From the NCBI RefSeq assembly GCF_030409055.1, contig NZ_CP116619.1:2308628-2372627 (forward strand): a stretch of 64,000 bases of DNA, in the 5' to 3' direction. Positions 1 through 64,000 of this stretch are shown piece by piece (position 1 is the stretch's first letter; each line of letters begins with the position of its first letter). The stretch comes from Trichocoleus desertorum NBK24. Its GTDB lineage: Bacteria > Cyanobacteriota > Cyanobacteriia > FACHB-46. A model generated the notes under the pieces. That model was not told the DNA's origin. It saw only the letters and a list, made by a program, of their open reading frames with translations, and did no database searches. Position numbers and translations under genes: made by a program.

Positions 1-374
1 TTTTCTCATAAAGAATTATTGTTGCCTGTAGAGTAAAAAATGAAAAACGAGATGTAAAGCAAGCATCTTGCCTGCTAGCATACAGGATGATCACACTACG
101 GTTTAAAGTAATCGAAACACAGCTATTTCTAGGGGTTTGGATTTTGTTTGAGTCAGTATTTTATTCAAACTATCGAGATGTAAACTAATAGCTTGAGAAC
201 TGTAAAGACATATCAAATAGCTGTTACATAAAATTTTGATAACGAAGTTCCACGTTCTGATCCCAGGCGCGTTAATCTAAGCTTTAAGCAATTAAGATTT
301 CTGTGTTGAAAACTGAGCAGATATCTCAATTGCCGCTTTACTTTTTTCACATAATTAAATAAGGAGAGCGACCT
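1..374. other. AT-rich intergenic region upstream of the EF-G-like gene
   Basis: No open reading frame, tRNA or strong hairpin was recognised here. The stretch is AT-rich and lacks HIP1 octamers, and presumably carries the promoter and leader of the gene starting at 375. Its only clear element is a Shine-Dalgarno AAGGAG at 361-366, eight bases before the ATG. Confidence 0.6.
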
Positions 375-2426
375 ATGAACAACAAAGTAGAGGTGGGTTC
401 GCGAAATGTAGCCATTGTTGGTCCTTATCTCAGTGGGAAAACCACGCTTCTGGAAAGTCTTTTATCGGTTACAGGAGCAATTAACCGTAAAGGTCGGATA
501 CAAGACCGCAATACCGTGGGGGACAGTGCCGCTGAAGCCCGCGATCGCCAAATGAGTGTGGAAATAAACGCCGCCAGTACTGAATATGGCGGCGTTCGTT
601 TTACGTTTGTAGACTGTCCTGGTTCCGTTGAATTCGCTCAAGAAACTTACAACGCCTTGATTGGGGTTGATGCTGCGATCGTAGTTTGTGAAGCAGTGAG
701 CGATCGCGTCCTCACCCTGGCTCCCTTATTTAAGTTTTTGGATGACTGGGAAATTCCCCATCTCGTCTTTATCAACAAAATGGACCGCGCTACCTCTCAC
801 TACATGGATGTGCTCCAGGCGCTCAAGTCTGTTTCTAGTCGGCCCTTGGTGCCGCACCAATACCCAATTGCCCAAGGCGAAGAAATTGTGGGCTTTATCG
901 ACTTGGTGAGCGAGCAAGCTTATCACTACCATCCGGGTGCGCCCGCTGACCCTGTCCCTCTACCAGAAGCTCTCCAGAGCGAGGAACAATCTGCGCGGGC
1001 AGAGATGCTGGAAACTCTAGCCGACTTTGATGATCGTCTTTTAGAAGAGCTGCTAGAAGAAATTAACCCCTCCGAAGAAGAAATTCTGCAAGATCTGAAA
1101 ATGGATCTGGGCGCAGATTTGATTGTGCCTGTCTTCATTGGTGTGGCGGAGCAAGATTATGGCGTGAGGCCACTACTAGAAGCCTTGCTGAGAGAAGCTC
1201 CGGATGCCGAAACCACCGCAGAACACAGAGGCACGGTGCTCAGTGCCAAGGCTCCGCTGGCTCAAGTCCTCAAAACCTACTACACCCCACAAGGCGGCAA
1301 GCTCTCTCTCGTGCGGGTTTGGCAAGGCACGATTACCGATGGTATGACCTTGAATGGTGTGCGAGTCGGCGGTCTGTATCGCCTGATGGGACAACAAACC
1401 CATAGCTTAACTAGTGCTCAGGCAGGCGAAATTATTGCCATTAGTCGCTTGGAAGGTGTGAAGACCGGAGACACGCTGACCACAGCCGATTCTCAACCTA
1501 CCGCTGAGCTACCAAAAGCTGAACACATGGCTCCTGTATTTGCGCTCGCCATCACCCCTGAGAAGCGCAACGACGAAGTAAAGCTCAGCAGTGCCCTCAG
1601 TAAATTGCTAGAAGAAGACCCCTCTCTGGCTTGGGAACAACATGGCGACACCCACGAAGTGATTCTTTGGGGACAAGGTGACATTCACTTGCAGGTAGCG
1701 CTCGATCGCTTGCGGCGGAAATATAACTTGCCGATGAGCACCCACTTGCCCCAAGTGCCTTACAAAGAAACGATTCGCAAACCCACCTCTTCTCACGGTC
1801 GCTACAAGCACCAAACTGGAGGTCATGGGCAGTTTGGCGATGTTCACCTAGACATCAAACCGCTACCTAGGGGAGAAGGCTTCAACTTTAAGGAAACAAT
1901 TGTGGGGGGTGTGGTGCCACGGCAGTACATTCCGGGGGTGGAAACAGGGGTACGGGAGTTCTTGGTGCATGGGCCGCTCGGTTTCCCGGTGGTTGATGTG
2001 GCGGTGACACTCACCAATGGTTCCTACCACAACGTCGATAGCTCGGAGCAAGCCTTCAAGCAAGCGGCGCGGATTGCCATGCAGGAAGGCATGACCCAGT
2101 GTGAACCTACCTTACTAGAGCCGATTGTGTCGATCGCGATTTCTGTGCCCACCGAATTCACCTCCAAAGTGCTGAAGCTGGTGAGCGGACGACGGGGGCA
2201 AATTCTGGGTTACGCTGCCAAAGACAGTTGGCATGGTTGGGATGAAGTTTCGGCTTACTTGCCCCAAGCGGAAATGCACGACCTGATTGTGGAGCTGCGA
2301 TCGCTAACGATGGGCGTGGGCTCCTTCCACTGGGAAGCGCATCATCTGCAAGAAGTTCCAGAAAAGCTAGCTGAGAAGGTACTAGCTGCTAACAGCACCA
2401 ACAGCAACGGCAACAATCGGCACTAA
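375..2426 (+). CDS. Elongation factor G-like translational GTPase (EF-G paralogue)
   Basis: A 683-residue cytoplasmic GTPase with the full EF-G layout: N-terminal G domain, domain II, then domains III-V. Visible motifs are the P-loop GPYLSGKT (about residues 16-23), DCPGS (about 80) and NKMD (about 135). Canonical EF-G reads DTPGH at the second motif, and its His positions the catalytic water; here it is Ser. The switch I segment reads RDRQMS instead of RERGIT. The gene therefore belongs to the EF-G-like paralogue group rather than the main fusA, which usually sits in the str operon with rpsL, rpsG and tuf; none of these is nearby. AAGGAG lies eight bases before the ATG, which fixes the start. 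The role is probably ribosome-linked, but the substrate state is unknown. Confidence 0.85.
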   Translation: MNNKVEVGSRNVAIVGPYLSGKTTLLESLLSVTGAINRKGRIQDRNTVGDSAAEARDRQMSVEINAASTEYGGVRFTFVDCPGSVEFAQETYNALIGVDAAIVVCEAVSDRVLTLAPLFKFLDDWEIPHLVFINKMDRATSHYMDVLQALKSVSSRPLVPHQYPIAQGEEIVGFIDLVSEQAYHYHPGAPADPVPLPEALQSEEQSARAEMLETLADFDDRLLEELLEEINPSEEEILQDLKMDLGADLIVPVFIGVAEQDYGVRPLLEALLREAPDAETTAEHRGTVLSAKAPLAQVLKTYYTPQGGKLSLVRVWQGTITDGMTLNGVRVGGLYRLMGQQTHSLTSAQAGEIIAISRLEGVKTGDTLTTADSQPTAELPKAEHMAPVFALAITPEKRNDEVKLSSALSKLLEEDPSLAWEQHGDTHEVILWGQGDIHLQVALDRLRRKYNLPMSTHLPQVPYKETIRKPTSSHGRYKHQTGGHGQFGDVHLDIKPLPRGEGFNFKETIVGGVVPRQYIPGVETGVREFLVHGPLGFPVVDVAVTLTNGSYHNVDSSEQAFKQAARIAMQEGMTQCEPTLLEPIVSIAISVPTEFTSKVLKLVSGRRGQILGYAAKDSWHGWDEVSAYLPQAEMHDLIVELRSLTMGVGSFHWEAHHLQEVPEKLAEKVLAANSTNSNGNNRH

Positions 2427-2526
2427 GTTTATGCCCTGCCAGAGGCTATAGATTGGCCTTCTGGTAGACGCCAAAGCTAAGCGGAGAGTGGCATATCAGA
2501 CAATACAGGTTATCTGGTATGTCACT

Positions 2527-2751
2527 ATGTTTAGCTTATTAGAAACCACGATTCGGCCCCTACAACTGAACTCCCAAGTGTTGGAGGTGGCCTATGAACT
2601 GTATTTAGAAGCACCCCAAGCGAGTCATCCTGGGATTAACCTACAAGAACTCTCCCGACGTACTGGAGCCAGTTTGATGGAGTGCCGCAATGCGATCGTT
2701 GAAGCGAATCAAGTAGGCAGATTCCCGAATTGCTCTTTGTACACAGCATGA
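2527..2751 (+). CDS. Small conserved-looking hypothetical protein (74 aa), coupled to the acyltransferase
   Basis: Family not recognised. The chosen ATG at 2527 gives a 74-residue soluble protein; a GTG at 2488 would add 13 residues with no better ribosome site. The middle (GINLQELSRRTGASLMECRNAI) has the spacing of a short helix-turn-helix but has no convincing family match. Its TGA overlaps the ATG of the next gene in an ATGA tetranucleotide at 2748-2751, which suggests translational coupling with the acyltransferase. Codon use and the local HIP1-derived GCGATCG are native. Confidence 0.55.
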   Translation: MFSLLETTIRPLQLNSQVLEVAYELYLEAPQASHPGINLQELSRRTGASLMECRNAIVEANQVGRFPNCSLYTA

Positions 2752-3869
2752 ATTGGGATCATACGGCCTATACCAATGCCAGCGAGTCTCCCTACGATTC
2801 ATGCTCAAATTCGGCGGAGCAGCACTGTAATCCTGGGCTTAAGACTCCTGCGCTTCAGTCGCTTCCTGCTTACCGCTTTAGTTGGTTTGACTGGTTTTGC
2901 CTCTGGTATCCTCCGGGCTGGCTGATTTTATTTAATCGCCACTGGCAGCATTACCACGACGATCCTGAAGGCTGGAACTGGCTGGAGTACATGCTATTTC
3001 TGATTCCGGGAGGCTTTTACTTAGCCCTTTTGCTCCGCTGGTTGCGACTCGGTTGTCGGGCACCCCGCGCCGAAGTGGGCAAGGTTGACCCTACTTATCA
3101 ACAAGCATTTCAAGATGAAATCTTGGGTCCCATTGTGCAACATTATTTCCAGGCAGAGTTGCACCAGCTAGAGCATTTGCCTACCACAGGCCCACTGGTC
3201 GTGGTGATGAATCACGCGGGTATGGCTTTTCCCTGGGATTTTATCAGTTTAGGCTGGTTACTCAAGCAGGAACGAAATTGGGTGATCCAGCCGCTAGCCC
3301 ACACCATTTTTTTCGATCATCCTTGGTTGAATTGGTGGCTCCCACCCAAATGGCCTCAAGTTTTGGGGGGAGTGCGGGCGGAGCGTCAAAGTTTTGAGGC
3401 AGCCGTAGCTAACGCAGAGACAGAAACGGCGGTACTCTATGCCCCGGAGGGCTGGCGCGGCTTAATTAAGGGATGGCGACATCGCTATCAGTTGACTACG
3501 TTTGACCCGAGTTTCATTCAAATTAGCGATCGCCATCAAGTACCCATTTTGCCCGTAACTTGCATTGGCAATGAATTGCTGCACCCTTGGGCCTGGAACT
3601 TTAAAGCCTTAGCCCGTTTGATTAAGCTACCGCTGTTCCCTATTTCGTTGCTGATGGTGGCGTTTGTGCTCTTTCCCTCAATGGGAGTTTGGGCGATGCG
3701 ATCGCGACTCAAGTACACGCTGCAACCGCTCTATCAACCTTGGCAAGATACAGACGTTTCAGTTACCGGACAGCACAAGCGATCGCAAGCTTACCAACAG
3801 GCGCAAAACTTGCGATCGCGGCTCCAAGATCAACTCAACCAGTTACGCAATAACGTAAAAAGCGAGTAA
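2748..3869 (+). CDS. Lysophospholipid/glycerolipid acyltransferase family protein (PlsC-like)
   Basis: A 373-residue membrane-associated acyltransferase. A hydrophobic segment around residues 60-85 (LEYMLFLIPGGFYLALLLRW) precedes the acyltransferase core. The core starts with VVVMNHAGMAFPWD and continues to APEGWRG, the equivalent of the FPEGTR block. Standard PlsC has His-x4-Asp; here the His and Asp are seven residues apart, as in the more distant DGAT/hemolysin-type branch. A second hydrophobic helix lies near LIKLPLFPISLLMVAFVLFP. It probably transfers an acyl chain to a glycerolipid or similar lipid acceptor; the exact acceptor cannot be told. The ATG at 2748 (ATGA overlap with the upstream gene) is preferred over a TTG at 2730. 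The gene ends exactly where the convergent DUF3352 gene ends. Confidence 0.75.
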   Translation: MNWDHTAYTNASESPYDSCSNSAEQHCNPGLKTPALQSLPAYRFSWFDWFCLWYPPGWLILFNRHWQHYHDDPEGWNWLEYMLFLIPGGFYLALLLRWLRLGCRAPRAEVGKVDPTYQQAFQDEILGPIVQHYFQAELHQLEHLPTTGPLVVVMNHAGMAFPWDFISLGWLLKQERNWVIQPLAHTIFFDHPWLNWWLPPKWPQVLGGVRAERQSFEAAVANAETETAVLYAPEGWRGLIKGWRHRYQLTTFDPSFIQISDRHQVPILPVTCIGNELLHPWAWNFKALARLIKLPLFPISLLMVAFVLFPSMGVWAMRSRLKYTLQPLYQPWQDTDVSVTGQHKRSQAYQQAQNLRSRLQDQLNQLRNNVKSE

Positions 3870-5516
3870 CTACTTAAGACTCACCGCTTTAGGTTTGAGG
3901 GACAAAAGCATCTCGACTTGCGCGGTGGTCTTGTCTGGTTGAGTCACGGTGATACCCAGGCCACGGATCGAGTTCAACATGGCAGTTGCTTCTGGCGTGA
4001 TGGCGCTGGTCTGGGTTTTTAACAAGCTGGTATTCATCACAGCCATAACCTTATCCATGTCGAGATAAAAATAGCCTGCGTTCGGCTTAGCTAGAGAACC
4101 TGTCACCGTTTTGAAGGCGGTGCTTTGGTCTAGAGGCTGTTTGGCGGGAGCAATCATGCCATCAATCAACGGGCTACCCACCGCAATAAAGAGAGAATTT
4201 TGGTTCAGCCAGCCATGACCCAAAACGCTTTCCTGTTGCGGCAACTTCCACTCAGTGATGGTTTTGCCCTGAACGTTCCGCTGGGCCACGCTCATATAGT
4301 TCTTCTGGGCGATCGCATCCAATTTAGTTAAGGTCGCCTCAGCAGTGGCGCGATCGCTGGTTTCTAGGACTAGCACACCGCCAAAGCCAACTGAAGACAG
4401 CACACCTTGATTGAGAGCGATCGCGCCTAGGCCAAACTCGCCATCCATCCAGCCAAACACTTCTTTGTCGGCATCCAGATTTACGGTCTTGAGTTGTTGC
4501 CGTACGGTGTCAACAACTATTTGGCTTTGCGGGACATCTTTCGACTGCTCGACCATTGTGGTCCAGGCAGTCTTTAGCCCTTGTCCTGTTACCAAAGCGA
4601 GGGTTTCGGTGGGAAAGGCGGCGACTACTTTTCCGGGCACTGGTTTGTACTGGACTGCCGTTGCTTGAGGCTTAGCTTTGGCCTTGGCTTTCACCCGTAG
4701 CCCTGATTCATCCACACCCACGCCTACGACCAAAGACTCCACCTGGTCTAACTGCTGCATACTTTGCGGTGGAATTTGGGCCGCTTGAGGGCTATTGGCA
4801 ATCAGTTGCTTGACCGAAGTGCCATAGTTAGGCAAATAAATTTGGGCGATCGGATTTTCTACATCTACGCCTGCTGCCATCAGTTTCGCCGCACCGGATT
4901 TATCGGCAAAGGAAGGCGCACCTTTGAAGGTATCCACAGCCTGTTCGATCGTGGCTTTTTTGTCAGCGAGGACTAGGCGATCGCTAAGAACGGCGCTGTA
5001 AATCGTGCTCTTTGGCTGATCCTTTTGTGTAGTCGCTGAAATTTTAATGCCCTTGTAGTCGCTTTCTTGAGTTTGCACACCAGGTTGGGACTTGGCTTGA
5101 TTGGCAAATGCCAAAGCCCGAACTTTGTCTTTAATACCCACAACCAGCAGGGTATCTGACTGCTGAGCATTACTAGCGGTGCTGGGCATTACTGCCACCA
5201 TGACACTACCCACCCAGGGCTTCAGGTCTTTGTCATAGTTGAGCTGACTACCTTTAAGCATTGAAGCTTGCAAGCTCTGCACGCCTTGACCGATCAGCTT
5301 TTGAGCTTCTGGGGTGCCAAACTGCTCTAGTTGCGACCACCCTTTGGCATCACTCGAAATAAAAGTAGCCATCAGCGCGTCATCGGGCACTACTTCAGCG
5401 CTGGCAGCAGGGCTAGATGAATCAATTGGCCCTCCTTTCAGAAACCAGTAAGCAGCACCCCCAACGACAACCGCGATCGCAGCAACAGGCAATAATACTT
5501 TTTTGAAAGCAGACAT
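3870..5516 (-). CDS. DUF3352 domain-containing membrane-anchored protein
   Basis: The protein has about 548 residues: an N-terminal transmembrane anchor (VLLPVAAIAVVVGGAAYWFL), a Ser/Ala-rich spacer, then a long DUF3352 domain, predicted to sit outside the cytoplasmic membrane. Family landmarks are SQLEQFGTPEAQ, YDKDLKPWVG and WMDGEFGLG. Function is unknown; the family is common in cyanobacteria. A paralogue with the same plan lies at 8608-10380. The start ATG at 5516 has GGAG about 12 bases upstream; a TTG three codons earlier (5525) is possible. The stop codons of this gene and the acyltransferase are directly adjacent (3869/3870), so the two mRNAs converge with no spacer. Confidence 0.8.
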   Translation of the reverse strand: MSAFKKVLLPVAAIAVVVGGAAYWFLKGGPIDSSSPAASAEVVPDDALMATFISSDAKGWSQLEQFGTPEAQKLIGQGVQSLQASMLKGSQLNYDKDLKPWVGSVMVAVMPSTASNAQQSDTLLVVGIKDKVRALAFANQAKSQPGVQTQESDYKGIKISATTQKDQPKSTIYSAVLSDRLVLADKKATIEQAVDTFKGAPSFADKSGAAKLMAAGVDVENPIAQIYLPNYGTSVKQLIANSPQAAQIPPQSMQQLDQVESLVVGVGVDESGLRVKAKAKAKPQATAVQYKPVPGKVVAAFPTETLALVTGQGLKTAWTTMVEQSKDVPQSQIVVDTVRQQLKTVNLDADKEVFGWMDGEFGLGAIALNQGVLSSVGFGGVLVLETSDRATAEATLTKLDAIAQKNYMSVAQRNVQGKTITEWKLPQQESVLGHGWLNQNSLFIAVGSPLIDGMIAPAKQPLDQSTAFKTVTGSLAKPNAGYFYLDMDKVMAVMNTSLLKTQTSAITPEATAMLNSIRGLGITVTQPDKTTAQVEMLLSLKPKAVSLK

Positions 5517-5687
5517 GGGAACCAAGTTCTCCTAGAAGCGTGGGATTTTAAGCACTAATGTGAAACGGGGCTAAACCTAAGACGGGATGAGCGCTGGGCT
5601 TGATAGAGGAAACACAATTTCTCGGCTTGATTCCAGTGTTCCCTGCCACAATGGATTAAAGATTGGGCCTTTCTTTAAGAAATTCTT

Positions 5688-6842
5688 GTGACTAACAACA
5701 GAGTTGAAGCGATTCTGCACCGCGCCTTAGCGGGTGATGATATTTCTCCCGAAGCAGGAGTGACGCTGCTGCAACAGACAGAGCCAGATGCGATCGCAGC
5801 GATCCGAGAAGCGGCAGACCAATTGCGCCAGCAGCAAGCGGGCAACACCGTCACTTATGTGATCAATCGCAATATCAACTTCACGAATATTTGTGAACAG
5901 CATTGTAGTTTTTGCGCTTTTCGTCGGGATGCTGGAGACGAGGGAGCTTATTGGCTGGATAACGCCAAAGTTCTCGAAAAAGCCACAGATGCAGTACAAC
6001 GGGGGGCCACTGAAATTTGTATGCAAGGCGGGCTGAATCTGGAAGCCAAGCTCAATGGCAGTTCCCTAGCCTACTATTGCCAAGTGGTAGAAACGATCAC
6101 TCACCAGTTTCCCCACCTGCACCTCCACGCTTTTTCACCTCAGGAAGTGCAGTTCATCGCGCGGGAAGACAATTTAAGTTACGCCAAAGTGATCGAGGCT
6201 TTACAGACAGCGGGCGTTGGCTCTATGCCAGGAACCGCCGCAGAAGTGTTGGATGACGAGGTGCGTCGCATTCTCTGCCCAGAAAAGACTGATAGTGCAA
6301 CCTGGTTGGAAATCGTGGCGACTGCTCACCGCTTGGGGATGCCCACGACTAGCACCATGCTCTCCGGGCACATCGAAACGCCAGAACAGCAGATCAAGCA
6401 CTTGGATTTGCTGCGATCGCTCCAACAGCAGGCTCAAGATCGAGGCGATCGAGGCATCACTGAGTTTATTTTGTTGCCATTTGTGGGACAGGAAGCTCCG
6501 AAACCATTACGTCGGCGCGTGGGACGTGATCAACCAATCTTGGCTGATGCTCTGCTCCTAATGGCGGTAGCTCGCATCTACTTAGGTCGCTGGATTCCTA
6601 ACCATCAACCTAGTTGGGTCAAGCTCGGCTTGGCAGGTGCAACAGAAGCGCTAACTTGGGGCTGCAACGACATCGGCGGTACCTTGATGGAAGAACACAT
6701 CACCTCGATGGCGGGAGCGCAGGGTGGCACCTGTATGGAAGTTGACACTTTACAAGCTGCGATTAGCTCTCTCGGTCGTCCTTACCAACAGCGAGATACC
6801 TTGTATAACGCGATCGCCACTCCAACTCTAGTGACTTCTTGA
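5688..6842 (+). CDS. cofH: CofH: FO synthase subunit 2 (radical SAM)
   Basis: The 384-residue enzyme joins tyrosine-derived 4-hydroxybenzyl to 5-amino-6-ribitylaminouracil in FO (8-hydroxy-5-deazaflavin) synthesis. In cyanobacteria FO serves as the antenna chromophore of DNA photolyase. The radical SAM cluster motif CEQHCSFC (residues 69-76) is intact, preceded by the CofH-typical NINFTNIC. The C-terminal half carries [12 protein letters not shown] and [15 protein letters not shown], characteristic of CofH rather than MqnC or CofG. Translation starts at a GTG (5688) after an AAGAAATTC stretch. The partner cofG is not in the window. HIP1 sites inside the gene show native composition, in contrast to the following AT-rich island. 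Confidence 0.9.
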
Positions 6843-7002
6843 ACCATCGCTCGAAGCAAGACCCTTTCACTGTATCCCGCTACTTGGTCAAACTGAATCC
6901 TGACTGATGTAGGTAGAAGTTTTCAAAACTGCCGTAACCAATAACTGAAAAAGTCTGACGTTTGCAACCAACCAAATTGGCTGTTTCGGTGCATTGCGGT
7001 TG

Positions 7003-8222
7003 TCAGTCTGTGCCTGAAACAGCATTTCCTTCCAATAAAGCAATAAGAAATTCAACTTTTCCGAACAACTCATCATAAGTAATAATTTGAACATCGTTCA
7101 AACCCGTCCTGAATAGTTCGAATGACTTTTTCTTTTTTTGTTCGATTAACTCATTCTGGATATTACCAATGATAATAATACTTTTAGGGTTAAAAGCCTC
7201 AAATATTTCCTCCTCATAATTTACAAGAGCAACATAATTTTGCAACAAAGATTTTTTGTAATTAGCAACTTGAATTACAGATCCAGACAATTCACTTGAA
7301 ACATTATATACACCGCCTCCATACTGCGAACCTAAAAGTTTTGTTTTAGGTGTTTTTATTTCTATCAGAGCCGTGTTTCTGGTCAAATTATTTGCACATA
7401 GAAAATCAATAATATTCCCACCTTTGTTGCTAATACCTTTTCCACCCAAATAAGCTTTATCTTTAAGAATAGTGACAGGGAATGAAAATAGCTGAGCAAA
7501 GACAAACGAATTCTGTGAAAGAGTTCGCTGCCAAAATTCTTCATCGTCATTCTCTTGATTTGCTTGTCAGATTGAAAGAATACTCTTTAGGTTGCTTAGC
7601 TCGACTGCTACGTTTAACTTTTGCAAGTCATCAAATTCAAGATTTTCTAATACAGTAATAACATCCTCTACCTTTGATATGTTTGTGAGCCAGTTCACTA
7701 ACCTAGATATAATGTCAATCCCTGCTTTTTGGCTGATGTCTAAAAACTGACGAAGTAGGTCTTCATAAATTATTGGTTCGATGTCTTCTTGAATAAAAAA
7801 TCTATCAGTCTAGAGATAGAACCGACTTCCACTTTTTTGTCTAGCTTTAGAAACTCTTTTATTGCATCATCGGTAGATTCAGTAATACTTTTAGTCGTTT
7901 CTAACAACTCTAGCTGTTCTACAATTTTGCTAGGTTCTTGTGAAAAAGGCGTTACACGTGGCATCGCCTTAAAATTTTTTCTAATTCTTCTCAAAGTAGA
8001 TACAGACATTCCGAAAGCTTTTGCAGCTTCCTCTAAATTGGCATACTTCTGAAGTAATGTATCAAGCTCATAAACAGCCCTTTCCTGCCCAACTACATTT
8101 GCCCACCTTTCTAAAGAACGAATTCTATGGGGTGCACCAAACTGTATCCCACCAGGATATGCTTTCCACGCTGCTTGCAAAGTATCTATAAATGTCCATT
8201 GAGGATCAATGATGATGCTCAT
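7003..8222 (-). pseudogene. sduA: Broken Shedu (SduA, DUF4263) anti-phage nuclease gene with N-terminal HTH region
   Basis: Two open fragments on the minus strand, 8222-7770 and 7566-7003, join into one Shedu-like protein of about 406 residues if two lesions are repaired. Lesion 1 is a frameshift at a run of six T's (plus strand A's at 7795-7800): the upstream frame ends as SRLIDFLFKK, while the next frame continues FFIQEDIEPII; one extra T restores SRLIDFFIQED. Lesion 2 is an in-frame TGA at 7567-7569, just before QANQENDDEEFWQ, where a TGG (Trp) would be one change away. The C-terminal half has Shedu landmarks: EEFWQ, KAYLGGKGISNKGG, the nuclease-like IIDF and IEIKTP (Asp...Glu-x-Lys), and SGSVIQVANYK. 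The N-terminal part contains a helix-turn-helix-like EEAAKAFGMSVSTLRRI. The block is AT-rich, has no HIP1 site, and looks acquired. Shedu is a known single-gene phage defence; this copy is probably inactive, unless the lesions are sequencing errors. Confidence 0.8.
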
Positions 8223-8607
8223 AAACTCTGATTTGCAGTGGTTATATACAATAGCCTAAACATTCAGACTTCAACATACCAGGCTTCAGTCAACTCCTCA
8301 GAGACAATTTAGAAGGCTAACTATTAATAGAAGATTTCTGCATGACATGCTTGTAATAGAGATTAGATAAAAACTTTCTGTATAACAGCCCAAATGGAAT
8401 AGATAGCGGAATTTTTCCGCAATACACGCTGCTTTAGGTAAATAGCCTAAATCTTTTCACTTTCGGTAGAGACCAGTGCAAAGCCAAGCAATAACTACTC
8501 GATTTCTCCTGGGTAGCTATCCGGATTTAGCAAGCCACAGGCCGATAATACTTTGCTAGAGTGTCAACGGCGTTGCGTATTCTGTCTGGCTAAGAGAGCT
8601 TGGGGTC
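8223..8607. other. Intergenic region between the Shedu remnant and the DUF3352 gene
   Basis: No gene was found. It is AT-rich in its first two thirds, continuous in composition with the Shedu remnant. It holds a perfect small hairpin (GCGGAA-TTT-TTCCGC, 8406-8420), and TTTAGG/CCTAAA arms near 8433-8451. The decamer ATAGCCTAAA occurs twice (8251-8260 and 8442-8451). The promoter of the DUF3352 gene should lie in the last 150 bases. Confidence 0.5.
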
Positions 8608-10380
8608 ATGATCGAGAAGAAAAATAAGGTTGCTCTACCACTCGCGCTAGGAGCAGCAGGCTTACTGATTGCAGGGGGGGCGGCGACCTACTGGTTTATC
8701 ACTCAGAGAAACACTGGGTCAGGGGATGTACCTGTGGGAGCCAATATTATCCCGCAAACAGCGCTCATGGCGGTTTCTGTCTCCACCGATTCAAATCAGT
8801 GGCAAACCCTCAGACAATTTGGCACGCCAGAAACTCAAGCCTTAGTAGACCAAAACTTAGCTCAATGGCGCGATCGCCTGTTAACTGCCAACGGCTATAA
8901 CTACCAAAAAGATATTCAACCTTGGGTTGGTAAACAAGCCACCTTCGCCTTCCTACCTTCCCAAACTCCGCCTCCTGCCAATCCTACGCCAAACAACCCT
9001 ACGCCAAGCCTCCCTTCTCCGACTCCAGGTAGGCAACAATCGGTGGTGTTGGTGCTGCCTATTACCAATCCGGGGCAAGCCCAGCAAGCTCTCTCTCAGC
9101 CCAAAACTGGCGTAGCGACCAAGTGGACTCAGCGAGAATACAAAGGCGTTCAGATTCGAGAAACCCAAGGCGCACCGACTCAAAATTACTCTGCTACCGT
9201 TCTGGATGGGCGCTTCTTGGTCGTGACCACTGACCCGAAAATTACCGATCAAGCGATCGACACCTATAAAGGAGGAGCTTCTCTCCTTACCGCTCCTGGC
9301 TATAGCGCTGCATTCAGCAAGGTCGGCAGCAATCAAGCTTTTGCTAACTTATATGTCAATGTGCCAGCCGCTGCTGCTGTGGCTTCCACCAGTTCAGCCG
9401 TTCCGGTCGCACCCGAAAGCCTCACCCAGCAGATTCAAGGTTTAACCGCTACTTTTAACTTGCAGCCTCAAGGTGTTCTGGTTCGGAGTGTTTCTTGGCT
9501 AAAGCCAGATAGCAAGAAAAAGTATACGGTTACGAATGCAGCCAAAAGTATGACTAGCCGCTTACCCGCAGAAACCTTGGTTATGGCATCTGGTGGCAAT
9601 CTCAAGAATCTCTGGGAGCAGTACATTCAAGGAGCTACCACCGCTACGTCTCCTAACCTGACCAATCCTCAAGTTTTACGGGAAGGACTGCAAACTCAGA
9701 CAGGTTTAGACCTAGACAAAGATTTGCTGAAGTGGATGGATGGGGAGTTTTCGCTGGCTTTAATTTCCAACCCACAGAAAGCACCGACAGATTTACCCGC
9801 TGGCCTGATGTTTATGGTGCAAGCGAGCGATCGCCGAGCCGCCGAAAAAGCCTTCAAGCAACTGGATGAGGTGATGGCGAAGCGCTACAACTTCAAAGTC
9901 AATGAAGTTAAGGTTGGCAATCAATCCACGATTACTTGGGCACCCGCACTTGGAGGCGCGATCGCCAGTCACGGCTGGTTGGATAGTAACGTCGCCTTTT
10001 TAAGCGTGGGTGCGCCTGTCGCCAGCAACATTATCCCCAAACCTCTCACTCCTTTAGCTGCCAGTGAACTATTCCAAGCGACGGTGCCAACGGAGCTAAA
10101 ACCTAACAATGGGCATTTCTTTATTGATGTCGATCGCACCTTAAGCAGCAACTTAGCTTTGATTAGACTGGCCCCCAGCAGCCAAGTTTGGGCAAAGGCG
10201 ATTCAGTCGATCGGGGTAACGGGAGCAATCAGCGACGAGCGAACCACTCGCTACGATGTGTTTGTGCGCTTGCGTCAGGGTAACAAGCCAGGCGCATTAC
10301 CTAGTGCTTCCAGCAATCCTGGTGCAACTCCTAGCCCCACCTTGTCTCCTTCTCCTACGCCATCTCAGGATTCTAGGTGA
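8608..10380 (+). CDS. DUF3352 domain-containing membrane-anchored protein (second paralogue)
   Basis: A 590-residue protein with an N-terminal transmembrane anchor (ALPLALGAAGLLIAGGAATYW), a DUF3352 domain and a Pro/Ser/Thr-rich C-terminal tail (residues about 565-590). It has an inserted Pro/Asn-rich loop near residues 117-140. It shares QFGTPETQ, YQKDIQPWVG and LKWMDGEFSLAL with the minus-strand paralogue at 3870-5516. Function is unknown and the location is probably extracytoplasmic. Start ATG 8608 follows a GAGAG-like site. ccsA begins 82 bases downstream on the same strand, so the two may share a transcript. Confidence 0.8.
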   Translation: MIEKKNKVALPLALGAAGLLIAGGAATYWFITQRNTGSGDVPVGANIIPQTALMAVSVSTDSNQWQTLRQFGTPETQALVDQNLAQWRDRLLTANGYNYQKDIQPWVGKQATFAFLPSQTPPPANPTPNNPTPSLPSPTPGRQQSVVLVLPITNPGQAQQALSQPKTGVATKWTQREYKGVQIRETQGAPTQNYSATVLDGRFLVVTTDPKITDQAIDTYKGGASLLTAPGYSAAFSKVGSNQAFANLYVNVPAAAAVASTSSAVPVAPESLTQQIQGLTATFNLQPQGVLVRSVSWLKPDSKKKYTVTNAAKSMTSRLPAETLVMASGGNLKNLWEQYIQGATTATSPNLTNPQVLREGLQTQTGLDLDKDLLKWMDGEFSLALISNPQKAPTDLPAGLMFMVQASDRRAAEKAFKQLDEVMAKRYNFKVNEVKVGNQSTITWAPALGGAIASHGWLDSNVAFLSVGAPVASNIIPKPLTPLAASELFQATVPTELKPNNGHFFIDVDRTLSSNLALIRLAPSSQVWAKAIQSIGVTGAISDERTTRYDVFVRLRQGNKPGALPSASSNPGATPSPTLSPSPTPSQDSR

Positions 10381-10462
10381 ACTACCGACGGAACCCAGGA
10401 GTGGATAGGATAGGATCAGCCTTATATAGCATCCAGTCTTCAGAACTGTTGGGAGAGCGCCG

Positions 10463-11488
10463 ATGGATTTGGTTGAACTTCAAGGCAAGCTAGACAATGT
10501 CTCGTTTGCTGTTTTATTTGCCACCATGCTGATCTACTGGGTAGGAGCAGCATTTCCCAAGATTCCGCTCTTACCAGCTCTAGGAACTGCCGGAATGGCG
10601 ATCGCCAACCTCTGCATGGCGGCCCTCCTCGCAGCCCGGTGGCTAGAAGCTGGTTACTTCCCCATCAGTAATCTTTACGAATCTCTATTTTTCCTGGCCT
10701 GGGGTCTCACTGCTATCCACTTGGTAGCAGAGAACATGAGCCGTAGCCGTTGGGTGGGCACTGTCACCGCTCCAGTGACGATGAGTATTGCTGCGTTTGC
10801 CGCTCTCACTCTACCGGACGAAATGCAGTCTTCCGCGCCCTTGGTTCCAGCCCTCAAGTCCAACTGGTTGATGATGCATGTCAGCGTCATGATGCTTAGC
10901 TACGCGACTTTGATGGTAGGAGCACTGCTAGCGATCGCCTTTCTGATTGCCACGCGGGGGCAAAAGATCGAGTTACACGGTAGTTCTGTCGGTACGGGCG
11001 GCTTCCGGGAGGGCGCTTATCGCTTGCGTCGGGCCGGAGAAGCAGTGTCAGAAGTGAGTCCTGAGCCTACGCTCGCTTATGCCGCTGACAGTAACGGTAG
11101 CGGGGGTACCGCAGTCATGAATGCAGTTGTGACTGAAACAGCTAGCGATCGCCTTTCGCCTCAGCGTCTCAGCTTGGCAGAAACCTTAGATAACATCAGC
11201 TATCGGATTATTGGTCTAGGCTTCCCGCTGCTCACCATTGGCATTATTGCGGGTGCGGTGTGGGCGAATGAAGCTTGGGGTTCTTACTGGAGCTGGGACC
11301 CGAAAGAAACCTGGGCCTTGATTACCTGGCTAGTATTTGCAGCTTATCTTCATGCTCGGATCACCAAAGGTTGGCAAGGTCGTCGTCCTGCAATTTTGGC
11401 GGCTACTGGCTTTGTGGTGGTCTGGGTCTGCTACCTCGGCGTCAACTTGCTGGGTAAAGGACTCCACAGCTACGGCTGGTTCTTCTAA
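10463..11488 (+). CDS. ccsA: CcsA (ResC/CcsB-type naming also used): cytochrome c biogenesis, heme handling
   Basis: The 341-residue polytopic membrane protein is the heme-binding partner in system II cytochrome c maturation and is needed for cytochromes f and c6 in thylakoids. It has several transmembrane helices and the tryptophan-rich WWD-type motif [13 protein letters not shown] at about residues 271-283, with conserved His residues before (MMHVSVMM) and after ([20 protein letters not shown]). A soluble loop of about 70 residues (about 170-240) separates the two membrane halves. GGGAGAG lies nine bases before the ATG. A rho-independent terminator follows directly (11510-11546). The Ccs1 partner is not in the window. 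Confidence 0.92.
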
Positions 11489-11509
11489 ATCACCAATCAT
11501 CTAACAGTG

Positions 11510-11546
11510 GCAGTCAGTTCTTCCTGGAGCTGGCTGCTTATTTTTT
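11510..11546 (+). terminator. Rho-independent terminator after ccsA
   Basis: GCAGTCAG (11510-11517) pairs with CTGGCTGC (11530-11537), eight pairs with one G-U, a 12-base loop, followed by TTATTTTTT. It lies 22 bases after the ccsA stop. Confidence 0.75.
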
Positions 11547-11571
11547 GCAATAACTTCACTCTGTCATTGCT

Positions 11572-12555
11572 ATGAGTGCCCCTGCTGCTTGGACACCTCT
11601 TCATGCCAAAGTTCACCAAACTCTGCGATCGCGGCAACTCCTACCCCGACAGCAGCGGTTGTTAATTGCAGTTTCCGGTGGACAAGATTCGCTCTGCTTG
11701 GCCAGATTACTCTTGGATTTGCAGCCTAAGTGGAATTGGCAAATCGCGATCGCCCATTGCGACCACCGCTGGCGAGCTGATTCAGAGGCAAATGCCGCCC
11801 ACGTACGACAGTTAGCGCAGACTTGGCAAGTCGAGTTTTATCAAAGCACTGCTACTCAAGTATTACCTAGCGAAGCAGCCGCAAGAACCTGGCGTTACCA
11901 AGCCTTAACTGAAATTGCTCACGCCCATCATTACCCATTTTTAGTGACAGGTCATACTGCCAGCGATCGCGCTGAAACCTTGCTCTACAATTTGATGCGA
12001 GGTAGTGGGGCAGACGGATTGCAAGCTTTAACTTGGCAGCGGGCCTTAAGCCCAGAAATTAGGCTGGTGCGGCCTCTGCTAAATCTGACGCGAGCTGAAA
12101 CGGCTCAGTTTTGTGAAGAATTTGACTTGCCTATTTGGGAAGACTCGACCAATCAGGACTTGAAGTATGCCCGCAACCGGATTCGCCAAGAATTATTGCC
12201 TTACTTGCAACAGCACTTTAACCCGCGGGTAGAAAAAGCTTTGGCACAGGCCACCGAACTACTCCAAGCCGATGTGGAATATTTGGAGCAAACTGCGATC
12301 GCGCTACGCCAGCAAGCCCAGGATCCTACCCAACCTGGTTTGAATCGATTCGTACTACGACCTGTTACTCTGGCGTTGCAAAGACGAGTAGTGCGGCAGT
12401 TTCTTCAAGCAGAACTGACCAGCGAGATTAATTTTGAGCAAATTGAGAAATTGATCAGCTTAATTACAGCCCCTAACCGAACGCAAACCGATCCGTTTCC
12501 CGGAGGGGCAATCGCGGTAGTGGAAGGTGAATGGATTTGGCTAAAACAACTTTAG
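11572..12555 (+). CDS. tilS: TilS: tRNA(Ile)-lysidine synthase
   Basis: The 327-residue ATP-dependent enzyme converts C34 of the CAU anticodon of tRNA-Ile2 to lysidine, which changes its codon specificity to AUA. The PP-loop SGGQDS is at about residues 35-40, followed by AIAHCDHRWR and the TGHTASDRAETLLYNLMRGSG block typical of TilS. The C-terminal part is short, as in many cyanobacterial forms. The gene starts at an ATG after the ccsA terminator and ends 39 bases from the convergent hmpF. Confidence 0.93.
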   Translation: MSAPAAWTPLHAKVHQTLRSRQLLPRQQRLLIAVSGGQDSLCLARLLLDLQPKWNWQIAIAHCDHRWRADSEANAAHVRQLAQTWQVEFYQSTATQVLPSEAAARTWRYQALTEIAHAHHYPFLVTGHTASDRAETLLYNLMRGSGADGLQALTWQRALSPEIRLVRPLLNLTRAETAQFCEEFDLPIWEDSTNQDLKYARNRIRQELLPYLQQHFNPRVEKALAQATELLQADVEYLEQTAIALRQQAQDPTQPGLNRFVLRPVTLALQRRVVRQFLQAELTSEINFEQIEKLISLITAPNRTQTDPFPGGAIAVVEGEWIWLKQL

Positions 12556-12594
12556 CGCTACTCCATCCACCTACACTCATCTAAACGGCACAAG

Positions 12595-14349
12595 TTAAGG
12601 CGCGGCTAGCTCTGGCGTATTCATCAAGCCGATCAGCACCTGTCGCATTTCGGCGATCGCTTGTAGTTGGTAGTCGCTGGCTTCTTGGACTTGATTCAGG
12701 ACACCCGCGATCGCTTCTAGCTTTTGCCGCACCCCATCCACATGATCTTGTACAGGTTGCATCATCTCTTGGTAAAGATTGACTCTACCCGACAGTTCCG
12801 CCAAATTAGCCCGCTGGGTTTGCAGATTTTGCTCCAGCTGCTTCAGCTCGTTCTGTTTCTGGGTTTGCTCATTGGATTGATGATCCACCATGCTCTGGGC
12901 CTGCTGGATAGCACCGCGCATTTGCTCAATCTGGTTCTCTAGCTTTTGCAGTTCTTCCGCTTGCTGCTGCTTAATGTTTTCGATCTGAATTAAGGCAGGC
13001 CCCAAGTCAATCTCACTCTCTTGTTTTACCGCTTCCGATTTACCTTCTCGTCGCAGCAAAACCGCTTGGTGTTGAGCCAGAATTTCTTCTCTTTCTTTGA
13101 GGTTACGCCGTTGTCCCACCAACGTCTCATTCAGCATTTGATAACGGTCTTGCTCATCCGCTAGCTCGGTCTCTAGCCTGAGACGGTCATACTCGCTAGC
13201 CTTCTGAATCTGAGCTTGCACTTCTTCAATCGTCTGCTGCTGGAACCCTAACTCCTCTTCTTGGTCATTGACGAAGCGCAGGATTTTTTCCCAGTCTCGT
13301 TGGAGGTCTTGCAGTACTCCTTGCAGCTCTCCCAGGGGCATGGTTTCTAGCGCTTCAACGTCAACTTTAGGGCTAATCTTCACTTTGTCCGAAGTTTCGG
13401 ACAGCCGATACAGTTGCTGGTGTAGTTCTTCTTGGGTTTGTAGTTGCAGCCCTAGCGTTTGGGCGTAGTCTTGCCGGAGGTGTAGGGCGTTTTGCTGCAC
13501 CTTCAACTCACCTTTTGCCTGCTCCAAAGACGTTTGGGCTTGTTGCCACTCATCCCAGCGACCTTGCAGATCTTGGGCTTGACGATCGACCTCTTGTTGT
13601 AGCTGTTGAGCACTGGCCCGTTGTTGTTCTAGCCGTTGCCAATGCTCGGTCAGAACGTTTTGCTGTCCATTAATGATTTCAACCGCTAAGTTGAGTTGCT
13701 CACGAGCCGATTCTGTAGGAGCTACTGAGCCAGATAAGCGATTGAGCAAGTCTTGAATTCTATTGGCTTGTTCATCATCTAATACCGCAGATTGCTGAAT
13801 CTCGGCTTGGCGTTCCTCCAGACGGCGCATTTCGCCATGTAGATGAGCCCAAGCTCCCTCTAGTTCTTGGTTGCGGCGCTCTAGTTCTTCCCGGAGTTGG
13901 TTGGCTTCCTCTCGCGATCGCTCAACTTCTTGACGTTGCTGCTCTAGCTGCTCAAAATCTTCTTCTATTTGCTGAAGCTGCTCCCGCCGCGCTTCCATCT
14001 CCATTTCACGGCGATTAAGCTCTTGGCTTTGATAAGTCAGAGATTGCTTCCACTGCTCAATCTCCTCTTCCTGCGTCTTAAATTTTTCTTGTAGTCGAGA
14101 AAAATTTTGCAGAATAGTCACCAGTTGCCGAGATGCTTCCTGCAATCGCTGCACTTGCTTATTCGCAGTCAAATCAGCTAGCACCAAGGCTCCAGCGTTA
14201 AAGCTATTCGCCTCATCTGAGGGAATAACTTCTTCCCCAGGGACAGCAGTCCAACTCTGTTCAGAACGCTGACAAGCCAGCAGCTTTAGCTCTGCCTTAC
14301 CACTTCCAATAAATCCGGTCTTTTTTTGTACTTCTGCTAGATACAGCAC
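12595..14349 (-). CDS. hmpF: HmpF: pilus motility taxis coiled-coil protein
   Basis: A 584-residue protein with a globular N-terminus of about 100 residues (MLYLAEVQKKTGFIG start) and a very long Gln/Glu-rich coiled coil. In filamentous cyanobacteria HmpF is needed for type IV pilus-driven gliding and localises at cell junctions to activate the pili (known for the family). The identity rests on the N-terminus, the coiled-coil pattern and the position: it is divergent from a hmpABCDE-type cluster, as in Nostoc punctiforme. The 1.08 kb spacer between hmpF and hmpA carries two palindromes that may coordinate both directions. Confidence 0.85.
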   Translation of the reverse strand: MLYLAEVQKKTGFIGSGKAELKLLACQRSEQSWTAVPGEEVIPSDEANSFNAGALVLADLTANKQVQRLQEASRQLVTILQNFSRLQEKFKTQEEEIEQWKQSLTYQSQELNRREMEMEARREQLQQIEEDFEQLEQQRQEVERSREEANQLREELERRNQELEGAWAHLHGEMRRLEERQAEIQQSAVLDDEQANRIQDLLNRLSGSVAPTESAREQLNLAVEIINGQQNVLTEHWQRLEQQRASAQQLQQEVDRQAQDLQGRWDEWQQAQTSLEQAKGELKVQQNALHLRQDYAQTLGLQLQTQEELHQQLYRLSETSDKVKISPKVDVEALETMPLGELQGVLQDLQRDWEKILRFVNDQEEELGFQQQTIEEVQAQIQKASEYDRLRLETELADEQDRYQMLNETLVGQRRNLKEREEILAQHQAVLLRREGKSEAVKQESEIDLGPALIQIENIKQQQAEELQKLENQIEQMRGAIQQAQSMVDHQSNEQTQKQNELKQLEQNLQTQRANLAELSGRVNLYQEMMQPVQDHVDGVRQKLEAIAGVLNQVQEASDYQLQAIAEMRQVLIGLMNTPELAAP

Positions 14350-14706
14350 GCCGATCGTCCTCTTCCGTGTCGATGCCCAGTTCCTTGTGTTAGATAAGCC
14401 TTCTGCCAGCAGTTTGGTTCATTCTGCTAAACCCAGTCTAAGAAGAGAACATCGGTTGAGCAATATCCTTCGTCACTGGGCTTCCTGCTTAGAACGCTAC
14501 TGAATCCACCTACATAAATACGAGAGGGTCATGATGAGTTCACTGCTCCTACCATCTCTAGTTAATTGGTTACTAGCTGCTGCTTACGACCCGCAATCTA
14601 AATTACAAGTGGGATTGCCCCCCTAACCACTTTCGTCGTCGAAAACTCAACCATCTTAGCGTCATCGTATCCTTAAGACTGCTTCACCCGTCACCTTGGG
14701 TTGAGC

Positions 14707-14728
14707 AAAGTCAATATGTATTGACTTT
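14707..14728. promoter_or_regulatory. 22-bp perfect palindrome, possible operator in the hmpF-hmpA spacer
   Basis: Arms AAAGTCAATA and TATTGACTTT are perfectly complementary around a TG centre. There is no T tract, so a terminator is unlikely. It is 357 bases upstream of the hmpF start and about 700 bases upstream of hmpA. Its GTCAA...TTGAC half-sites recur in the palindrome at 15369-15386. Confidence 0.45.
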
Positions 14729-15368
14729 AAAGGATTCCTACAGCAGATAGCTCTGCTAAAGGTAGAGTGACACAACCAACGGCTGAAAGTACAGGTCTAG
14801 CGCACCATACTAACCCTTACAACCCGTGATCCGGTGAGAATTGCAATAAAAAGGCTATTTAGATCTAAAAAATCAAAGTTTTGTCGGAGAAGCAACAAAT
14901 GTAATAGTTATAGCCTCAAGCCTTAGAGCTAGCCAAGTAATGAAGATGCCAATAGCCCTGTCAAAGTCTTAAACTAAACTGAATATATACTTCAGTGACC
15001 CTGTACTATTTCCACAATCTAGCATCATTTCTAGCAGAGATGGCGAAGCACCAATTTTTCAGGAAATTTTTCACTGACTAGTCCACACCGAGTCGTTAAT
15101 AGCATCCGCCCTGAGAAGGTCTGATACTGAAGTTAGGTTTTAGGATTAAGCTACAAAAAATTACTTTCTCTCCGTTGATTAACCAAATTTTTAATGTTAC
15201 GAACAAGGGAAAACAGTAAGCACTTAGTCCTTCTGTTAGGCGCTTATAGGGCAAAAACTCGTAGGAGGTTTGTAAAAGTTTTAACGCAGGCTTGATTTCC
15301 TACGGATTGTCATTGTTTTTTGTAGGAATATCTGCGGTGGGCAAGAAACTTAAAACGATTTAGTTTGA

Positions 15369-15386
15369 GTCAAGTTTCCACTTGAC
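15369..15386. promoter_or_regulatory. 18-bp palindrome just upstream of hmpA
   Basis: Arms GTCAAGT and ACTTGAC flank TTCC. It ends 41 bases before the hmpA ATG, a good position for an operator or a leader hairpin. It shares the GTCAA/TTGAC half-sites with 14707-14728. Confidence 0.45.
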
Positions 15387-15427
15387 ACGGGTCGAAGCTG
15401 TTCTTAGGAGAGCATCATAGCTGCATC

Positions 15428-16705
15428 ATGCAAGGCAAGTTAAACGAGATAGACATCCGCAGCATTCTACAACTGATTGAACTGGGTCAACGAACCGGGG
15501 AGCTTTGTGTTGAAGCTTATGGTTCTCTGCCAAGCCTGATGAGCAGTGAGCGTCTAGGGCGATCGCTATCTAGCCAGTCTTGGTTTGTCTTTTTTCTCAA
15601 CGGCCAAATTGTCTATGCTGCAGAAGGGGATGGCACTTTAGCACGCCTGCGTGACTATCTTCGTCGCTACAAAGTAGAAGCTGCGCTCGACACTGTCACC
15701 GTCCCTTCGGTTGCCGCCATTAATGCCCCTGAGTACGGCTACTTATGGGCCTTGCTAGAGAACCACCTGCTAACCCCAGCCCAAGGCCGCAGCATCATCC
15801 GCAACATGGTGCATGAAACGCTTTTTGACTTACTGAGTTTGCATCAAGGTTCGTTTATTTTTGAAATTGGCTCCGCCTTATCTCCCCAGCTCACCACCTT
15901 GGAGATTAACCCGCTGGTAGCCAAAATCATGAAGCAGGTCCAAGAGTGGAAACAATTTCACCCCCACATTCAATCGCCTGATCAGTGCCCAATTATTGCT
16001 GATGCCAATCAACTGCGGAAAGCGATCCCCGAAAAGGCCTTCAATAGCCTAGATCGTTGGGCTGATGGTAAAACCTCAGTCCGCCAAATGGCTCGTTATC
16101 TCAATCGAGACGTTCTTACAGTTGCTAGAGCAATTTATCCGTATGTGCAGCAAGGACTTGTACAACTGCTGTACCCCACCGCCAAAGAAACGGCTGCTCA
16201 CAAGCGGACCTTTACGTTTCAAACTGCACGGACTCCCAGAGTCCTTTGTATCGACGATGGCACCAGCATCCGCAAAGCTGTGGAGTACATCTTAAGTCAA
16301 CATGGTTATGAGGCCACATCAATTGGGAATCCTCTAAAGGCACTCAGTTTAGTATTTCAACTCAAGCCAGATTTGATTCTTTGTGATATTGCTATGCCTG
16401 AGTTGGATGGTTACGAAATTTGTGCCATGCTACGCAAATCAACGGCTTTCCGGCAAACTCCTATTGTGATGTTGACGGGTAAAGACGGATTTATTGATCG
16501 GGTAAAAGCTCGTATGGTCGGGGCAACCGACTACCTCACTAAACCGTTTGGTGAAAATGAGCTACTCATGCTAGTGGAAAAATATGCTGGCTCAGGCGAC
16601 CCTAACCATCCCAAACCAGATAGGTTACTGGCTGACGCCCTGGAGGACGAGCTAGAAATTGACATTGCTGGTTCAGCTTCTGCTTCCTCAGCGCCTTTTG
16701 GTTAA
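15428..16705 (+). CDS. hmpA: HmpA (PilG/TaxP3-like): PatA-type response regulator
   Basis: A 425-residue regulator. The N-terminal PATAN/DUF4388 region starts MQGKLNEIDIRSILQLIELG and is followed by a linker domain. A C-terminal CheY-like receiver begins at about residue 272 (RVLCIDDGTS), with the phospho-acceptor Asp in CDIAMPELDG, Thr in VMLTG and Lys in LTKPFG. In cyanobacteria this protein is the output regulator of the pilus chemotaxis system, comparable to PilG of Synechocystis. It is the first gene of the cluster. AGGAG lies about 17 bases before the ATG, a long spacing. The C-terminal tail after the receiver is acidic and short. Confidence 0.88.
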   Translation: MQGKLNEIDIRSILQLIELGQRTGELCVEAYGSLPSLMSSERLGRSLSSQSWFVFFLNGQIVYAAEGDGTLARLRDYLRRYKVEAALDTVTVPSVAAINAPEYGYLWALLENHLLTPAQGRSIIRNMVHETLFDLLSLHQGSFIFEIGSALSPQLTTLEINPLVAKIMKQVQEWKQFHPHIQSPDQCPIIADANQLRKAIPEKAFNSLDRWADGKTSVRQMARYLNRDVLTVARAIYPYVQQGLVQLLYPTAKETAAHKRTFTFQTARTPRVLCIDDGTSIRKAVEYILSQHGYEATSIGNPLKALSLVFQLKPDLILCDIAMPELDGYEICAMLRKSTAFRQTPIVMLTGKDGFIDRVKARMVGATDYLTKPFGENELLMLVEKYAGSGDPNHPKPDRLLADALEDELEIDIAGSASASSAPFG

Positions 16706-16849
16706 GCATTGAGGGTATTTTAGTGATTAACGAGTGATTAATCTAAAGATCAAGGATTAAGGTGACTAATACAAACCTAAGAATTAAGTTTAAGGGTGTA
16801 CAAGGTCGATCTTTCCCGTTAACCTTTGCAGTTAGCAGGTAGGGTAGTT

Positions 16850-17215
16850 ATGAGTACAGTTCTAGTTGTGGAAGATAGTGTCACGCAACGGGAGATGATC
16901 ACAGACCTTCTCAAAGGGAGTGGCCTAACTGTTACTGTAGCTAGCGATGGGGTTGAGGCATTAGAGCGCATCCAATCACACTGTCCTGATTTGGTGGTCT
17001 TGGATATTGTGATGCCGCGCATGAACGGGTATGAGGTTTGCCGTCGCTTGAAAGCAGATCCTAAGACCCAAAATGTCCCAGTCGTCATGTGCTCCTCTAA
17101 AGGTGAGGAGTTTGACCGCTACTGGGGCATGAAACAAGGTGCGGATGCTTATATTGCCAAGCCTTTTCAACCCACAGAGTTAGTAGGAACAGTCAAACAG
17201 CTGCTACGAGGATAG
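16850..17215 (+). CDS. hmpB: HmpB (PilH-like): single-domain CheY response regulator
   Basis: A 121-residue receiver domain and nothing else. Phosphorylation-site residues are complete: acidic pair in VVEDS, Asp in LDIVMPRMNG, Ser in VMCSSK, Lys in IAKPFQ. It probably receives phosphate from HmpE and adjusts signalling or pilus polarity. The ATG at 16850 is chosen because it begins directly before the first beta strand (STVLVVEDS); a TTG eight codons upstream would add an unlikely extension. hmpC follows after 10 bases. Confidence 0.88.
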   Translation: MSTVLVVEDSVTQREMITDLLKGSGLTVTVASDGVEALERIQSHCPDLVVLDIVMPRMNGYEVCRRLKADPKTQNVPVVMCSSKGEEFDRYWGMKQGADAYIAKPFQPTELVGTVKQLLRG

Positions 17216-17225
17216 GTAGACGTGA

Positions 17226-17756
17226 ATGGTTGGGAATCCAGATTTTTTAACAGGTAGAGGTCAAGACCAAGCTCCGGAATTTCAGGAACTAGAAAGTCCT
17301 GAAGGTGAGTTGCACTTAAGATTCTACGTATCTTCTGGCAATGAGTTTGCTTTACCTGCAACAGGAATTCGGGAAGTGATTTCGCCTTCACCGGATCGGA
17401 TTACCCCCATTCCCAACGTTTCCCCCTTACTTTTGGGTACGCTGAATGTACGTGGGCGTGTCATTTGGGTGGCTGATTTAGGCCAGTTTCTGGGCGATGC
17501 TAATCCGCTCAATACGGATAGACCAGAGATTCCTGTCATTGCAGTAGAAGATCAAGACACCATGTTAGGGTTAGCGGTTGATCGAATTGTGGGGATGGAT
17601 TGGCTAGACATTGATGAGGTGCAAATGCCAGCAAACGTTCCGGATAGCATGGCTCCATTTCTACGGGGCGAATGGATGACGGACAGTCAAGATGACAAGC
17701 TGCTCCGACTACTCGATCAAATCGCAATTCTTCGATCAGCGCGGTGGGCAGCATGA
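17226..17756 (+). CDS. hmpC: HmpC (PilI-like): CheW adaptor
   Basis: A 176-residue CheW-domain protein that couples the receptor HmpD to the kinase HmpE. An N-terminal stretch of about 25 residues precedes the domain (ELHLRFYVSSGNEFALPA). It continues with typical CheW blocks: the VISP-type loop, ITPIPNVSPLLLGTLNVRGRVIWV and LAVDRIVGM. It lies between hmpB (10 bases) and hmpD (113 bases) on the same strand. Confidence 0.88.
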   Translation: MVGNPDFLTGRGQDQAPEFQELESPEGELHLRFYVSSGNEFALPATGIREVISPSPDRITPIPNVSPLLLGTLNVRGRVIWVADLGQFLGDANPLNTDRPEIPVIAVEDQDTMLGLAVDRIVGMDWLDIDEVQMPANVPDSMAPFLRGEWMTDSQDDKLLRLLDQIAILRSARWAA

Positions 17757-17869
17757 ATCATCTAGGTTTAGGTTTGAGCAAGATGACTGAGGCACCCAGC
17801 GCAAAATAATTCACACAAGTAGGGTGAGCTTCGAGCAAATGGGATACGTGCAATGGCAGGAGGAGGCAA

Positions 17870-20845
17870 ATGGCATCCAGCACTGAGTACGCGCAAGAAT
17901 ATCAACAAGCGCAGAAGGCATATTATCAGGGAAGCTATGATGAGGCAGCTGCGATCGTCGATCGCCTTGCCGAAGGCTTTCCTGATGATCCCAGTGTCCA
18001 TCTCTTAAGAGGTCATATCTACTGCTATGGCTTGCAGCAGTACGATGTTGCGCGCGAGCAGTACCAACGAGTGCTGGGCTTAACCTCTGATCCAGAATTT
18101 CTCGATTACGCACATAGCGGATTAGCCTACACAAATCAGTTTGATGCTGATGAGGGAGTTGCTTCAGCCGCCAATTTGGATGATGGGTCTGCTAATTTTC
18201 AAGAGCTGGAGAATTCTTCAAATAGCTCTGACTATGGGGCCGCAGAAAGTTGGCAGTCCTATGAAGAACCCGCTTTTGACTTTAACAACGCTGAGTTAGA
18301 AAGCTTCGATGATTTTGACTCTGGCTTGGGTTTGGCAGAAACGCCAATGACTTTTGATGAGTCGTTTGATGAACCTGTTGATATGCCTGGGACGGAAACA
18401 CCCTTTGGTGATCCCTTCGCTAGTGGCACTTCCTACTCCAATGCTGCACCTCTAGAAAATACTGCCGATCCGTTTGTCTTTGATGAATATCTTGATATTC
18501 AAGATTCAGGACTTCAGCAACCATCCGCATCAGCCAGCTCTGACTTTTCACCCTTTGGAACTGACTCCGATCTGGGTCAAGGCGAATTTGATGCCTCTCT
18601 AGACCAGTTTGACGATGTCTTTCAGCCTCTAGACTTTCCGGAAGACGATGCGAGTGCGGATGCTTCGTTGTATGCGGTGAGCGATCAAGATAGGCCGTAT
18701 AGCGATCCGTCACTTTCCCCAGGCTTTTCTTTGGGTGGTGACGCTTCTTCAAGTAGCCCCTTTAGTACGAATTCTCCCTTAAGAGAAGACGAAACGCTCT
18801 TCATGGCTGATGAAGAGGCGGACGATTTTAACGCTGACAGTTTTGGCTATACGGACCCAGATTCGGCAGACTACGGTGCCAGTAACTACGAGCAAGATGA
18901 GCAAACCTTTGTCTCGTCTTCTAGTTGGAATGGGTTTGACGCTCAGGACAACTTGAACGTCAGTACCTTTGATGATGGTTTTTCGGGCACAGAGCCTGCG
19001 ACCGAAAGCCCCTCTTCTAGCGAAGGCATTGGCCGCCAGAGCAGCATTGACTTCCTTGATGAGTTCGATGAGTTTGATGACCTAGGCAATCTCCCCGATT
19101 TCGATATCTCTGAAAGCTCTGCTGGCTTTACGAGTCCTTCTGTCGGTTCAGCCGCATTTGGTGGTTTGGGTGGGACTTCGGGGTTAAACAGCCGCCGGGG
19201 TCAAGAGAATGCTTCGCCAGAAGCTGCTGCGGGGTTGGGCTTTACTTCCAGTATGGGAGATGTCGATTTCAGCGATAGTGGCGATCGCTCCATTATTCGT
19301 GATGACGAAGTATTCGGAATTGGTGGCAACTCTGAACAAGTTCCCATCTTTACTCAAAATGACAGCCTGAGTGTTGAGCCGACTGTCACGGCTGAGCAGG
19401 GGATGTTGTCGTTCCTAGACAATGCCTCCCTGAAAACCAAGCACTTGATTACGGCAGGTGCGGTAGGAGTGATCTCCGCTTTAGCCGTTGCGGCTGTTAG
19501 TTGGGCCACCGCTCGCGGTGCCGTAGAGGAAAGGCGGCCCGAAGTTGTTGCTAGCTTGAGACAAACTGGGCTGATTATGGCCCTTGTCGCGGGTGTCAGT
19601 AGCGGCGGCGTGGCTTACTTTATGGGTCGTAACACAGCCAAACAAATTCAGCGAGCGACTGATAACTTGCAAGCTCAATTTCAGTCTGTGTCGCAAGGAA
19701 ATCTGGACGCTAGAGCTTCTGTTTACTCAGAAGATGAGTTTGGCCAGTTAGCTGCTGGTTTTAACCAAATGGCGCGAGTCATCCTCACAACAACCAGTGA
19801 GGCGCAGCGCAAAGCGGAAGAACAAGAGCAAGCCAAAGAAGACCTACAACGTCAAGTGATTCGCCTCTTAGACGACGTAGAAGGCGCAGCTAGAGGCGAC
19901 CTTACAGTTCAGGCTGAAGTCACCGCTGACGTATTAGGAGCGGTTGCAGATTCGTTTAACTTAACGATTCAAAACCTGCGCGAAATTGTGCAACAGGTGA
20001 AGTTGGCAGCCCGACAGGTGAACAAAGGTGCTTCTGATAGTGAAATGTTCGCTCGCGGCTTATCATCTGACGCTTTACGGCAAGCGGAAGAGCTAGCTGT
20101 GACGCTCAATTCTGTTCAGGTCATGACTGATTCGATTCAGCGGGTAGCTGAGAGTGCTCGTCAAGCTGAAGAAGTGGCTCGATCGGCATCGGCAACGGCC
20201 CTCAAAGGGGGTGAGGCAGTAGAAAGCACGGTTTCTGGTATTCTCAAAATCCGCGAAACGGTGGCAGAAACGACTCGAAAGGTAAAGCGGCTGGCCGAAT
20301 CGTCACAAGAAATTTCAAAAATTGTGGCGTTGATTTCTCAGATTGCTTCTCGTACCAACCTGCTAGCACTTAACGCTAGTATTGAGGCAGCGAGAGCGGG
20401 TGAGGCTGGACGTGGGTTCGCGATCGTTGCTGATGAAGTCCGACAGTTAGCCGACCGGGCAGCAAAAGCTTCTAAGGAAATTGAGCAGATCGTGCTCCAA
20501 ATCCAGAGCGAAACAGGCTCCGTGATGACGGCTATGGAAGAAGGGACTCAGCAGGTGATTGAGGGGACTCGCTTAGCAGAACAAGCGAAGCGATCGCTGG
20601 AAGACATTATTCAAGTGTCTAACCGCATTGATGCCTTGGTTCGTTCCATTACTGCCGATACAGTAGAGCAGACCGAAACCTCAAGAGCTGTAGCTCAGGT
20701 CATGCAATCGGTCGAACTGACAGCTCAAGAAACTTCTCAAGAAGCCCAACGAGTTTCGGGATCTCTACAAAACCTAGTAGGCGTAGCCCGTGACCTCTTG
20801 ACTTCTGTAGAACGATTCCGCGTAGAAACAGGGGAGAAGCATTAA
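17870..20845 (+). CDS. hmpD: HmpD (PilJ-like): methyl-accepting chemotaxis receptor with TPR-like N-terminus
   Basis: A 991-residue receptor. Residues 1-90 are TPR-like ([20 protein letters not shown] and a second repeat). Residues about 95-520 form a long Asp/Glu/Ser/Phe-rich linker. Two transmembrane helices lie at about 525-548 and 566-588 with almost no periplasmic loop between, then HAMP-type segments ([21 protein letters not shown]). The MCP signalling hairpin ([20 protein letters not shown]) is at about 830-850. The short loop argues for sensing inside the cell or membrane rather than of external ligands. AGGAGGAGG just before the ATG is a strong ribosome site. It passes signals to HmpC and HmpE. 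Confidence 0.9.
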
Positions 20846-21138
20846 AGAAAACTGGTTTAACGGGTTACTGCGACTGGAAGTAACTCGAAGTTAATTTGTT
20901 TTGATGTCGATTTTGAAAGGATCGGGTACATTAAAACAATCTTAGGCAGAAGCATATCTAAGCTCAGGAAGCAAGCTAGCCACTTGTCATTGCCTTGGCT
21001 CTGGAGTCGTCCTTTGCCTTCTAGCTCCATCACCTGCAACCCAAACGCCATTGTTTTGGGTCCTCCTTGGCTTTAGGCTACGCTTGGATACAAAGTATTT
21101 AGAAGAAATAACGTTTTCCAAAGGAACGGGGCACTGCT

Positions 21139-24100
21139 ATGCAGTCAGAACAACAGCAGCGAATCATGGGTTACTTCATTGAGGAGGCCAAAGACCACCT
21201 CAACACCATTGAGCAAGGTTTGCTGAATCTGCAAAGCACCATCGAAGACTCTGAAATGGTGAATGAGGTCTTCAGAGCGGCTCACTCTGTTAAGGGCGGA
21301 GCAGCAATGCTAGGAATTAATAGCATTCAGCAGGTTTCGCACCGTCTAGAGGACTGCTTCAAGCTTCTAAAAGAGTGCCCCATCAAGGTTGATCAAAAAT
21401 TGGAGTCATTATTCCTTAGGGTGTTCGATACTCTGCACGAACTCCTAGAGCAACTCCAAGGGCCATTTGGCCTGACTGAGGATGCTGCTAGCGGCATTAT
21501 GTCAGGCATTGAGCCGATTTTTACTGAGCTTACCAATCACTTGGAAGGACTTATCACTCAAGCGGGTGGTGTGATTCCGGTCGAAGATGGGTCTAGCTTT
21601 ATACCTACTGTGGTTGAGGCTGCCCCAATCCCGGTTTCAGCCGCTCCTCTGCATCAAGAAGAAAGCGCTCTGCTATTGCTTTTCCAAAGTGATGTGCCGA
21701 CTCGCTTACGTGAGATGTTGCAGTTGTTTAAGCAGGCAGAAAACTCAGGAAATCGGCAACAACTGCAAGACCTTTGCCGTGGATTGGGGCAACTAGGTGA
21801 ACCGTTCGATTTGCCGAGTTGGTGCGATTTGCTTGAGGTGACACGACAGGCGATCGCTTGTCCGGATAATGCTTACCGCACTCTAGCGCCGATTGTTATC
21901 AAAGAAATCAAAAAAGCGCAAGAATTGGTTCTAGCTAACCAAGCAGCAGCCATTGTAGCGAGTGATGCTCTAAGCGTTTTAGTGCCAATTTCATCTGCCG
22001 CCGCTGAAGCAGAACCCACCTTCGACGACCTGCTGGCTGCGGATATCTTTGAATTTGCTAACGAACCGGAAGAGTCTCTGACGGGGGCCTTCGATCTATT
22101 TGAAACAGCAGAAGATCCCTCGGAAGTTGACATTTTCGCTGCAGATCTAGCGGATCTGACTGAAGATAGTCAATCAGTAGATATTCCAGCAGAGAGTCAG
22201 TCAGCTGGGCTGGACGATTGGTTTACTAGTGCCCCTATAGAATCAGACGCAACGACCAGTGAGGCAGATCTGGGTCTAGACCTATCCGCCGATCTCAGGG
22301 AAGATGCGGCGACGGCTGAGCAGTCTACAGGCGATCGCAATGGCCCAGAAGTAGGGATGGCAGAGCTAAACAGCCTAGCCGACCTCTTTGAGGGTGAAGT
22401 TCTGGATTTGGGTGTCACTTGGCAAGAAGAAGAAATCATTAGAGAGGCGGCTGAGGCGATAGAAAACTCTGTAGGCAATGCAGTCAACTCAGATGATTTC
22501 GATTTCTCGGATGACTTCTCAGATTTACTTTTTGAGGAGCCAGATGGAAGCAGTTCCTCTGCCAAAGCCAAGGCAGGAGATGATCTAGCCAGCTTGTTTG
22601 GTAGTGATGACTTGCTCAATGATGAATCTCTCGACTTGCCAGGATTCGAGAAAATCGCTGATCCGTCACTGAATGCAGCCGCGATCGCCCCTGAAGTGCA
22701 ACCGGGTGAAGACTTCCTAGGGGAATTGGCAGCAGACGGCTTTGAGTTAGACGTTCTCGTAGTCGAGGCATCTGTGGACAGCTCTACTCTGGAATTCACT
22801 GAATCTGAGGCTTCAACAGCTAATGCCCCTGCGGAGGAGCTAGAGAGCTTTACGGATTTATTTGCTGATGTAGATGAGAGTGAGCTATTTGCTCTAGAAA
22901 CCTCTGCGGAAGAGCTTGCCACTACAGTTAACTCAGGCGATTTAAGCGCAGATGATTTAGACTCAGACGCTTTAGGCTCAGATGATTTCACTGATTTTCT
23001 CGGTGAGCCTACTGCGCAAATCTCTTTTGAGGCGCTAGAGAGCGAGCCAGATCTCTTTGCTTCTGAGCCTACGTTCGAGGCTGATGCGGAATTAGACCTC
23101 GCTCTAGATAGCCCAGAATCCATCGGGCTATTCGGTGAAGAAATTGCTCCAGAATTGGGGGCAGATAGTCTGGCAGTAGATGAGACAGAGCTTGACAATC
23201 TTTTTGATACCCCCGCAGACTTTGCATTCTTGGCAGACACCACTCCCTCAGCCATCAGCGACCCCACAGCGATCGACGATGAAGATGATCTATCCAATGA
23301 CCTTTGGTCTGAAGGAAATACCGATTCCTCAGAGTCGGCTGTTTCGTGGCTAGACACTCCTCTGGATGAGACAGAAGAGGAACCGTTTGATCTGTCTCTA
23401 GATCTAGAAGAGCTTAGCGCTGAGCCAGAGACCGTTGATTTTCTAGGTGATTTCTCTGGGGAAGGGGCAAACGCAGATGCCGCAGAAACAGATTTAAATG
23501 ACCTGTTTGCTCCTAGTGAAGAAGAATTAATCCTCGATCCTAGTGACACTAATTCCTTCGCAGTAGACCTGACTCCTGAAGAACCCCCAGCGGCGATCGC
23601 TGATCCTTGGGAGGAGCAAGGGCTAGAAGACAGTACCTTTGATTCGGAGCCTGCTTGGAATTTAGATCCCCTAGATGAAGATCTTGTAGCAGTTCCGGAA
23701 GCCACTAGCGAGGGTGGAGAAAATCCTTTTGATGCCGTCGGTGAAAAGTTAGAAAGCTTGGACTTTGATCTAGAGGCATCCGAAGATCTTGATGACGCCT
23801 TTACTTTTGCCGCAGAAGCTGACGAAGAGTTACTGCTCGAAGAACCAACTGACGAAGCAGAGGTGTCTGATTGGACGCTGGCTGACCTGGCAGATTCTAG
23901 CGATGAATTAAGTCTAGACTTGTTCGAAGATTCCAGTGCTGAAGATCCCACCACAGATGCGATGTCAGATCTTTGGAATACGGATGCTTTTGAGCAACAG
24001 AGCTTAGATGCTACTGCTGTTGGTGAAACTGATATCAGTAGCGAGTTTGACTCGGCCTTACTGCCAGAAGAACCTGGTGAAGAACTCAGTGATGCTGATG

Positions 24101-27100
24101 AATTTGCCGGCTTTTTGCTTGAAACGGAACTGGTTGAAACAGAACTGAGCGATCGCGTTGATGATCTCAGTGCTGATGATCTTAGCGCTGGTGAGCTTGA
24201 CTTTGAACTCAGTCGTGATGAAACTACCGATCTTTGGGGAGACGACTCCGCAGCAACAAATGAGTCAGCCTTGGATGACCTATCTCTAAGGACATCGGTT
24301 GCGGCGACTGAAAGTACCGACGACCTAATGTTTGAGGAGACCATTGAAGAATCGATTGCAGAGCCCGCTACAGAGTCCGTTACAGAGGCTTTAGATTTAG
24401 CCGATATGCTCGCTGAATCTGCTGAACTTAGCGAGTTGATGGCTGGTGCAGAAGAATTCGATTTTGATCTGACCAGCGATGAAGCGACCGATCTAGAGCT
24501 TGAAGCATCCACATCCGAAGCTGATCTAACCTCGCTGAGCGCAGAGGATACAGGTGACTGGGGTGGTTCTACCGATGACCCACTAGCAGACTTTTCTATA
24601 GAAGCTGATTTTGCTGATGCCACAGCAGACCCAGAAGCATATCCAGATCAGGTAAGTTCTGACACGGATGATTTTGACTTTGACTTCATGACTAGCGATG
24701 GAGCTGATGATCGTGAAGTCGAAGAGTCTACGGCAGAGTTGAATGGCCTCTTCGACACCACAGCCTCAGACACCGATCTCTTTGCTGAAGAATTGTCATC
24801 AGAAGTAGCAGAGCCAAATTCCGATTTGGGCGATCTAGCAGACTTTATGGGTGAGCCCCTAGAAGCTAGAGATGCTAGCTCAGAGCTTGACGAACTCGAA
24901 GGTTTATCACTCAGTGATTTGTCGATCGATCAGCCAGAAACTACTGAAGAACTTAGCTTTGAGCTAGCAGCAGAGACATCAGACGAACTAGACTTTGGCG
25001 CTGACTTGACTTCGTCAACCGACTTAGGAGACTTGTTGGATGACTCGCCATCTGAGCCAGATGCGATCGCCCTCGACTTAGACAACTTTGATGATTTTTC
25101 GCTCGATCAACCATCGACTGAGTCACCAGAAACTAGTGAAGACTTTATCTTTGAGTCAGCAGACACCTCCAACGAGCTGGACTTTGGTGCTGAGTTAGAC
25201 TTCGACCTAGACGCAACTAGCGGCAATACTCAAGCTGATGCTCTGGCTGATATTGCTGCCGACGAATCCTTAGAAACTGCTGATATTGCCTTCGACTTAG
25301 ACAGTTCAGATGCCAGCCTTGACCCCAGTTTCAATGAAGATGAACTAGGATTTGGCAGCTTATTGGCATCTGACCTCGATCTAAACGAATCTTTGACCTC
25401 CGTAGAGCCATCTGTAGAGACTGAGAGCGAGTTGGACTTTGGGGCCGAACTGGCAGCAGAGCCGTCTATAGAGGCGGAGAATGAGCTGGATTTCGGGGAC
25501 GAACTAGCGTTAGAAGGTTTATTTGATGCAGAACCATCATCCGATAGCCTCAGCGAAGCCGATCTATTCGGGTTATCTGATGAGCCATCTGAAGCGTTAG
25601 ATAACAGTGAAGCCGCTGTTGATGAAGATACAAATAATGAAAACTGGCTTGGCGACTTTGACGCTGGTACAGCTGACATAGCAACTTCTACAGACGCAGA
25701 TGACACTAGCGACGAGTTAGGTGACTTCTTCGCCACAGAGGCGAGTGATTCCACAGCTGACGAACCAGTTGATCTCTTTGCTGATTCCCTAAATACCGAA
25801 GCGACATCCGAAGATGACTTTGGCTTCGACACGCTCGATTTCTCTGACTTATCTTCTAATGAAGACGAATTGAGTGATGCGTCAGCCGAGGTGGATGCAC
25901 TATCCGCTTTGGTAGAGGATGACTTAATAACTCCTACAGAATCAACCCAAGAGCAGCCAATAGAATCCAGCTTTGACTTCGATGAAGTAGGCTTTGATCT
26001 CTTCGATGTGGCACCAGACACAGCCGCTACCAGCGTTACAGATACGGGAGATTCTGACTTCAGCATAGAAAGCTCTGAAACAGATGAAAACGATTTTGAT
26101 TTATTCGCGCTTGACTCAGCCGATGACTTCTCTAGCAGCTTAGATCTCACTCAACAGACCAATTCAGATGTGACAGATACTAGTGACACTGATTTGGATG
26201 ACTTCCTAGCCATAGCGATGGAAGAAGATAGCTCGCAGGATAGCTTTGATTTCGCTACAGAGTCAGCTGGGTCTTTAGACAACTTTGATGATTTAGAGGC
26301 ATTACTCAACGAAGATGACTCTGCCACGTCATTCTCCGCATCTGCTGCTTCAGAAGATGCAGACTTCTCTGGGCTAGAAGCTTTACTAGATGAGGAACCT
26401 TCAGGTTGGAATAGTGGGTCGGGAAGTGCCGCTGCCTTTGATGGAGTTGTGGGCAATGCTGACTCTGTTAGTGGCTTGGATGGTGAGTTTGATGACCTAG
26501 AAAAGCTGCTAGAGGATGCCGATAATACCCTAGGTGGCCCCCCGACTGTGAAGACTAGTCGAGGAACGGCCCCTCAGTCTAGCCGTCGGCCTGGTCGTCG
26601 TGGATCTGCGGGTTTTGCTGAGCAGACCATGCGAGTTCCCGTTAAACACCTGGATAACCTGAGTAACCTAGTTGGGGAACTGGTGGTTAACCGGAATAGC
26701 TTGGAACAAGACCAAGAACGGTTACGGCAGTTCCTGGATAATTTGCTCTATCAAGTGCAGCAACTCAGCGATGTGGGGCAGCGAATGCGTGACTTATACG
26801 AGCGATCGCTACTGGAAAGCTCACTCTTAGCCAGTCGCCAAAGTCATCAGTCTCCCCTACATAACACAAATGCTAACGGTGGGCCTCAGAACAGCCATTC
26901 TACAGGAGCTAGCTTCGATGCCTTGGAGATGGACCGCTTTACGGGGTTCCATACTTTATCCCAAGAGATGATCGAGTTAATTGTCCGAGTGCGGGAGTCT
27001 GCGTCTGACATTGAGTTCATCGTGGATGAAACCGATCAGGTGACTCGGATGTTCCGGCAGGTAACGACTCAACTGCAAGAAGGTCTGACTCGTTCCCGAA

Positions 27101-28578
27101 TGGTGCCTTTCGCTCAGATTGCCGATCGCTTGCCACGAGCAGTACGCGATATTGCTCTCAAGTGTGGGAAGCAGGCAGAATTGCATGTCGAAGGTCGCGA
27201 AACCTTGATTGACAAGATGATTCTGGAGCAGCTTTATGACCCCATGACTCATCTTGTCAACAATGCGATCGCCCACGGCATCGAGACTCCAGAGGTGCGG
27301 CAAGCAGCCGGGAAGCCACCTACTGGTCGGATCACGATTCGGGCCTTCCATCAAGGGAACCAAACGGTCATCTCTGTCTCTGATGATGGAGCGGGAATTG
27401 AGCCAGAGCGCGTCAAGACGAAAGCGATTGAAAAACGCTTGATTACATCAGCCGAGGCCAGAACGCTCTCTCGCCTAGACATTTACGACCTGCTGTTCCA
27501 TCCTGGGTTCACCACTCAGGATCAAGTGACTGACTATGCGGGCCGTGGCGTTGGCATGGATGTAGTCCGCACTAGCTTAGGCGAAATTCGCGGTGCGATC
27601 ACCACTGATTCTGCTGTGGCTAAGGGAACAACGTTTACCATTCGTTTACCGCTCACGTTGAGCATTTCTAAGGCTCTCTGCTGCATTAGTAATCGGGCAC
27701 GCATTGCGTTCCCGATGGATGGGGTAGAGGACATGCTAGATGTGCCGAAAGAGCGGATTCAAGCCAATCCGGACGGTCAACCTTGCATTCTGTGGCGAGA
27801 TTTGCTGTTGCCCTTCCGACCGTTATCCGAAATCCTCAAATACAACCGCTATCTGGGCCGTGGTAGCGTCTACGGCGGTAATCAGGAAGATGATATTGTC
27901 TCCATCGTCGTGCTGCGAAGCGCTGGTAACTTTATTGCTTTGCAGGTAGACCAAGTACTAGGCGAGCAAGAGATTGTAATTAAGCAGCTAGAAGGTCCAG
28001 TGCCCAAACCCATTGGCGTAGCAGGTGCCACAGTTCTAGGAGACGGCCGGATTATGCCGATCGCGGACGTGTTAGAGCTGATTGACCTGTCTATGGGTCG
28101 GATTCGCCGCGAAGCTAGCACCACTCTGTGGGATCAAAGCGCTGAACCCCCTGTAGCTGAACCCGTTGCTAAAACTGACCCGACGGTTCTGATTGTGGAT
28201 GACTCGATTACGGTACGTGAGCTGTTATCCATGACGTTCAACAAGATCGGCTACCGAGTTGAACAAGCCCGTGACGGTCAAGAAGCCTGGGAAAAACTGC
28301 GTTCTGGCTTGCCATGCGATATGGTGTTCTGCGACATTGAAATGCCTAGAATGGACGGCCTAGAGCTGCTATCTCGGATTCAGAAGGACTCTACCCTCAA
28401 CCATATCCCGATTGCGATGCTGACCTCACGGGGTGCCGATCGCCATAGACAGATGGCTGTCCAGCTCGGTGCAAAGGGTTACTTCACCAAGCCGTATCTA
28501 GAAGAAGCTTTGCTAGATGCAGCTCAACGCATGCTAAGAGGCGAAGTCTTAATTGCTGGTAGTGGTAGTCACGCCTAA
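21139..28578 (+). CDS. hmpE: HmpE (PilL-like): CheA hybrid histidine kinase with giant acidic linker
   Basis: At 2479 residues this is the largest gene in the window. Domains in order: HPt (1-110, phospho-His in AAHSVKGGA at about 48); a degenerate HPt-like helical region (about 165-275) without an obvious His; an acidic Asp/Glu/Ser/Leu/Phe-rich linker (about 285-1800); the CheA dimerisation region (from about 1831, RVPVKHLDNLSNLVGELVVN); an HATPase with N box (HLVNNAIAHG), DDGAGI and GRGVGMD (about 2000-2165); a CheW-like domain (about 2170-2325); and a C-terminal receiver (VLIVDDSITVRELLS, CDIEMPRMDG, FTKPYL; about 2350-2465). It phosphorylates the Hmp regulators and controls the type IV pili. 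The linker of about 1500 residues is far longer than in ordinary CheA proteins. A hairpin terminator follows. Confidence 0.9.
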   Translation: MQSEQQQRIMGYFIEEAKDHLNTIEQGLLNLQSTIEDSEMVNEVFRAAHSVKGGAAMLGINSIQQVSHRLEDCFKLLKECPIKVDQKLESLFLRVFDTLHELLEQLQGPFGLTEDAASGIMSGIEPIFTELTNHLEGLITQAGGVIPVEDGSSFIPTVVEAAPIPVSAAPLHQEESALLLLFQSDVPTRLREMLQLFKQAENSGNRQQLQDLCRGLGQLGEPFDLPSWCDLLEVTRQAIACPDNAYRTLAPIVIKEIKKAQELVLANQAAAIVASDALSVLVPISSAAAEAEPTFDDLLAADIFEFANEPEESLTGAFDLFETAEDPSEVDIFAADLADLTEDSQSVDIPAESQSAGLDDWFTSAPIESDATTSEADLGLDLSADLREDAATAEQSTGDRNGPEVGMAELNSLADLFEGEVLDLGVTWQEEEIIREAAEAIENSVGNAVNSDDFDFSDDFSDLLFEEPDGSSSSAKAKAGDDLASLFGSDDLLNDESLDLPGFEKIADPSLNAAAIAPEVQPGEDFLGELAADGFELDVLVVEASVDSSTLEFTESEASTANAPAEELESFTDLFADVDESELFALETSAEELATTVNSGDLSADDLDSDALGSDDFTDFLGEPTAQISFEALESEPDLFASEPTFEADAELDLALDSPESIGLFGEEIAPELGADSLAVDETELDNLFDTPADFAFLADTTPSAISDPTAIDDEDDLSNDLWSEGNTDSSESAVSWLDTPLDETEEEPFDLSLDLEELSAEPETVDFLGDFSGEGANADAAETDLNDLFAPSEEELILDPSDTNSFAVDLTPEEPPAAIADPWEEQGLEDSTFDSEPAWNLDPLDEDLVAVPEATSEGGENPFDAVGEKLESLDFDLEASEDLDDAFTFAAEADEELLLEEPTDEAEVSDWTLADLADSSDELSLDLFEDSSAEDPTTDAMSDLWNTDAFEQQSLDATAVGETDISSEFDSALLPEEPGEELSDADEFAGFLLETELVETELSDRVDDLSADDLSAGELDFELSRDETTDLWGDDSAATNESALDDLSLRTSVAATESTDDLMFEETIEESIAEPATESVTEALDLADMLAESAELSELMAGAEEFDFDLTSDEATDLELEASTSEADLTSLSAEDTGDWGGSTDDPLADFSIEADFADATADPEAYPDQVSSDTDDFDFDFMTSDGADDREVEESTAELNGLFDTTASDTDLFAEELSSEVAEPNSDLGDLADFMGEPLEARDASSELDELEGLSLSDLSIDQPETTEELSFELAAETSDELDFGADLTSSTDLGDLLDDSPSEPDAIALDLDNFDDFSLDQPSTESPETSEDFIFESADTSNELDFGAELDFDLDATSGNTQADALADIAADESLETADIAFDLDSSDASLDPSFNEDELGFGSLLASDLDLNESLTSVEPSVETESELDFGAELAAEPSIEAENELDFGDELALEGLFDAEPSSDSLSEADLFGLSDEPSEALDNSEAAVDEDTNNENWLGDFDAGTADIATSTDADDTSDELGDFFATEASDSTADEPVDLFADSLNTEATSEDDFGFDTLDFSDLSSNEDELSDASAEVDALSALVEDDLITPTESTQEQPIESSFDFDEVGFDLFDVAPDTAATSVTDTGDSDFSIESSETDENDFDLFALDSADDFSSSLDLTQQTNSDVTDTSDTDLDDFLAIAMEEDSSQDSFDFATESAGSLDNFDDLEALLNEDDSATSFSASAASEDADFSGLEALLDEEPSGWNSGSGSAAAFDGVVGNADSVSGLDGEFDDLEKLLEDADNTLGGPPTVKTSRGTAPQSSRRPGRRGSAGFAEQTMRVPVKHLDNLSNLVGELVVNRNSLEQDQERLRQFLDNLLYQVQQLSDVGQRMRDLYERSLLESSLLASRQSHQSPLHNTNANGGPQNSHSTGASFDALEMDRFTGFHTLSQEMIELIVRVRESASDIEFIVDETDQVTRMFRQVTTQLQEGLTRSRMVPFAQIADRLPRAVRDIALKCGKQAELHVEGRETLIDKMILEQLYDPMTHLVNNAIAHGIETPEVRQAAGKPPTGRITIRAFHQGNQTVISVSDDGAGIEPERVKTKAIEKRLITSAEARTLSRLDIYDLLFHPGFTTQDQVTDYAGRGVGMDVVRTSLGEIRGAITTDSAVAKGTTFTIRLPLTLSISKALCCISNRARIAFPMDGVEDMLDVPKERIQANPDGQPCILWRDLLLPFRPLSEILKYNRYLGRGSVYGGNQEDDIVSIVVLRSAGNFIALQVDQVLGEQEIVIKQLEGPVPKPIGVAGATVLGDGRIMPIADVLELIDLSMGRIRREASTTLWDQSAEPPVAEPVAKTDPTVLIVDDSITVRELLSMTFNKIGYRVEQARDGQEAWEKLRSGLPCDMVFCDIEMPRMDGLELLSRIQKDSTLNHIPIAMLTSRGADRHRQMAVQLGAKGYFTKPYLEEALLDAAQRMLRGEVLIAGSGSHA

Positions 28579-28626
28579 GTTCTAGCTCACCGACTAAAAC
28601 CTGGTGAGCGATCGCACCATTTTAAG

Positions 28627-28664
28627 AAAGGAGGGGATCACGCTTTTGACGGGTTCCCTCCTTT
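28627..28664 (+). terminator. Hairpin terminator after the hmp cluster
   Basis: AAAGGAGGG (28627-28635) pairs with CCCTCCTTT (28656-28664) over a 20-base loop, and the 3' arm ends in T's. A second GCTCACC/GGTGAGC hairpin (28585-28609) lies between it and the hmpE stop. Confidence 0.5.
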
Positions 28665-28713
28665 TCAGTCTCACAGAGAATATCTTTTTGCCCCTATTCT
28701 TGTACTTGCCACC

Positions 28714-30819
28714 ATGTCTTATTCCAACGAATCCTATGTCTACCCGTCTAGCCCTCAAGTGGCTCAGGTTGATGTCTATCACGGTGTTGAAGTTCCTGAC
28801 CCTTATCGCTGGTTAGAAGACCCAGATTCGGACGAAACTCAGGCGTGGGTAGAAGCACAAAACCAAGTCACTTTTCAGTTCCTCAATCAGATTGCTGTTC
28901 GAGAGCACCTACAACAGCGCTTAACTCAACTCTGGGACTACGAAAAATATGGCATTCCGTTTCGGGGGGGAGATGCCCAAAAATATGGCGTTCCAGAGCG
29001 CTATTTTTACTTCAAGAACGATGGTCTGCAAAATCAAAGTGTGCTCTATACGCTGACCTCGCTTGATGCTGAACCGAGAGTTTTACTAGACCCCAATAAG
29101 CTCTCTGAGGATGGCACAGTTGCCCTCTCTGGGCTGGTTATTAGTGAAGACGCTAGACTGATGGCCTATGGTCTTTCTACGTCTGGGTCAGATTGGCAGT
29201 CATGGCAAGTGCGGGATATTGAAACGGGCGAAGACCTGAGCGATCGCTTGGAGTGGATCAAATTCTCTGGAGCTGCTTGGACTCATGACAACCAAGGATT
29301 TTTCTACAGCCGCTACGACGAACCCAACGAAACCAGCAAGCTAGAAGCCATCAACTATTTTCAGAAGCTTTATTACCATCGCTTAGGCACCCCTCAGTCT
29401 GAAGATGTGCTGATTTATGAGCGCTCAGATCAAGCAGAGTGGGGTTTTAATGGCGGCGTTACTGAGGATGGTCGCTACTTAATCATTTCAGTTTGGCGTG
29501 GTACTGATCCGAAGAATCTAGTCTTCTACAAGGATTTGGCTGACCCTAATGCTGCTGTGGTTGAACTAATTTCTGAGTTTGAAGCTAGCTACAGCTTTGT
29601 GGATAATGACGGCTCAACTTTTTGGTTCCAGACTGATCTAGAGGCACCCCGTGGTCGTGTAATTGCGATCGATATTCAGGCTCCAGAGCGAAACAATTGG
29701 CGGGAACTGATTCCCCAAGCGGCTGAAACCTTAGAAGGTGTAGGACTACTCAACCATCAGTTTGTGGCTTCCTATCTCAAAGACGCTCGCAGCCAAATCA
29801 AAATCTTTGACTTGAATGGTAGTTTCGTTCGGGAAGTGGTTTTGCCCGGAATTGGTTCAGCGGGCGGCTTTGGCGGACGGCGAGAGGATACAGAAACGTT
29901 CTACAGCTTCACGAGTTTCACGACTCCACCGACGATTTATCGCTACGACATGGTGACTGGTGAGAGCAACCTTTTTCGGCAGCCAACTGTCGCCTTTAAC
30001 CCGGACGAGTACGAAACCAAGCAGGTTTTTTACGCCAGCAAAGATGGGACTCAAGTGCCCATGTTTATTACTCACAAAAAAGGCTTGCAGCTAGACGGCA
30101 ACAACCCTACTTACCTCTATGGCTACGGTGGCTTTAATGTTTCGCTCACCCCTAGCTTCTCCGTCAGCAACTTGGTGTGGATGGAACTCGGCGGTGTGTA
30201 TGCCATGCCTAATCTGCGCGGCGGTGGTGAGTATGGAGAGGAGTGGCACCAGGCGGGGACAAAGCTCCACAAGCAAAATGTGTTTGATGATTTTATTGCC
30301 GCAGCCGAGTGGTTGATTGCTAACCAATACACCTCTGCGAGCAAGTTAGCGATCGGGGGTGGCAGTAATGGGGGCTTGTTGGTGGGCGCTTGCATGACCC
30401 AACGTCCAGATTTATTTGCCGCAGCCTTACCCGCAGTCGGCGTGATGGATATGTTGCGCTTCCACAAGTTCACCATTGGCTGGGCCTGGACTTCGGATTA
30501 TGGGTCTCCTGAGGAACTAGAGGAGTTTGAGGCTCTTTACGGTTACTCACCCCTGCACAACCTGAAGCCAGGAACGGCCTATCCTGCCACGCTGATTACC
30601 ACCGCAGACCATGACGATCGCGTGGTGCCTGCCCATAGCTTTAAGTTTGCTGCCGCCCTGCAAGCCGCTCATACAGGCTCAGCTCCCGTCTTAATTCGGA
30701 TTGAAACTAAAGCAGGCCACGGAGCGGGTAAACCGACGGCCAAAGTGATAGAGGAAGTGAGCGATCGCTGGGCTTTCTTGGTACAAACCCTCAACATCTC
30801 GACTACTACTGAAGCTTAA
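28714..30819 (+). CDS. Prolyl oligopeptidase family serine peptidase (S9A)
   Basis: A 701-residue cytoplasmic peptidase that cleaves short peptides after proline. An N-terminal beta-propeller begins HGVEVPDPYRWLED. The C-terminal alpha/beta hydrolase domain starts near YLYGYGGFNVS. Catalytic residues are Ser in GGGSNGG (about 550), Asp in TTADHDDRV (about 631) and His in KAGHGAGK (about 669). No signal peptide is seen. Length is close to the family norm. It stands alone between the hmp terminator and a small hypothetical gene. Confidence 0.93.
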   Translation: MSYSNESYVYPSSPQVAQVDVYHGVEVPDPYRWLEDPDSDETQAWVEAQNQVTFQFLNQIAVREHLQQRLTQLWDYEKYGIPFRGGDAQKYGVPERYFYFKNDGLQNQSVLYTLTSLDAEPRVLLDPNKLSEDGTVALSGLVISEDARLMAYGLSTSGSDWQSWQVRDIETGEDLSDRLEWIKFSGAAWTHDNQGFFYSRYDEPNETSKLEAINYFQKLYYHRLGTPQSEDVLIYERSDQAEWGFNGGVTEDGRYLIISVWRGTDPKNLVFYKDLADPNAAVVELISEFEASYSFVDNDGSTFWFQTDLEAPRGRVIAIDIQAPERNNWRELIPQAAETLEGVGLLNHQFVASYLKDARSQIKIFDLNGSFVREVVLPGIGSAGGFGGRREDTETFYSFTSFTTPPTIYRYDMVTGESNLFRQPTVAFNPDEYETKQVFYASKDGTQVPMFITHKKGLQLDGNNPTYLYGYGGFNVSLTPSFSVSNLVWMELGGVYAMPNLRGGGEYGEEWHQAGTKLHKQNVFDDFIAAAEWLIANQYTSASKLAIGGGSNGGLLVGACMTQRPDLFAAALPAVGVMDMLRFHKFTIGWAWTSDYGSPEELEEFEALYGYSPLHNLKPGTAYPATLITTADHDDRVVPAHSFKFAAALQAAHTGSAPVLIRIETKAGHGAGKPTAKVIEEVSDRWAFLVQTLNISTTTEA

Positions 30820-30955
30820 AATTTCATCTTAAGGAAGAGTGACAAGCTCTCTCTAACGTGCGATCGCGGTTCTTCCCATTTACAGAACTCAATCAATAGA
30901 CACCCTCGTTAACATGTTTACAAAAGTTAAACATTTTAATGAGAGTGTCTTTATC

Positions 30956-31216
30956 ATGCCTAATTTACTCGCAGCAACTCAAGATTATTGGCGTAAGTTA
31001 AATGAGCTACAAGCTGCTTATCAACGCGGAGAAGTATCGCTGCCAGAAGTCGATGCCAGAGTAGCAGAACTAATGCGTGAGCTAGGGCAAGAGCGGCGAG
31101 CTGCGATCGACTTCACATTTGCTAGTATTGGCCATTTGTGGAATCAGCAGAGGGAGACCGTTGTTGGTGTGAGTTTGCTAGGAATGCTTACCTATGCTTG
31201 GGCAGTTATGAGCTAA
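30956..31216 (+). CDS. Small hypothetical protein with C-terminal hydrophobic helix
   Basis: An 86-residue protein of unrecognised family. It begins with a helical, charged part (YWRKLNELQAAYQRGEVSL ... VAELMRELGQERR) and ends in a hydrophobic segment (VGVSLLGMLTYAWAVM), so it is probably a membrane-associated small protein. The ATG at 30956 is preferred because GAGAG lies about 10 bases upstream; an ATG at 30914 would add 14 residues with no ribosome site. Confidence 0.55.
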   Translation: MPNLLAATQDYWRKLNELQAAYQRGEVSLPEVDARVAELMRELGQERRAAIDFTFASIGHLWNQQRETVVGVSLLGMLTYAWAVMS

Positions 31217-31394
31217 GTAAGGCAAAATCTAGCAAAAAATCCCATTTACCGGAACTTTTAGGGTCAAATTACGTCATCGTTTGGTAACGTCATAGCGAAT
31301 CGCTACTTTTCTGGGCTGTCATTAACCGTTATGCTCCGAAACGGTTGTGCCTGTTATAGTTGGATGCGATCGCTCACCCAAGCGCGAGACAATT

Positions 31395-31949
31395 ATGAAA
31401 CGAGTTCTAGCTGCCCTTGCCTGCATTCCTCTCACTCTAACGGGTTCAATTGTTGGACTAACCCCTGCTAGCGCTGCCCCTACAGCCGCCGCTCAACAGG
31501 CGCAACAACAACGGGCCAAGGCTGCCAGCTATCGTCGCTATATGCAACTAGGGTACGCTGCGAATAAACAGCGAGACTACCAAACGGCCCAGTCAAGTTT
31601 TCAAGCAGCGCTAAAAATTCGCCCTGGCGATCCTTATGCCACAAAAGCCTTACGTAATGTTAGAGGATTTGTACGGCGCAACGAGTTAATTAGAGCGGCT
31701 AACGTAGCGCGGCAAAAACGAGCGGATGCTTTGGGTCAAACGTTACAACAAGCAACCGCAGGGCAAGATTGGCAATGTGCAGTGGCGGTGATCGATAATT
31801 TAACTCCCTTGCTCCCAGCCAATTCCTTGAAGCGAGCTGAGCTGCTAACTTATCGGAGTCGGCTCCAAGGACTAATTGGGGCGGAAGCAGATATTACTCG
31901 TTGGTCTAGTGTCTGTAGTCAAGCTAGCCTAACTGCTCAAAATCAATAA
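31395..31949 (+). CDS. Secreted TPR-like hypothetical protein
   Basis: A 184-residue protein with a clear signal peptide (KRVLAALACIPLTLTGSIVG, cleavage near ASA-AP), so it is exported to the periplasm. The mature part starts with a Gln/Ala-rich helix and one TPR-like unit (YMQLGYAANKQRDYQTAQSS ... ALKIRPGDPYATKALRNVRG). Two Cys residues in the C-terminal half may form a disulfide. The function is unknown. The start is set at the ATG that directly begins the signal peptide. Confidence 0.65.
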   Translation: MKRVLAALACIPLTLTGSIVGLTPASAAPTAAAQQAQQQRAKAASYRRYMQLGYAANKQRDYQTAQSSFQAALKIRPGDPYATKALRNVRGFVRRNELIRAANVARQKRADALGQTLQQATAGQDWQCAVAVIDNLTPLLPANSLKRAELLTYRSRLQGLIGAEADITRWSSVCSQASLTAQNQ

Positions 31950-31959
31950 TGTTTTTAGC

Positions 31960-32005
31960 CGCGATCGCTTCTTATCAGGCGGAGAAAATACAGGAAGCGA
32001 TCGCG
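31960..32005. repeat. Hairpin built from two HIP1 sites between convergent genes
   Basis: CGCGATCGCTTC (31960-31971) and GAAGCGATCGCG (31994-32005) are perfectly complementary, 12 pairs with a 22-base loop. Each arm contains a HIP1 octamer. It lies between two convergent stop codons, but neither side has a clear T tract. Confidence 0.6.
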
Positions 32006-32034
32006 CAATTCAGCAAAATTCTGGTTCAAACAAA

Positions 32035-33024
32035 TTAGCGATACAAAGTACCGTCTGGCATTGTAGCCCCCGCCAGAATTGCTTCCCCTGAGTTGGTAGC
32101 GGTAATGTCGGCTCCCCGGAGGCTGGCTTCTGCTAGGTTGGTTTGCCACAGGTTTGCCTGCGTTAGTTTCGCCCCCCAGAGGTAAGCTCGGTAAAAACTA
32201 GCTGCGGTTAAATTAGCTTCGCAGAGCGTTGCCGCATTCAAGTTTGCACCCGTTAAATCCGCTTCAGTTAAATCGGCAGCAGTCAAGTCAGCCTTACTCA
32301 GGGTGGCTTCACTCAAATTGGCTCTGCGTAAATCCGCTTCGCTCAAATTTGCAGCATGTAGATTGACTCGAATTAAGCTCGCTACTCGCAGTTGAGTAGC
32401 ACTCAAATTTGCAGCGGTGAGGGTCGCGCCATTGAGATTGGCTCCCCCCAGTTTGGCAGCACTCAGGTTCACGCCATCTAAATCAATTCCGTTTAGATCA
32501 ACGCCGTTCAAAAAGGCGGCACTGAGCTTGACGCCGTTGAGTAAAGCCCCATTGAGACAAGCACCGCTCAGTCTTGCCCCAGTCAAGTTGGCCCAGTTGA
32601 GATTCGCTTTGGTGAGATTGGCAGAGCGCAGATTGATATTGCGCAGATCAGCTCCACAGAAGTTAACTTCTTGCAGGTTAGCAGCTCGTAAGTTAACTGC
32701 CGTGAGAATGGCTCCACTCACTTTAGCCCCAGTTAAATCAGCCTTAACTAAAAATGCCCCCTTGAGATTGGCTTTGGTTAAGTCGGCATGAGTTAATCGG
32801 GCGTACCCCAGTTTGGCGAAACTCAGATCAGCCGAGTAAAAAAATGCCCCATCCAAGTTGGCACCTGTGAATGACGCCCGACTCAAGTTAGCAGACGCAA
32901 ACGAAGCACCCGTAAAGTTAGCGCCTGCTAGATCTGCTCGTTCTAAGTTGACCCCGATCAGATTAATGCCATTGAAGTCTCTCTCGCCTGCTGCATACCG
33001 TTTCAGTAACTCGTCCGCATTCAT
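32035..33024 (-). CDS. Pentapeptide-repeat protein (329 aa)
   Basis: Starts MNADELLKRYAAGERDFNG and is then almost entirely A(D/N)LXX pentapeptide repeats, which form a right-handed quadrilateral beta helix. Cyanobacteria have many such proteins; most have no known function, though some relatives mimic DNA or bind partner proteins. No signal peptide is visible. It is the longest of three paralogues here (others at 34234 and 36271). All share the LLKRYAAGER-F start and a PDG/PNG ending near the C-terminus. Confidence 0.88.
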   Translation of the reverse strand: MNADELLKRYAAGERDFNGINLIGVNLERADLAGANFTGASFASANLSRASFTGANLDGAFFYSADLSFAKLGYARLTHADLTKANLKGAFLVKADLTGAKVSGAILTAVNLRAANLQEVNFCGADLRNINLRSANLTKANLNWANLTGARLSGACLNGALLNGVKLSAAFLNGVDLNGIDLDGVNLSAAKLGGANLNGATLTAANLSATQLRVASLIRVNLHAANLSEADLRRANLSEATLSKADLTAADLTEADLTGANLNAATLCEANLTAASFYRAYLWGAKLTQANLWQTNLAEASLRGADITATNSGEAILAGATMPDGTLYR

Positions 33025-33200
33025 AACTATGGCCTCGCGATCGCTCTAGGCAGGTAATTAGGTTTAGGTTGCCCAGGCTAGGATGCAAGTTCAGAGAATA
33101 TGTGCCATTTGATACAAAGCGTTATACAGCTTCAGAGGGTGAGAGTCCTAGAAGCCTGTATTTTCGAGCTTTATGATCTCACTGCAACTAGTTGCAAGAG

Positions 33201-34013
33201 TTACTCAATCGCGTAAGTCACACTAATCTGACTGATCACTCTCACTTCTGTAGGTGCTGCTGGATCATAGGGAGGCGCACCCGTTCTGGCAGGAGCGAGC
33301 AGATTCGCCGGACCCCCTACTTTGGAGCCACACTGAGCAAAAGCCGAAGGTGAACCCGCTACTGGGAGTTCTGTAATTTGCAGTACAGACCCCAGGCGAA
33401 CCTGCACAGTTGTTGCTAAAGCTTGAAGCCGCTGTTGAGCATCACTCAAGGCAGCTCGTCGTGAGGCATTTTCTAGGGGTCTACAGTTTCTAACGGCATA
33501 CTCAGCCCCGACACTTTGGACATCGAAGCGATTGGTTTTCTGAGCCGCACTATTTGCGGTCAAGACTACTTCTTGTACGCGAGGACGAGTTGGTTTTTCT
33601 AGCAACACAACCACTTCAGCGCTATCACTAGAGGTTACTTGAACCGTAATAGCTTCTGCGGGAACTCCAATGGCTTCTAGAGCTGTGACCACAGGTTGTA
33701 GAGCTGAAGGTTGCAGCGATTGATTACCGATGTTCAGCTGGTTGGGTACATCAACTGCAACCCCAAACGGATTACGAGTGATCATTTGAATTTCCAGCCG
33801 AGCGCTATCCGCTGGAGCAGCCACTTGGCCTTGGCCCAAAACTGTAATGTTGCGTGGAGTATCCCCTAAAGGACTGGCAGGATAGGCATGCTGAGCCACG
33901 GAGGCGGGGCCTGCAAGTGGAGAACCTAAAGCTTTTACCTCGATTGCGTTCACCTGGGGAATGGGTAAGAGGAACGCTGATGAAAAAAGCGCTGCGATCG
34001 CGATCCCTTTCAT
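33201..34013 (-). CDS. SIMPL domain (DUF541) periplasmic protein
   Basis: The 270-residue exported protein has a signal peptide (KGIAIAALFSSAFLLPIPQ, cleavage near VNA). The SIMPL region starts with NITVLGQGQVAAPADSARLE and contains ALSDAQQRLQALATTVQVRLG, typical of the family. The function is poorly known; relatives form large ring-like assemblies or affect envelope traits. Two Cys (about residues 182 and 232) may pair in the periplasm. It lies between two pentapeptide-repeat genes on the same strand, with gaps too long to insist on an operon. Confidence 0.82.
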   Translation of the reverse strand: MKGIAIAALFSSAFLLPIPQVNAIEVKALGSPLAGPASVAQHAYPASPLGDTPRNITVLGQGQVAAPADSARLEIQMITRNPFGVAVDVPNQLNIGNQSLQPSALQPVVTALEAIGVPAEAITVQVTSSDSAEVVVLLEKPTRPRVQEVVLTANSAAQKTNRFDVQSVGAEYAVRNCRPLENASRRAALSDAQQRLQALATTVQVRLGSVLQITELPVAGSPSAFAQCGSKVGGPANLLAPARTGAPPYDPAAPTEVRVISQISVTYAIE

Positions 34014-34233
34014 GGGGGCAAGACTCCTGCTTCAAGCGTTTCACTTCTGGCATCTGCTAGCTTTGGCAGATTACTGCTGTGTTGCCAGCATACAACCCCC
34101 ACTGTTATAACCTTTTCAGCCCCAGAAACGCCCAATTTGTCACTGCTCTCATGAGATCATCTCCCACGAAGATGAGAGAAGGGCGACTTGATGAATGCCT
34201 ATGCCTCATACGGCTCTGCTGAGTTGTGGCCAA

Positions 34234-35043
34234 CTAATTGTGCACAGTACCATCCGGCATAATGGCCCCACTCAAATTGGCATTCTTCAGGTCAGTGTCA
34301 ATCAATGTTGCCCTTCTGAGGTTGGCATCCATCAACATAGCTTCCACCAAGCTTACCTCTGTTAGATTCGTCCAAGTCAGGTTGGCTCGATACAAATTGG
34401 TATTGCTTAAGTCGGCCCCCCGGAGGCTAGCCCAGCTCAAATTAGCGTTTCTGAGATTTGCCTGCTTCAACTGAGCCACTCTGAAGTTAGCTCCACTCAA
34501 ATTGGCTTTGCTCAAATTCGCTTCATTGAGCTTGGCTCCGTCTAAAATGGCACCTGCCAAAATACTATGAGTTAGATTCGCTCGGTCTAAGCAAGCGCGA
34601 CTGAGGTTGGCATGGGTCAAGTTGGCATTACTTAAGTTGGAGCCGTTGAGCGATGCTTCTACTAGTTTGGCTTTGCTCAAATTCGCTTCATGCAGATCTG
34701 CCTCAATCAAGCTAGCCCCACCCATATTGGCCTCACTCAAATTGGTGTCTTGCAAGATAGCACCTCGAAAATTCGCTTCGCCGGATTGAACTCCTTTCAA
34801 GCTAGCTTCGCGAAAATTGACCCGAATTAGGTTGGCTCCAATCAGAGTCGCATTCGTCAAGTTGGCTTGACTTAAATTCGCTCCTCCTAAGTTGGCACCA
34901 CTTAAATTGGCTTCCGATAAATTTGCTCCTGTGAAGTCTGCACCACAAAGGTTGACCCCGCTCAAAGATGCTCGTACCAAACTGACATCTTGAAAACTTC
35001 TTTCCCCTGCTGCATACCGTTTCAGCAGTTCAGCAGCATCCAT
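34234..35043 (-). CDS. Pentapeptide-repeat protein (269 aa)
   Basis: Begins MDAAELLKRYAAGERSFQDV and continues as A(D/N)LXX repeats to IMPDGTVHN. It is a paralogue of the genes at 32035 and 36271. The start at 35043 is chosen because GAGAGGAAA lies just upstream and because it matches the starts of its paralogues; an upstream start would add 11 unrelated residues. It has no signal peptide or membrane helix. The function is unknown. Confidence 0.87.
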   Translation of the reverse strand: MDAAELLKRYAAGERSFQDVSLVRASLSGVNLCGADFTGANLSEANLSGANLGGANLSQANLTNATLIGANLIRVNFREASLKGVQSGEANFRGAILQDTNLSEANMGGASLIEADLHEANLSKAKLVEASLNGSNLSNANLTHANLSRACLDRANLTHSILAGAILDGAKLNEANLSKANLSGANFRVAQLKQANLRNANLSWASLRGADLSNTNLYRANLTWTNLTEVSLVEAMLMDANLRRATLIDTDLKNANLSGAIMPDGTVHN

Positions 35044-35671
35044 AGGATTTCCTCTCGCAATTCTGTAAGTAAGCAAGTTAGCTGGGCATGTTCATCTATC
35101 AGCCTCTGAATCCACTCTGAACCCAAGTGGCTTTAGCTGGGATGCAGGGTTTCATTCTATTCAGACTGAAGCGCAGCTGGCGATCGCTGCTTACTGATAT
35201 AGCAGCTATTTACATTAGGTTGCCTCTCTAATCAGTAGGGTCTGACAAAGTTTTATACGTCTTATTATTTCTCTTAATAGTAACGAAACTATCTAGTCCT
35301 ACCTTTTGGTTCGTAGTTATACACTCAGTTCTAGTAAGGCAGGAGCCCCATTTTGCAATGTCAAGATTCAGCTTGAAATGAGATGAGTCTACTCTAAATT
35401 CGCGCAATTAGCATAACTCTTACCACTAATTTTCTTCAGGTAGAGTATTGCTCCAAAGATTTTTGGAAGATGAGTGAGGCGATCGTATCTTGCCGTCCTA
35501 CCTAAGACACAACTCGGCAAACAGTTGTTTGATCTACATTTTGACAGAGTTATTTGTTAATGAGTTTACATAGTGTAACAAATAGTTGAAAAGCTGTTAG
35601 TTCCCTTGAATAAGCTCAACTACGGCTCAAACATTACTTAGCTCAATAACTTGTGAAGTGAGATAACTACA
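35044..35671. other. AT-rich divergent spacer between a pentapeptide-repeat gene and DUF2945
   Basis: There is no gene in these 628 bases. It must hold the promoters of both neighbours. Near its right end it has TTGACA (35541-35546) and an inverted repeat (35551-35584), listed separately. One GCGATCGC lies near 35180. Confidence 0.55.
35551..35584. promoter_or_regulatory. Inverted repeat overlapping a possible promoter upstream of DUF2945
   Basis: TATTTGTTA (35551-35559) and TAACAAATA (35576-35584) are complementary, and inside them TTACA-TAG-TGTAA (35566-35578) forms a second palindrome. A TTGACA box starts ten bases upstream, so the repeat would cover the spacer and -10 area. The DUF2945 ATG is 87 bases further on. 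Confidence 0.35.
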
Positions 35672-35887
35672 ATGACTGAACAGTTTAAGAAAGGTGATTC
35701 AGTAGAGTGGAATACAGCTCAGGGTAAAACCCAAGGCGAGGTAAAGAAAAAACTGACTTCTCCGACTGAAATCAAAGGGCATTCTGTCGCAGCATCCCCA
35801 GAGAATCCTGAGTATTTGGTTGAAAGTGAGAAAACTGGCAAACAAGCGGCCCACAAACCCGCAGCCCTTAAAAAAGTGGAGGACTAG
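35672..35887 (+). CDS. DUF2945 (HVA1-type) small protein
   Basis: A 71-residue soluble protein matching the DUF2945/hypervirulence-associated TUDOR-like family: KKGDSVEWNTAQGKTQGEVK start, a middle strand pattern, and YLVESEKTGKQAAHKPAALK at the end. The molecular function is unknown. The gene is followed after three bases by a DUF3140 gene; this pairing recurs in bacteria and suggests a joint role, possibly in stress responses (inference). Confidence 0.85.
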   Translation: MTEQFKKGDSVEWNTAQGKTQGEVKKKLTSPTEIKGHSVAASPENPEYLVESEKTGKQAAHKPAALKKVED

Positions 35888-35890
35888 ATC

Positions 35891-36220
35891 ATGACTACCG
35901 ATGCCAAATCAGTGGTTGGGGAGTTTCAGCAAGCGGTCAACATGACGGCTCATGAACTTAGCTCTTGGCTAGAAACTGAAGAATCGCAAGCCGTAGGACA
36001 GAAGGAGTCAGGGCACGAATCCATTGGTCATCAATCTGGCAAACACATTATTGAGCTACTTGGCAAATCTAAAACAGAGTACACTGAAGACGATTTATCC
36101 CAGATGAAACGGGTGATCAGTTATGTACACCGCCACCTAGCTCAGCACCCATCTGGCGATATTGAGCATACTCGCTGGCGTTATTCCCTCATGAACTGGG
36201 GTCACGATCCGCTCAAGTAG
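35891..36220 (+). CDS. DUF3140 protein, partner of DUF2945
   Basis: A 109-residue soluble protein of the DUF3140 family. Landmarks: VVGEFQQAVNMTAHELSSWL, ESIGHQSGKHIIELL, and a C-terminal MKRVISYVHRHLAQ ... WRYSLMNWGHDPLK. The function is unknown. The ATG is three bases after the DUF2945 stop, so the two are almost certainly co-translated. The next gene, a pentapeptide-repeat protein, converges on it. Confidence 0.85.
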   Translation: MTTDAKSVVGEFQQAVNMTAHELSSWLETEESQAVGQKESGHESIGHQSGKHIIELLGKSKTEYTEDDLSQMKRVISYVHRHLAQHPSGDIEHTRWRYSLMNWGHDPLK

Positions 36221-36270
36221 AGGTCAAGTAAAGGCGAGCGCTCAGATGGAGCTGGCTAAACTCTTCAAAA

Positions 36271-37098
36271 CTATTCATAAGTTCTTCCATTAGGCATGAT
36301 GGCTCCAGTTAAGTCTGCGTTACGCAAGTTTGCCTGATTGAGTTTGGCATCGATCAAGATGGCTTCTTGTAAATTTCCTTCACTCAGGTTGGCCCAACTT
36401 AAATTGGCTCGGTAAAGATTGGCTCGGCTGAGGTTAGCACCCCGCAAGGTCGTCCAGCTTAAATTTGCGCCTCTTAGATTCGCGCCTGACAAGTTGGCTT
36501 TGGTCAAAGTGGCACCGCTCAAGCGCGCACGGCTGAGGTGTGCTCCTTGAAAGTTACCCGCTTCTAAAATGGCTCCGTTCAGAATGGCGTTGGTGAGGTT
36601 AGCCAATTCCAAAGTAGCTCCGTGCAAGATCGCGTTCGTCAGATTCGCCGACTCTAAAATGGCACCATTCAGCATCGCCTCGGTCAAATTAGCTCGGTTC
36701 AAAGCGACCTCGGCCAGTTTGGCTCGACTTAAGTCAGCTCCGCGCAGGTTTGCTTCACTTAAGCTCGCTTCGTTGAAATCAGCTGCTACACAAATCGCGT
36801 TAGTGAGATTGGCCCCTCGTAGATTGGCAGTTTGCAACTTAGCTTCTCGCAAATCTACACCTGTGAGGTCAGCACCTGTGAGATTGGCTTCTTGCAAGTT
36901 TGCTTGTAAATTGGCATTGCGAAGATTGGCTTCTCTCAGATTTGCACCTACTAAAGAAGCCCCCAACAGCTGAGCACCGCTCAAATTCGCGCCTCGCAGA
37001 TTCGCCTCACTCAACTCGACTGCGGTCAAATCTGCACCTGCTAAGTTGGCACCGCGAAAATCTCGCTCGCCCGCTGCGTACCGCTTGAGTAAATCCAT
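36271..37098 (-). CDS. Pentapeptide-repeat protein (275 aa)
   Basis: Begins MDLLKRYAAGERDFRGANLA and consists of A(D/N)LXX repeats to the end (AIMPNGRTYE). Third member of the local paralogue set. A few repeats are irregular near residues 60-70, where NLQANLQEANL shows a shortened unit. The start at 37098 matches the paralogues; the upstream in-frame start would add only five residues. No export signal; function unknown. Confidence 0.87.
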   Translation of the reverse strand: MDLLKRYAAGERDFRGANLAGADLTAVELSEANLRGANLSGAQLLGASLVGANLREANLRNANLQANLQEANLTGADLTGVDLREAKLQTANLRGANLTNAICVAADFNEASLSEANLRGADLSRAKLAEVALNRANLTEAMLNGAILESANLTNAILHGATLELANLTNAILNGAILEAGNFQGAHLSRARLSGATLTKANLSGANLRGANLSWTTLRGANLSRANLYRANLSWANLSEGNLQEAILIDAKLNQANLRNADLTGAIMPNGRTYE

Positions 37099-37404
37099 AG
37101 GCACCCAGGTCATCTCAGTCTGCTCTTGATGTGACTATTCTCAGGGTGCCTCAATGGATACAAGGTGCATCATTCCTTTTAATTCTTAAGAGTTTAATTG
37201 TCAGGGTAATTGGGGCGATCGCTTCACTATGGCTTCACGACTACTTCACTACTCCCAATAATCGAACCTGACCATCTCAGAGAAAAATCAACCTGGGAAT
37301 TAGGACGCTACTCTGGCGATAAACACCATCGCCAATAATCCTGCATTCTGACAGAATCAAAGAAAGCAGTTAACCTAATCCTCACATCTTTCACGGAAAG
37401 AAGA
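37099..37404. other. Divergent spacer upstream of ilvD
   Basis: No gene is present. It must contain the promoters of ilvD and the pentapeptide-repeat gene. Small dyads are visible: GGCGAT/ATCGCC (37315-37333) and ATTCTG-A-CAGAAT (37345-37357). No leader peptide rich in branched-chain codons and no known riboswitch was recognised. Confidence 0.5.
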
Positions 37405-39087
37405 ATGCCTGACAACGTTAGAAGCCAAGTCGTAACTCAAGGTGTCCAGCGATCGCCCAACCGTGCCATGCTTCGGGCAGTCGGCTTTGGCGATGATGAC
37501 TTTACCAAACCTATTGTAGGCGTCGCTAACGGTTATAGCACGATTACTCCCTGTAATATGGGGCTGAACGATTTGGCGAAGCGGGCAGAAACAGGCATTA
37601 AAATGGCTGGAGCCATGCCCCAGATGTTTGGCACCATCACCATCAGCGATGGGATTTCGATGGGAACCGAAGGGATGAAGTATTCCCTGGTTTCCCGTGA
37701 AGTGATTGCCGACTCGATTGAGACCGCTTGCATGGGCCAAAGCATGGATGGCGTGTTAGCCGTGGGTGGCTGTGACAAAAACATGCCGGGAGCCATGATT
37801 GCGATCGCCCGCATGAACATTCCATCTGTTTTCGTGTACGGTGGCACGATTAAGCCAGGACATCACAACGGTAAAGACTTAACTGTAGTCAGTGCCTTTG
37901 AAGCAGTAGGCGAATACAGCGCTGGCAAGATCAGCCAAGACGAGCTTCTAGAAGTAGAGCGTAAAGCTTGCCCTGGTGCGGGTTCCTGTGGTGGGATGTA
38001 CACAGCGAACACTATGTCTTCCGCGATCGAAGCGATGGGCATGAGCTTGATGTACTCTTCCACGATGGCAGCGGAAGATGCCGAAAAAGCTGAGAGCGCT
38101 GAAAAGTCAGCGTTTGTTTTGGTCGAAGCGATTCGCAAGCAAATTCTGCCCAAGCAAATTCTGACTCGCAAAGCCTTTGAGAATGCCATTTCAGTCATTA
38201 TGGCGGTGGGTGGTTCCACGAACGCGGTGTTGCACTTACTCGCGATCGCCCATGCCATTGGAGTTGAACTCACGATTGATGACTTTGAAACCATTCGAGG
38301 CCGTGTCCCTGTCTTGTGTGACCTCAAGCCTTCCGGTCGCTACGTCGCCACTGATTTACATCAGGCAGGTGGCATTCCTCAAGTGATGAAGATGCTGTTG
38401 GAACACGGCTTGCTGCATGGTGATGCGCTGACCGTGACAGGACAAACCCTGGCAGAAGTGCTGGCGGATGTCCCTGCCGAACCTCGCGCCGACCAAGATG
38501 TAATTCGTCCTTGGAACAATCCCATGTATCCTCAAGGACACTTGGGCATTCTCAAGGGCAACTTAGCGCTTGAAGGCTCTGTCGCGAAGCTAACCGGAGT
38601 CAAGAACCGTCGCATCACTGGCCCCGCTCGCGTGTTTGAGTCGGAAGAAGAGTGCTTGAAGGCAATTCTGGCGAAGCAAATCCAAGCGGGAGATGTGATT
38701 GTCATTCGCTATGAAGGCCCGAAAGGGGGGCCTGGGATGCGAGAAATGCTGGCTCCTACCTCGGCCATTATTGGCGCAGGCTTAGGAGATTCTGTTGGTC
38801 TGATCACCGATGGCCGTTTCTCTGGCGGTACCTACGGTATGGTTGTGGGTCACGTTGCACCTGAGGCGGCTGTAGGAGGTGCGATCGCCCTAGTTCAAGA
38901 AGGGGATACCATCACCATTGATGCGGATGCACGGCTGTTGCAGTTGAATGTGTCGGATCAGGAGTTGGCAAGCCGTCGAGCTAACTGGCAACCGCGCCCG
39001 CCTCGCTATACCAAGGGAGTTTTGGCGAAGTATGCGAAGTTGGTCGCTTCGAGTAGTGTAGGTGCGGTGACTGATCTGAGTTTGTAG
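37405..39087 (+). CDS. ilvD: IlvD: dihydroxy-acid dehydratase
   Basis: A 560-residue iron-sulfur enzyme of isoleucine, valine and pantothenate synthesis; it dehydrates 2,3-dihydroxy acids to 2-oxo acids. Cluster-ligand cysteines appear in [20 protein letters not shown] and [14 protein letters not shown]. The C-terminal signature [18 protein letters not shown] is intact. Length matches the family. The ATG at 37405 follows GGAAAGAAGA. No other ilv gene is adjacent. Confidence 0.96.
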
Positions 39088-39122
39088 GCTATTTTTTCAC
39101 AGCCCTTTGACAAAACAAATGC

Positions 39123-39156
39123 TTGGGGGCGCTTGCTCCCAAACCCCCGCTGGGGG
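39123..39156. repeat. Double-hairpin GC-rich repeat after ilvD
   Basis: TTGGG...CCCAA (39123-39142) is followed by CCCCC-GCT-GGGGG (39144-39156). This G/C-tract hairpin type is a common dispersed repeat downstream of cyanobacterial genes. It may act as a weak terminator for ilvD. Confidence 0.5.
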
Positions 39157-39219
39157 ACACAACCGTCCCTCAGGCTTCCTCCAAAAGTTTTTTAGCAAGC
39201 TAGCAGCTTGAGTAGTGGT

Positions 39220-39627
39220 ATGACTGACGCGATGCAAAAGGCGTTTGGTCGGGTGATGCAGCAGTGGATGGCGGAGCATCAGTTTTGGGCTTGGGTGCTT
39301 CAGCATCCTTTCTGGTCAGTTGGATTGTTGCTGGTGTTGCTGGTTTTACTGCAAGGGCTTTTGAGTGCGATCGCTCAACTTATTCAACAGGCAGGAATTG
39401 CTCTGCTGCGATCGCCTTGGAAGCTGAGTCAATGGTTGGTTGGTTTTAGTGCTAAGTCGTTTCAGTCGGCCCTAACGGTGGGTGATGCCAAGCAAGGCAC
39501 TGACCCAAAGCAGCAAAGGCTGAGCGAGATTGTGGAGCGATTAGAAGCACTGAAGCAGGAGCAGGATGTCCTGTTGCAAGAAGTGAAAGCAATTGTGGCC
39601 TCGGAGGAACCGAAGGCTAATAGTTAA
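39220..39627 (+). CDS. Hypothetical membrane protein with C-terminal coiled coil
   Basis: A 135-residue protein of unrecognised family. A Trp-rich amphipathic start (QWMAEHQFWAWVLQHPFW) leads into a transmembrane helix (SVGLLLVLLVLLQGLL). A charged coiled coil ends the protein (RLSEIVERLEALKQEQDVLL). The ATG at 39220 is chosen over a non-ATG start four codons earlier. It probably belongs to the inner or thylakoid membrane. Confidence 0.6.
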   Translation: MTDAMQKAFGRVMQQWMAEHQFWAWVLQHPFWSVGLLLVLLVLLQGLLSAIAQLIQQAGIALLRSPWKLSQWLVGFSAKSFQSALTVGDAKQGTDPKQQRLSEIVERLEALKQEQDVLLQEVKAIVASEEPKANS

Positions 39628-39648
39628 GGGTTGTGGCGATCGCTGCAA

Positions 39649-39987
39649 CTACCCGCATTGACTCTGACGCTCGTACGCTTCACCTTTGCGGATGTCGGCG
39701 GGAATGTAAACCGAACCACCCCCAGAACTGCTGTTGATGTAACTGCCACGGGCCTCGCTATTGCAGTCAAAGGCAACTACAGTCGTGCTTGGTAGTTGTT
39801 GCCCACACAAGTTTTCTAAATTGATTAGCTGGTTGCCCTCAGTTTGCATGTAGCAGATGGGAGGATCAAGGTTGGGCTTGGCTGGGGTTGCTGGCCGAGG
39901 GACATTGACTTGAGCGATCGCTGGAATAGTTGCTAGCACAGGCACCGCAGTTGTAGTCAACCGGAAGAAAAATTTCAGCATCAGCAT
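39649..39987 (-). CDS. Small exported hypothetical protein
   Basis: A 112-residue protein with a signal peptide (LKFFFRLTTTAVPVLATIPA, cleavage near IAQ). The mature part has four Cys residues (ICYMQ, LCGQQ, FDCNS, SQCG), which may form two disulfides in the periplasm. Family not recognised. Either the first or the third residue (both Met) could be the start; no clear ribosome site helps to decide. It converges with the upstream membrane protein gene. Confidence 0.6.
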   Translation of the reverse strand: MLMLKFFFRLTTTAVPVLATIPAIAQVNVPRPATPAKPNLDPPICYMQTEGNQLINLENLCGQQLPSTTVVAFDCNSEARGSYINSSSGGGSVYIPADIRKGEAYERQSQCG

Positions 39988-40077
39988 GAACTGGGGTGAA
40001 TGGGCAATGTAGGGCGACCCGTGTAGGGCGAACCGCTGCTCGCCCTTTGAGTTCCAAATTAGGTTATGAAAGTTAGG

Positions 40078-41124
40078 TTATGGATAAATCAAAATCTTGT
40101 AGGTTTCTGGGCCTGGTGAAACAGCTTGATCGACAGCTTTGGATAAGTCCTCCAAGGGGTAGCGATCGCTAATCAGCGCTTCCACATCAATGCGGCGGTT
40201 AAATACAATATCAGCTGATAGGTTTTGAACCCGGAAGGAAGAGCTATAGCTGCCCATTAGGTCAATTTCTCGCCGATAGAGCACATTAGGATTGATTGGA
40301 ATTTCAACTTCATCCGGAAACTCTGCAAAGAACAGAATTTTGCCACCTTTGCGGGTACAGTCTAATGCTTGAAAAAAAGCTTTGTCGCTAGGCACGGCTA
40401 GCAAGCTCACATCCACACCCATGCCCTGGGTTAATTCTTGAACTTTCTGGGCAATTTCAGGATCGCGGGCATCAAAAGCGGCATCAGCTCCCACACTCAG
40501 AGCCTTCTCAATTCGCGAAGGAATTAGATCTGTCGCGATCGCTCTAGCCCCAAAGTACTTCACCAACATGATAAACATCAGCCCAATCGGGCCTGCGCCA
40601 GTGATCAGCACAGTTTGACCAGGGCCAATTTGAGCTTTTTTAACCGCTTTGAGGCAGCAATTTGTGGGTTCGACAAAGCTGGCTTGCTCAAAACTAATGT
40701 CATTGGGGATGGGAATCAAACCACCATTGCGAACAATGTGCCCCGGTACTTTGACGTATTCGGCAAAGCCGCCGCCACTGGGCGAAAATCCTGCGGTTGT
40801 CGTGACGTTTTTGTAGACATCGCACATGGAGAAATTGTCATTCAGACAATAGTTGCAATGCATACAGGGAATATGGTGCATTACGACCACGCGATCGCCG
40901 ACTTGCCATTTTTTGACTTCAGATCCGATCGCTGCGATCGTGCCCGCAGTTTCGTGACCAAAAATTCTGGGTGGTTCGTAGAGAGGATACAGAATTTTTT
41001 TAATGTCAGATTGACATAGACCCACAACTTTGACTTGCACGAGCACTTCATCTGCACCTAGTTCGGGCACAGGCAGTTCCTCGTAACTCAACTGCTTCAC
41101 TCCACGAAATACTTGTGCTTTCAT
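40078..41124 (-). CDS. Zinc-dependent medium-chain alcohol/polyol dehydrogenase
   Basis: A 348-residue MDR-family dehydrogenase. The catalytic zinc ligands lie in VGLCQSD and FGHETAG. The structural zinc lobe is complete with four Cys (PCMHCNYCLNDNFSMC). The Rossmann motif GAGPIG precedes the nucleotide-binding half, and ATDLIPSR suggests NAD preference. Sorbitol, threonine and similar dehydrogenases share this plan, so the substrate is uncertain. GGAGGGGAGT directly before the ATG at 41124 fixes the start and removes four upstream residues. It diverges from the FAD oxidoreductase gene. Confidence 0.85.
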   Translation of the reverse strand: MKAQVFRGVKQLSYEELPVPELGADEVLVQVKVVGLCQSDIKKILYPLYEPPRIFGHETAGTIAAIGSEVKKWQVGDRVVVMHHIPCMHCNYCLNDNFSMCDVYKNVTTTAGFSPSGGGFAEYVKVPGHIVRNGGLIPIPNDISFEQASFVEPTNCCLKAVKKAQIGPGQTVLITGAGPIGLMFIMLVKYFGARAIATDLIPSRIEKALSVGADAAFDARDPEIAQKVQELTQGMGVDVSLLAVPSDKAFFQALDCTRKGGKILFFAEFPDEVEIPINPNVLYRREIDLMGSYSSSFRVQNLSADIVFNRRIDVEALISDRYPLEDLSKAVDQAVSPGPETYKILIYP

Positions 41125-41261
41125 ACTCCCCTCCAATGCTGATCCGATGCTGATAACCTGCTGCCGCTAAAGCGCCGAAAAACTTAGGTTTTTGCAGACC
41201 CAATCATCATAAACTTTACCAAGATCTGTATCTTAGCCACCCACGTCAATAAGTCATTCCC

Positions 41262-43136
41262 ATGCCACTCACCTTAGAAGAATTAGCCGCTGATGTTTTA
41301 GTCGTGGGTGGAGGGACAGGCGGCACAGTTGCAGCGCTACAAGCAGCTCGTCGAGGAGCCAAAACTATTCTGGTCAGCGAGTTCCCTTGGTTAGGTGGCA
41401 TGCTGACGAGTGCAGGAGTCTGTGCCCCGGATGGCAATGAGCTGGCCGCGTTTCAGACCGGGATTTGGGGAGCTTTTCTGCGGGAGTTGCAACGACGGCA
41501 GCCCGGTGGCTTAGACCATGCCTGGGTCAGCTTCTTTACCTATGACCCTCGCGTTGGTGCCCAAATTTTTGCCGATTGGGTGCGATCGCTGCCTAACTTG
41601 CAGTGGATTAGCGGTCAAACGCCTGTAGAAGTCCTCCGCCAAGGCGATCGCATTACCGGAGTGCGGTTTGCAGAGGTGACAGTCAAGGCTAAGGTCACGT
41701 TAGACGCCACCGAGCTAGGAGATCTGCTGGCTCTAGCTGGAGTGTCTTACCGCTGGGGGTGGGAACTGCAATCTGCATGGCAGGAACCGAGCGCTCCACC
41801 CACTGCAAATGCTTTAACTCAACTTTGTCCAGTGCAATCACCAACTTGGGTCGTGATCTTGCAAGACTTTGGCGCAGGCAATCGTGCCCCCGCGATCGCC
41901 CCTCCGCCGAATTATGATCCAGCCCAATTCGCTGGGGCGTGGCAGGACTATGACCCAGAGCAGTTTCTCAACTATGGCCGCTTACCTGGCGATCGCTTCA
42001 TGCTCAACTGGCCCCAGTGCGGTAATGATTACGGCTTAGGTGTCGAGCGTCTGGTTCAATCACCTGAAGCGCAGCAAGAGTTTTTGCAAGAGGCTCGTTG
42101 GCATAGTCAAGGCTTTGCTCATTTCATCCAAACGCAGTTGGGCGATCGCTACGGCTTAGCCTCTGATATTTTTCCCCACTTGCCCAGAAGTTTAGGCGGA
42201 GGCGCTTATGCGCTGCATCCCTACTACCGCGAATCCCGCCGCTTGCAAGGGCTTACGACCGTCTGTGAACAGGACATTTTGCCTGTAACTGGAGGCCACG
42301 TAGCCGCTCTACCTGTAGATGACCAAGGTGAAGTTACGGCGATCGCGATCGGTAACTACGCCAATGACCATCACTACCCCACGCACTTCCAAGATCAAGC
42401 TTTACCCAGTCTAAATCTCAAGCCCAAATCGATTCGTTGGGGCGGACGCTGGACAGGCACTCCTTTCACCATTCCTTATGGCTGTCTCGTGCCAATCGCT
42501 CTAGATGGTTTGTTAGTTTGCGAAAAGAATATTTCTGTGTCCCACATCGCTAACGGGGCAACCCGCCTACAACCCGTTGTGATGAATATTGGTCAAGCCG
42601 CAGGGATGGCTGCTGCTTTGTGTGTAGAACAAAACTGCGAACCTAGAGCACTCAAAGTGCGATCGCTGCAAACTGCTTTGCTAAAAGAGCCTACTGCTCC
42701 CGCTGCGATCGTTCCCCTCTTTGATTCCTTACCCCAGCATCCTGACTGGCTCCATTGGCAGTCTTATTATTTAGCTCATCCAGAGGCTTACCCTATCCAG
42801 GGCCAATGCGCTAGAACAGAACACCAACCCGAACTGGAAATTGCAGCAAGCCTCCATCCTGAATCAACGAGATCTCCCTCAATCGTATTGAGCGGTACGT
42901 TTTCCCGCGATTGCGATCAAGCCTATACCTTAAAATCGCTCAGTTCAATTACATCATTGGCTGCGGGCTCACCTGCCAGTATCAGCCTCGTGACCTTGTG
43001 TCCGCAAGTTAGTCAACAGCTAGAACAGTATCCTGATCAGCAACCGTTACAAGTGTTAGGACGCCTCAATCTAGCAGGGAACTGGCTATTAATCGAGCAA
43101 ATTCTCCATTTCATCCCTAGTACTTCACCACACTAG
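41262..43136 (+). CDS. FAD-dependent oxidoreductase
   Basis: A 624-residue flavoprotein with an N-terminal dinucleotide-binding motif ([21 protein letters not shown]) and the [10 protein letters not shown] block typical of the FAD_oxidored group. A second conserved region near residues 425-450 ([20 protein letters not shown] ... [10 protein letters not shown]) completes the FAD fold. The substrate is unknown. No signal peptide is obvious. Its stop codon TAG (43134-43136) is formed by the TA target site and the first base of the IS630 element. The sequence beyond the element also begins with G, so the original stop was TAG as well and the protein is unchanged. Confidence 0.85.
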
Positions 43137-44427
43137 TAGACTTTGGCGAGAATAGAGCTACTATTTAGGCAGGATTGATATGGGAATACAACGATGCCTA
43201 GACTAGCTCCCACACCTTTGCAACTGACAGAGACAGAGACAGAGCAACTCCAACAGCTAGTCAATCGCCATCGCACTCCCCAGCAAATTGCCTTAAGAGC
43301 CAGCATTCTTCTGCTAGCAGACAAAGGACTTAACCATCGGGACATCGCTCGTGAACTGAACATCAGCCGAGACATGGCAAGGCTGTGGCGTAATCGATGG
43401 TTAGAGTTGAGCCTGAAGGACATGCCAGTGGTAGAGCGATTAAGAGATGCCCCTCGTCCGGGAGGACCAATGAGCTTCAGCTTGGGGCAGATTGTGCAGC
43501 TGTTTGCGATTGCTTGTGAGAAGCCTGAAGAGTATGGACACCCCATCAGTCATTGGACTCCCCGAGAGTTGGCTGATGAAGTGGTCAAACAAGGAATTGT
43601 TAAGAGCATCTCCCCGCGACATGTGGGCCGCTTGATGAATGAAGCAGATTTGAAACCTCATCAGTCGCAGTACTGGTTGAATCCCCCCCCGACCCTCAAT
43701 TCGACGAAAAGGTCAAAGACATCTGTGCGATTTACCTGAGTGCAATTGAGCGAAGCAAGGTGGGAGAACGGACGGTTTCTCTCGATGAGATGACAGGAAT
43801 TCAAGCTCTCGAACGAAAGTCTGCTGACCAACCGATACGTCCTGGCAAACGAGAACGACGAGAATTTGAGTATATTCGCCACGGAACTCAAACCTTAATT
43901 GCCAGTTTTGACGTAGCACAAGGTCGAGTCGTCGAAGCAACCGTTGGCGACACTCGCACAGAGGCAGACTACCTCAGCCACCTCCAACAGTTAGTTGCGA
44001 CCGACCCGAAGGCGATCAAATGGCACTTGGTGATGGATTGCTTGAACATTCATCAGTCAGAATCATTAGTTCGATTTGTGGCACAAACCCAAGGGCTTGA
44101 GATCGACCTGGGAGTCAAAGGGGAATCGGGTATCCTCAAATCGATGCAAACTCGGGCTGATTTCTTGGCTGACCCCAGCCACAAAATTGTGTTCCACTTC
44201 ACTCCTAAGCACTGTTCCTGGCTCAATCAGATTGAGGTCTGGTTCAGTATCTTGGTTCGTAAGTTACTCAGGCGAGGCAATTTCGTGAGTAAAGTGCAAC
44301 TCAAAACCCGCATCCTCCGATTCGTTGATTACTTCAATCGCACGATGGCTAAACCCTTCAAATGGACTTACCAAGGCAAAGCATTAAAGCAATGACAAAA
44401 GGTAGGTGAATTCATGCCCTATTCTAC
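43136..44427 (+). mobile_element. IS630-family insertion sequence (1292 bp)
   Basis: The element is flanked by TA on both sides (43134-43135 and 44428-44429), the standard IS630 target duplication. Its ends are imperfect inverted repeats: left GTAGACTTTGGCGAGAAT against the reverse complement of the right end, GTAGAATAGGGCATGAAT, matching at 13 of 18 positions. It encodes one transposase in two frames. It has no HIP1 site. It sits in the stop codon of the FAD oxidoreductase. Confidence 0.85.
43194..44395 (+). CDS. IS630-family transposase, two frames joined by -1 shift
   Basis: The first frame (43194-43739) encodes the helix-turn-helix DNA-binding part ([20 protein letters not shown]) and the linker ending [10 protein letters not shown]. 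The second frame runs through to 44395 and carries the DDE catalytic domain: Asp in VSLDEMTG, Asp in [10 protein letters not shown] and Glu in WLNQIEVWF. The frames meet at a run of eight C's (43683-43690); a -1 shift there continues [17 protein letters not shown] and gives about 400 residues. The shift may be programmed slippage on CCC-CCG or a one-base loss. The catalytic triad is complete, so the element may be active if the shift occurs. Confidence 0.82.
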
Positions 44428-44429
44428 TA

Positions 44430-44732
44430 GATTTGCAGAGTTAGGTTGGTGATGCCCATTCAGGGTAAACCCATCCTAATTACTATTAGTAAAGAAGCTC
44501 AGATGAAGTCCTGGTTTGTGACAAGCTATAAAGACTTTAAGCAATAACCATCATCCATCGCAGCTTAGTTAAACTTTTAACATGTGATTCGTCTTAATGC
44601 CCCCCAAGCTAATTACAATTAGATTTTTCCAGGTTGAATCTTGCAACACTTTAGCCCTTAAGATAACCTTAAATTAAAAATACTCTTGCAACTCTACTAT
44701 ACTAATGCAATATCCTTACCTTACATAGGTTT
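44430..44732. other. AT-rich spacer between the IS element and the glycosyltransferase
   Basis: No gene, tRNA or strong hairpin is seen. Before the IS insertion this was the 3' flank of the FAD oxidoreductase gene. It is AT-rich, as is the gene that follows. Confidence 0.5.
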
Positions 44733-46295
44733 ATGTCTACAGAATCTCAGGAACTCAATCAACCTACTTCTAAAATATGGCTGCACCTTTTGTTCATTAC
44801 TCTTTTACTTTTTGGCTTATTGTTTCGCTTCGCTAACCTCGACAAGAAAGCTTATTGGGAGGACGAAGCCTTTACCTCATTACGAATTGCTGGTTACACA
44901 AGAGCAGAGTTAATTGAACAAGTGTTCGACGGCCATGTAGCTAGTGTGGAAGAGCTACTTCAATATCAGCAACTTAATCCCGACAAGACCTTAATTGACA
45001 CCGTCAATTCATTAGCTGACGATGTGCATCCACCTTTATATTTCGTCATCGGTAGACTTTGGGTACAAAGATTTGGTGACTCCATTGCAGCAACTAGAAG
45101 CTTATCTGTATTAATTAGCTTGCTAGTTTTTCCTGCTATGTATTGGTTATGCAAAGAGTTATTTCACTCTTCATTAATCAGTTTTGTTGCAATCTCTCTG
45201 GTTGCTATTTCGCCTTTTCATATTGCGTTAGCCCAGGAAGCCCGAATGTACAGCCTGTGGACAGTTACCATTCTCGTCTCAAGCTTAGCTATTCTCCGAT
45301 CAATCCGACTCAAAACAAAGCTAAGTTGGGGTATCTACGCTATCACTGTAGCATTGGGATTCTATACTCACTGGTTTACTGGGATCGTTATTGTAGGTTA
45401 TGGCATTTATATAGTAATTAGCGAAGGTTTCCATCAAAACAGAACTTTAATTAATTATTTTTTGGCATCTTTTGCAGGATTTATTTTTTTCTTGCCTTGG
45501 CCTATTTTTGTGGGCAGAAGGCTAACTTATCTTCATAGCCAAACAACCTGGACTGCCAAAAATCTACCGCTCATAGGCAGCAATTCTTTGACAGAGAAGT
45601 GGTTGACTAACCTTACCAATGTATTTCTTGATATAGATTGGTTTCAAGGTAGCCCAACTAGCTACTTTGCTTATGTTTTGTCAATAGCGTTAACTAGCTA
45701 TTCAATTTATTTTATTTACCGCCATGCTTCAAGGCAAGTTTATGTGTTTATTCTCACCTTGATTGGGACTATGACGCTGACTTTGGTTATACCGGATTTA
45801 CTGCTAGGTGGTCAGCGCTCAGGAGCTTCTCGTTATTTAATTCCTTCGTATTTAGGCATCCAACTCGCTATTGCCTATTTATTTGGCAATCAAATTTTAG
45901 ATATCACTCGTTTAAAGCAGCAAAAGATATGGCGCGTTTTTATTATGGCCTTCTTTAGCTTGGGAATTTTATCCTGTACGATCACTCAGTTAGACAATCG
46001 ATGGCGAGAGTCCGAAATCTTCCAATTTTCAAACACCATTAATCAATTTGATCGGCCACTTTTGATTTCTGATGCCCGCCCCAGTACCATACTGCCCCTA
46101 TCCCGCTACCTAGCTCCAAACGTACAACTCCAACTAGTTGTTAATCCAAATATTCCTCAGGTTACGGATGGTTTCAGCCCCATATTTCTCTTTAATCCTT
46201 CTAAAAACCTACGAAAGTCCCTAGAAGCTAGTCAGCAGGCTGAGATTAAGTTAATGCGTCCAGCAGGTAAATTCTGGCAACTAGAAAAATTATGA
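44733..46295 (+). CDS. Glycosyltransferase family 39-like membrane protein
   Basis: A 520-residue polytopic membrane protein. The first helix (LHLLFITLLLFGLLFRF) is followed by the acidic catalytic-type loop KAYWEDEAFTS and HPPLYFVIGRLW, both typical of GT39/ArnT-like enzymes that take sugars from polyprenyl phosphate. Around ten more hydrophobic segments follow, with a soluble C-terminal end. The acceptor is unknown, either a protein or an envelope glycan. The gene is AT-rich and has no HIP1 octamer inside, which suggests later acquisition or a different history from its neighbours. Confidence 0.8.
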   Translation: MSTESQELNQPTSKIWLHLLFITLLLFGLLFRFANLDKKAYWEDEAFTSLRIAGYTRAELIEQVFDGHVASVEELLQYQQLNPDKTLIDTVNSLADDVHPPLYFVIGRLWVQRFGDSIAATRSLSVLISLLVFPAMYWLCKELFHSSLISFVAISLVAISPFHIALAQEARMYSLWTVTILVSSLAILRSIRLKTKLSWGIYAITVALGFYTHWFTGIVIVGYGIYIVISEGFHQNRTLINYFLASFAGFIFFLPWPIFVGRRLTYLHSQTTWTAKNLPLIGSNSLTEKWLTNLTNVFLDIDWFQGSPTSYFAYVLSIALTSYSIYFIYRHASRQVYVFILTLIGTMTLTLVIPDLLLGGQRSGASRYLIPSYLGIQLAIAYLFGNQILDITRLKQQKIWRVFIMAFFSLGILSCTITQLDNRWRESEIFQFSNTINQFDRPLLISDARPSTILPLSRYLAPNVQLQLVVNPNIPQVTDGFSPIFLFNPSKNLRKSLEASQQAEIKLMRPAGKFWQLEKL

Positions 46296-46462
46296 AGCGA
46301 TCGCCCAAAAGCTAGGCGATGATGACATAAGGACAGGACTTAAGGAGTAGTTTCACAGCAGAATCTAGTCAAAGTCGTTAAATTGGTGCTAGGGAGAGTC
46401 ATTGCTTGGTTTGCATTGGCGAACCATTGGAGTCAATCAGCCTTACCCTAAGGAGTTCCCTT

Positions 46463-46906
46463 ATGAGTTCTGAACCAACGAACGCAGAAACATCTGTCGT
46501 TGTAGAAATCCATCCCCCGTCCACTTCGAGCGAGAATACGGCGCTGGTCAGTTCCCAAACGGATGCGATCGTGACGGTTGAGCCGACGGAGGAAGATGAC
46601 GAAATTAAACGAGAAACTCAAGCTTTAATTGCAGCCATTCGCAAACGTGCCCAAGCGGAAGTTCAGTCTGCGGGTGATTTTAGCCGTGATGCCTACCTCA
46701 ACGCCATTCGGCAAGCAAGGGCAACTGTTGAACAAAGTCAATTGGTGATTGATCCTCAGCGGTTAGAGCAAACGATTCAAACCTTGCAGAACGAAGCTGA
46801 TAAAAGCTGGCACGTCATTCTAGGTGAAATTGAGTCCGTTGGTTTTCAACTAGCAGATGCAGCTAGACTGGCTTGGCAGAACTTGATGGCGACTCGCCCT
46901 AAGTAA
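46463..46906 (+). CDS. Hypothetical soluble protein (147 aa)
   Basis: Family not recognised. The first 55 residues are Thr/Ser/Glu-rich and look disordered (SSEPTNAETSVVVEIHPPST). The remainder is helical, with RETQALIAAIRKRAQAEVQS and a long amphipathic stretch. AAGGAG seven bases before the ATG at 46463 fixes the start, so an in-frame upstream start (46406) is rejected. There is no signal peptide or membrane helix. aspS follows after 208 bases on the same strand. Confidence 0.65.
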   Translation: MSSEPTNAETSVVVEIHPPSTSSENTALVSSQTDAIVTVEPTEEDDEIKRETQALIAAIRKRAQAEVQSAGDFSRDAYLNAIRQARATVEQSQLVIDPQRLEQTIQTLQNEADKSWHVILGEIESVGFQLADAARLAWQNLMATRPK

Positions 46907-47114
46907 GACGCACCGCGTAGCCTGTGTTCACAACCCAGAGGTGGCTTTTCGTTTGATGCAACTCTGACGCAGTTACAGCAGCGCAAGCAAAATGCTGGAT
47001 AATGGGAAGGTTTCACTGGATGTTGTTAGGATGCACTGCGATTTTGGCAGCTTCTCCTGAGCCTCAACCCCAATCTCATCAATTCTGAAAAGCAAGAACT
47101 CTGAATCATTAGCT

Positions 47115-48914
47115 ATGCGAACCCATTATTGCGGCCAACTCCGAGCAGAAAATATTGGAGAGACTGTCACGCTGTGTGGATGGGTAGACCGTCGCCGCGA
47201 TCACGGGGGTGTGATCTTTCTAGACCTACGCGATCGCACTGGCATTATCCAAATTGTCAGCGACCCAGAACGCACCCCTAATTCTTACGAGCCAGCAGGT
47301 GATCTACGCAACGAGTACGTCATCCAAGTCACGGGTCGGGTGACTCGCCGTCCTGATGACTCGCTCAATCCTCGGCTGCCGACGGGAGAAATCGAAATCT
47401 ATGCCGATCAGGTCGAGCTGTTGAATGCGGTTCGCAAGCAACTTCCCTTTCAAGTTTCTACGGCAGATAACGAAGCGGTTCGAGAAGACTTGCGCCTGAA
47501 ATATCGTTACTTAGATTTGCGGCGCGATCGCATGAACCGTAATCTGCGGTTGCGTCATGAAATCATCAAGACCTTGCGGCGCTATCTAGAAGATGCCAAA
47601 GGCTTTATCGAAATCGAAACACCCATTCTGACTCGCTCCACTCCGGAGGGCGCACGAGATTACTTAGTCCCTAGCCGAGTCAACCCCGGAGATTGGTTTG
47701 CGTTGCCACAGTCGCCGCAGTTGTTCAAGCAATTGCTGATGGTGTCAGGGTTCGATCGCTACTACCAAGTCGCTCGTTGCTTCCGAGATGAAGATTTGCG
47801 GGCCGATCGCCAACCAGAATTCACTCAACTGGACATGGAAATGAGTTTCATGTCCCAAGAGGAAATTCTGACCCTGAACGAAGACTTGGTTTGCCATCTC
47901 TTCAAGACCATCAAAGGAATTGATCTGCCCAGACCCTTCCCTCGTCTGACCTACAAAGAGGCGATGAATCGCTATGGTTCTGACAAGCCTGACACCCGCT
48001 ATGACTTAGAGCTGGTAGAAGTCTCTGATTTGGTCAAGGACTCTGGTTTCAAAGTCTTCTCTGGAGCTGTGGCAAATAGTGGCATTGTCAAAGTTCTGCC
48101 GATTCCTGGCGGTAACGATGCCATTTCCAACGTGCGGATTAAACCCGGTGGCGACTTATTCCTAGAAGCTTGCAACGCTGGGGCCAAAGGACTGGCTTAC
48201 ATCCGCGTGCGCGAAGATGGCGAAATTGACACGATTGGAGCCATCAAGGACAACCTGACTGATGAGCAGAAGCAAGAACTACTAGCTCGGACGGGCGCTA
48301 AAGCAGGTGATTTGTTGCTGTTCGGCGCTGGGCCAACCGACTTGGTGAACAAAACCCTCGATCGCCTCCGCCAGGTGATTGCCCAGGAACTCAATCTGAT
48401 CGATCCAGAAAAGATCAACTTGCTCTGGATCGTCGATTTCCCCATGTTCGAGTGGAATGCCGACGAGAAACGTCTCGAAGCCCTCCACCACCCCTTCACT
48501 GCACCCCACCCAGACGATCGCGACGACCTAAAAACCGCTCGTGCTCAAGCTTACGACTTAGTATTTAACGGTTTTGAAGTCGGCGGCGGCAGTTTGCGGA
48601 TTTATCAACCCGATTTGCAAACTCAAGTCTTTGAAACCATTGGTTTGGCGGAAGAGGAAGCTCAGAACAAGTTTGGTTTCCTGATAGAAGCCTTTGAGTA
48701 CGGCACTCCGCCTCACGGTGGCATTGCCTACGGTTTGGATCGCTTGGTGATGTTGTTGGCGGGTGAAGAGTCGATCCGAGACGCGATCGCCTTCCCCAAA
48801 ACGCAGCAAGCTCGCTGTTTGCTCACCAGTGCCCCTTCAGGTGTGGATGACAAGCAACTCAAGGAACTGCACGTCGCTTCTACTCACAAACCGAAACCCT
48901 CTGGGAACGCCTAG
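47115..48914 (+). CDS. aspS: AspS: aspartyl-tRNA synthetase
   Basis: A 599-residue class II synthetase of the long bacterial type. The N-terminal OB-fold anticodon domain ([20 protein letters not shown]) is followed by motif 1 and motif 2 ([20 protein letters not shown]), a GAD insertion domain, and motif 3 ([15 protein letters not shown]). Cyanobacteria often use this enzyme also for tRNA-Asn with GatCAB, but that cannot be read from the sequence. A short GGTATTT/AAATACC hairpin lies after the stop. Confidence 0.97.
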
Positions 48915-48930
48915 GGTGCGTGTAGGGGTG

Positions 48931-48950
48931 AGGTATTTTCACAAATACCT
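48931..48950 (+). terminator. Possible weak terminator after aspS
   Basis: AGGTATTT (48931-48938) and AAATACCT (48943-48950) form an eight-pair stem with a TCAC loop. The following bases TGTGTT are only weakly T-rich. Confidence 0.35.
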
Positions 48951-48989
48951 TGTGTTCCTGAGTGAAAATGCTTCACCCTTGCAGAATGT

Positions 48990-49979
48990 ATGGAGTTTTA
49001 TACAATCACTGCTTGGGCGATCGCACCGCCGCTGTTAGCCCTCGCTTACTATTACCGCCAAGTTCGCTCTGTCCCCGCCCCGCCTAAATTACTCCTGGGT
49101 TTTCTTCTGGGAGGTTTGGCTGGTCTTGCTGCTCTAGGGCTGGAGTGGAGTTTTGAGTTCTTAGCTCAAAGCTTACTGCCTTGGCAGCAACTTACGCGAT
49201 CGCTCTTAGGTGCAGGCTTACGACAACTACTAGAAATTGGCCCTATTGAAGAAGGCAGCAAACTTGTAGGGGTGTTGTTACTCGTAGTTGGGCTTTGTAG
49301 GTGGCAGTCGCGATCGCCCTCAGCCAGCAATATTCTGCTCTATACGATTGCGGTGGCTTTAGGGTTTACCGCTGAAGAAAACCTGTTATATCTCTTCAAT
49401 GGTGTGGCCTCGATTTTCGATCGCACCATCGGCGTTGCTGTCCACGCCTGGTTTGCAGCCCCTTGGGGTTACGCATTAGGACTAACACTGAATCGCAAAC
49501 ACTTTTCAGCTCTACTTTTCAAGGACGCTTGGAGAGATCTTCTGCTCCCTTGGCTCAATGCAGTTTGCTGTCACGCCCTCGTCAACACCCTCTCCCTGGC
49601 TTGGCGTTATGACCCACCCATGCAATTTTTGAGCTACGGCCTCTTCCCGTTTTTTCTCTGGATGGCGTGGCGACTCAATAGTTTGCTGAAGCGATCGCAA
49701 GATCAATCTCCGCCCACACTCATTTCTGGCAACACTCCACAGGAATGCTACTGGCAGCGTGGTTTAGTTCTATTTGCGCTGATGTTAGGAGGTAACGCAA
49801 TTTTTGGCTGGTTTCTCTTAGGCAGAAGCTTGAGCAGTCTCAATTGGACACAACTAATCGCCACACCCGATCTACTTCAATTTGCTCTCAGTCGTTTTGT
49901 GCTGAATTTGATTCCAGGAGCGATCGCCTGGTTCATTTACCGCTTTTTGAAGCGTAGAGGCGATCGCCCTCAACCCTGA
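48990..49979 (+). CDS. PrsW family intramembrane metalloprotease-like protein
   Basis: A 329-residue polytopic membrane protein. Conserved PrsW motifs lie in order in the membrane region: IEEGSK (about residues 87-92), GFTAEENLLY (about 128-137) and VHAWFAAPWG (about 151-160). In Bacillus, PrsW cleaves an anti-sigma factor; the target here is unknown. The gene ends near a G/C-rich dispersed hairpin and converges on queD. Confidence 0.8.
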   Translation: MEFYTITAWAIAPPLLALAYYYRQVRSVPAPPKLLLGFLLGGLAGLAALGLEWSFEFLAQSLLPWQQLTRSLLGAGLRQLLEIGPIEEGSKLVGVLLLVVGLCRWQSRSPSASNILLYTIAVALGFTAEENLLYLFNGVASIFDRTIGVAVHAWFAAPWGYALGLTLNRKHFSALLFKDAWRDLLLPWLNAVCCHALVNTLSLAWRYDPPMQFLSYGLFPFFLWMAWRLNSLLKRSQDQSPPTLISGNTPQECYWQRGLVLFALMLGGNAIFGWFLLGRSLSSLNWTQLIATPDLLQFALSRFVLNLIPGAIAWFIYRFLKRRGDRPQP

Positions 49980-49991
49980 TCCCATCTTTCT

Positions 49992-50014
49992 CCCCTTCCC
50001 TTGGAGGGAAGGGG
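49992..50014. repeat. Perfect 10-bp hairpin repeat between convergent genes
   Basis: CCCCTTCCCT (49992-50001) and AGGGAAGGGG (50005-50014) surround TGG. The sequence type, followed by ACGGGGGTTAGG, is a familiar dispersed repeat of cyanobacterial genomes. It may stop transcription from both sides. Confidence 0.6.
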
Positions 50015-50031
50015 ACGGGGGTTAGGTCATC

Positions 50032-50898
50032 TTACGCTAGAGCCGCTTCCCGTTGCTGGCTTGTTGCTTGATTGAAATCAGCTTCGGTGCAGAAGACTTC
50101 ACAAGAATTGTTGGGGCTTTCGATCAACTTGATCTTGTAGAGCTGTGCCCCCATCTCGCGAATGGGTTGTTGCAGCAAGTCACGAATATGGACGGCGATA
50201 TTTTCAGCCGTGGGCACGACCTCAGCAAAGTAAGGGATGTCTTTGTTCAGGAACGTGTGGTCGAAGGGTTCCACCACATAGTCATCCACCGCTTTTTGAA
50301 AGGCTACCAAATCAGCGATCATGCCCGTACGGGGGTCCATTTCCCCTTTGATCGTCACTTCTAGGTGGTAGTTGTGACCGTGACCATTGACACGCGCACA
50401 TTTGCCGTAAATCTCAGAGTTTTGCTCTAGGGTGAGGTGAGGCAGAGCGAGGCGGTGAGCGGCGCTGAAGTGAGTGCTGATGGTGAGGTAAGCTTCCATT
50501 CCGTTTCCTTTGTAGTCGGCCCAGAGTTCAGGATGTTCAAACAGTTGAATATTGGTGATTGGCAGGTGAGGCGCGAGACGTTGCCAAATCACCCGCGCGA
50601 TATTTTCTGTCGTCGGCAGCGTTTTCTGAAATTCTGGCAAAGCGTCATTGAGGTACGAGAAGTTGAGATGATTGGTCACCTCTCGCTTAATCACATGCTT
50701 CACATCCGACAGGTTTAGCACCATGCCGTATTCGTCGAGTTCACCCGCCATCGAGACATAGAAGACATAGTTATGTCCATGTCCAGGGGCACGGGCGCAG
50801 AGACCAAACTGCTCTGTGTTTTCCGCCTCGCTCAGTTCAGGCAGCCAGTAACGATGGCTTGCTGAGAACTCAGCTCGACGATTGATAATGCATTTCAT
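50032..50898 (-). CDS. queD: QueD-like 6-carboxytetrahydropterin synthase, tandem two-domain form
   Basis: 288 residues hold two copies of the 6-pyruvoyl-tetrahydropterin synthase fold, instead of one of about 120. Domain 1 (1-135) has the zinc-site His residues (SASHRY, GHGHNY) and a Cys (LCARAP). Where family members have Asp-His in DHxxLN it reads NFSYLN. Domain 2 (about 140-275) has the full set: SAAHRL, KCARVNGHGHNY and FDHTFLN. QueD makes 6-carboxytetrahydropterin for queuosine; a role in other pterins is also possible. Domain 2 is likely the catalytic half and domain 1 structural. Confidence 0.85.
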   Translation of the reverse strand: MKCIINRRAEFSASHRYWLPELSEAENTEQFGLCARAPGHGHNYVFYVSMAGELDEYGMVLNLSDVKHVIKREVTNHLNFSYLNDALPEFQKTLPTTENIARVIWQRLAPHLPITNIQLFEHPELWADYKGNGMEAYLTISTHFSAAHRLALPHLTLEQNSEIYGKCARVNGHGHNYHLEVTIKGEMDPRTGMIADLVAFQKAVDDYVVEPFDHTFLNKDIPYFAEVVPTAENIAVHIRDLLQQPIREMGAQLYKIKLIESPNNSCEVFCTEADFNQATSQQREAALA

Positions 50899-51178
50899 GG
50901 GCGCAGGGGAGGGAGATGGTGTGTTAAGTTCCGTAAACCAGCCTCCTTTCAGAATAAACCAATTTTCTTAAGGATTTTGGGTATTTACTGCTTCTGGAAT
51001 AGCTTTACTGCTCTAACATTCCCTTTGCCAGAAATAAAAGCGATCGCGAAATTTCCTGGGCAATGGGTCAATTTTCTGAGAAATTAAGGGGGCGATCGCA
51101 GATGCTTCCTCGCCACTAAACTAGTGTGAACTGGTTCAAGCAAATCCAGGTACTTAAGACGCACGATCGCAGTGAGCT

Positions 51179-52474
51179 ATGGTCAACAATCGGTTCCTTG
51201 TTGGGTCTGTTGCATTTGGTGTCAGCTTTGGCCTCAGTTTCCTGACCAACCGAGACATGGGAAAAGCCTTTTCCAGTGGGTTGATCACCCTGCCTGCTGC
51301 CTTATTCGCGATGGTCGTGGTAGAAAATCGTCGCAGCTCTCAAGCAAAAAGCACTTTAGCGTTTCTCAACACTCAGGTTCGAGCCTTGCAACGGCAGGGT
51401 AAAGATTTACAAGACTTGCTATTAGATTTGACTGACGAACGGCAAGAAGTAGCGGCCCATCTCAGCTCGCTGCAAGCTCAAGCGCAACAAGTAAAGCTGC
51501 AACTGGCAGATTATTGGAACCACAAAGAAGAACTGGTTTGGAAGTTAAATGCCCTGAATGCTCAAGAACAACACCAACTGGGGCGACTCAACCAACTACA
51601 ATCGCAAGTCAAAGCCCTAGAGCGACAAGAACTGGAGCTAAAGCGATCGCTCTCTAGCATTGATGCCCTTAAGGAACAAGCGGAAGCCAACTTGGCGACT
51701 TGGCGAGCAGAACTGGTGCAGCTAGAAACGCGAGTGCTGGAACAACGCCAGCAGGAAGCCTCACTCGACCAAGCTCTGCTACTGCTACGACAACAAAAAC
51801 AGCAACTCGAACCAGAGGTTTACGGACTGCAAACGCAGATTCAACAACTAGAGCAGCGCAAACTAGAGGTCAGCCAATCGCTTTCGGTTTTGCAAGCCGA
51901 GAAACAACAGGAAGATGCGAGTTCTCATCCTCTCCAAGCAGCTATCCAACAGTTACAAGCTCAGGTGATCTCGCTGCATAAAGAATTGGAGCAGTTGGAA
52001 ACTCAAATCTTAGAGCGACGCAATCAAAAAGAAAGCTTAGAAGAAGAACTCGCTACACTCAACCTGTTGAAGCTGCAAGCGGAAGCCTACGAAGTTCAAC
52101 CCGCTCAACCTCAGACTTCCAACCGCAAACGCAAAAGCGCTAATAAAAAGGGAGCTATTCTACCCTTCCGACCGCCCCGTGAGGAGACTTTACCCTCTGA
52201 GTGGACAGAATTTCTCTTGCAACTGCCGATGGCTGAGTTTCAGGTGCTGAAGGCGATCGCGGAACAGGAAAACGCCAGCGCCGCCATTAAACAAATTGCC
52301 GAAGCCAACATCATGATGCCAGAGCTGTTGATTGACTCGATCAACGAGCGAGCTTTAGATACCGTCGGTGATGTGGTGGTGGAGCCAAGTTCTAGCCCAC
52401 CCGCGATCGCCTCTGAATACTTACCAGCAGTTAAACAGCTGATCAAAACCTACGAAGACCTACTAGCTGAATAG
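51179..52474 (+). CDS. Membrane-anchored coiled-coil protein with TerB-C-like end
   Basis: A 431-residue protein. The N-terminus has a hydrophobic pair (FLVGSVAFGVSFGLSFL and GLITLPAALFAMVVV). A coiled coil rich in Gln/Leu/Glu fills residues about 50-300, followed by a Lys/Arg-rich stretch (NRKRKSANKK). The last 90 residues (EWTEFLLQLPMAEFQVLKAI ... MMPELLIDSINERALDTVGD) resemble the TerB-C domain of tellurite-resistance-associated proteins (resemblance only). Function is unknown. ATG at 51179 follows a GTGAG. It is probably a membrane-tethered scaffold. Confidence 0.65.
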   Translation: MVNNRFLVGSVAFGVSFGLSFLTNRDMGKAFSSGLITLPAALFAMVVVENRRSSQAKSTLAFLNTQVRALQRQGKDLQDLLLDLTDERQEVAAHLSSLQAQAQQVKLQLADYWNHKEELVWKLNALNAQEQHQLGRLNQLQSQVKALERQELELKRSLSSIDALKEQAEANLATWRAELVQLETRVLEQRQQEASLDQALLLLRQQKQQLEPEVYGLQTQIQQLEQRKLEVSQSLSVLQAEKQQEDASSHPLQAAIQQLQAQVISLHKELEQLETQILERRNQKESLEEELATLNLLKLQAEAYEVQPAQPQTSNRKRKSANKKGAILPFRPPREETLPSEWTEFLLQLPMAEFQVLKAIAEQENASAAIKQIAEANIMMPELLIDSINERALDTVGDVVVEPSSSPPAIASEYLPAVKQLIKTYEDLLAE

Positions 52475-52591
52475 CAGAGCTTGCTTCAAGACTTGCTTAA
52501 AGTTTCATGACCATCCTTTAACTGCAACCCCAGGAAAGCATTAAGCTACCTTAAGCAGACTTTACGCTTGTGACTCATTAGCTGCCATAAC

Positions 52592-53788
52592 ATGACCGCC
52601 TCTGTCCGTCCTCACCAAAAAGCTAAAGCCCTCAAACCTTCTAGCCGTCGTCCTGCCAAGGAACTCTGTAGTGAGTGCGGCCTGTGCGATACCTACTACA
52701 TTCATTACGTCAAAGAAGCTTGTGCCTTTATTAATCAGCAAATTGCTGAGCTAGAGGCTGAAATCCACGGACGCAGCCGCGACTTGGACAACCAAGACGA
52801 GTGGTATTTCGGCGTCAACCAAGACATGATGGCCGCCCGCAAAACCGAGCCGATCGAGGGTGCCCAATGGACAGGCATTGTCAGCACGATCGCGATCGAG
52901 ATGCTGAATCGTGGCTTAGTGGAAGGCGTGGTCTGTGTGCAAAACACGGAAGAAGACCGCTTTCAACCCAAACCCGTAATCGCTCGCACCCCCGAAGAAA
53001 TTTTGGCGGCACGAGTGAATAAACCCACATTGTCTCCCAATCTCTCAGTACTGGAGCAGATCGAGCAGTCGGGGATGAAGCGGCTGCTGGTAATTGGTGT
53101 GGGTTGCCAAATTCAAGCGCTGCGGGCAGTCGAAAAGCAACTCGGCCTAGAAAAGCTTTATGTATTGGGAACGCCTTGCGTAGACAACGTCACCCGCGCA
53201 GGCTTGCAGAAGTTTTTGGAAACCACTAGCCGATCGCCGGAAACTGTGGTGCATTACGAGTTTATGCAAGATTTCCGAGTCCACTTCAAGCATGAAGATG
53301 GCTCAATTGAAAAAGTCCCTTTCTTTGGCCTTAAAACCAATCAACTCAAGGATGTGTTCGCGCCTTCCTGCATGAGCTGCTTCGACTACGTCAACTCCCT
53401 GGCCGATTTGGTGGTGGGCTATATGGGTGCTCCCTTTGGTTGGCAGTGGATTGTGGTGCGGAACGATCGCGGTCAAGAAATGTTGGATTTGGTGCATGAC
53501 CAGATTGAAACTCAGCCTGTAATGTCGCAGGGCGATCGCCGTAACGCTGTGCAGCAGAGCATCCCCGCCTATGACAAGGGAGTTACTTTACCCATGTGGG
53601 CTGCTCAGCTGATGGGTGTGGTAATCGAAAGAATTGGCCCCAAAGGCCTGGAGTATGCTCGCTTCTCCATCGATTCGCACTTCACCCGCAACTATCTATA
53701 CCTAAAGCGCCAACACCCGGAGAAGCTGGAAGCTCATGTGCCAGAGTATGCCAAGCGAATTGTAGGACAGTACAAACTGCCGGAATGA
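52592..53788 (+). CDS. bciB: BciB-type divinyl chlorophyllide 8-vinyl reductase
   Basis: A 398-residue ferredoxin-dependent iron-sulfur flavoprotein of the F420-hydrogenase beta-subunit family. The BciB form (slr1923 in Synechocystis) reduces the 8-vinyl group of divinyl (proto)chlorophyllide in chlorophyll synthesis. Cys residues near the start (LCSECGLCDTYY) and later blocks (GTPCVDNVTR, APSCMSCFDYVNSLADLVVG) can hold the clusters. The related 7-hydroxymethyl chlorophyll a reductase is similar, but the cyanobacterial context favours BciB. A terminator follows. Confidence 0.85.
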   Translation: MTASVRPHQKAKALKPSSRRPAKELCSECGLCDTYYIHYVKEACAFINQQIAELEAEIHGRSRDLDNQDEWYFGVNQDMMAARKTEPIEGAQWTGIVSTIAIEMLNRGLVEGVVCVQNTEEDRFQPKPVIARTPEEILAARVNKPTLSPNLSVLEQIEQSGMKRLLVIGVGCQIQALRAVEKQLGLEKLYVLGTPCVDNVTRAGLQKFLETTSRSPETVVHYEFMQDFRVHFKHEDGSIEKVPFFGLKTNQLKDVFAPSCMSCFDYVNSLADLVVGYMGAPFGWQWIVVRNDRGQEMLDLVHDQIETQPVMSQGDRRNAVQQSIPAYDKGVTLPMWAAQLMGVVIERIGPKGLEYARFSIDSHFTRNYLYLKRQHPEKLEAHVPEYAKRIVGQYKLPE

Positions 53789-53811
53789 GTAGGATTTAGA
53801 AGTTAGAAGTC

Positions 53812-53852
53812 AGGAGCCAGAACAATCTTTGCTCTTGGCTCCTCTTTTCTTT
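53812..53852 (+). terminator. Rho-independent terminator after bciB
   Basis: AGGAGCCA (53812-53819) pairs with TGGCTCCT (53836-53843), eight pairs, followed by CTTTTCTTT. It begins 24 bases after the stop of bciB. Confidence 0.75.
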
Positions 53853-54025
53853 AGCTCAAGCCTTTAGCTAAAGAATTTTAAGTGCAGGTTAAAACATTAC
53901 ATTCAATTTATATAAATTGATAAATTCGTTACAGAAATGCCAACTCTGTAACCTCGTGTCCAGTCATACTAATTACACTACGAAATAAATGATTTTAGTT
54001 ACCAAACATTAGCAGTTGTTAAGAA

Positions 54026-54196
54026 ATGAAACTTCAGACTGGCGAGCTTTTAGTTGCTAAGAATGGCAAGCAATATCGGGTCATAGAGTGCTACGAAGAC
54101 AGCATTTCCCTCATGCCTGTAGATGGCTACACCCTGTTTTCTTGCCGCCGCTTGTTTGTAGAAGTTTCTTTTCGTCCCGCTGCGGGTGTCGCTTAA
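54026..54196 (+). CDS. Small ORF (56 aa), hypothetical
   Basis: ATG at 54026 preceded by TTAAGAA; the frame reads MKLQTGELLVAKNGKQYRVI, then ECYEDSISLMPVDGY, and ends SFRPAAGVA. The pattern looks like a small beta-strand protein (an SH3- or KOW-like strand order is possible, but I cannot confirm it). It overlaps the convergent PLP-enzyme gene by four bases at the stop codons. It has no signal peptide. Coding quality looks good: mostly sensible third positions and no rare clusters. Confidence 0.5.
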   Translation: MKLQTGELLVAKNGKQYRVIECYEDSISLMPVDGYTLFSCRRLFVEVSFRPAAGVA

Positions 54197-55425
54197 GCAG
54201 GGCCAACCGCTTCGATCGCTGCTTCTAAGGCGATCGCCACATGGGTCCAGTGAGTGCCTCCCTGGCAAAACACGACATAAGGCTCACGCAGTGGTCCATC
54301 GGCTGAGAATTCGGAAGTACTGCCATCAATAAACGTACCCCCTGCCATCACCAATTCGCTTTCATACCCTGGCATGCCTGAGGGAATTGGGTCTAGATAG
54401 GAACCAATGGGCGAATGTTTTTGGATGGCGCGACAAAAAGCAATCAGTTTTTCGGGTGAGCCGAGTTGAATGGCTTGGATTACATCTCGTCGCGGTACTT
54501 CTGGTAAAGGATTGACTGGATAACCGAGTTGATGAAAGACATGAGCGGTTAAGTGGTTGCCCTTCACTGCTTCCCCAACCATCTGCGGGGCTAGAAATAA
54601 GCCTTGAAATAGCAAACGATTTTGATCAAAAGTAGCTCCACCTGAACTACCGACTCCAGGCGCAGTCAAGCGACAGGCAGCGGCTTCTACCAAATCAGCG
54701 CGGCCTGCAACATACCCACCAGCTGTGACAATTGTGCCACCCGGATTTTTGATCAGCGACCCCGCCATTAAATCGGCACCAACGGCAGTGGGTTCTTGGG
54801 TTTCGATAAACTCGCCGTAGCAGTTATCCACAAAGCAAACCGTGTTGGGATTTTGCTGCTTCACCAGATGGACAATTTTCTCGATGTCGGCAATCGACAA
54901 ACTAGAGCGCCAAGAGTAACCACAGGAGCGTTGGATCAGAACTAAGCGAGTGCGATCGCTCACCGCCTGAGCCAAAGCTTGCCAATCAATCGTGCCTTCG
55001 GGGGTTAGCTCTAGCTGGCGGTAATCCACACCAAACTCGCGCAAAGAGCCTTGACCGCGACCACGCAGGCCAATTACTTCTTCTAAAGTGTCGTAGGGCG
55101 CACCTGCCACAGCTAGCATTTCGTCGCCTGGACGCAGCACGCCGTATAAAGCACAGGCGATCGCGTGGGTACCAGAAACAAACTGCACTCGTACCGCTGC
55201 GGCCTCAGCCCCCATCACCTCAGCAAAGACTTGATCTAGAGTCTGTCGCCCCAAATCATCATGCCCATAACCAGAAACACTCGCAAAGTGATGCGTTCCT
55301 ACGCGATGATGGTAGAACGATGTTAAGACTCGTTTCAGATTTTTCTTGACCTGGGAGTCAATTCCAGAAAAAATCTGGAGTAGTGCTTGCTCTGCTTTCT
55401 GTAACAGTTCAACACTGCTTGTCAC
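54193..55425 (-). CDS. Methionine gamma-lyase family PLP enzyme (aluminium-resistance-type)
   Basis: A 410-residue PLP-dependent protein matching the Met_gamma_lyase/aluminium-resistance family. Landmarks are HHFASVSGYGHDDLGR, RVQFVSGTHAIACALYGVLR, and MAGSLIKNPGGTIVTAGGYV, which contains the likely PLP-binding Lys. The physiological reaction is not firmly known; C-S lyase activity is inferred from the family. The start is a GTG at 55425, with GGAGGAGAA about ten bases upstream. It diverges from the desaturase gene. Confidence 0.85.
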   Translation of the reverse strand: MTSSVELLQKAEQALLQIFSGIDSQVKKNLKRVLTSFYHHRVGTHHFASVSGYGHDDLGRQTLDQVFAEVMGAEAAAVRVQFVSGTHAIACALYGVLRPGDEMLAVAGAPYDTLEEVIGLRGRGQGSLREFGVDYRQLELTPEGTIDWQALAQAVSDRTRLVLIQRSCGYSWRSSLSIADIEKIVHLVKQQNPNTVCFVDNCYGEFIETQEPTAVGADLMAGSLIKNPGGTIVTAGGYVAGRADLVEAAACRLTAPGVGSSGGATFDQNRLLFQGLFLAPQMVGEAVKGNHLTAHVFHQLGYPVNPLPEVPRRDVIQAIQLGSPEKLIAFCRAIQKHSPIGSYLDPIPSGMPGYESELVMAGGTFIDGSTSEFSADGPLREPYVVFCQGGTHWTHVAIALEAAIEAVGPA

Positions 55426-55569
55426 GCTTTCGTTCTCCTCCGGAGACGCACATAGGATCTGGTAGCCCTCCAGGCTGATGTTTTTTCGTTGTCAGCTGGT
55501 TAACATTTATCAGATGTAAAGTTTATTGTCGCGCAGATTGGGCATCAAAGTTCGTTTTGAGATTACCGC

Positions 55570-56397
55570 ATGACTATTGCACAAGCAACCAAACCTCCCT
55601 TAGCCTGGCCCATTATTTTGTTCATGGGAGCAATCCACGTTGGCGCACTCTTTGCCTTTGTCCCTGGCACCTTTAGCTGGGGTGCCGTGGGTGTTGCTCT
55701 GTTTCTCCACTGGGTAACTGGTGGGTTGGGAATTACTTTAGGATGGCATCGTTTAGTCACGCACCGAAGCTTCCAAACTCCTAAATGGTTGGAGTACTTC
55801 TTCGTATTTTGTGGCAGCTTGGCCTGTGAAGGCGGTGTGATTGAGTGGGTAGGTCTACACCGACATCACCATGCACACTCAGACGAAGCAGTGGATCACC
55901 ACAACTCCAATGAGGGATTTTGGTGGAGCCACATGGGTTGGATGCTGCATAAAGTTCCTGCTAAAAGCGAAGTTGAGCGTTTCACCAAAGATATTTCTGG
56001 CGATCCAGTTTATAAGTTTTTAGACGACTACTTTCTTCTGGTGCAGTTTGCCTTAGGAGTAGTGCTTTATCTCATGGGCGGCTGGCCTTTTGTCGTCTGG
56101 GGCATTTTTGTCCGCTTGGTGTTGGTGTATCACTGTACTTGGTTTGTGAATAGCGCAACGCACAAATTTGGCTATCGGAGTCATGAATCCGGCGATCGCT
56201 CTACCAACTGCTGGTGGGTAGCCCTCCTGACCTATGGCGAAGGCTGGCACAACAATCACCACGCTTACCAATACTCCGCTCGTCACGGTTTACAGTGGTG
56301 GGAAATTGATATGACTTGGATGACCATTCAGCTTCTACAAACACTAGGACTGGCCTCTAAGGTGAAGCTACCTCCCAAAGAAGCTCAACCTACCTAG
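55570..56397 (+). CDS. desC: Membrane fatty-acid desaturase (DesC-like, Delta9)
   Basis: A 275-residue di-iron membrane enzyme. The three His boxes are complete: HRLVTH (about residues 59-64), HRHHH (about 97-101) and HNNHH (about 230-234). Hydrophobic helices separate them. In cyanobacteria, DesC puts the first double bond at C9 of stearoyl lipids, and short members without extra domains are typical of this class. It uses ferredoxin. It converges on the proA-like gene with a strong hairpin between them. Confidence 0.88.
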   Translation: MTIAQATKPPLAWPIILFMGAIHVGALFAFVPGTFSWGAVGVALFLHWVTGGLGITLGWHRLVTHRSFQTPKWLEYFFVFCGSLACEGGVIEWVGLHRHHHAHSDEAVDHHNSNEGFWWSHMGWMLHKVPAKSEVERFTKDISGDPVYKFLDDYFLLVQFALGVVLYLMGGWPFVVWGIFVRLVLVYHCTWFVNSATHKFGYRSHESGDRSTNCWWVALLTYGEGWHNNHHAYQYSARHGLQWWEIDMTWMTIQLLQTLGLASKVKLPPKEAQPT

Positions 56398-56466
56398 TCT
56401 TAACTTCAACTTATCAGCTTCAACTTTCATAGCCTGTAGTTGAAATGACAAATTGATTAGAAAAGT

Positions 56467-56504
56467 GGTGGGGTTGCCTGGATTGGTGGCCCCACCTTAA
56501 TTTT
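56467..56504. terminator. Bidirectional terminator between desC and the proA-like gene
   Basis: GGTGGGG (56467-56473) pairs with CCCCACC (56490-56496). On the plus strand TTAATTTT follows; on the minus strand ACTTTTC follows. The position between convergent stops fits both genes. Confidence 0.65.
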
Positions 56505-56511
56505 GAGGTTG

Positions 56512-57777
56512 CTAGAGCTGTCCGTTGCCCTGGACGATGTGCTTGACCGTCGTCAGCGTATCTAGGCCAATTAAGCCGCGACGATGGCCTTTTTGGTTAG
56601 ACATGCCTAGGAAAACGGCATCTCCTTGCTTGGGATTCCGCGAAAAGCGGGGGGAAGCATTGATGTAGGTTGAGGCACTATTTACGCCTAAGGCAAACTG
56701 TCGGCTCTCCTGGTAAGACTCTGTGACTAAGCAATCAGCATGACCGCTGCTGTACTGATTGATCCAGGCGATCGCCGCTTCAATACTACTCACCGTCTTA
56801 AATGCCACCACTTTGTCTAGGTAAGCCTGACTCCACTCGCGGTCTTCTGCCAGCAATAGCTCTGGGTGTTCTGCGGCTAACTCAGCACTGCCTCTTAAAG
56901 TAAAGCCTTTTTCTCGCAGGCTATCCCACAGCATGATCAAAGACGAGCGATTTTGGTCTTGATGAATCAACACCTTCTCGATCGCATTGACTGCGTCTGG
57001 TTCACTCTGATGGCTATCTAAAATCATCCAGCGAGCGGCCTCTAGGCTACCAGAAGGTGACCAGTACAGATGACAGTTACCCATTGCAGAACGCAACACG
57101 GGGGCTGTAGCTTGGCGGACTACCTGCTGCACCAAACTAGGGCGACCATAGGGAATGATTAAGTTGAGGTATTGGTCTTGAGTGATTAAATCTCGCACCG
57201 ATGCCCCCTGGTCAGCAGGCAATAGCTCTAGACACCCCTCCGGTAAGCCCGCTTCGTAAATAGCAGATTGTAGCGCTTGAGCAATCACAATGTTGGTGTG
57301 GCTGGCTTCACTGCCTCCCTTCAGTACTAGGCAATTCCCCGTTTTAATGCAGAGTCCTGCCGCGATCGCAGCTAAATCTGGAAAGGCTTCATACACCAGT
57401 GCAATCACGCCCAGAGGCACCAACTGGCTATAAGTCTGGCAATGAGGAATTTGGTAAGTCGCACTCATCACCCGCCGAATCGGGTCAGACAGTTCTGCCA
57501 ACTTTTGCAAGGTTTGAATCGTCGCTTGCAAGCGCTCTGGTGTTAACTTCAGCCATTCCAAAATCAACTCTGGGACTGCCATTTCGCGGCTGGCTTCTAG
57601 ATCCAGAGTGTTGGCCTCTAGAATGTCGTCCTGATAACGCTTCAAGGCTTGAACCATTGCCTGCACCGCTCGGCTGCGATCGGCTCCTTGAGTCGTAGTT
57701 AAGTCGAGAGAGGCTTGGTAGGCCCGATGAACTCCGACTAATGGATCAACGAGGGAACTAGGAGAATCAAGTGACAT
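56512..57777 (-). CDS. ProA-like protein (glutamate-5-semialdehyde dehydrogenase family) lacking the catalytic Cys
   Basis: A 421-residue member of the ProA (gamma-glutamyl phosphate reductase) family: VYEAFPDLAAIAAGLCIKTG, LKGGSEASHTN, and SASTYINASPRFS near the end. The normal active-site block of ProA reads P-x-x-Cys-N-(x)2-E-T-L-L; here the aligned segment is EPDAVNAIEKVLIH, with Val263 at the Cys position. The IPRGG block is changed to IPYGRP. The proline pathway role is therefore in doubt, and a second, canonical proA elsewhere in the genome is likely. The gene starts four bases after the stop of the zinc-ribbon gene, so they are probably co-transcribed. Confidence 0.75.
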   Translation of the reverse strand: MSLDSPSSLVDPLVGVHRAYQASLDLTTTQGADRSRAVQAMVQALKRYQDDILEANTLDLEASREMAVPELILEWLKLTPERLQATIQTLQKLAELSDPIRRVMSATYQIPHCQTYSQLVPLGVIALVYEAFPDLAAIAAGLCIKTGNCLVLKGGSEASHTNIVIAQALQSAIYEAGLPEGCLELLPADQGASVRDLITQDQYLNLIIPYGRPSLVQQVVRQATAPVLRSAMGNCHLYWSPSGSLEAARWMILDSHQSEPDAVNAIEKVLIHQDQNRSSLIMLWDSLREKGFTLRGSAELAAEHPELLLAEDREWSQAYLDKVVAFKTVSSIEAAIAWINQYSSGHADCLVTESYQESRQFALGVNSASTYINASPRFSRNPKQGDAVFLGMSNQKGHRRGLIGLDTLTTVKHIVQGNGQL

Positions 57778-57781
57778 TGAG

Positions 57782-58192
57782 CTAACGTCTATAAGCTAGC
57801 CATAGAATAAATGCTGGCAACATTGCGGCTAACACCATTACTACTGCCCAGAGAACAATATTACTGGGGTTTGAGGGAGAATGGAGTGCCATCGGCAGGC
57901 AAAGCACCAGCAAAACAACTACAATGCCTAGCGCTAGTGGCAAATAGCTCTCACGTAAGCCAGAGTGGGCAGTATTCCACTGGTGACCACTCCAACGCCA
58001 AGCTCGTTTGTAAGGATAGGTGGTTGAAAGTTGCTCAATCACGTACCCGCTTTCCTCAACCACAAAGATCTGCTGGCAGCGATCACAGCCAAAAGCTTCT
58101 GTCAACGTAATGGGCAAGAGGCGACCCCGGCGGCGGCAGGGGCAAGGGTAATCAGTATTTAACTCAATTTTTTGGGCTTTTTGGGATTGCAC
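57782..58192 (-). CDS. Zinc-ribbon-like membrane protein upstream of the proA-like gene
   Basis: A 136-residue protein of unrecognised family. The N-terminus has a four-Cys pattern suited to a zinc ribbon (YPCPCRRRGR ... AFGCDRCQQIF). Two hydrophobic helices follow (YLPLALGIVVVLLVLCLPMA and NIVLWAVVMVLAAMLPAFIL). The gene ends four bases before the proA-like start. Upstream lies the candidate structured RNA at 58267-58361, which would be in its leader if transcribed from the minus strand. Confidence 0.65.
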   Translation of the reverse strand: MQSQKAQKIELNTDYPCPCRRRGRLLPITLTEAFGCDRCQQIFVVEESGYVIEQLSTTYPYKRAWRWSGHQWNTAHSGLRESYLPLALGIVVVLLVLCLPMALHSPSNPSNIVLWAVVMVLAAMLPAFILWLAYRR

Positions 58193-58572
58193 AAGCAGCT
58201 ATAGAGTTAAAGATAGTTAAGACAGTTACTAAAGTTTCAAACTACTTAGCCGTTACTCAGCAGTTCTAGTCGCATAATGGTAATAAGAGGCACCCGTGCT
58301 AGTCTGAAGGCGACCGAACTGGGCAATTTGTGCCAAAGGCTACCTCTTGACTAGGCGACTAAATAAATCCTACCACCCTAATATTTAACGCAAATCTTAC
58401 TAGAGTTATACCTAGCGGGGTAACTCATTCGATGTATCTACGAGTACAAGTTTTAGAGAAGCAAACCAGAAATATCTCTTGAGAATCTAAACACCGCAAC
58501 CATAGACCTAGATAGAGCTAGTAGGGTTAGAATCTAAAGGTTCTCTTGACTTATAGTTTTTTGTTTTTCAAA
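58193..58572. other. Spacer with candidate structured RNA, upstream of the zinc-ribbon gene
   Basis: No ORF was found. The central part, 58267-58361, is listed separately as a possible structured RNA. The rest is AT-rich and holds the likely promoter of the minus-strand zinc-ribbon/proA-like unit. Confidence 0.5.
58267..58361 (-). ncRNA. Candidate structured RNA or leader element
   Basis: Nested complementary blocks: TAGTCGC (58267-58273) with GCGACTA (58355-58361), AAGAGG (58285-58290) with CCTCTT (58343-58348), and GGCAC (58289-58293) with GTGCC (58330-58334). Direct repeats allow alternative pairing: CTAGTC occurs at 58266 and 58299 and could pair with GACTAG at 58349; AGGCGAC occurs at 58308 and 58353. 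The strand is inferred from the minus-strand gene 75 bases downstream. The region does not have the conserved SRP RNA loop. Confidence 0.3.
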
Positions 58573-58643
58573 GCGGGCAACGCGATTCGAACGCGCGACA
58601 TTCACCTTGGCAAGGTGACGCTCTACCACTGAGCTATGCCCGC
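58573..58643 (-). tRNA. trnG: tRNA-Gly (GCC anticodon)
   Basis: On the minus strand the 71-base cloverleaf begins GCGGGCATAGCTCAGTGGT and ends with TGCCCGC. The acceptor stem is GCGGGCA/TGCCCGC. The anticodon arm CACCT-TGCCA-AGGTG presents GCC. The T arm has GTTCGAATC. The CCA end is not encoded. Confidence 0.97.
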
Positions 58644-58792
58644 AAGCCGCACTGATAATAATATGTCAGACTTAAATGTGTTTGTCAACACCTTTTTGAA
58701 AGAAATGTTGAGAAAGTTAGCGGCTGTTGTCACAATCGGATGCGATTAGGTGCAATTAGATGCGATCGCCTTCCCCCTAGCCTCACCCCTGT

Positions 58793-59392
58793 TTAACTCA
58801 AACGCTCCTGGTCTTTAGACCAACTGGGAGTGAGGGTATTGCTTGAAGCCGCAGGTAATGCCTGAGCCGAGCTGGTACTAGAAACCTGAGAATTCTGAGG
58901 ATCGATTCCCCCTCCTGTGCGAAGTTGGCGCATTAAGCTAGCCATCTCCAGCGCATTCATGGCGTAATCCCAACCCTTATTACTCTTAATTCCTGCCCGC
59001 TCCAAGGCTTGCTGCATGGTATCTGTGGTGACGATGCCAAAAATGATCGGAACCCCTGTCTGCAACCCAACGGTAGCAATGCCCTTAGAAACCTCAGCAG
59101 CCACGTAGTCAAAATGAGGGGTTTGGCCCCGAATGACTGCTCCTAGACAAATAATTGCATCGTAGCGATTAGCCAGTGCTAATTGACGAGCAACCAAAGG
59201 AACCTCAAAGCTACCTGGTACCCAAACATAGTCCACTTGAGTGCCATGGGGGTTTGGGTCAACCCCATGACGCTTCAAGCAATCTTGACAGCCCTCTAGC
59301 AACTTGGTTGTGATCATGTCATTAAACCGACCGATCACAATTGCAAAACGTAGAGGTTCTGTCTGAGTAAAGGTTCCCTCAAAAACTGCCAT
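58793..59392 (-). CDS. ribH: RibH: 6,7-dimethyl-8-ribityllumazine synthase
   Basis: A 199-residue enzyme making the direct riboflavin precursor, usually as a large icosahedral shell. Motifs: [42 protein letters not shown] (with the catalytic His) and [14 protein letters not shown]. The Ser/Ala/Gln-rich tail of about 40 residues after LRTGGG exceeds the normal length. The start at MAVFEGTF removes 40 non-matching upstream residues. psbZ lies 68 bases upstream on the same strand, a pairing known in other cyanobacteria. Confidence 0.93.
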
Positions 59393-59460
59393 GGCTGCCT
59401 GTAGATATCTGTTGAGTTGAGTAAGTCGGGTTTTGTGGCTTGATTGAATTTGCTGACCGC

Positions 59461-59652
59461 CTAAACCACGAAATAGTTTAGTACTCCAACAAGCAGCACG
59501 AGAGCGAACCAAATTCCAGAACCTAATAGGATCAATCGCTTAGATTGCCCCCAATTTTGTGGCGAAGCATAGGCTACTGGAACGCCCACAACCATCACAA
59601 AGGACAACCCAACTAAGGCAACTAAGGCGAGCTGGAACAGAATTGAAAACAT
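59461..59652 (-). CDS. psbZ: PsbZ: photosystem II protein Z
   Basis: A 63-residue protein with two transmembrane helices ([20 protein letters not shown] and [17 protein letters not shown]) joined by the PsbZ loop [12 protein letters not shown]. It sits at the edge of PSII near CP43 and helps stabilise supercomplexes. GGGAG lies six bases before the ATG. ribH follows and probably shares its transcript. Confidence 0.95.
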
Positions 59653-59836
59653 TTTTTTCTCCCAATACAGCAGTGGACTGGTTTACACCTGTCGCTGAAT
59701 TTAGACAATTTTTTGATCAGTCCTGAGTAGTACGCTACCAGAAATTCATCCCCTCTCGGCACTTTCTCTGCCAGGATTGAGGAAACATTCTAGCGAATAC
59801 TGGCCTTGGCCTAAGCTGGTTTGGAGAAAGGGGGAA

Positions 59837-62578
59837 ATGGATTTAGTTCTGTGTCATACAACCGCCGATTTTGATACGCTGGGTGCGGCAGTGGGGCTGA
59901 CCCGATTACAGCCAGGAGCGAGGATTGTCCTGAGTGGCGGTTCGCATCCCGCAGTACATGATTTTCTGGCTTTGCACCGGGACGAATATCCTTTGATCGA
60001 GCGGCGATCGGTCAGTCCGGAGCAAATTCGCTCTTTGGCAGTGGTAGATGCCCAACGTCGCGATCGCATTGGCAAAACTGCTGAGTGGCTAGACCTTCCG
60101 GGTATAGAGATTACAGTCTATGACCATCATCTAAATACAGAGAGCGACATTCCTGGGACTTCTTTCCGGGTTGAGCCAGTGGGTGCCACTTCGACTCTGA
60201 TCGCCGAACAACTGCAAGCCCAAGGAGTAAAGCTAACACCTGCCGAGGCAACCGTGATGGCTTTGGGAGTGCATGTGGACACAGGTTCGTTAACCTATGA
60301 CCATGCTACGGCTAGGGATGCGATGGCTTTGGCATGGTTGATGGCGCAAGGCGCAAGCCTAAAAGTCATTGCCGAATATATTGACCCTGGTTTGTCACCG
60401 CAGTTACAGGAGTTGTTTGCGATCGCGTTGGATAAGCTACAAACCGAGGATATTCAAGGGTATCAAGTCGCTTGGGTTCTCTTGCAGCCCGGAGCCTATA
60501 TTCCAGGCTTATCTAGTTTGGCAGCTCGGATCGCAGAACTAACTGAGAGCGATGCCTTGTTGCTAGCAGCTCATTACCCCGTTCGAGCTGGAGAGGGAGA
60601 AGACGCTGACCTAGACGACACGCGCCTGAGTGTGATCGGGCAATCGCAGATTGAAGGCACTGACCTAAATGAGCTATTCAAACCCTTGGGAGGTGGGGGG
60701 CATCCCAAAGCCGCAGCGCTGACACTACGGGGGGTAGATCCGGAGTCAGTGTTGCAGCAGATTCGGCTAGGACTGGGACAGCAGATTCCTCAACCTCCAA
60801 CTGCCCGCGAACTCATGTCTTCGCCAGTGCGGACAATTCGACCCGAAACCACCATCAATGAGGCGCAGAGAATCTTACTGCGCTATGGTCATTCTGGTTT
60901 GTCGGTGGTCGATGTCGAAGACCAACTCGTCGGGATTATTTCTCGGCGGGATCTAGATATTGCGCTGCATCATGGCTTTGGTCATGCTCCTGTCAAAGGT
61001 TACATGACCACCAACCTAAAAATGATTACGCCAGAGACGCTGCTACCAGATATTGAGTCGCTGATGGTGACTTATGACATTGGCCGTCTGCCCGTACTGG
61101 AAAATCAACAATTAGTTGGTATTGTCACTCGCACAGATGTATTGCGCCAACTCCACCAAATGCAACGGCCTGCTAGCACTGGTGTTCCTGGCACTGGTGT
61201 TCATGGAGGGCACATATCTCCCACGCGAGCTCCTTTGCAAGAACAGCTCAAGGCTCGTTTGGTGCCTCAGTTGTGGTCTGTTTTGGCTGCGGCAGCTCAG
61301 CAGGCTGAAGCGAGAGGCTGGCATCTTTATCTGGTAGGAGGGGCAGTCCGGGATCTATTGTTGGCCGACCCAGAAGACGCTTTATTGATCAGTGATATTG
61401 ACTTGGTTGTGGATGGCTACCACCGGGCGTTGCAAGAAGGAGCGGGGGTAGAATTGGCCCGTGCTCTACAACAGCAGTATCCCCAGTCCCGCCTGGATGT
61501 TCATGGGCAATTTCAAACGGCTGCTTTGTTGTGGCACAAAGATCCAGAGCTAGATTCACTTTGGGTGGATATTGCCACAGCTCGCACTGAGTTTTATCCT
61601 TACCCAGCAGCCAACCCGGAGGTAGAAGCTAGCTCGATTCGGCAAGATCTCTATCGACGTGATTTCACGATTAATGCGCTGGCTATTCGCCTCACAGCTC
61701 CTCGCTCTGGTGAATTGCTAGATTTCTTCGGAGGTTTGCTGGATTTGCGATCGCGCCAGATTCGGGTCTTACACGCTAACAGCTTTATCGAAGATCCCAC
61801 CCGAATTTATCGAGCGGTGCGCTTTGCAGTGCGTTTAGGGTTCGAGATTGATCCTCAAACCGAGGGTTACATTCGGCATGCGATCGACAGTGGCGTTTAC
61901 GATCGCGTCCAAGATGAAAACAACCGTGCCCCAGCCCTCCAAACCCGCTTAAAAAGCGAACTCAAATACATCTTGGCAGCTCCCTATTGGCAATCAGCTC
62001 TACAGCTCCTCGCGGATCTAGAAGCCTTACGCTGCATTCATCCCACGTTGACTTTGACTCCAAAGCTGTGGCACCAGATGCGACTGATGAGTCGTTGGTT
62101 GCGGCGATTTGATCGCTCAAATACGCTGGTTCACTGGCAAATGCTGCTAGAGGTGTTGATTGCTGATCTCGCACCAGAATATCGGGGTAAGATTGCCGCC
62201 AACTTACAACTGCCAGTCAACAGCATTGCTTGCTTGCAGAAGCTTGCTGCGGCTCAAGCTGACATTACGGATCATTTATCTGAATTCCAAAAACCCAGTC
62301 AAATTGTGCAACTCCTCAGCCAGTATGATCAGGCAACTCTCGTCTTGATTGCAGTCCAAGCCCCCCGCTCAGTTCGGCGGCTGATTTGGCGCTACCTAGT
62401 TTGCTGGGCTCAGGTCAAACCGCTGCTCGACGGTAACAACCTCAAAGCCTTGGGCTACAAGCCAAGCCGCCAATTCAAGCAGATCCTATCTGATTTAACC
62501 GCTGCTACTTTGGATGGTGTCATTAGCGATCGCGCTTCAGCCACCGCATTTTTGGCTCAGCATTATCCTCTGAATTAA
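59837..62578 (+). CDS. DHH-CBS-nucleotidyltransferase fusion (A-adding / CCA enzyme type)
   Basis: A 913-residue fusion. The N-terminal DHH phosphoesterase ([29 protein letters not shown]) is followed by DHHA1 with [10 protein letters not shown] (about 290). A CBS pair lies at about 335-450 ([15 protein letters not shown] ... [15 protein letters not shown]). A class II tRNA nucleotidyltransferase occupies about 490 to the end ([32 protein letters not shown]). Similar proteins in cyanobacteria and Aquifex-like bacteria add A to tRNA 3' ends, sharing CCA addition with a separate CC-adding enzyme. The start at 59837 has GGAG/GGGGG upstream and begins directly with the DHH fold. Confidence 0.85.
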
Positions 62579-62599
62579 AAATTTTTGAGTACGCTAAGC

Positions 62600-62615
62600 T
62601 AACTGAATTCAGTTA
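62600..62615. promoter_or_regulatory. 16-bp perfect palindrome upstream of the kinase gene
   Basis: TAACTGAA/TTCAGTTA, 21 bases after the preceding stop and 128 bases before the kinase ATG. It may be an operator or a weak hairpin; no T tract follows. Confidence 0.3.
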
Positions 62616-62743
62616 AAGTTACGCACAAAAAATTAGCCATTGTGTCTAGAAATCTAACTGGAGTGAGATGCGATCGCACCACTCAGCTCTACAGATTTCT
62701 CACAAGGCGCTAGCATAAGTGGAAAAATCGGTAGCATATACCT

Positions 62744-64000
62744 ATGAACTTGGCGGCTGGAACAGTTCTGCAAAACGGCAAATACGTCGTTGAGGCCATC
62801 CTAGGTCAAGGTGGCTTTGGCATCACCTATCGAGCGCACCATTCCTACTTTGATCAACCTGTCGTCATCAAAGTTCTACACGAAAACTTGCGGCGGCACG
62901 CAGACTTCGCCCAGTTTCAGCAGCAGTTTATCGCTGAGGCCCGCCGTGTAGCCCGCTGCCAACACCCAAATATTGTGCGCGTGTTCGACTTTTTTGAGGA
63001 AGGGGGTCTGTCCTTCATTGTGATGGACTACATTCCCGGCGACACCCTAGCGGATATTGTGCAATCCGGAGGTGCTCTACCTGAAGCCAAGGCGATTCAC
63101 TACATTCGCCAAATTGGAGCAGCCCTAAATGTGGTGCATCAGGCAGGCTTACTGCATCGGGACGTAAAACCTCACAACATTATCCGTCGTGAGCATACAG
63201 ACTTTGTGATTCTGATTGACTTTGGCATTGCCCGTGAATTTACCCCTGGAGTGACCCAAACTCATACAGGAATGCTATCGGCGGGTTATGCTCCCATTGA
63301 GCAATATCTCCCCCAAGGCAAACGTACGCCAGCAATCGATATTTATGCCCTAGCCGCCACGCTCTACAGCTTAGTCACAGGGCAAGCACCGATCGCGGCT
63401 CCTTTACGCGATCGCATTCCTCTACTCGACATGCGGCAATTCCAGCCCCAAATTAGTACGACTTTAGAGCAAGCCATTCTGCGCGGTATGGAGATGGAAG
63501 CTGAGGCGCGGCCTCAAACCGTAGCCGAGTGGCTCGCCCTCTTACCCAACGGCAATCCCAACAGCAATTTTGTCAGTGCCACCCAAGCAGTTAACGGCAG
63601 TAGGCTTCCCCCAGCCCCCTCACCTAATGGCAACCTTGCCTCTCAACCCCAAATTCCCTCTGTGCCAACCAGTGCCACTCTGCCCGTGGTGCCTCGGCAT
63701 GCCCCCACGCCTGTTGCTGTTGCGTCCGCAGAAGCTGCTTCCCCCTCGGCCACGGTCGCAGCCAGTGGAGCGGCGGCAACGCCAGTGGCTCCTAGAAAAG
63801 TTTCACCTTCAAGACCAGCTCCTGCCAGTTCGCCTTTTCCCAAGGCATTGTTAGGAGCAGCCGCGATCGCCACCTGTATTGGTGCAGCCTTTGGTCTAGC
63901 CCTACGGATGAGTGGGGGGCAAGCAGGCCCAACCTTTTTGCACAATGATCAATCCTTTCCCGAAAAATCCTGGCCTGGGTCAGAGGTTCCCACTTCTATA
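62744..64000 (+). CDS. Serine/threonine protein kinase (Hanks type), 3' end outside the window
   Basis: The frame is open from the ATG at 62744 to the last base (419 codons). The kinase domain covers about residues 1-270: glycine loop GQGGFG, Lys in VVIKVL, catalytic loop HRDVKPHN, DFG as DFGIAR, activation-segment end SAGYAPIEQY, and DIYALAATLYSLVTG. A Pro/Ala/Ser-rich linker follows (about 280-365). A transmembrane helix (KALLGAAAIATCIGAAFGLAL, about 366-386) leads to an extracytoplasmic part that is cut off. This is the usual PknB-like arrangement in cyanobacteria. The substrate is unknown. Confidence 0.9.
   Translation, partial: MNLAAGTVLQNGKYVVEAILGQGGFGITYRAHHSYFDQPVVIKVLHENLRRHADFAQFQQQFIAEARRVARCQHPNIVRVFDFFEEGGLSFIVMDYIPGDTLADIVQSGGALPEAKAIHYIRQIGAALNVVHQAGLLHRDVKPHNIIRREHTDFVILIDFGIAREFTPGVTQTHTGMLSAGYAPIEQYLPQGKRTPAIDIYALAATLYSLVTGQAPIAAPLRDRIPLLDMRQFQPQISTTLEQAILRGMEMEAEARPQTVAEWLALLPNGNPNSNFVSATQAVNGSRLPPAPSPNGNLASQPQIPSVPTSATLPVVPRHAPTPVAVASAEAASPSATVAASGAAATPVAPRKVSPSRPAPASSPFPKALLGAAAIATCIGAAFGLALRMSGGQAGPTFLHNDQSFPEKSWPGSEVPTSI

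Follow-up and report, generated by a model that had tools for sequence, protein, structure and literature searches.

Does the minus-strand locus lying between cofH and a DUF3352 gene in Trichocoleus desertorum NBK24 encode a working Shedu defence protein or the remains of one, and in the latter case how and when was the gene lost? The window analysed here is the whole stretch of 64,000 nucleotides that contains this locus. An earlier, sequence-only reading had joined two fragments and an unannotated middle into a single Shedu-like protein of 406 residues, and translation of the minus strand in three frames bears this out. Three open pieces are obtained in two frames (8222-7800, 7797-7570 and 7566-7003), measuring 141, 76 and 187 residues, and one X at each of the two breaks brings the length to 406. 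The first frame is open from an ATG at 8222 to 7800 and runs on to a stop at about 7770. The second extends from 7800/7797 to a TGA at 7569-7567; beyond this stop it is open again from 7566, up to the terminal TGA at 7005-7003. The break of frame takes place after residue 141, inside the T run 7800-7795. The features of the locus are listed below with the evidence for each; L004, L034 and L037 are related loci described further on.

7003..8222, minus strand: Shedu (SduA) pseudogene, 406 codons in pieces (frame translation, profile matches, colinear intact ortholog L034:1501-2730)
7800..8222, minus strand: piece 1, N-terminal domain, helix-turn-helix-like (sub-threshold Pfam HTH_23 and HTH_28 matches, helices of the ortholog model, relatives L004, L034 and L037)
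7795..7800, minus strand: run of six T, site of the frame break (relatives pass through in one frame)
7570..7797, minus strand: piece 2, middle helical region in the shifted frame (PADLOC SduA 4.2e-9; dN/dS 0.18 against L004)
7567..7569, minus strand: premature TGA at codon 219 (Trp in L004, L034 and 10 of 13 relatives)
7003..7566, minus strand: piece 3, PD-(D/E)XK nuclease domain, SduA_C (Pfam 7.4e-28; PADLOC 5.9e-75)
7405..7407, minus strand: conserved nuclease Asp (IIDF), kept (alignment)
7354..7362, minus strand: conserved E-x-K (IEIKTP), kept (alignments)
7318..7320, minus strand: GGA (Gly), residue 302, Arg in 13 of 13 relatives (alignment of relatives)

A search of pieces of the repaired protein against DUF4263/SduA profiles returned strong matches and confirmed the proposed Shedu identity. 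Piece 3 matches Pfam SduA_C (PF14082) at 7.4e-28, the score being 98.1 bits where the cut-off is 27 and the match starting 7 residues after the TGA. With the PADLOC SduA models it reaches 5.9e-75, and the middle piece, taken by itself in the shifted frame, gives a PADLOC SduA match at 4.2e-9. A read-through query is matched by sequence to Bacillus cereus SduA (8ti8) at 7.6e-48 over residues 154-399. The nuclease residues that had been proposed as retained are indeed present, the Asp of IIDF and the E-x-K of IEIKTP being aligned with 8ti8 and with other Shedu relatives; the E of E-x-K is an Ala in the PDB 8ti9 construct. The predicted structure (AlphaFold) of the intact ortholog, of moderate quality only with a mean pLDDT of 65, displays a nuclease domain comparable to that of B. 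cereus SduA (8ti8, 8ti9) with a Z of 20.9 over 192 residues and to that of Escherichia coli SduA (PDB 8ps4, 8ps5) with a Z of 13.6. The B. cereus protein thus shares the C-terminal nuclease domain with its IIDF/LVDF and IEIKTP motifs, but its N-terminal segment of about 150 residues has no sequence match to the window protein, and the window copy is broken. In E. coli, too, the system consists of SduA alone, which carries a specificity domain at its N-terminus (PMC12904381), although the aligned domain is only 22% identical and the N-terminal part is without a match. The locus therefore possesses the C-terminal SduA_C/DUF4263 nuclease domain, the PD-(D/E)XK residues and the single-protein layout in which the regulatory domain at the N-terminus is variable, this last point being established on the ortholog, where one ORF of 409 aa includes the N-terminal domain. 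An intact coding sequence is absent: in view of the frame break at 7795-7800 and the TGA at 7567-7569, the locus is a Shedu pseudogene and not a working system.

The nature of these lesions is best appreciated from the relatives. A pair-profile search of cyanobacterial genomes identified an intact ortholog of 409 aa, L034:1501-2730, in G608, a single-contig genome of 7.9 Mb. This ortholog is full-length, begins at the same ATG and stays colinear with the window gene through to its end; it is about 67% identical and carries the same N-terminal domain. It differs in that its ORF is intact and its neighbours are toxin-antitoxin genes (BrnT and ParE/Phd); it presumably sits between pyrC-like and htpG-like genes. 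A second copy, L004:3007-4169, from the Symploca sp. SIO2E9 MAG, is 70% identical, shares the same N-terminal domain and is also a pseudogene. Its damage is different, consisting of a TAG at codon 19 and of a TAA and a frame break near 3955-3980, and its middle region is 17 residues shorter, in frame. As the lesions of the two copies differ, they must have decayed independently. An intact copy was not found in any strain of the window's species.

Both relatives cross the position of the T run without a break of frame, and a Trp stands at the position of the window's TGA in both of them, in B. cereus SduA and in 10 of the 13 relatives overall. The internal TGA is taken as a stop because the gene's own terminal stop is a TGA in the same TGACAA context. 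The frameshift at 7795-7800 and the TGA at 7567-7569 had thus been correctly placed and described, and a third change can now be added to them: residue 302 is Gly in the window and Arg in all 13 relatives compared, the direction of this change being deduced from proteins that are at most 70% identical.

Such lesions could be artefacts of sequencing or assembly, the gene being really intact. A one-base change in the length of a homopolymer is a common type of long-read error, and the lesion in the T run fits this description. The TGA, however, is a substitution and not a change of run length, and residue 302 is altered as well, so that at least two independent errors within 1.2 kb would be required; an assembly error confined to 7795-7800 would leave both the TGA and the Gly codon unexplained. 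The window was also compared to the sister species G002, to which about 59 kb can be aligned at about 87-93% identity. Only five frame-changing indels were found in this alignment within or close to ORFs of 120 aa or longer, and none of the five is located in a run of 5 bases or more. Judged on the assembled sequence, sequencing error would be an unlikely cause of the lesions, and an intact gene behind them is very improbable.

The sequence-only reading had also proposed a reversible off state, in which a phase-variable gene would toggle between two lengths of the T run and be observed here in its off form. The frame break does fall within a T run, but the TGA, located 226 bases downstream of it, and Gly302 persist at any run length, and a change of tract length alone would not restore the protein. 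Six or seven T make a short run, and the window has many of this kind: 29 of T and 14 of A reach six bases or more (35 of length six and 8 of length seven). The tract is absent from the G608 ortholog and shorter in the Symploca copy, hence not a conserved switch, and the nearest relative is broken by other lesions. With a stop codon and an Arg-to-Gly change outside a run that is not conserved, the reversible state is not supported and its probability is minimal.

Recoding would provide another way to obtain a little full-length Shedu protein, through -1 slippage at the heptamer T TTT TTA followed by read-through of the TGA. The TTTTTTA sequence is indeed in the correct phase for -1 slippage, and the internal TGA precedes a C, a context in which termination at TGA is leaky. 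This heptamer would nevertheless arise automatically once a longer T run preceding an A had lost one base. Among the elements of programmed -1 frameshifting (heptamer, structure and conservation), the heptamer alone is present: a stable downstream structure is absent (z 0.33) and the heptamer is missing from both the Symploca and the G608 genes. Recoding would also leave Arg302 lost, and the gene itself ends in the same TGACAA. It is consequently considered extremely improbable. Equally little probability is given to a split but functional gene, in which translation would start anew on the C-terminal fragment and give a nuclease on its own. An ORF of 148 aa starting from a TTG at 7449 does retain the Asp and E-x-K residues, yet it lacks the stretch of about 39 residues from the TGA to 7449, and with it the conserved WQ helix that starts SduA_C, as well as the entire N-terminal half and Arg302. 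No promoter-like excess was observed for this ORF, and a promoter and terminator scan gave nothing above shuffled sequences.

The locus is very probably a Shedu gene that was acquired horizontally and inactivated only recently. Its age was addressed by comparison of substitution patterns in the window, Symploca and G608 copies. Pairwise dN/dS values are 0.13 for window-Symploca and 0.12 for window-G608, both covering the shifted frame too, and 0.16 for Symploca-G608; the middle piece in its shifted frame gives 0.18 against the Symploca copy. Unique replacements amount to 38 in the window and 36 in Symploca, as compared to 47 in the intact G608 gene, and neither an excess of replacements nor a relaxation is visible on the window's branch. 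According to these ratios and counts, nearly all the divergence arose while purifying selection still acted, which makes the inactivation a recent event. The proposed recent loss of a phage-defence gene is accordingly supported by the profile matches, the intact colinear ortholog, dN/dS values of about 0.12-0.13 and the absence of a replacement excess.

The genomic setting of the pseudogene was defined by comparison with two sister species, G001 and G002, and comprises the following elements.

6847..8334, no strand: variable islet of about 1.5 kb, with other cargo in G001 and G002 (comparison with the sisters)
5688..6842, plus strand: cofH, conserved left flank (NCBIfam CofH 2.7e-162)
8608..10380, plus strand: DUF3352 gene, conserved right flank (Pfam 7.1e-167)

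Sequence that the window shares with the sisters runs out at 6846, four bases past the stop codon of cofH, and begins again at 8335 in G001 and at 8447 in G002, ahead of the DUF3352 gene. The pseudogene has a GC content of 35% versus 49% for the window. In G002 the same slot holds a gene for a PIN/VapC-like toxin and other short ORFs, and in G001 an ORF of 245 aa without known family and short ORFs. The unassigned ORFs of both slots have no Pfam match, PADLOC returned only a weak Csx1 match to one of the slot ORFs (3e-3), and no match to the nuclease piece was found in the G001 and G002 genomes or in IMG/VR. This is the usual pattern of a defence or toxin-antitoxin islet with rapid turnover. 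Across the three congeneric species (window 6847-8334, L027 and L028) the interval forms a small turnover hotspot, its main cargo ORFs lying on the minus strand in each. Two divergently oriented DUF3352 paralogues (3870-5525 and 8608-10380) flank cofH and the variable slot. Elsewhere in the window, a segment that does not align to G002 carries a transposase in two ORFs (an HTH part and a DDE_3 part, 43194-44395), which we take to be IS630-like; its division into two ORFs may represent a normal layout or decay.

The N-terminal domain deserves separate attention. Piece 1 matches Pfam HTH_23 and HTH_28 below the cut-off, and residues 1-90 of the ortholog model are all helical with pLDDT values of 70-88. 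A profile of the domain gave no convincing match in the PDB (best 0.025), and structure comparison of the N-terminal region, performed on the ortholog model and not on the domain folded alone, gave a best Z of 4.5, which is at background level. The domain, residues 1-97, was found in four proteins only: those of the window, L004 and L034, which are its only carriers among the Shedu proteins found, and that of L037:1501-2298 (G434). In the latter it is fused to SLFN_AlbA_2 (5e-17), next to a D12-class adenine methylase and a PDDEXK_11 nuclease. No relative of the domain was detected in IMG/VR or in the PLSDB plasmids, nor in 386 genomes of the phylum other than its own genome. It is conceivable, but somewhat doubtful, that this HTH-like domain of about 100 residues is an undescribed transferable sensor, which may read the same phage signal on behalf of different effectors (Shedu on the one hand, Schlafen/AlbA_2 on the other).

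In E. coli SduA, binding of a DNA end through an N-terminal clamp activates the C-terminal PD-(D/E)XK nuclease, which cuts near the end (Loeff et al. 2025, reviewed in PMC12904381), and N-terminal domains differ among Shedu proteins (PMC12137116). By analogy with the E. coli enzyme, the ancestral gene would have encoded one protein composed of an N-terminal helical HTH-like domain, a helical middle and a C-terminal PD-(D/E)XK nuclease, the HTH-like domain putatively acting in a sensing or clamp role and the nuclease probably cutting DNA after the sensing of DNA ends. From the reading frames it is predicted that ribosomes passing the break in the T run would reach a stop within ten codons and yield a protein of about 150 residues without nuclease. 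The TGA at codon 219 would in any case bar a functional enzyme with certainty, and Gly302 presumably does so as well. The slot between cofH and the DUF3352 gene changes its contents from one species to another.

The family is a known one, the remnant is a pseudogene of the ordinary kind, and its history is one of ordinary defence-gene loss. As pointed out by the PADLOC authors, a large number of putative defence genes bear a pseudogene annotation and may be what is left of inactivated systems; such pseudogenes are common, and default annotation misses them (PMC9252829). Since this commonness is already known, the present case adds an instance and not a principle. It is nevertheless a clean case of defence-gene turnover, in which a single Shedu lineage is represented by one intact copy and by two copies with different lesions, and its rare N-terminal domain offers a modest lead on Shedu sensing.
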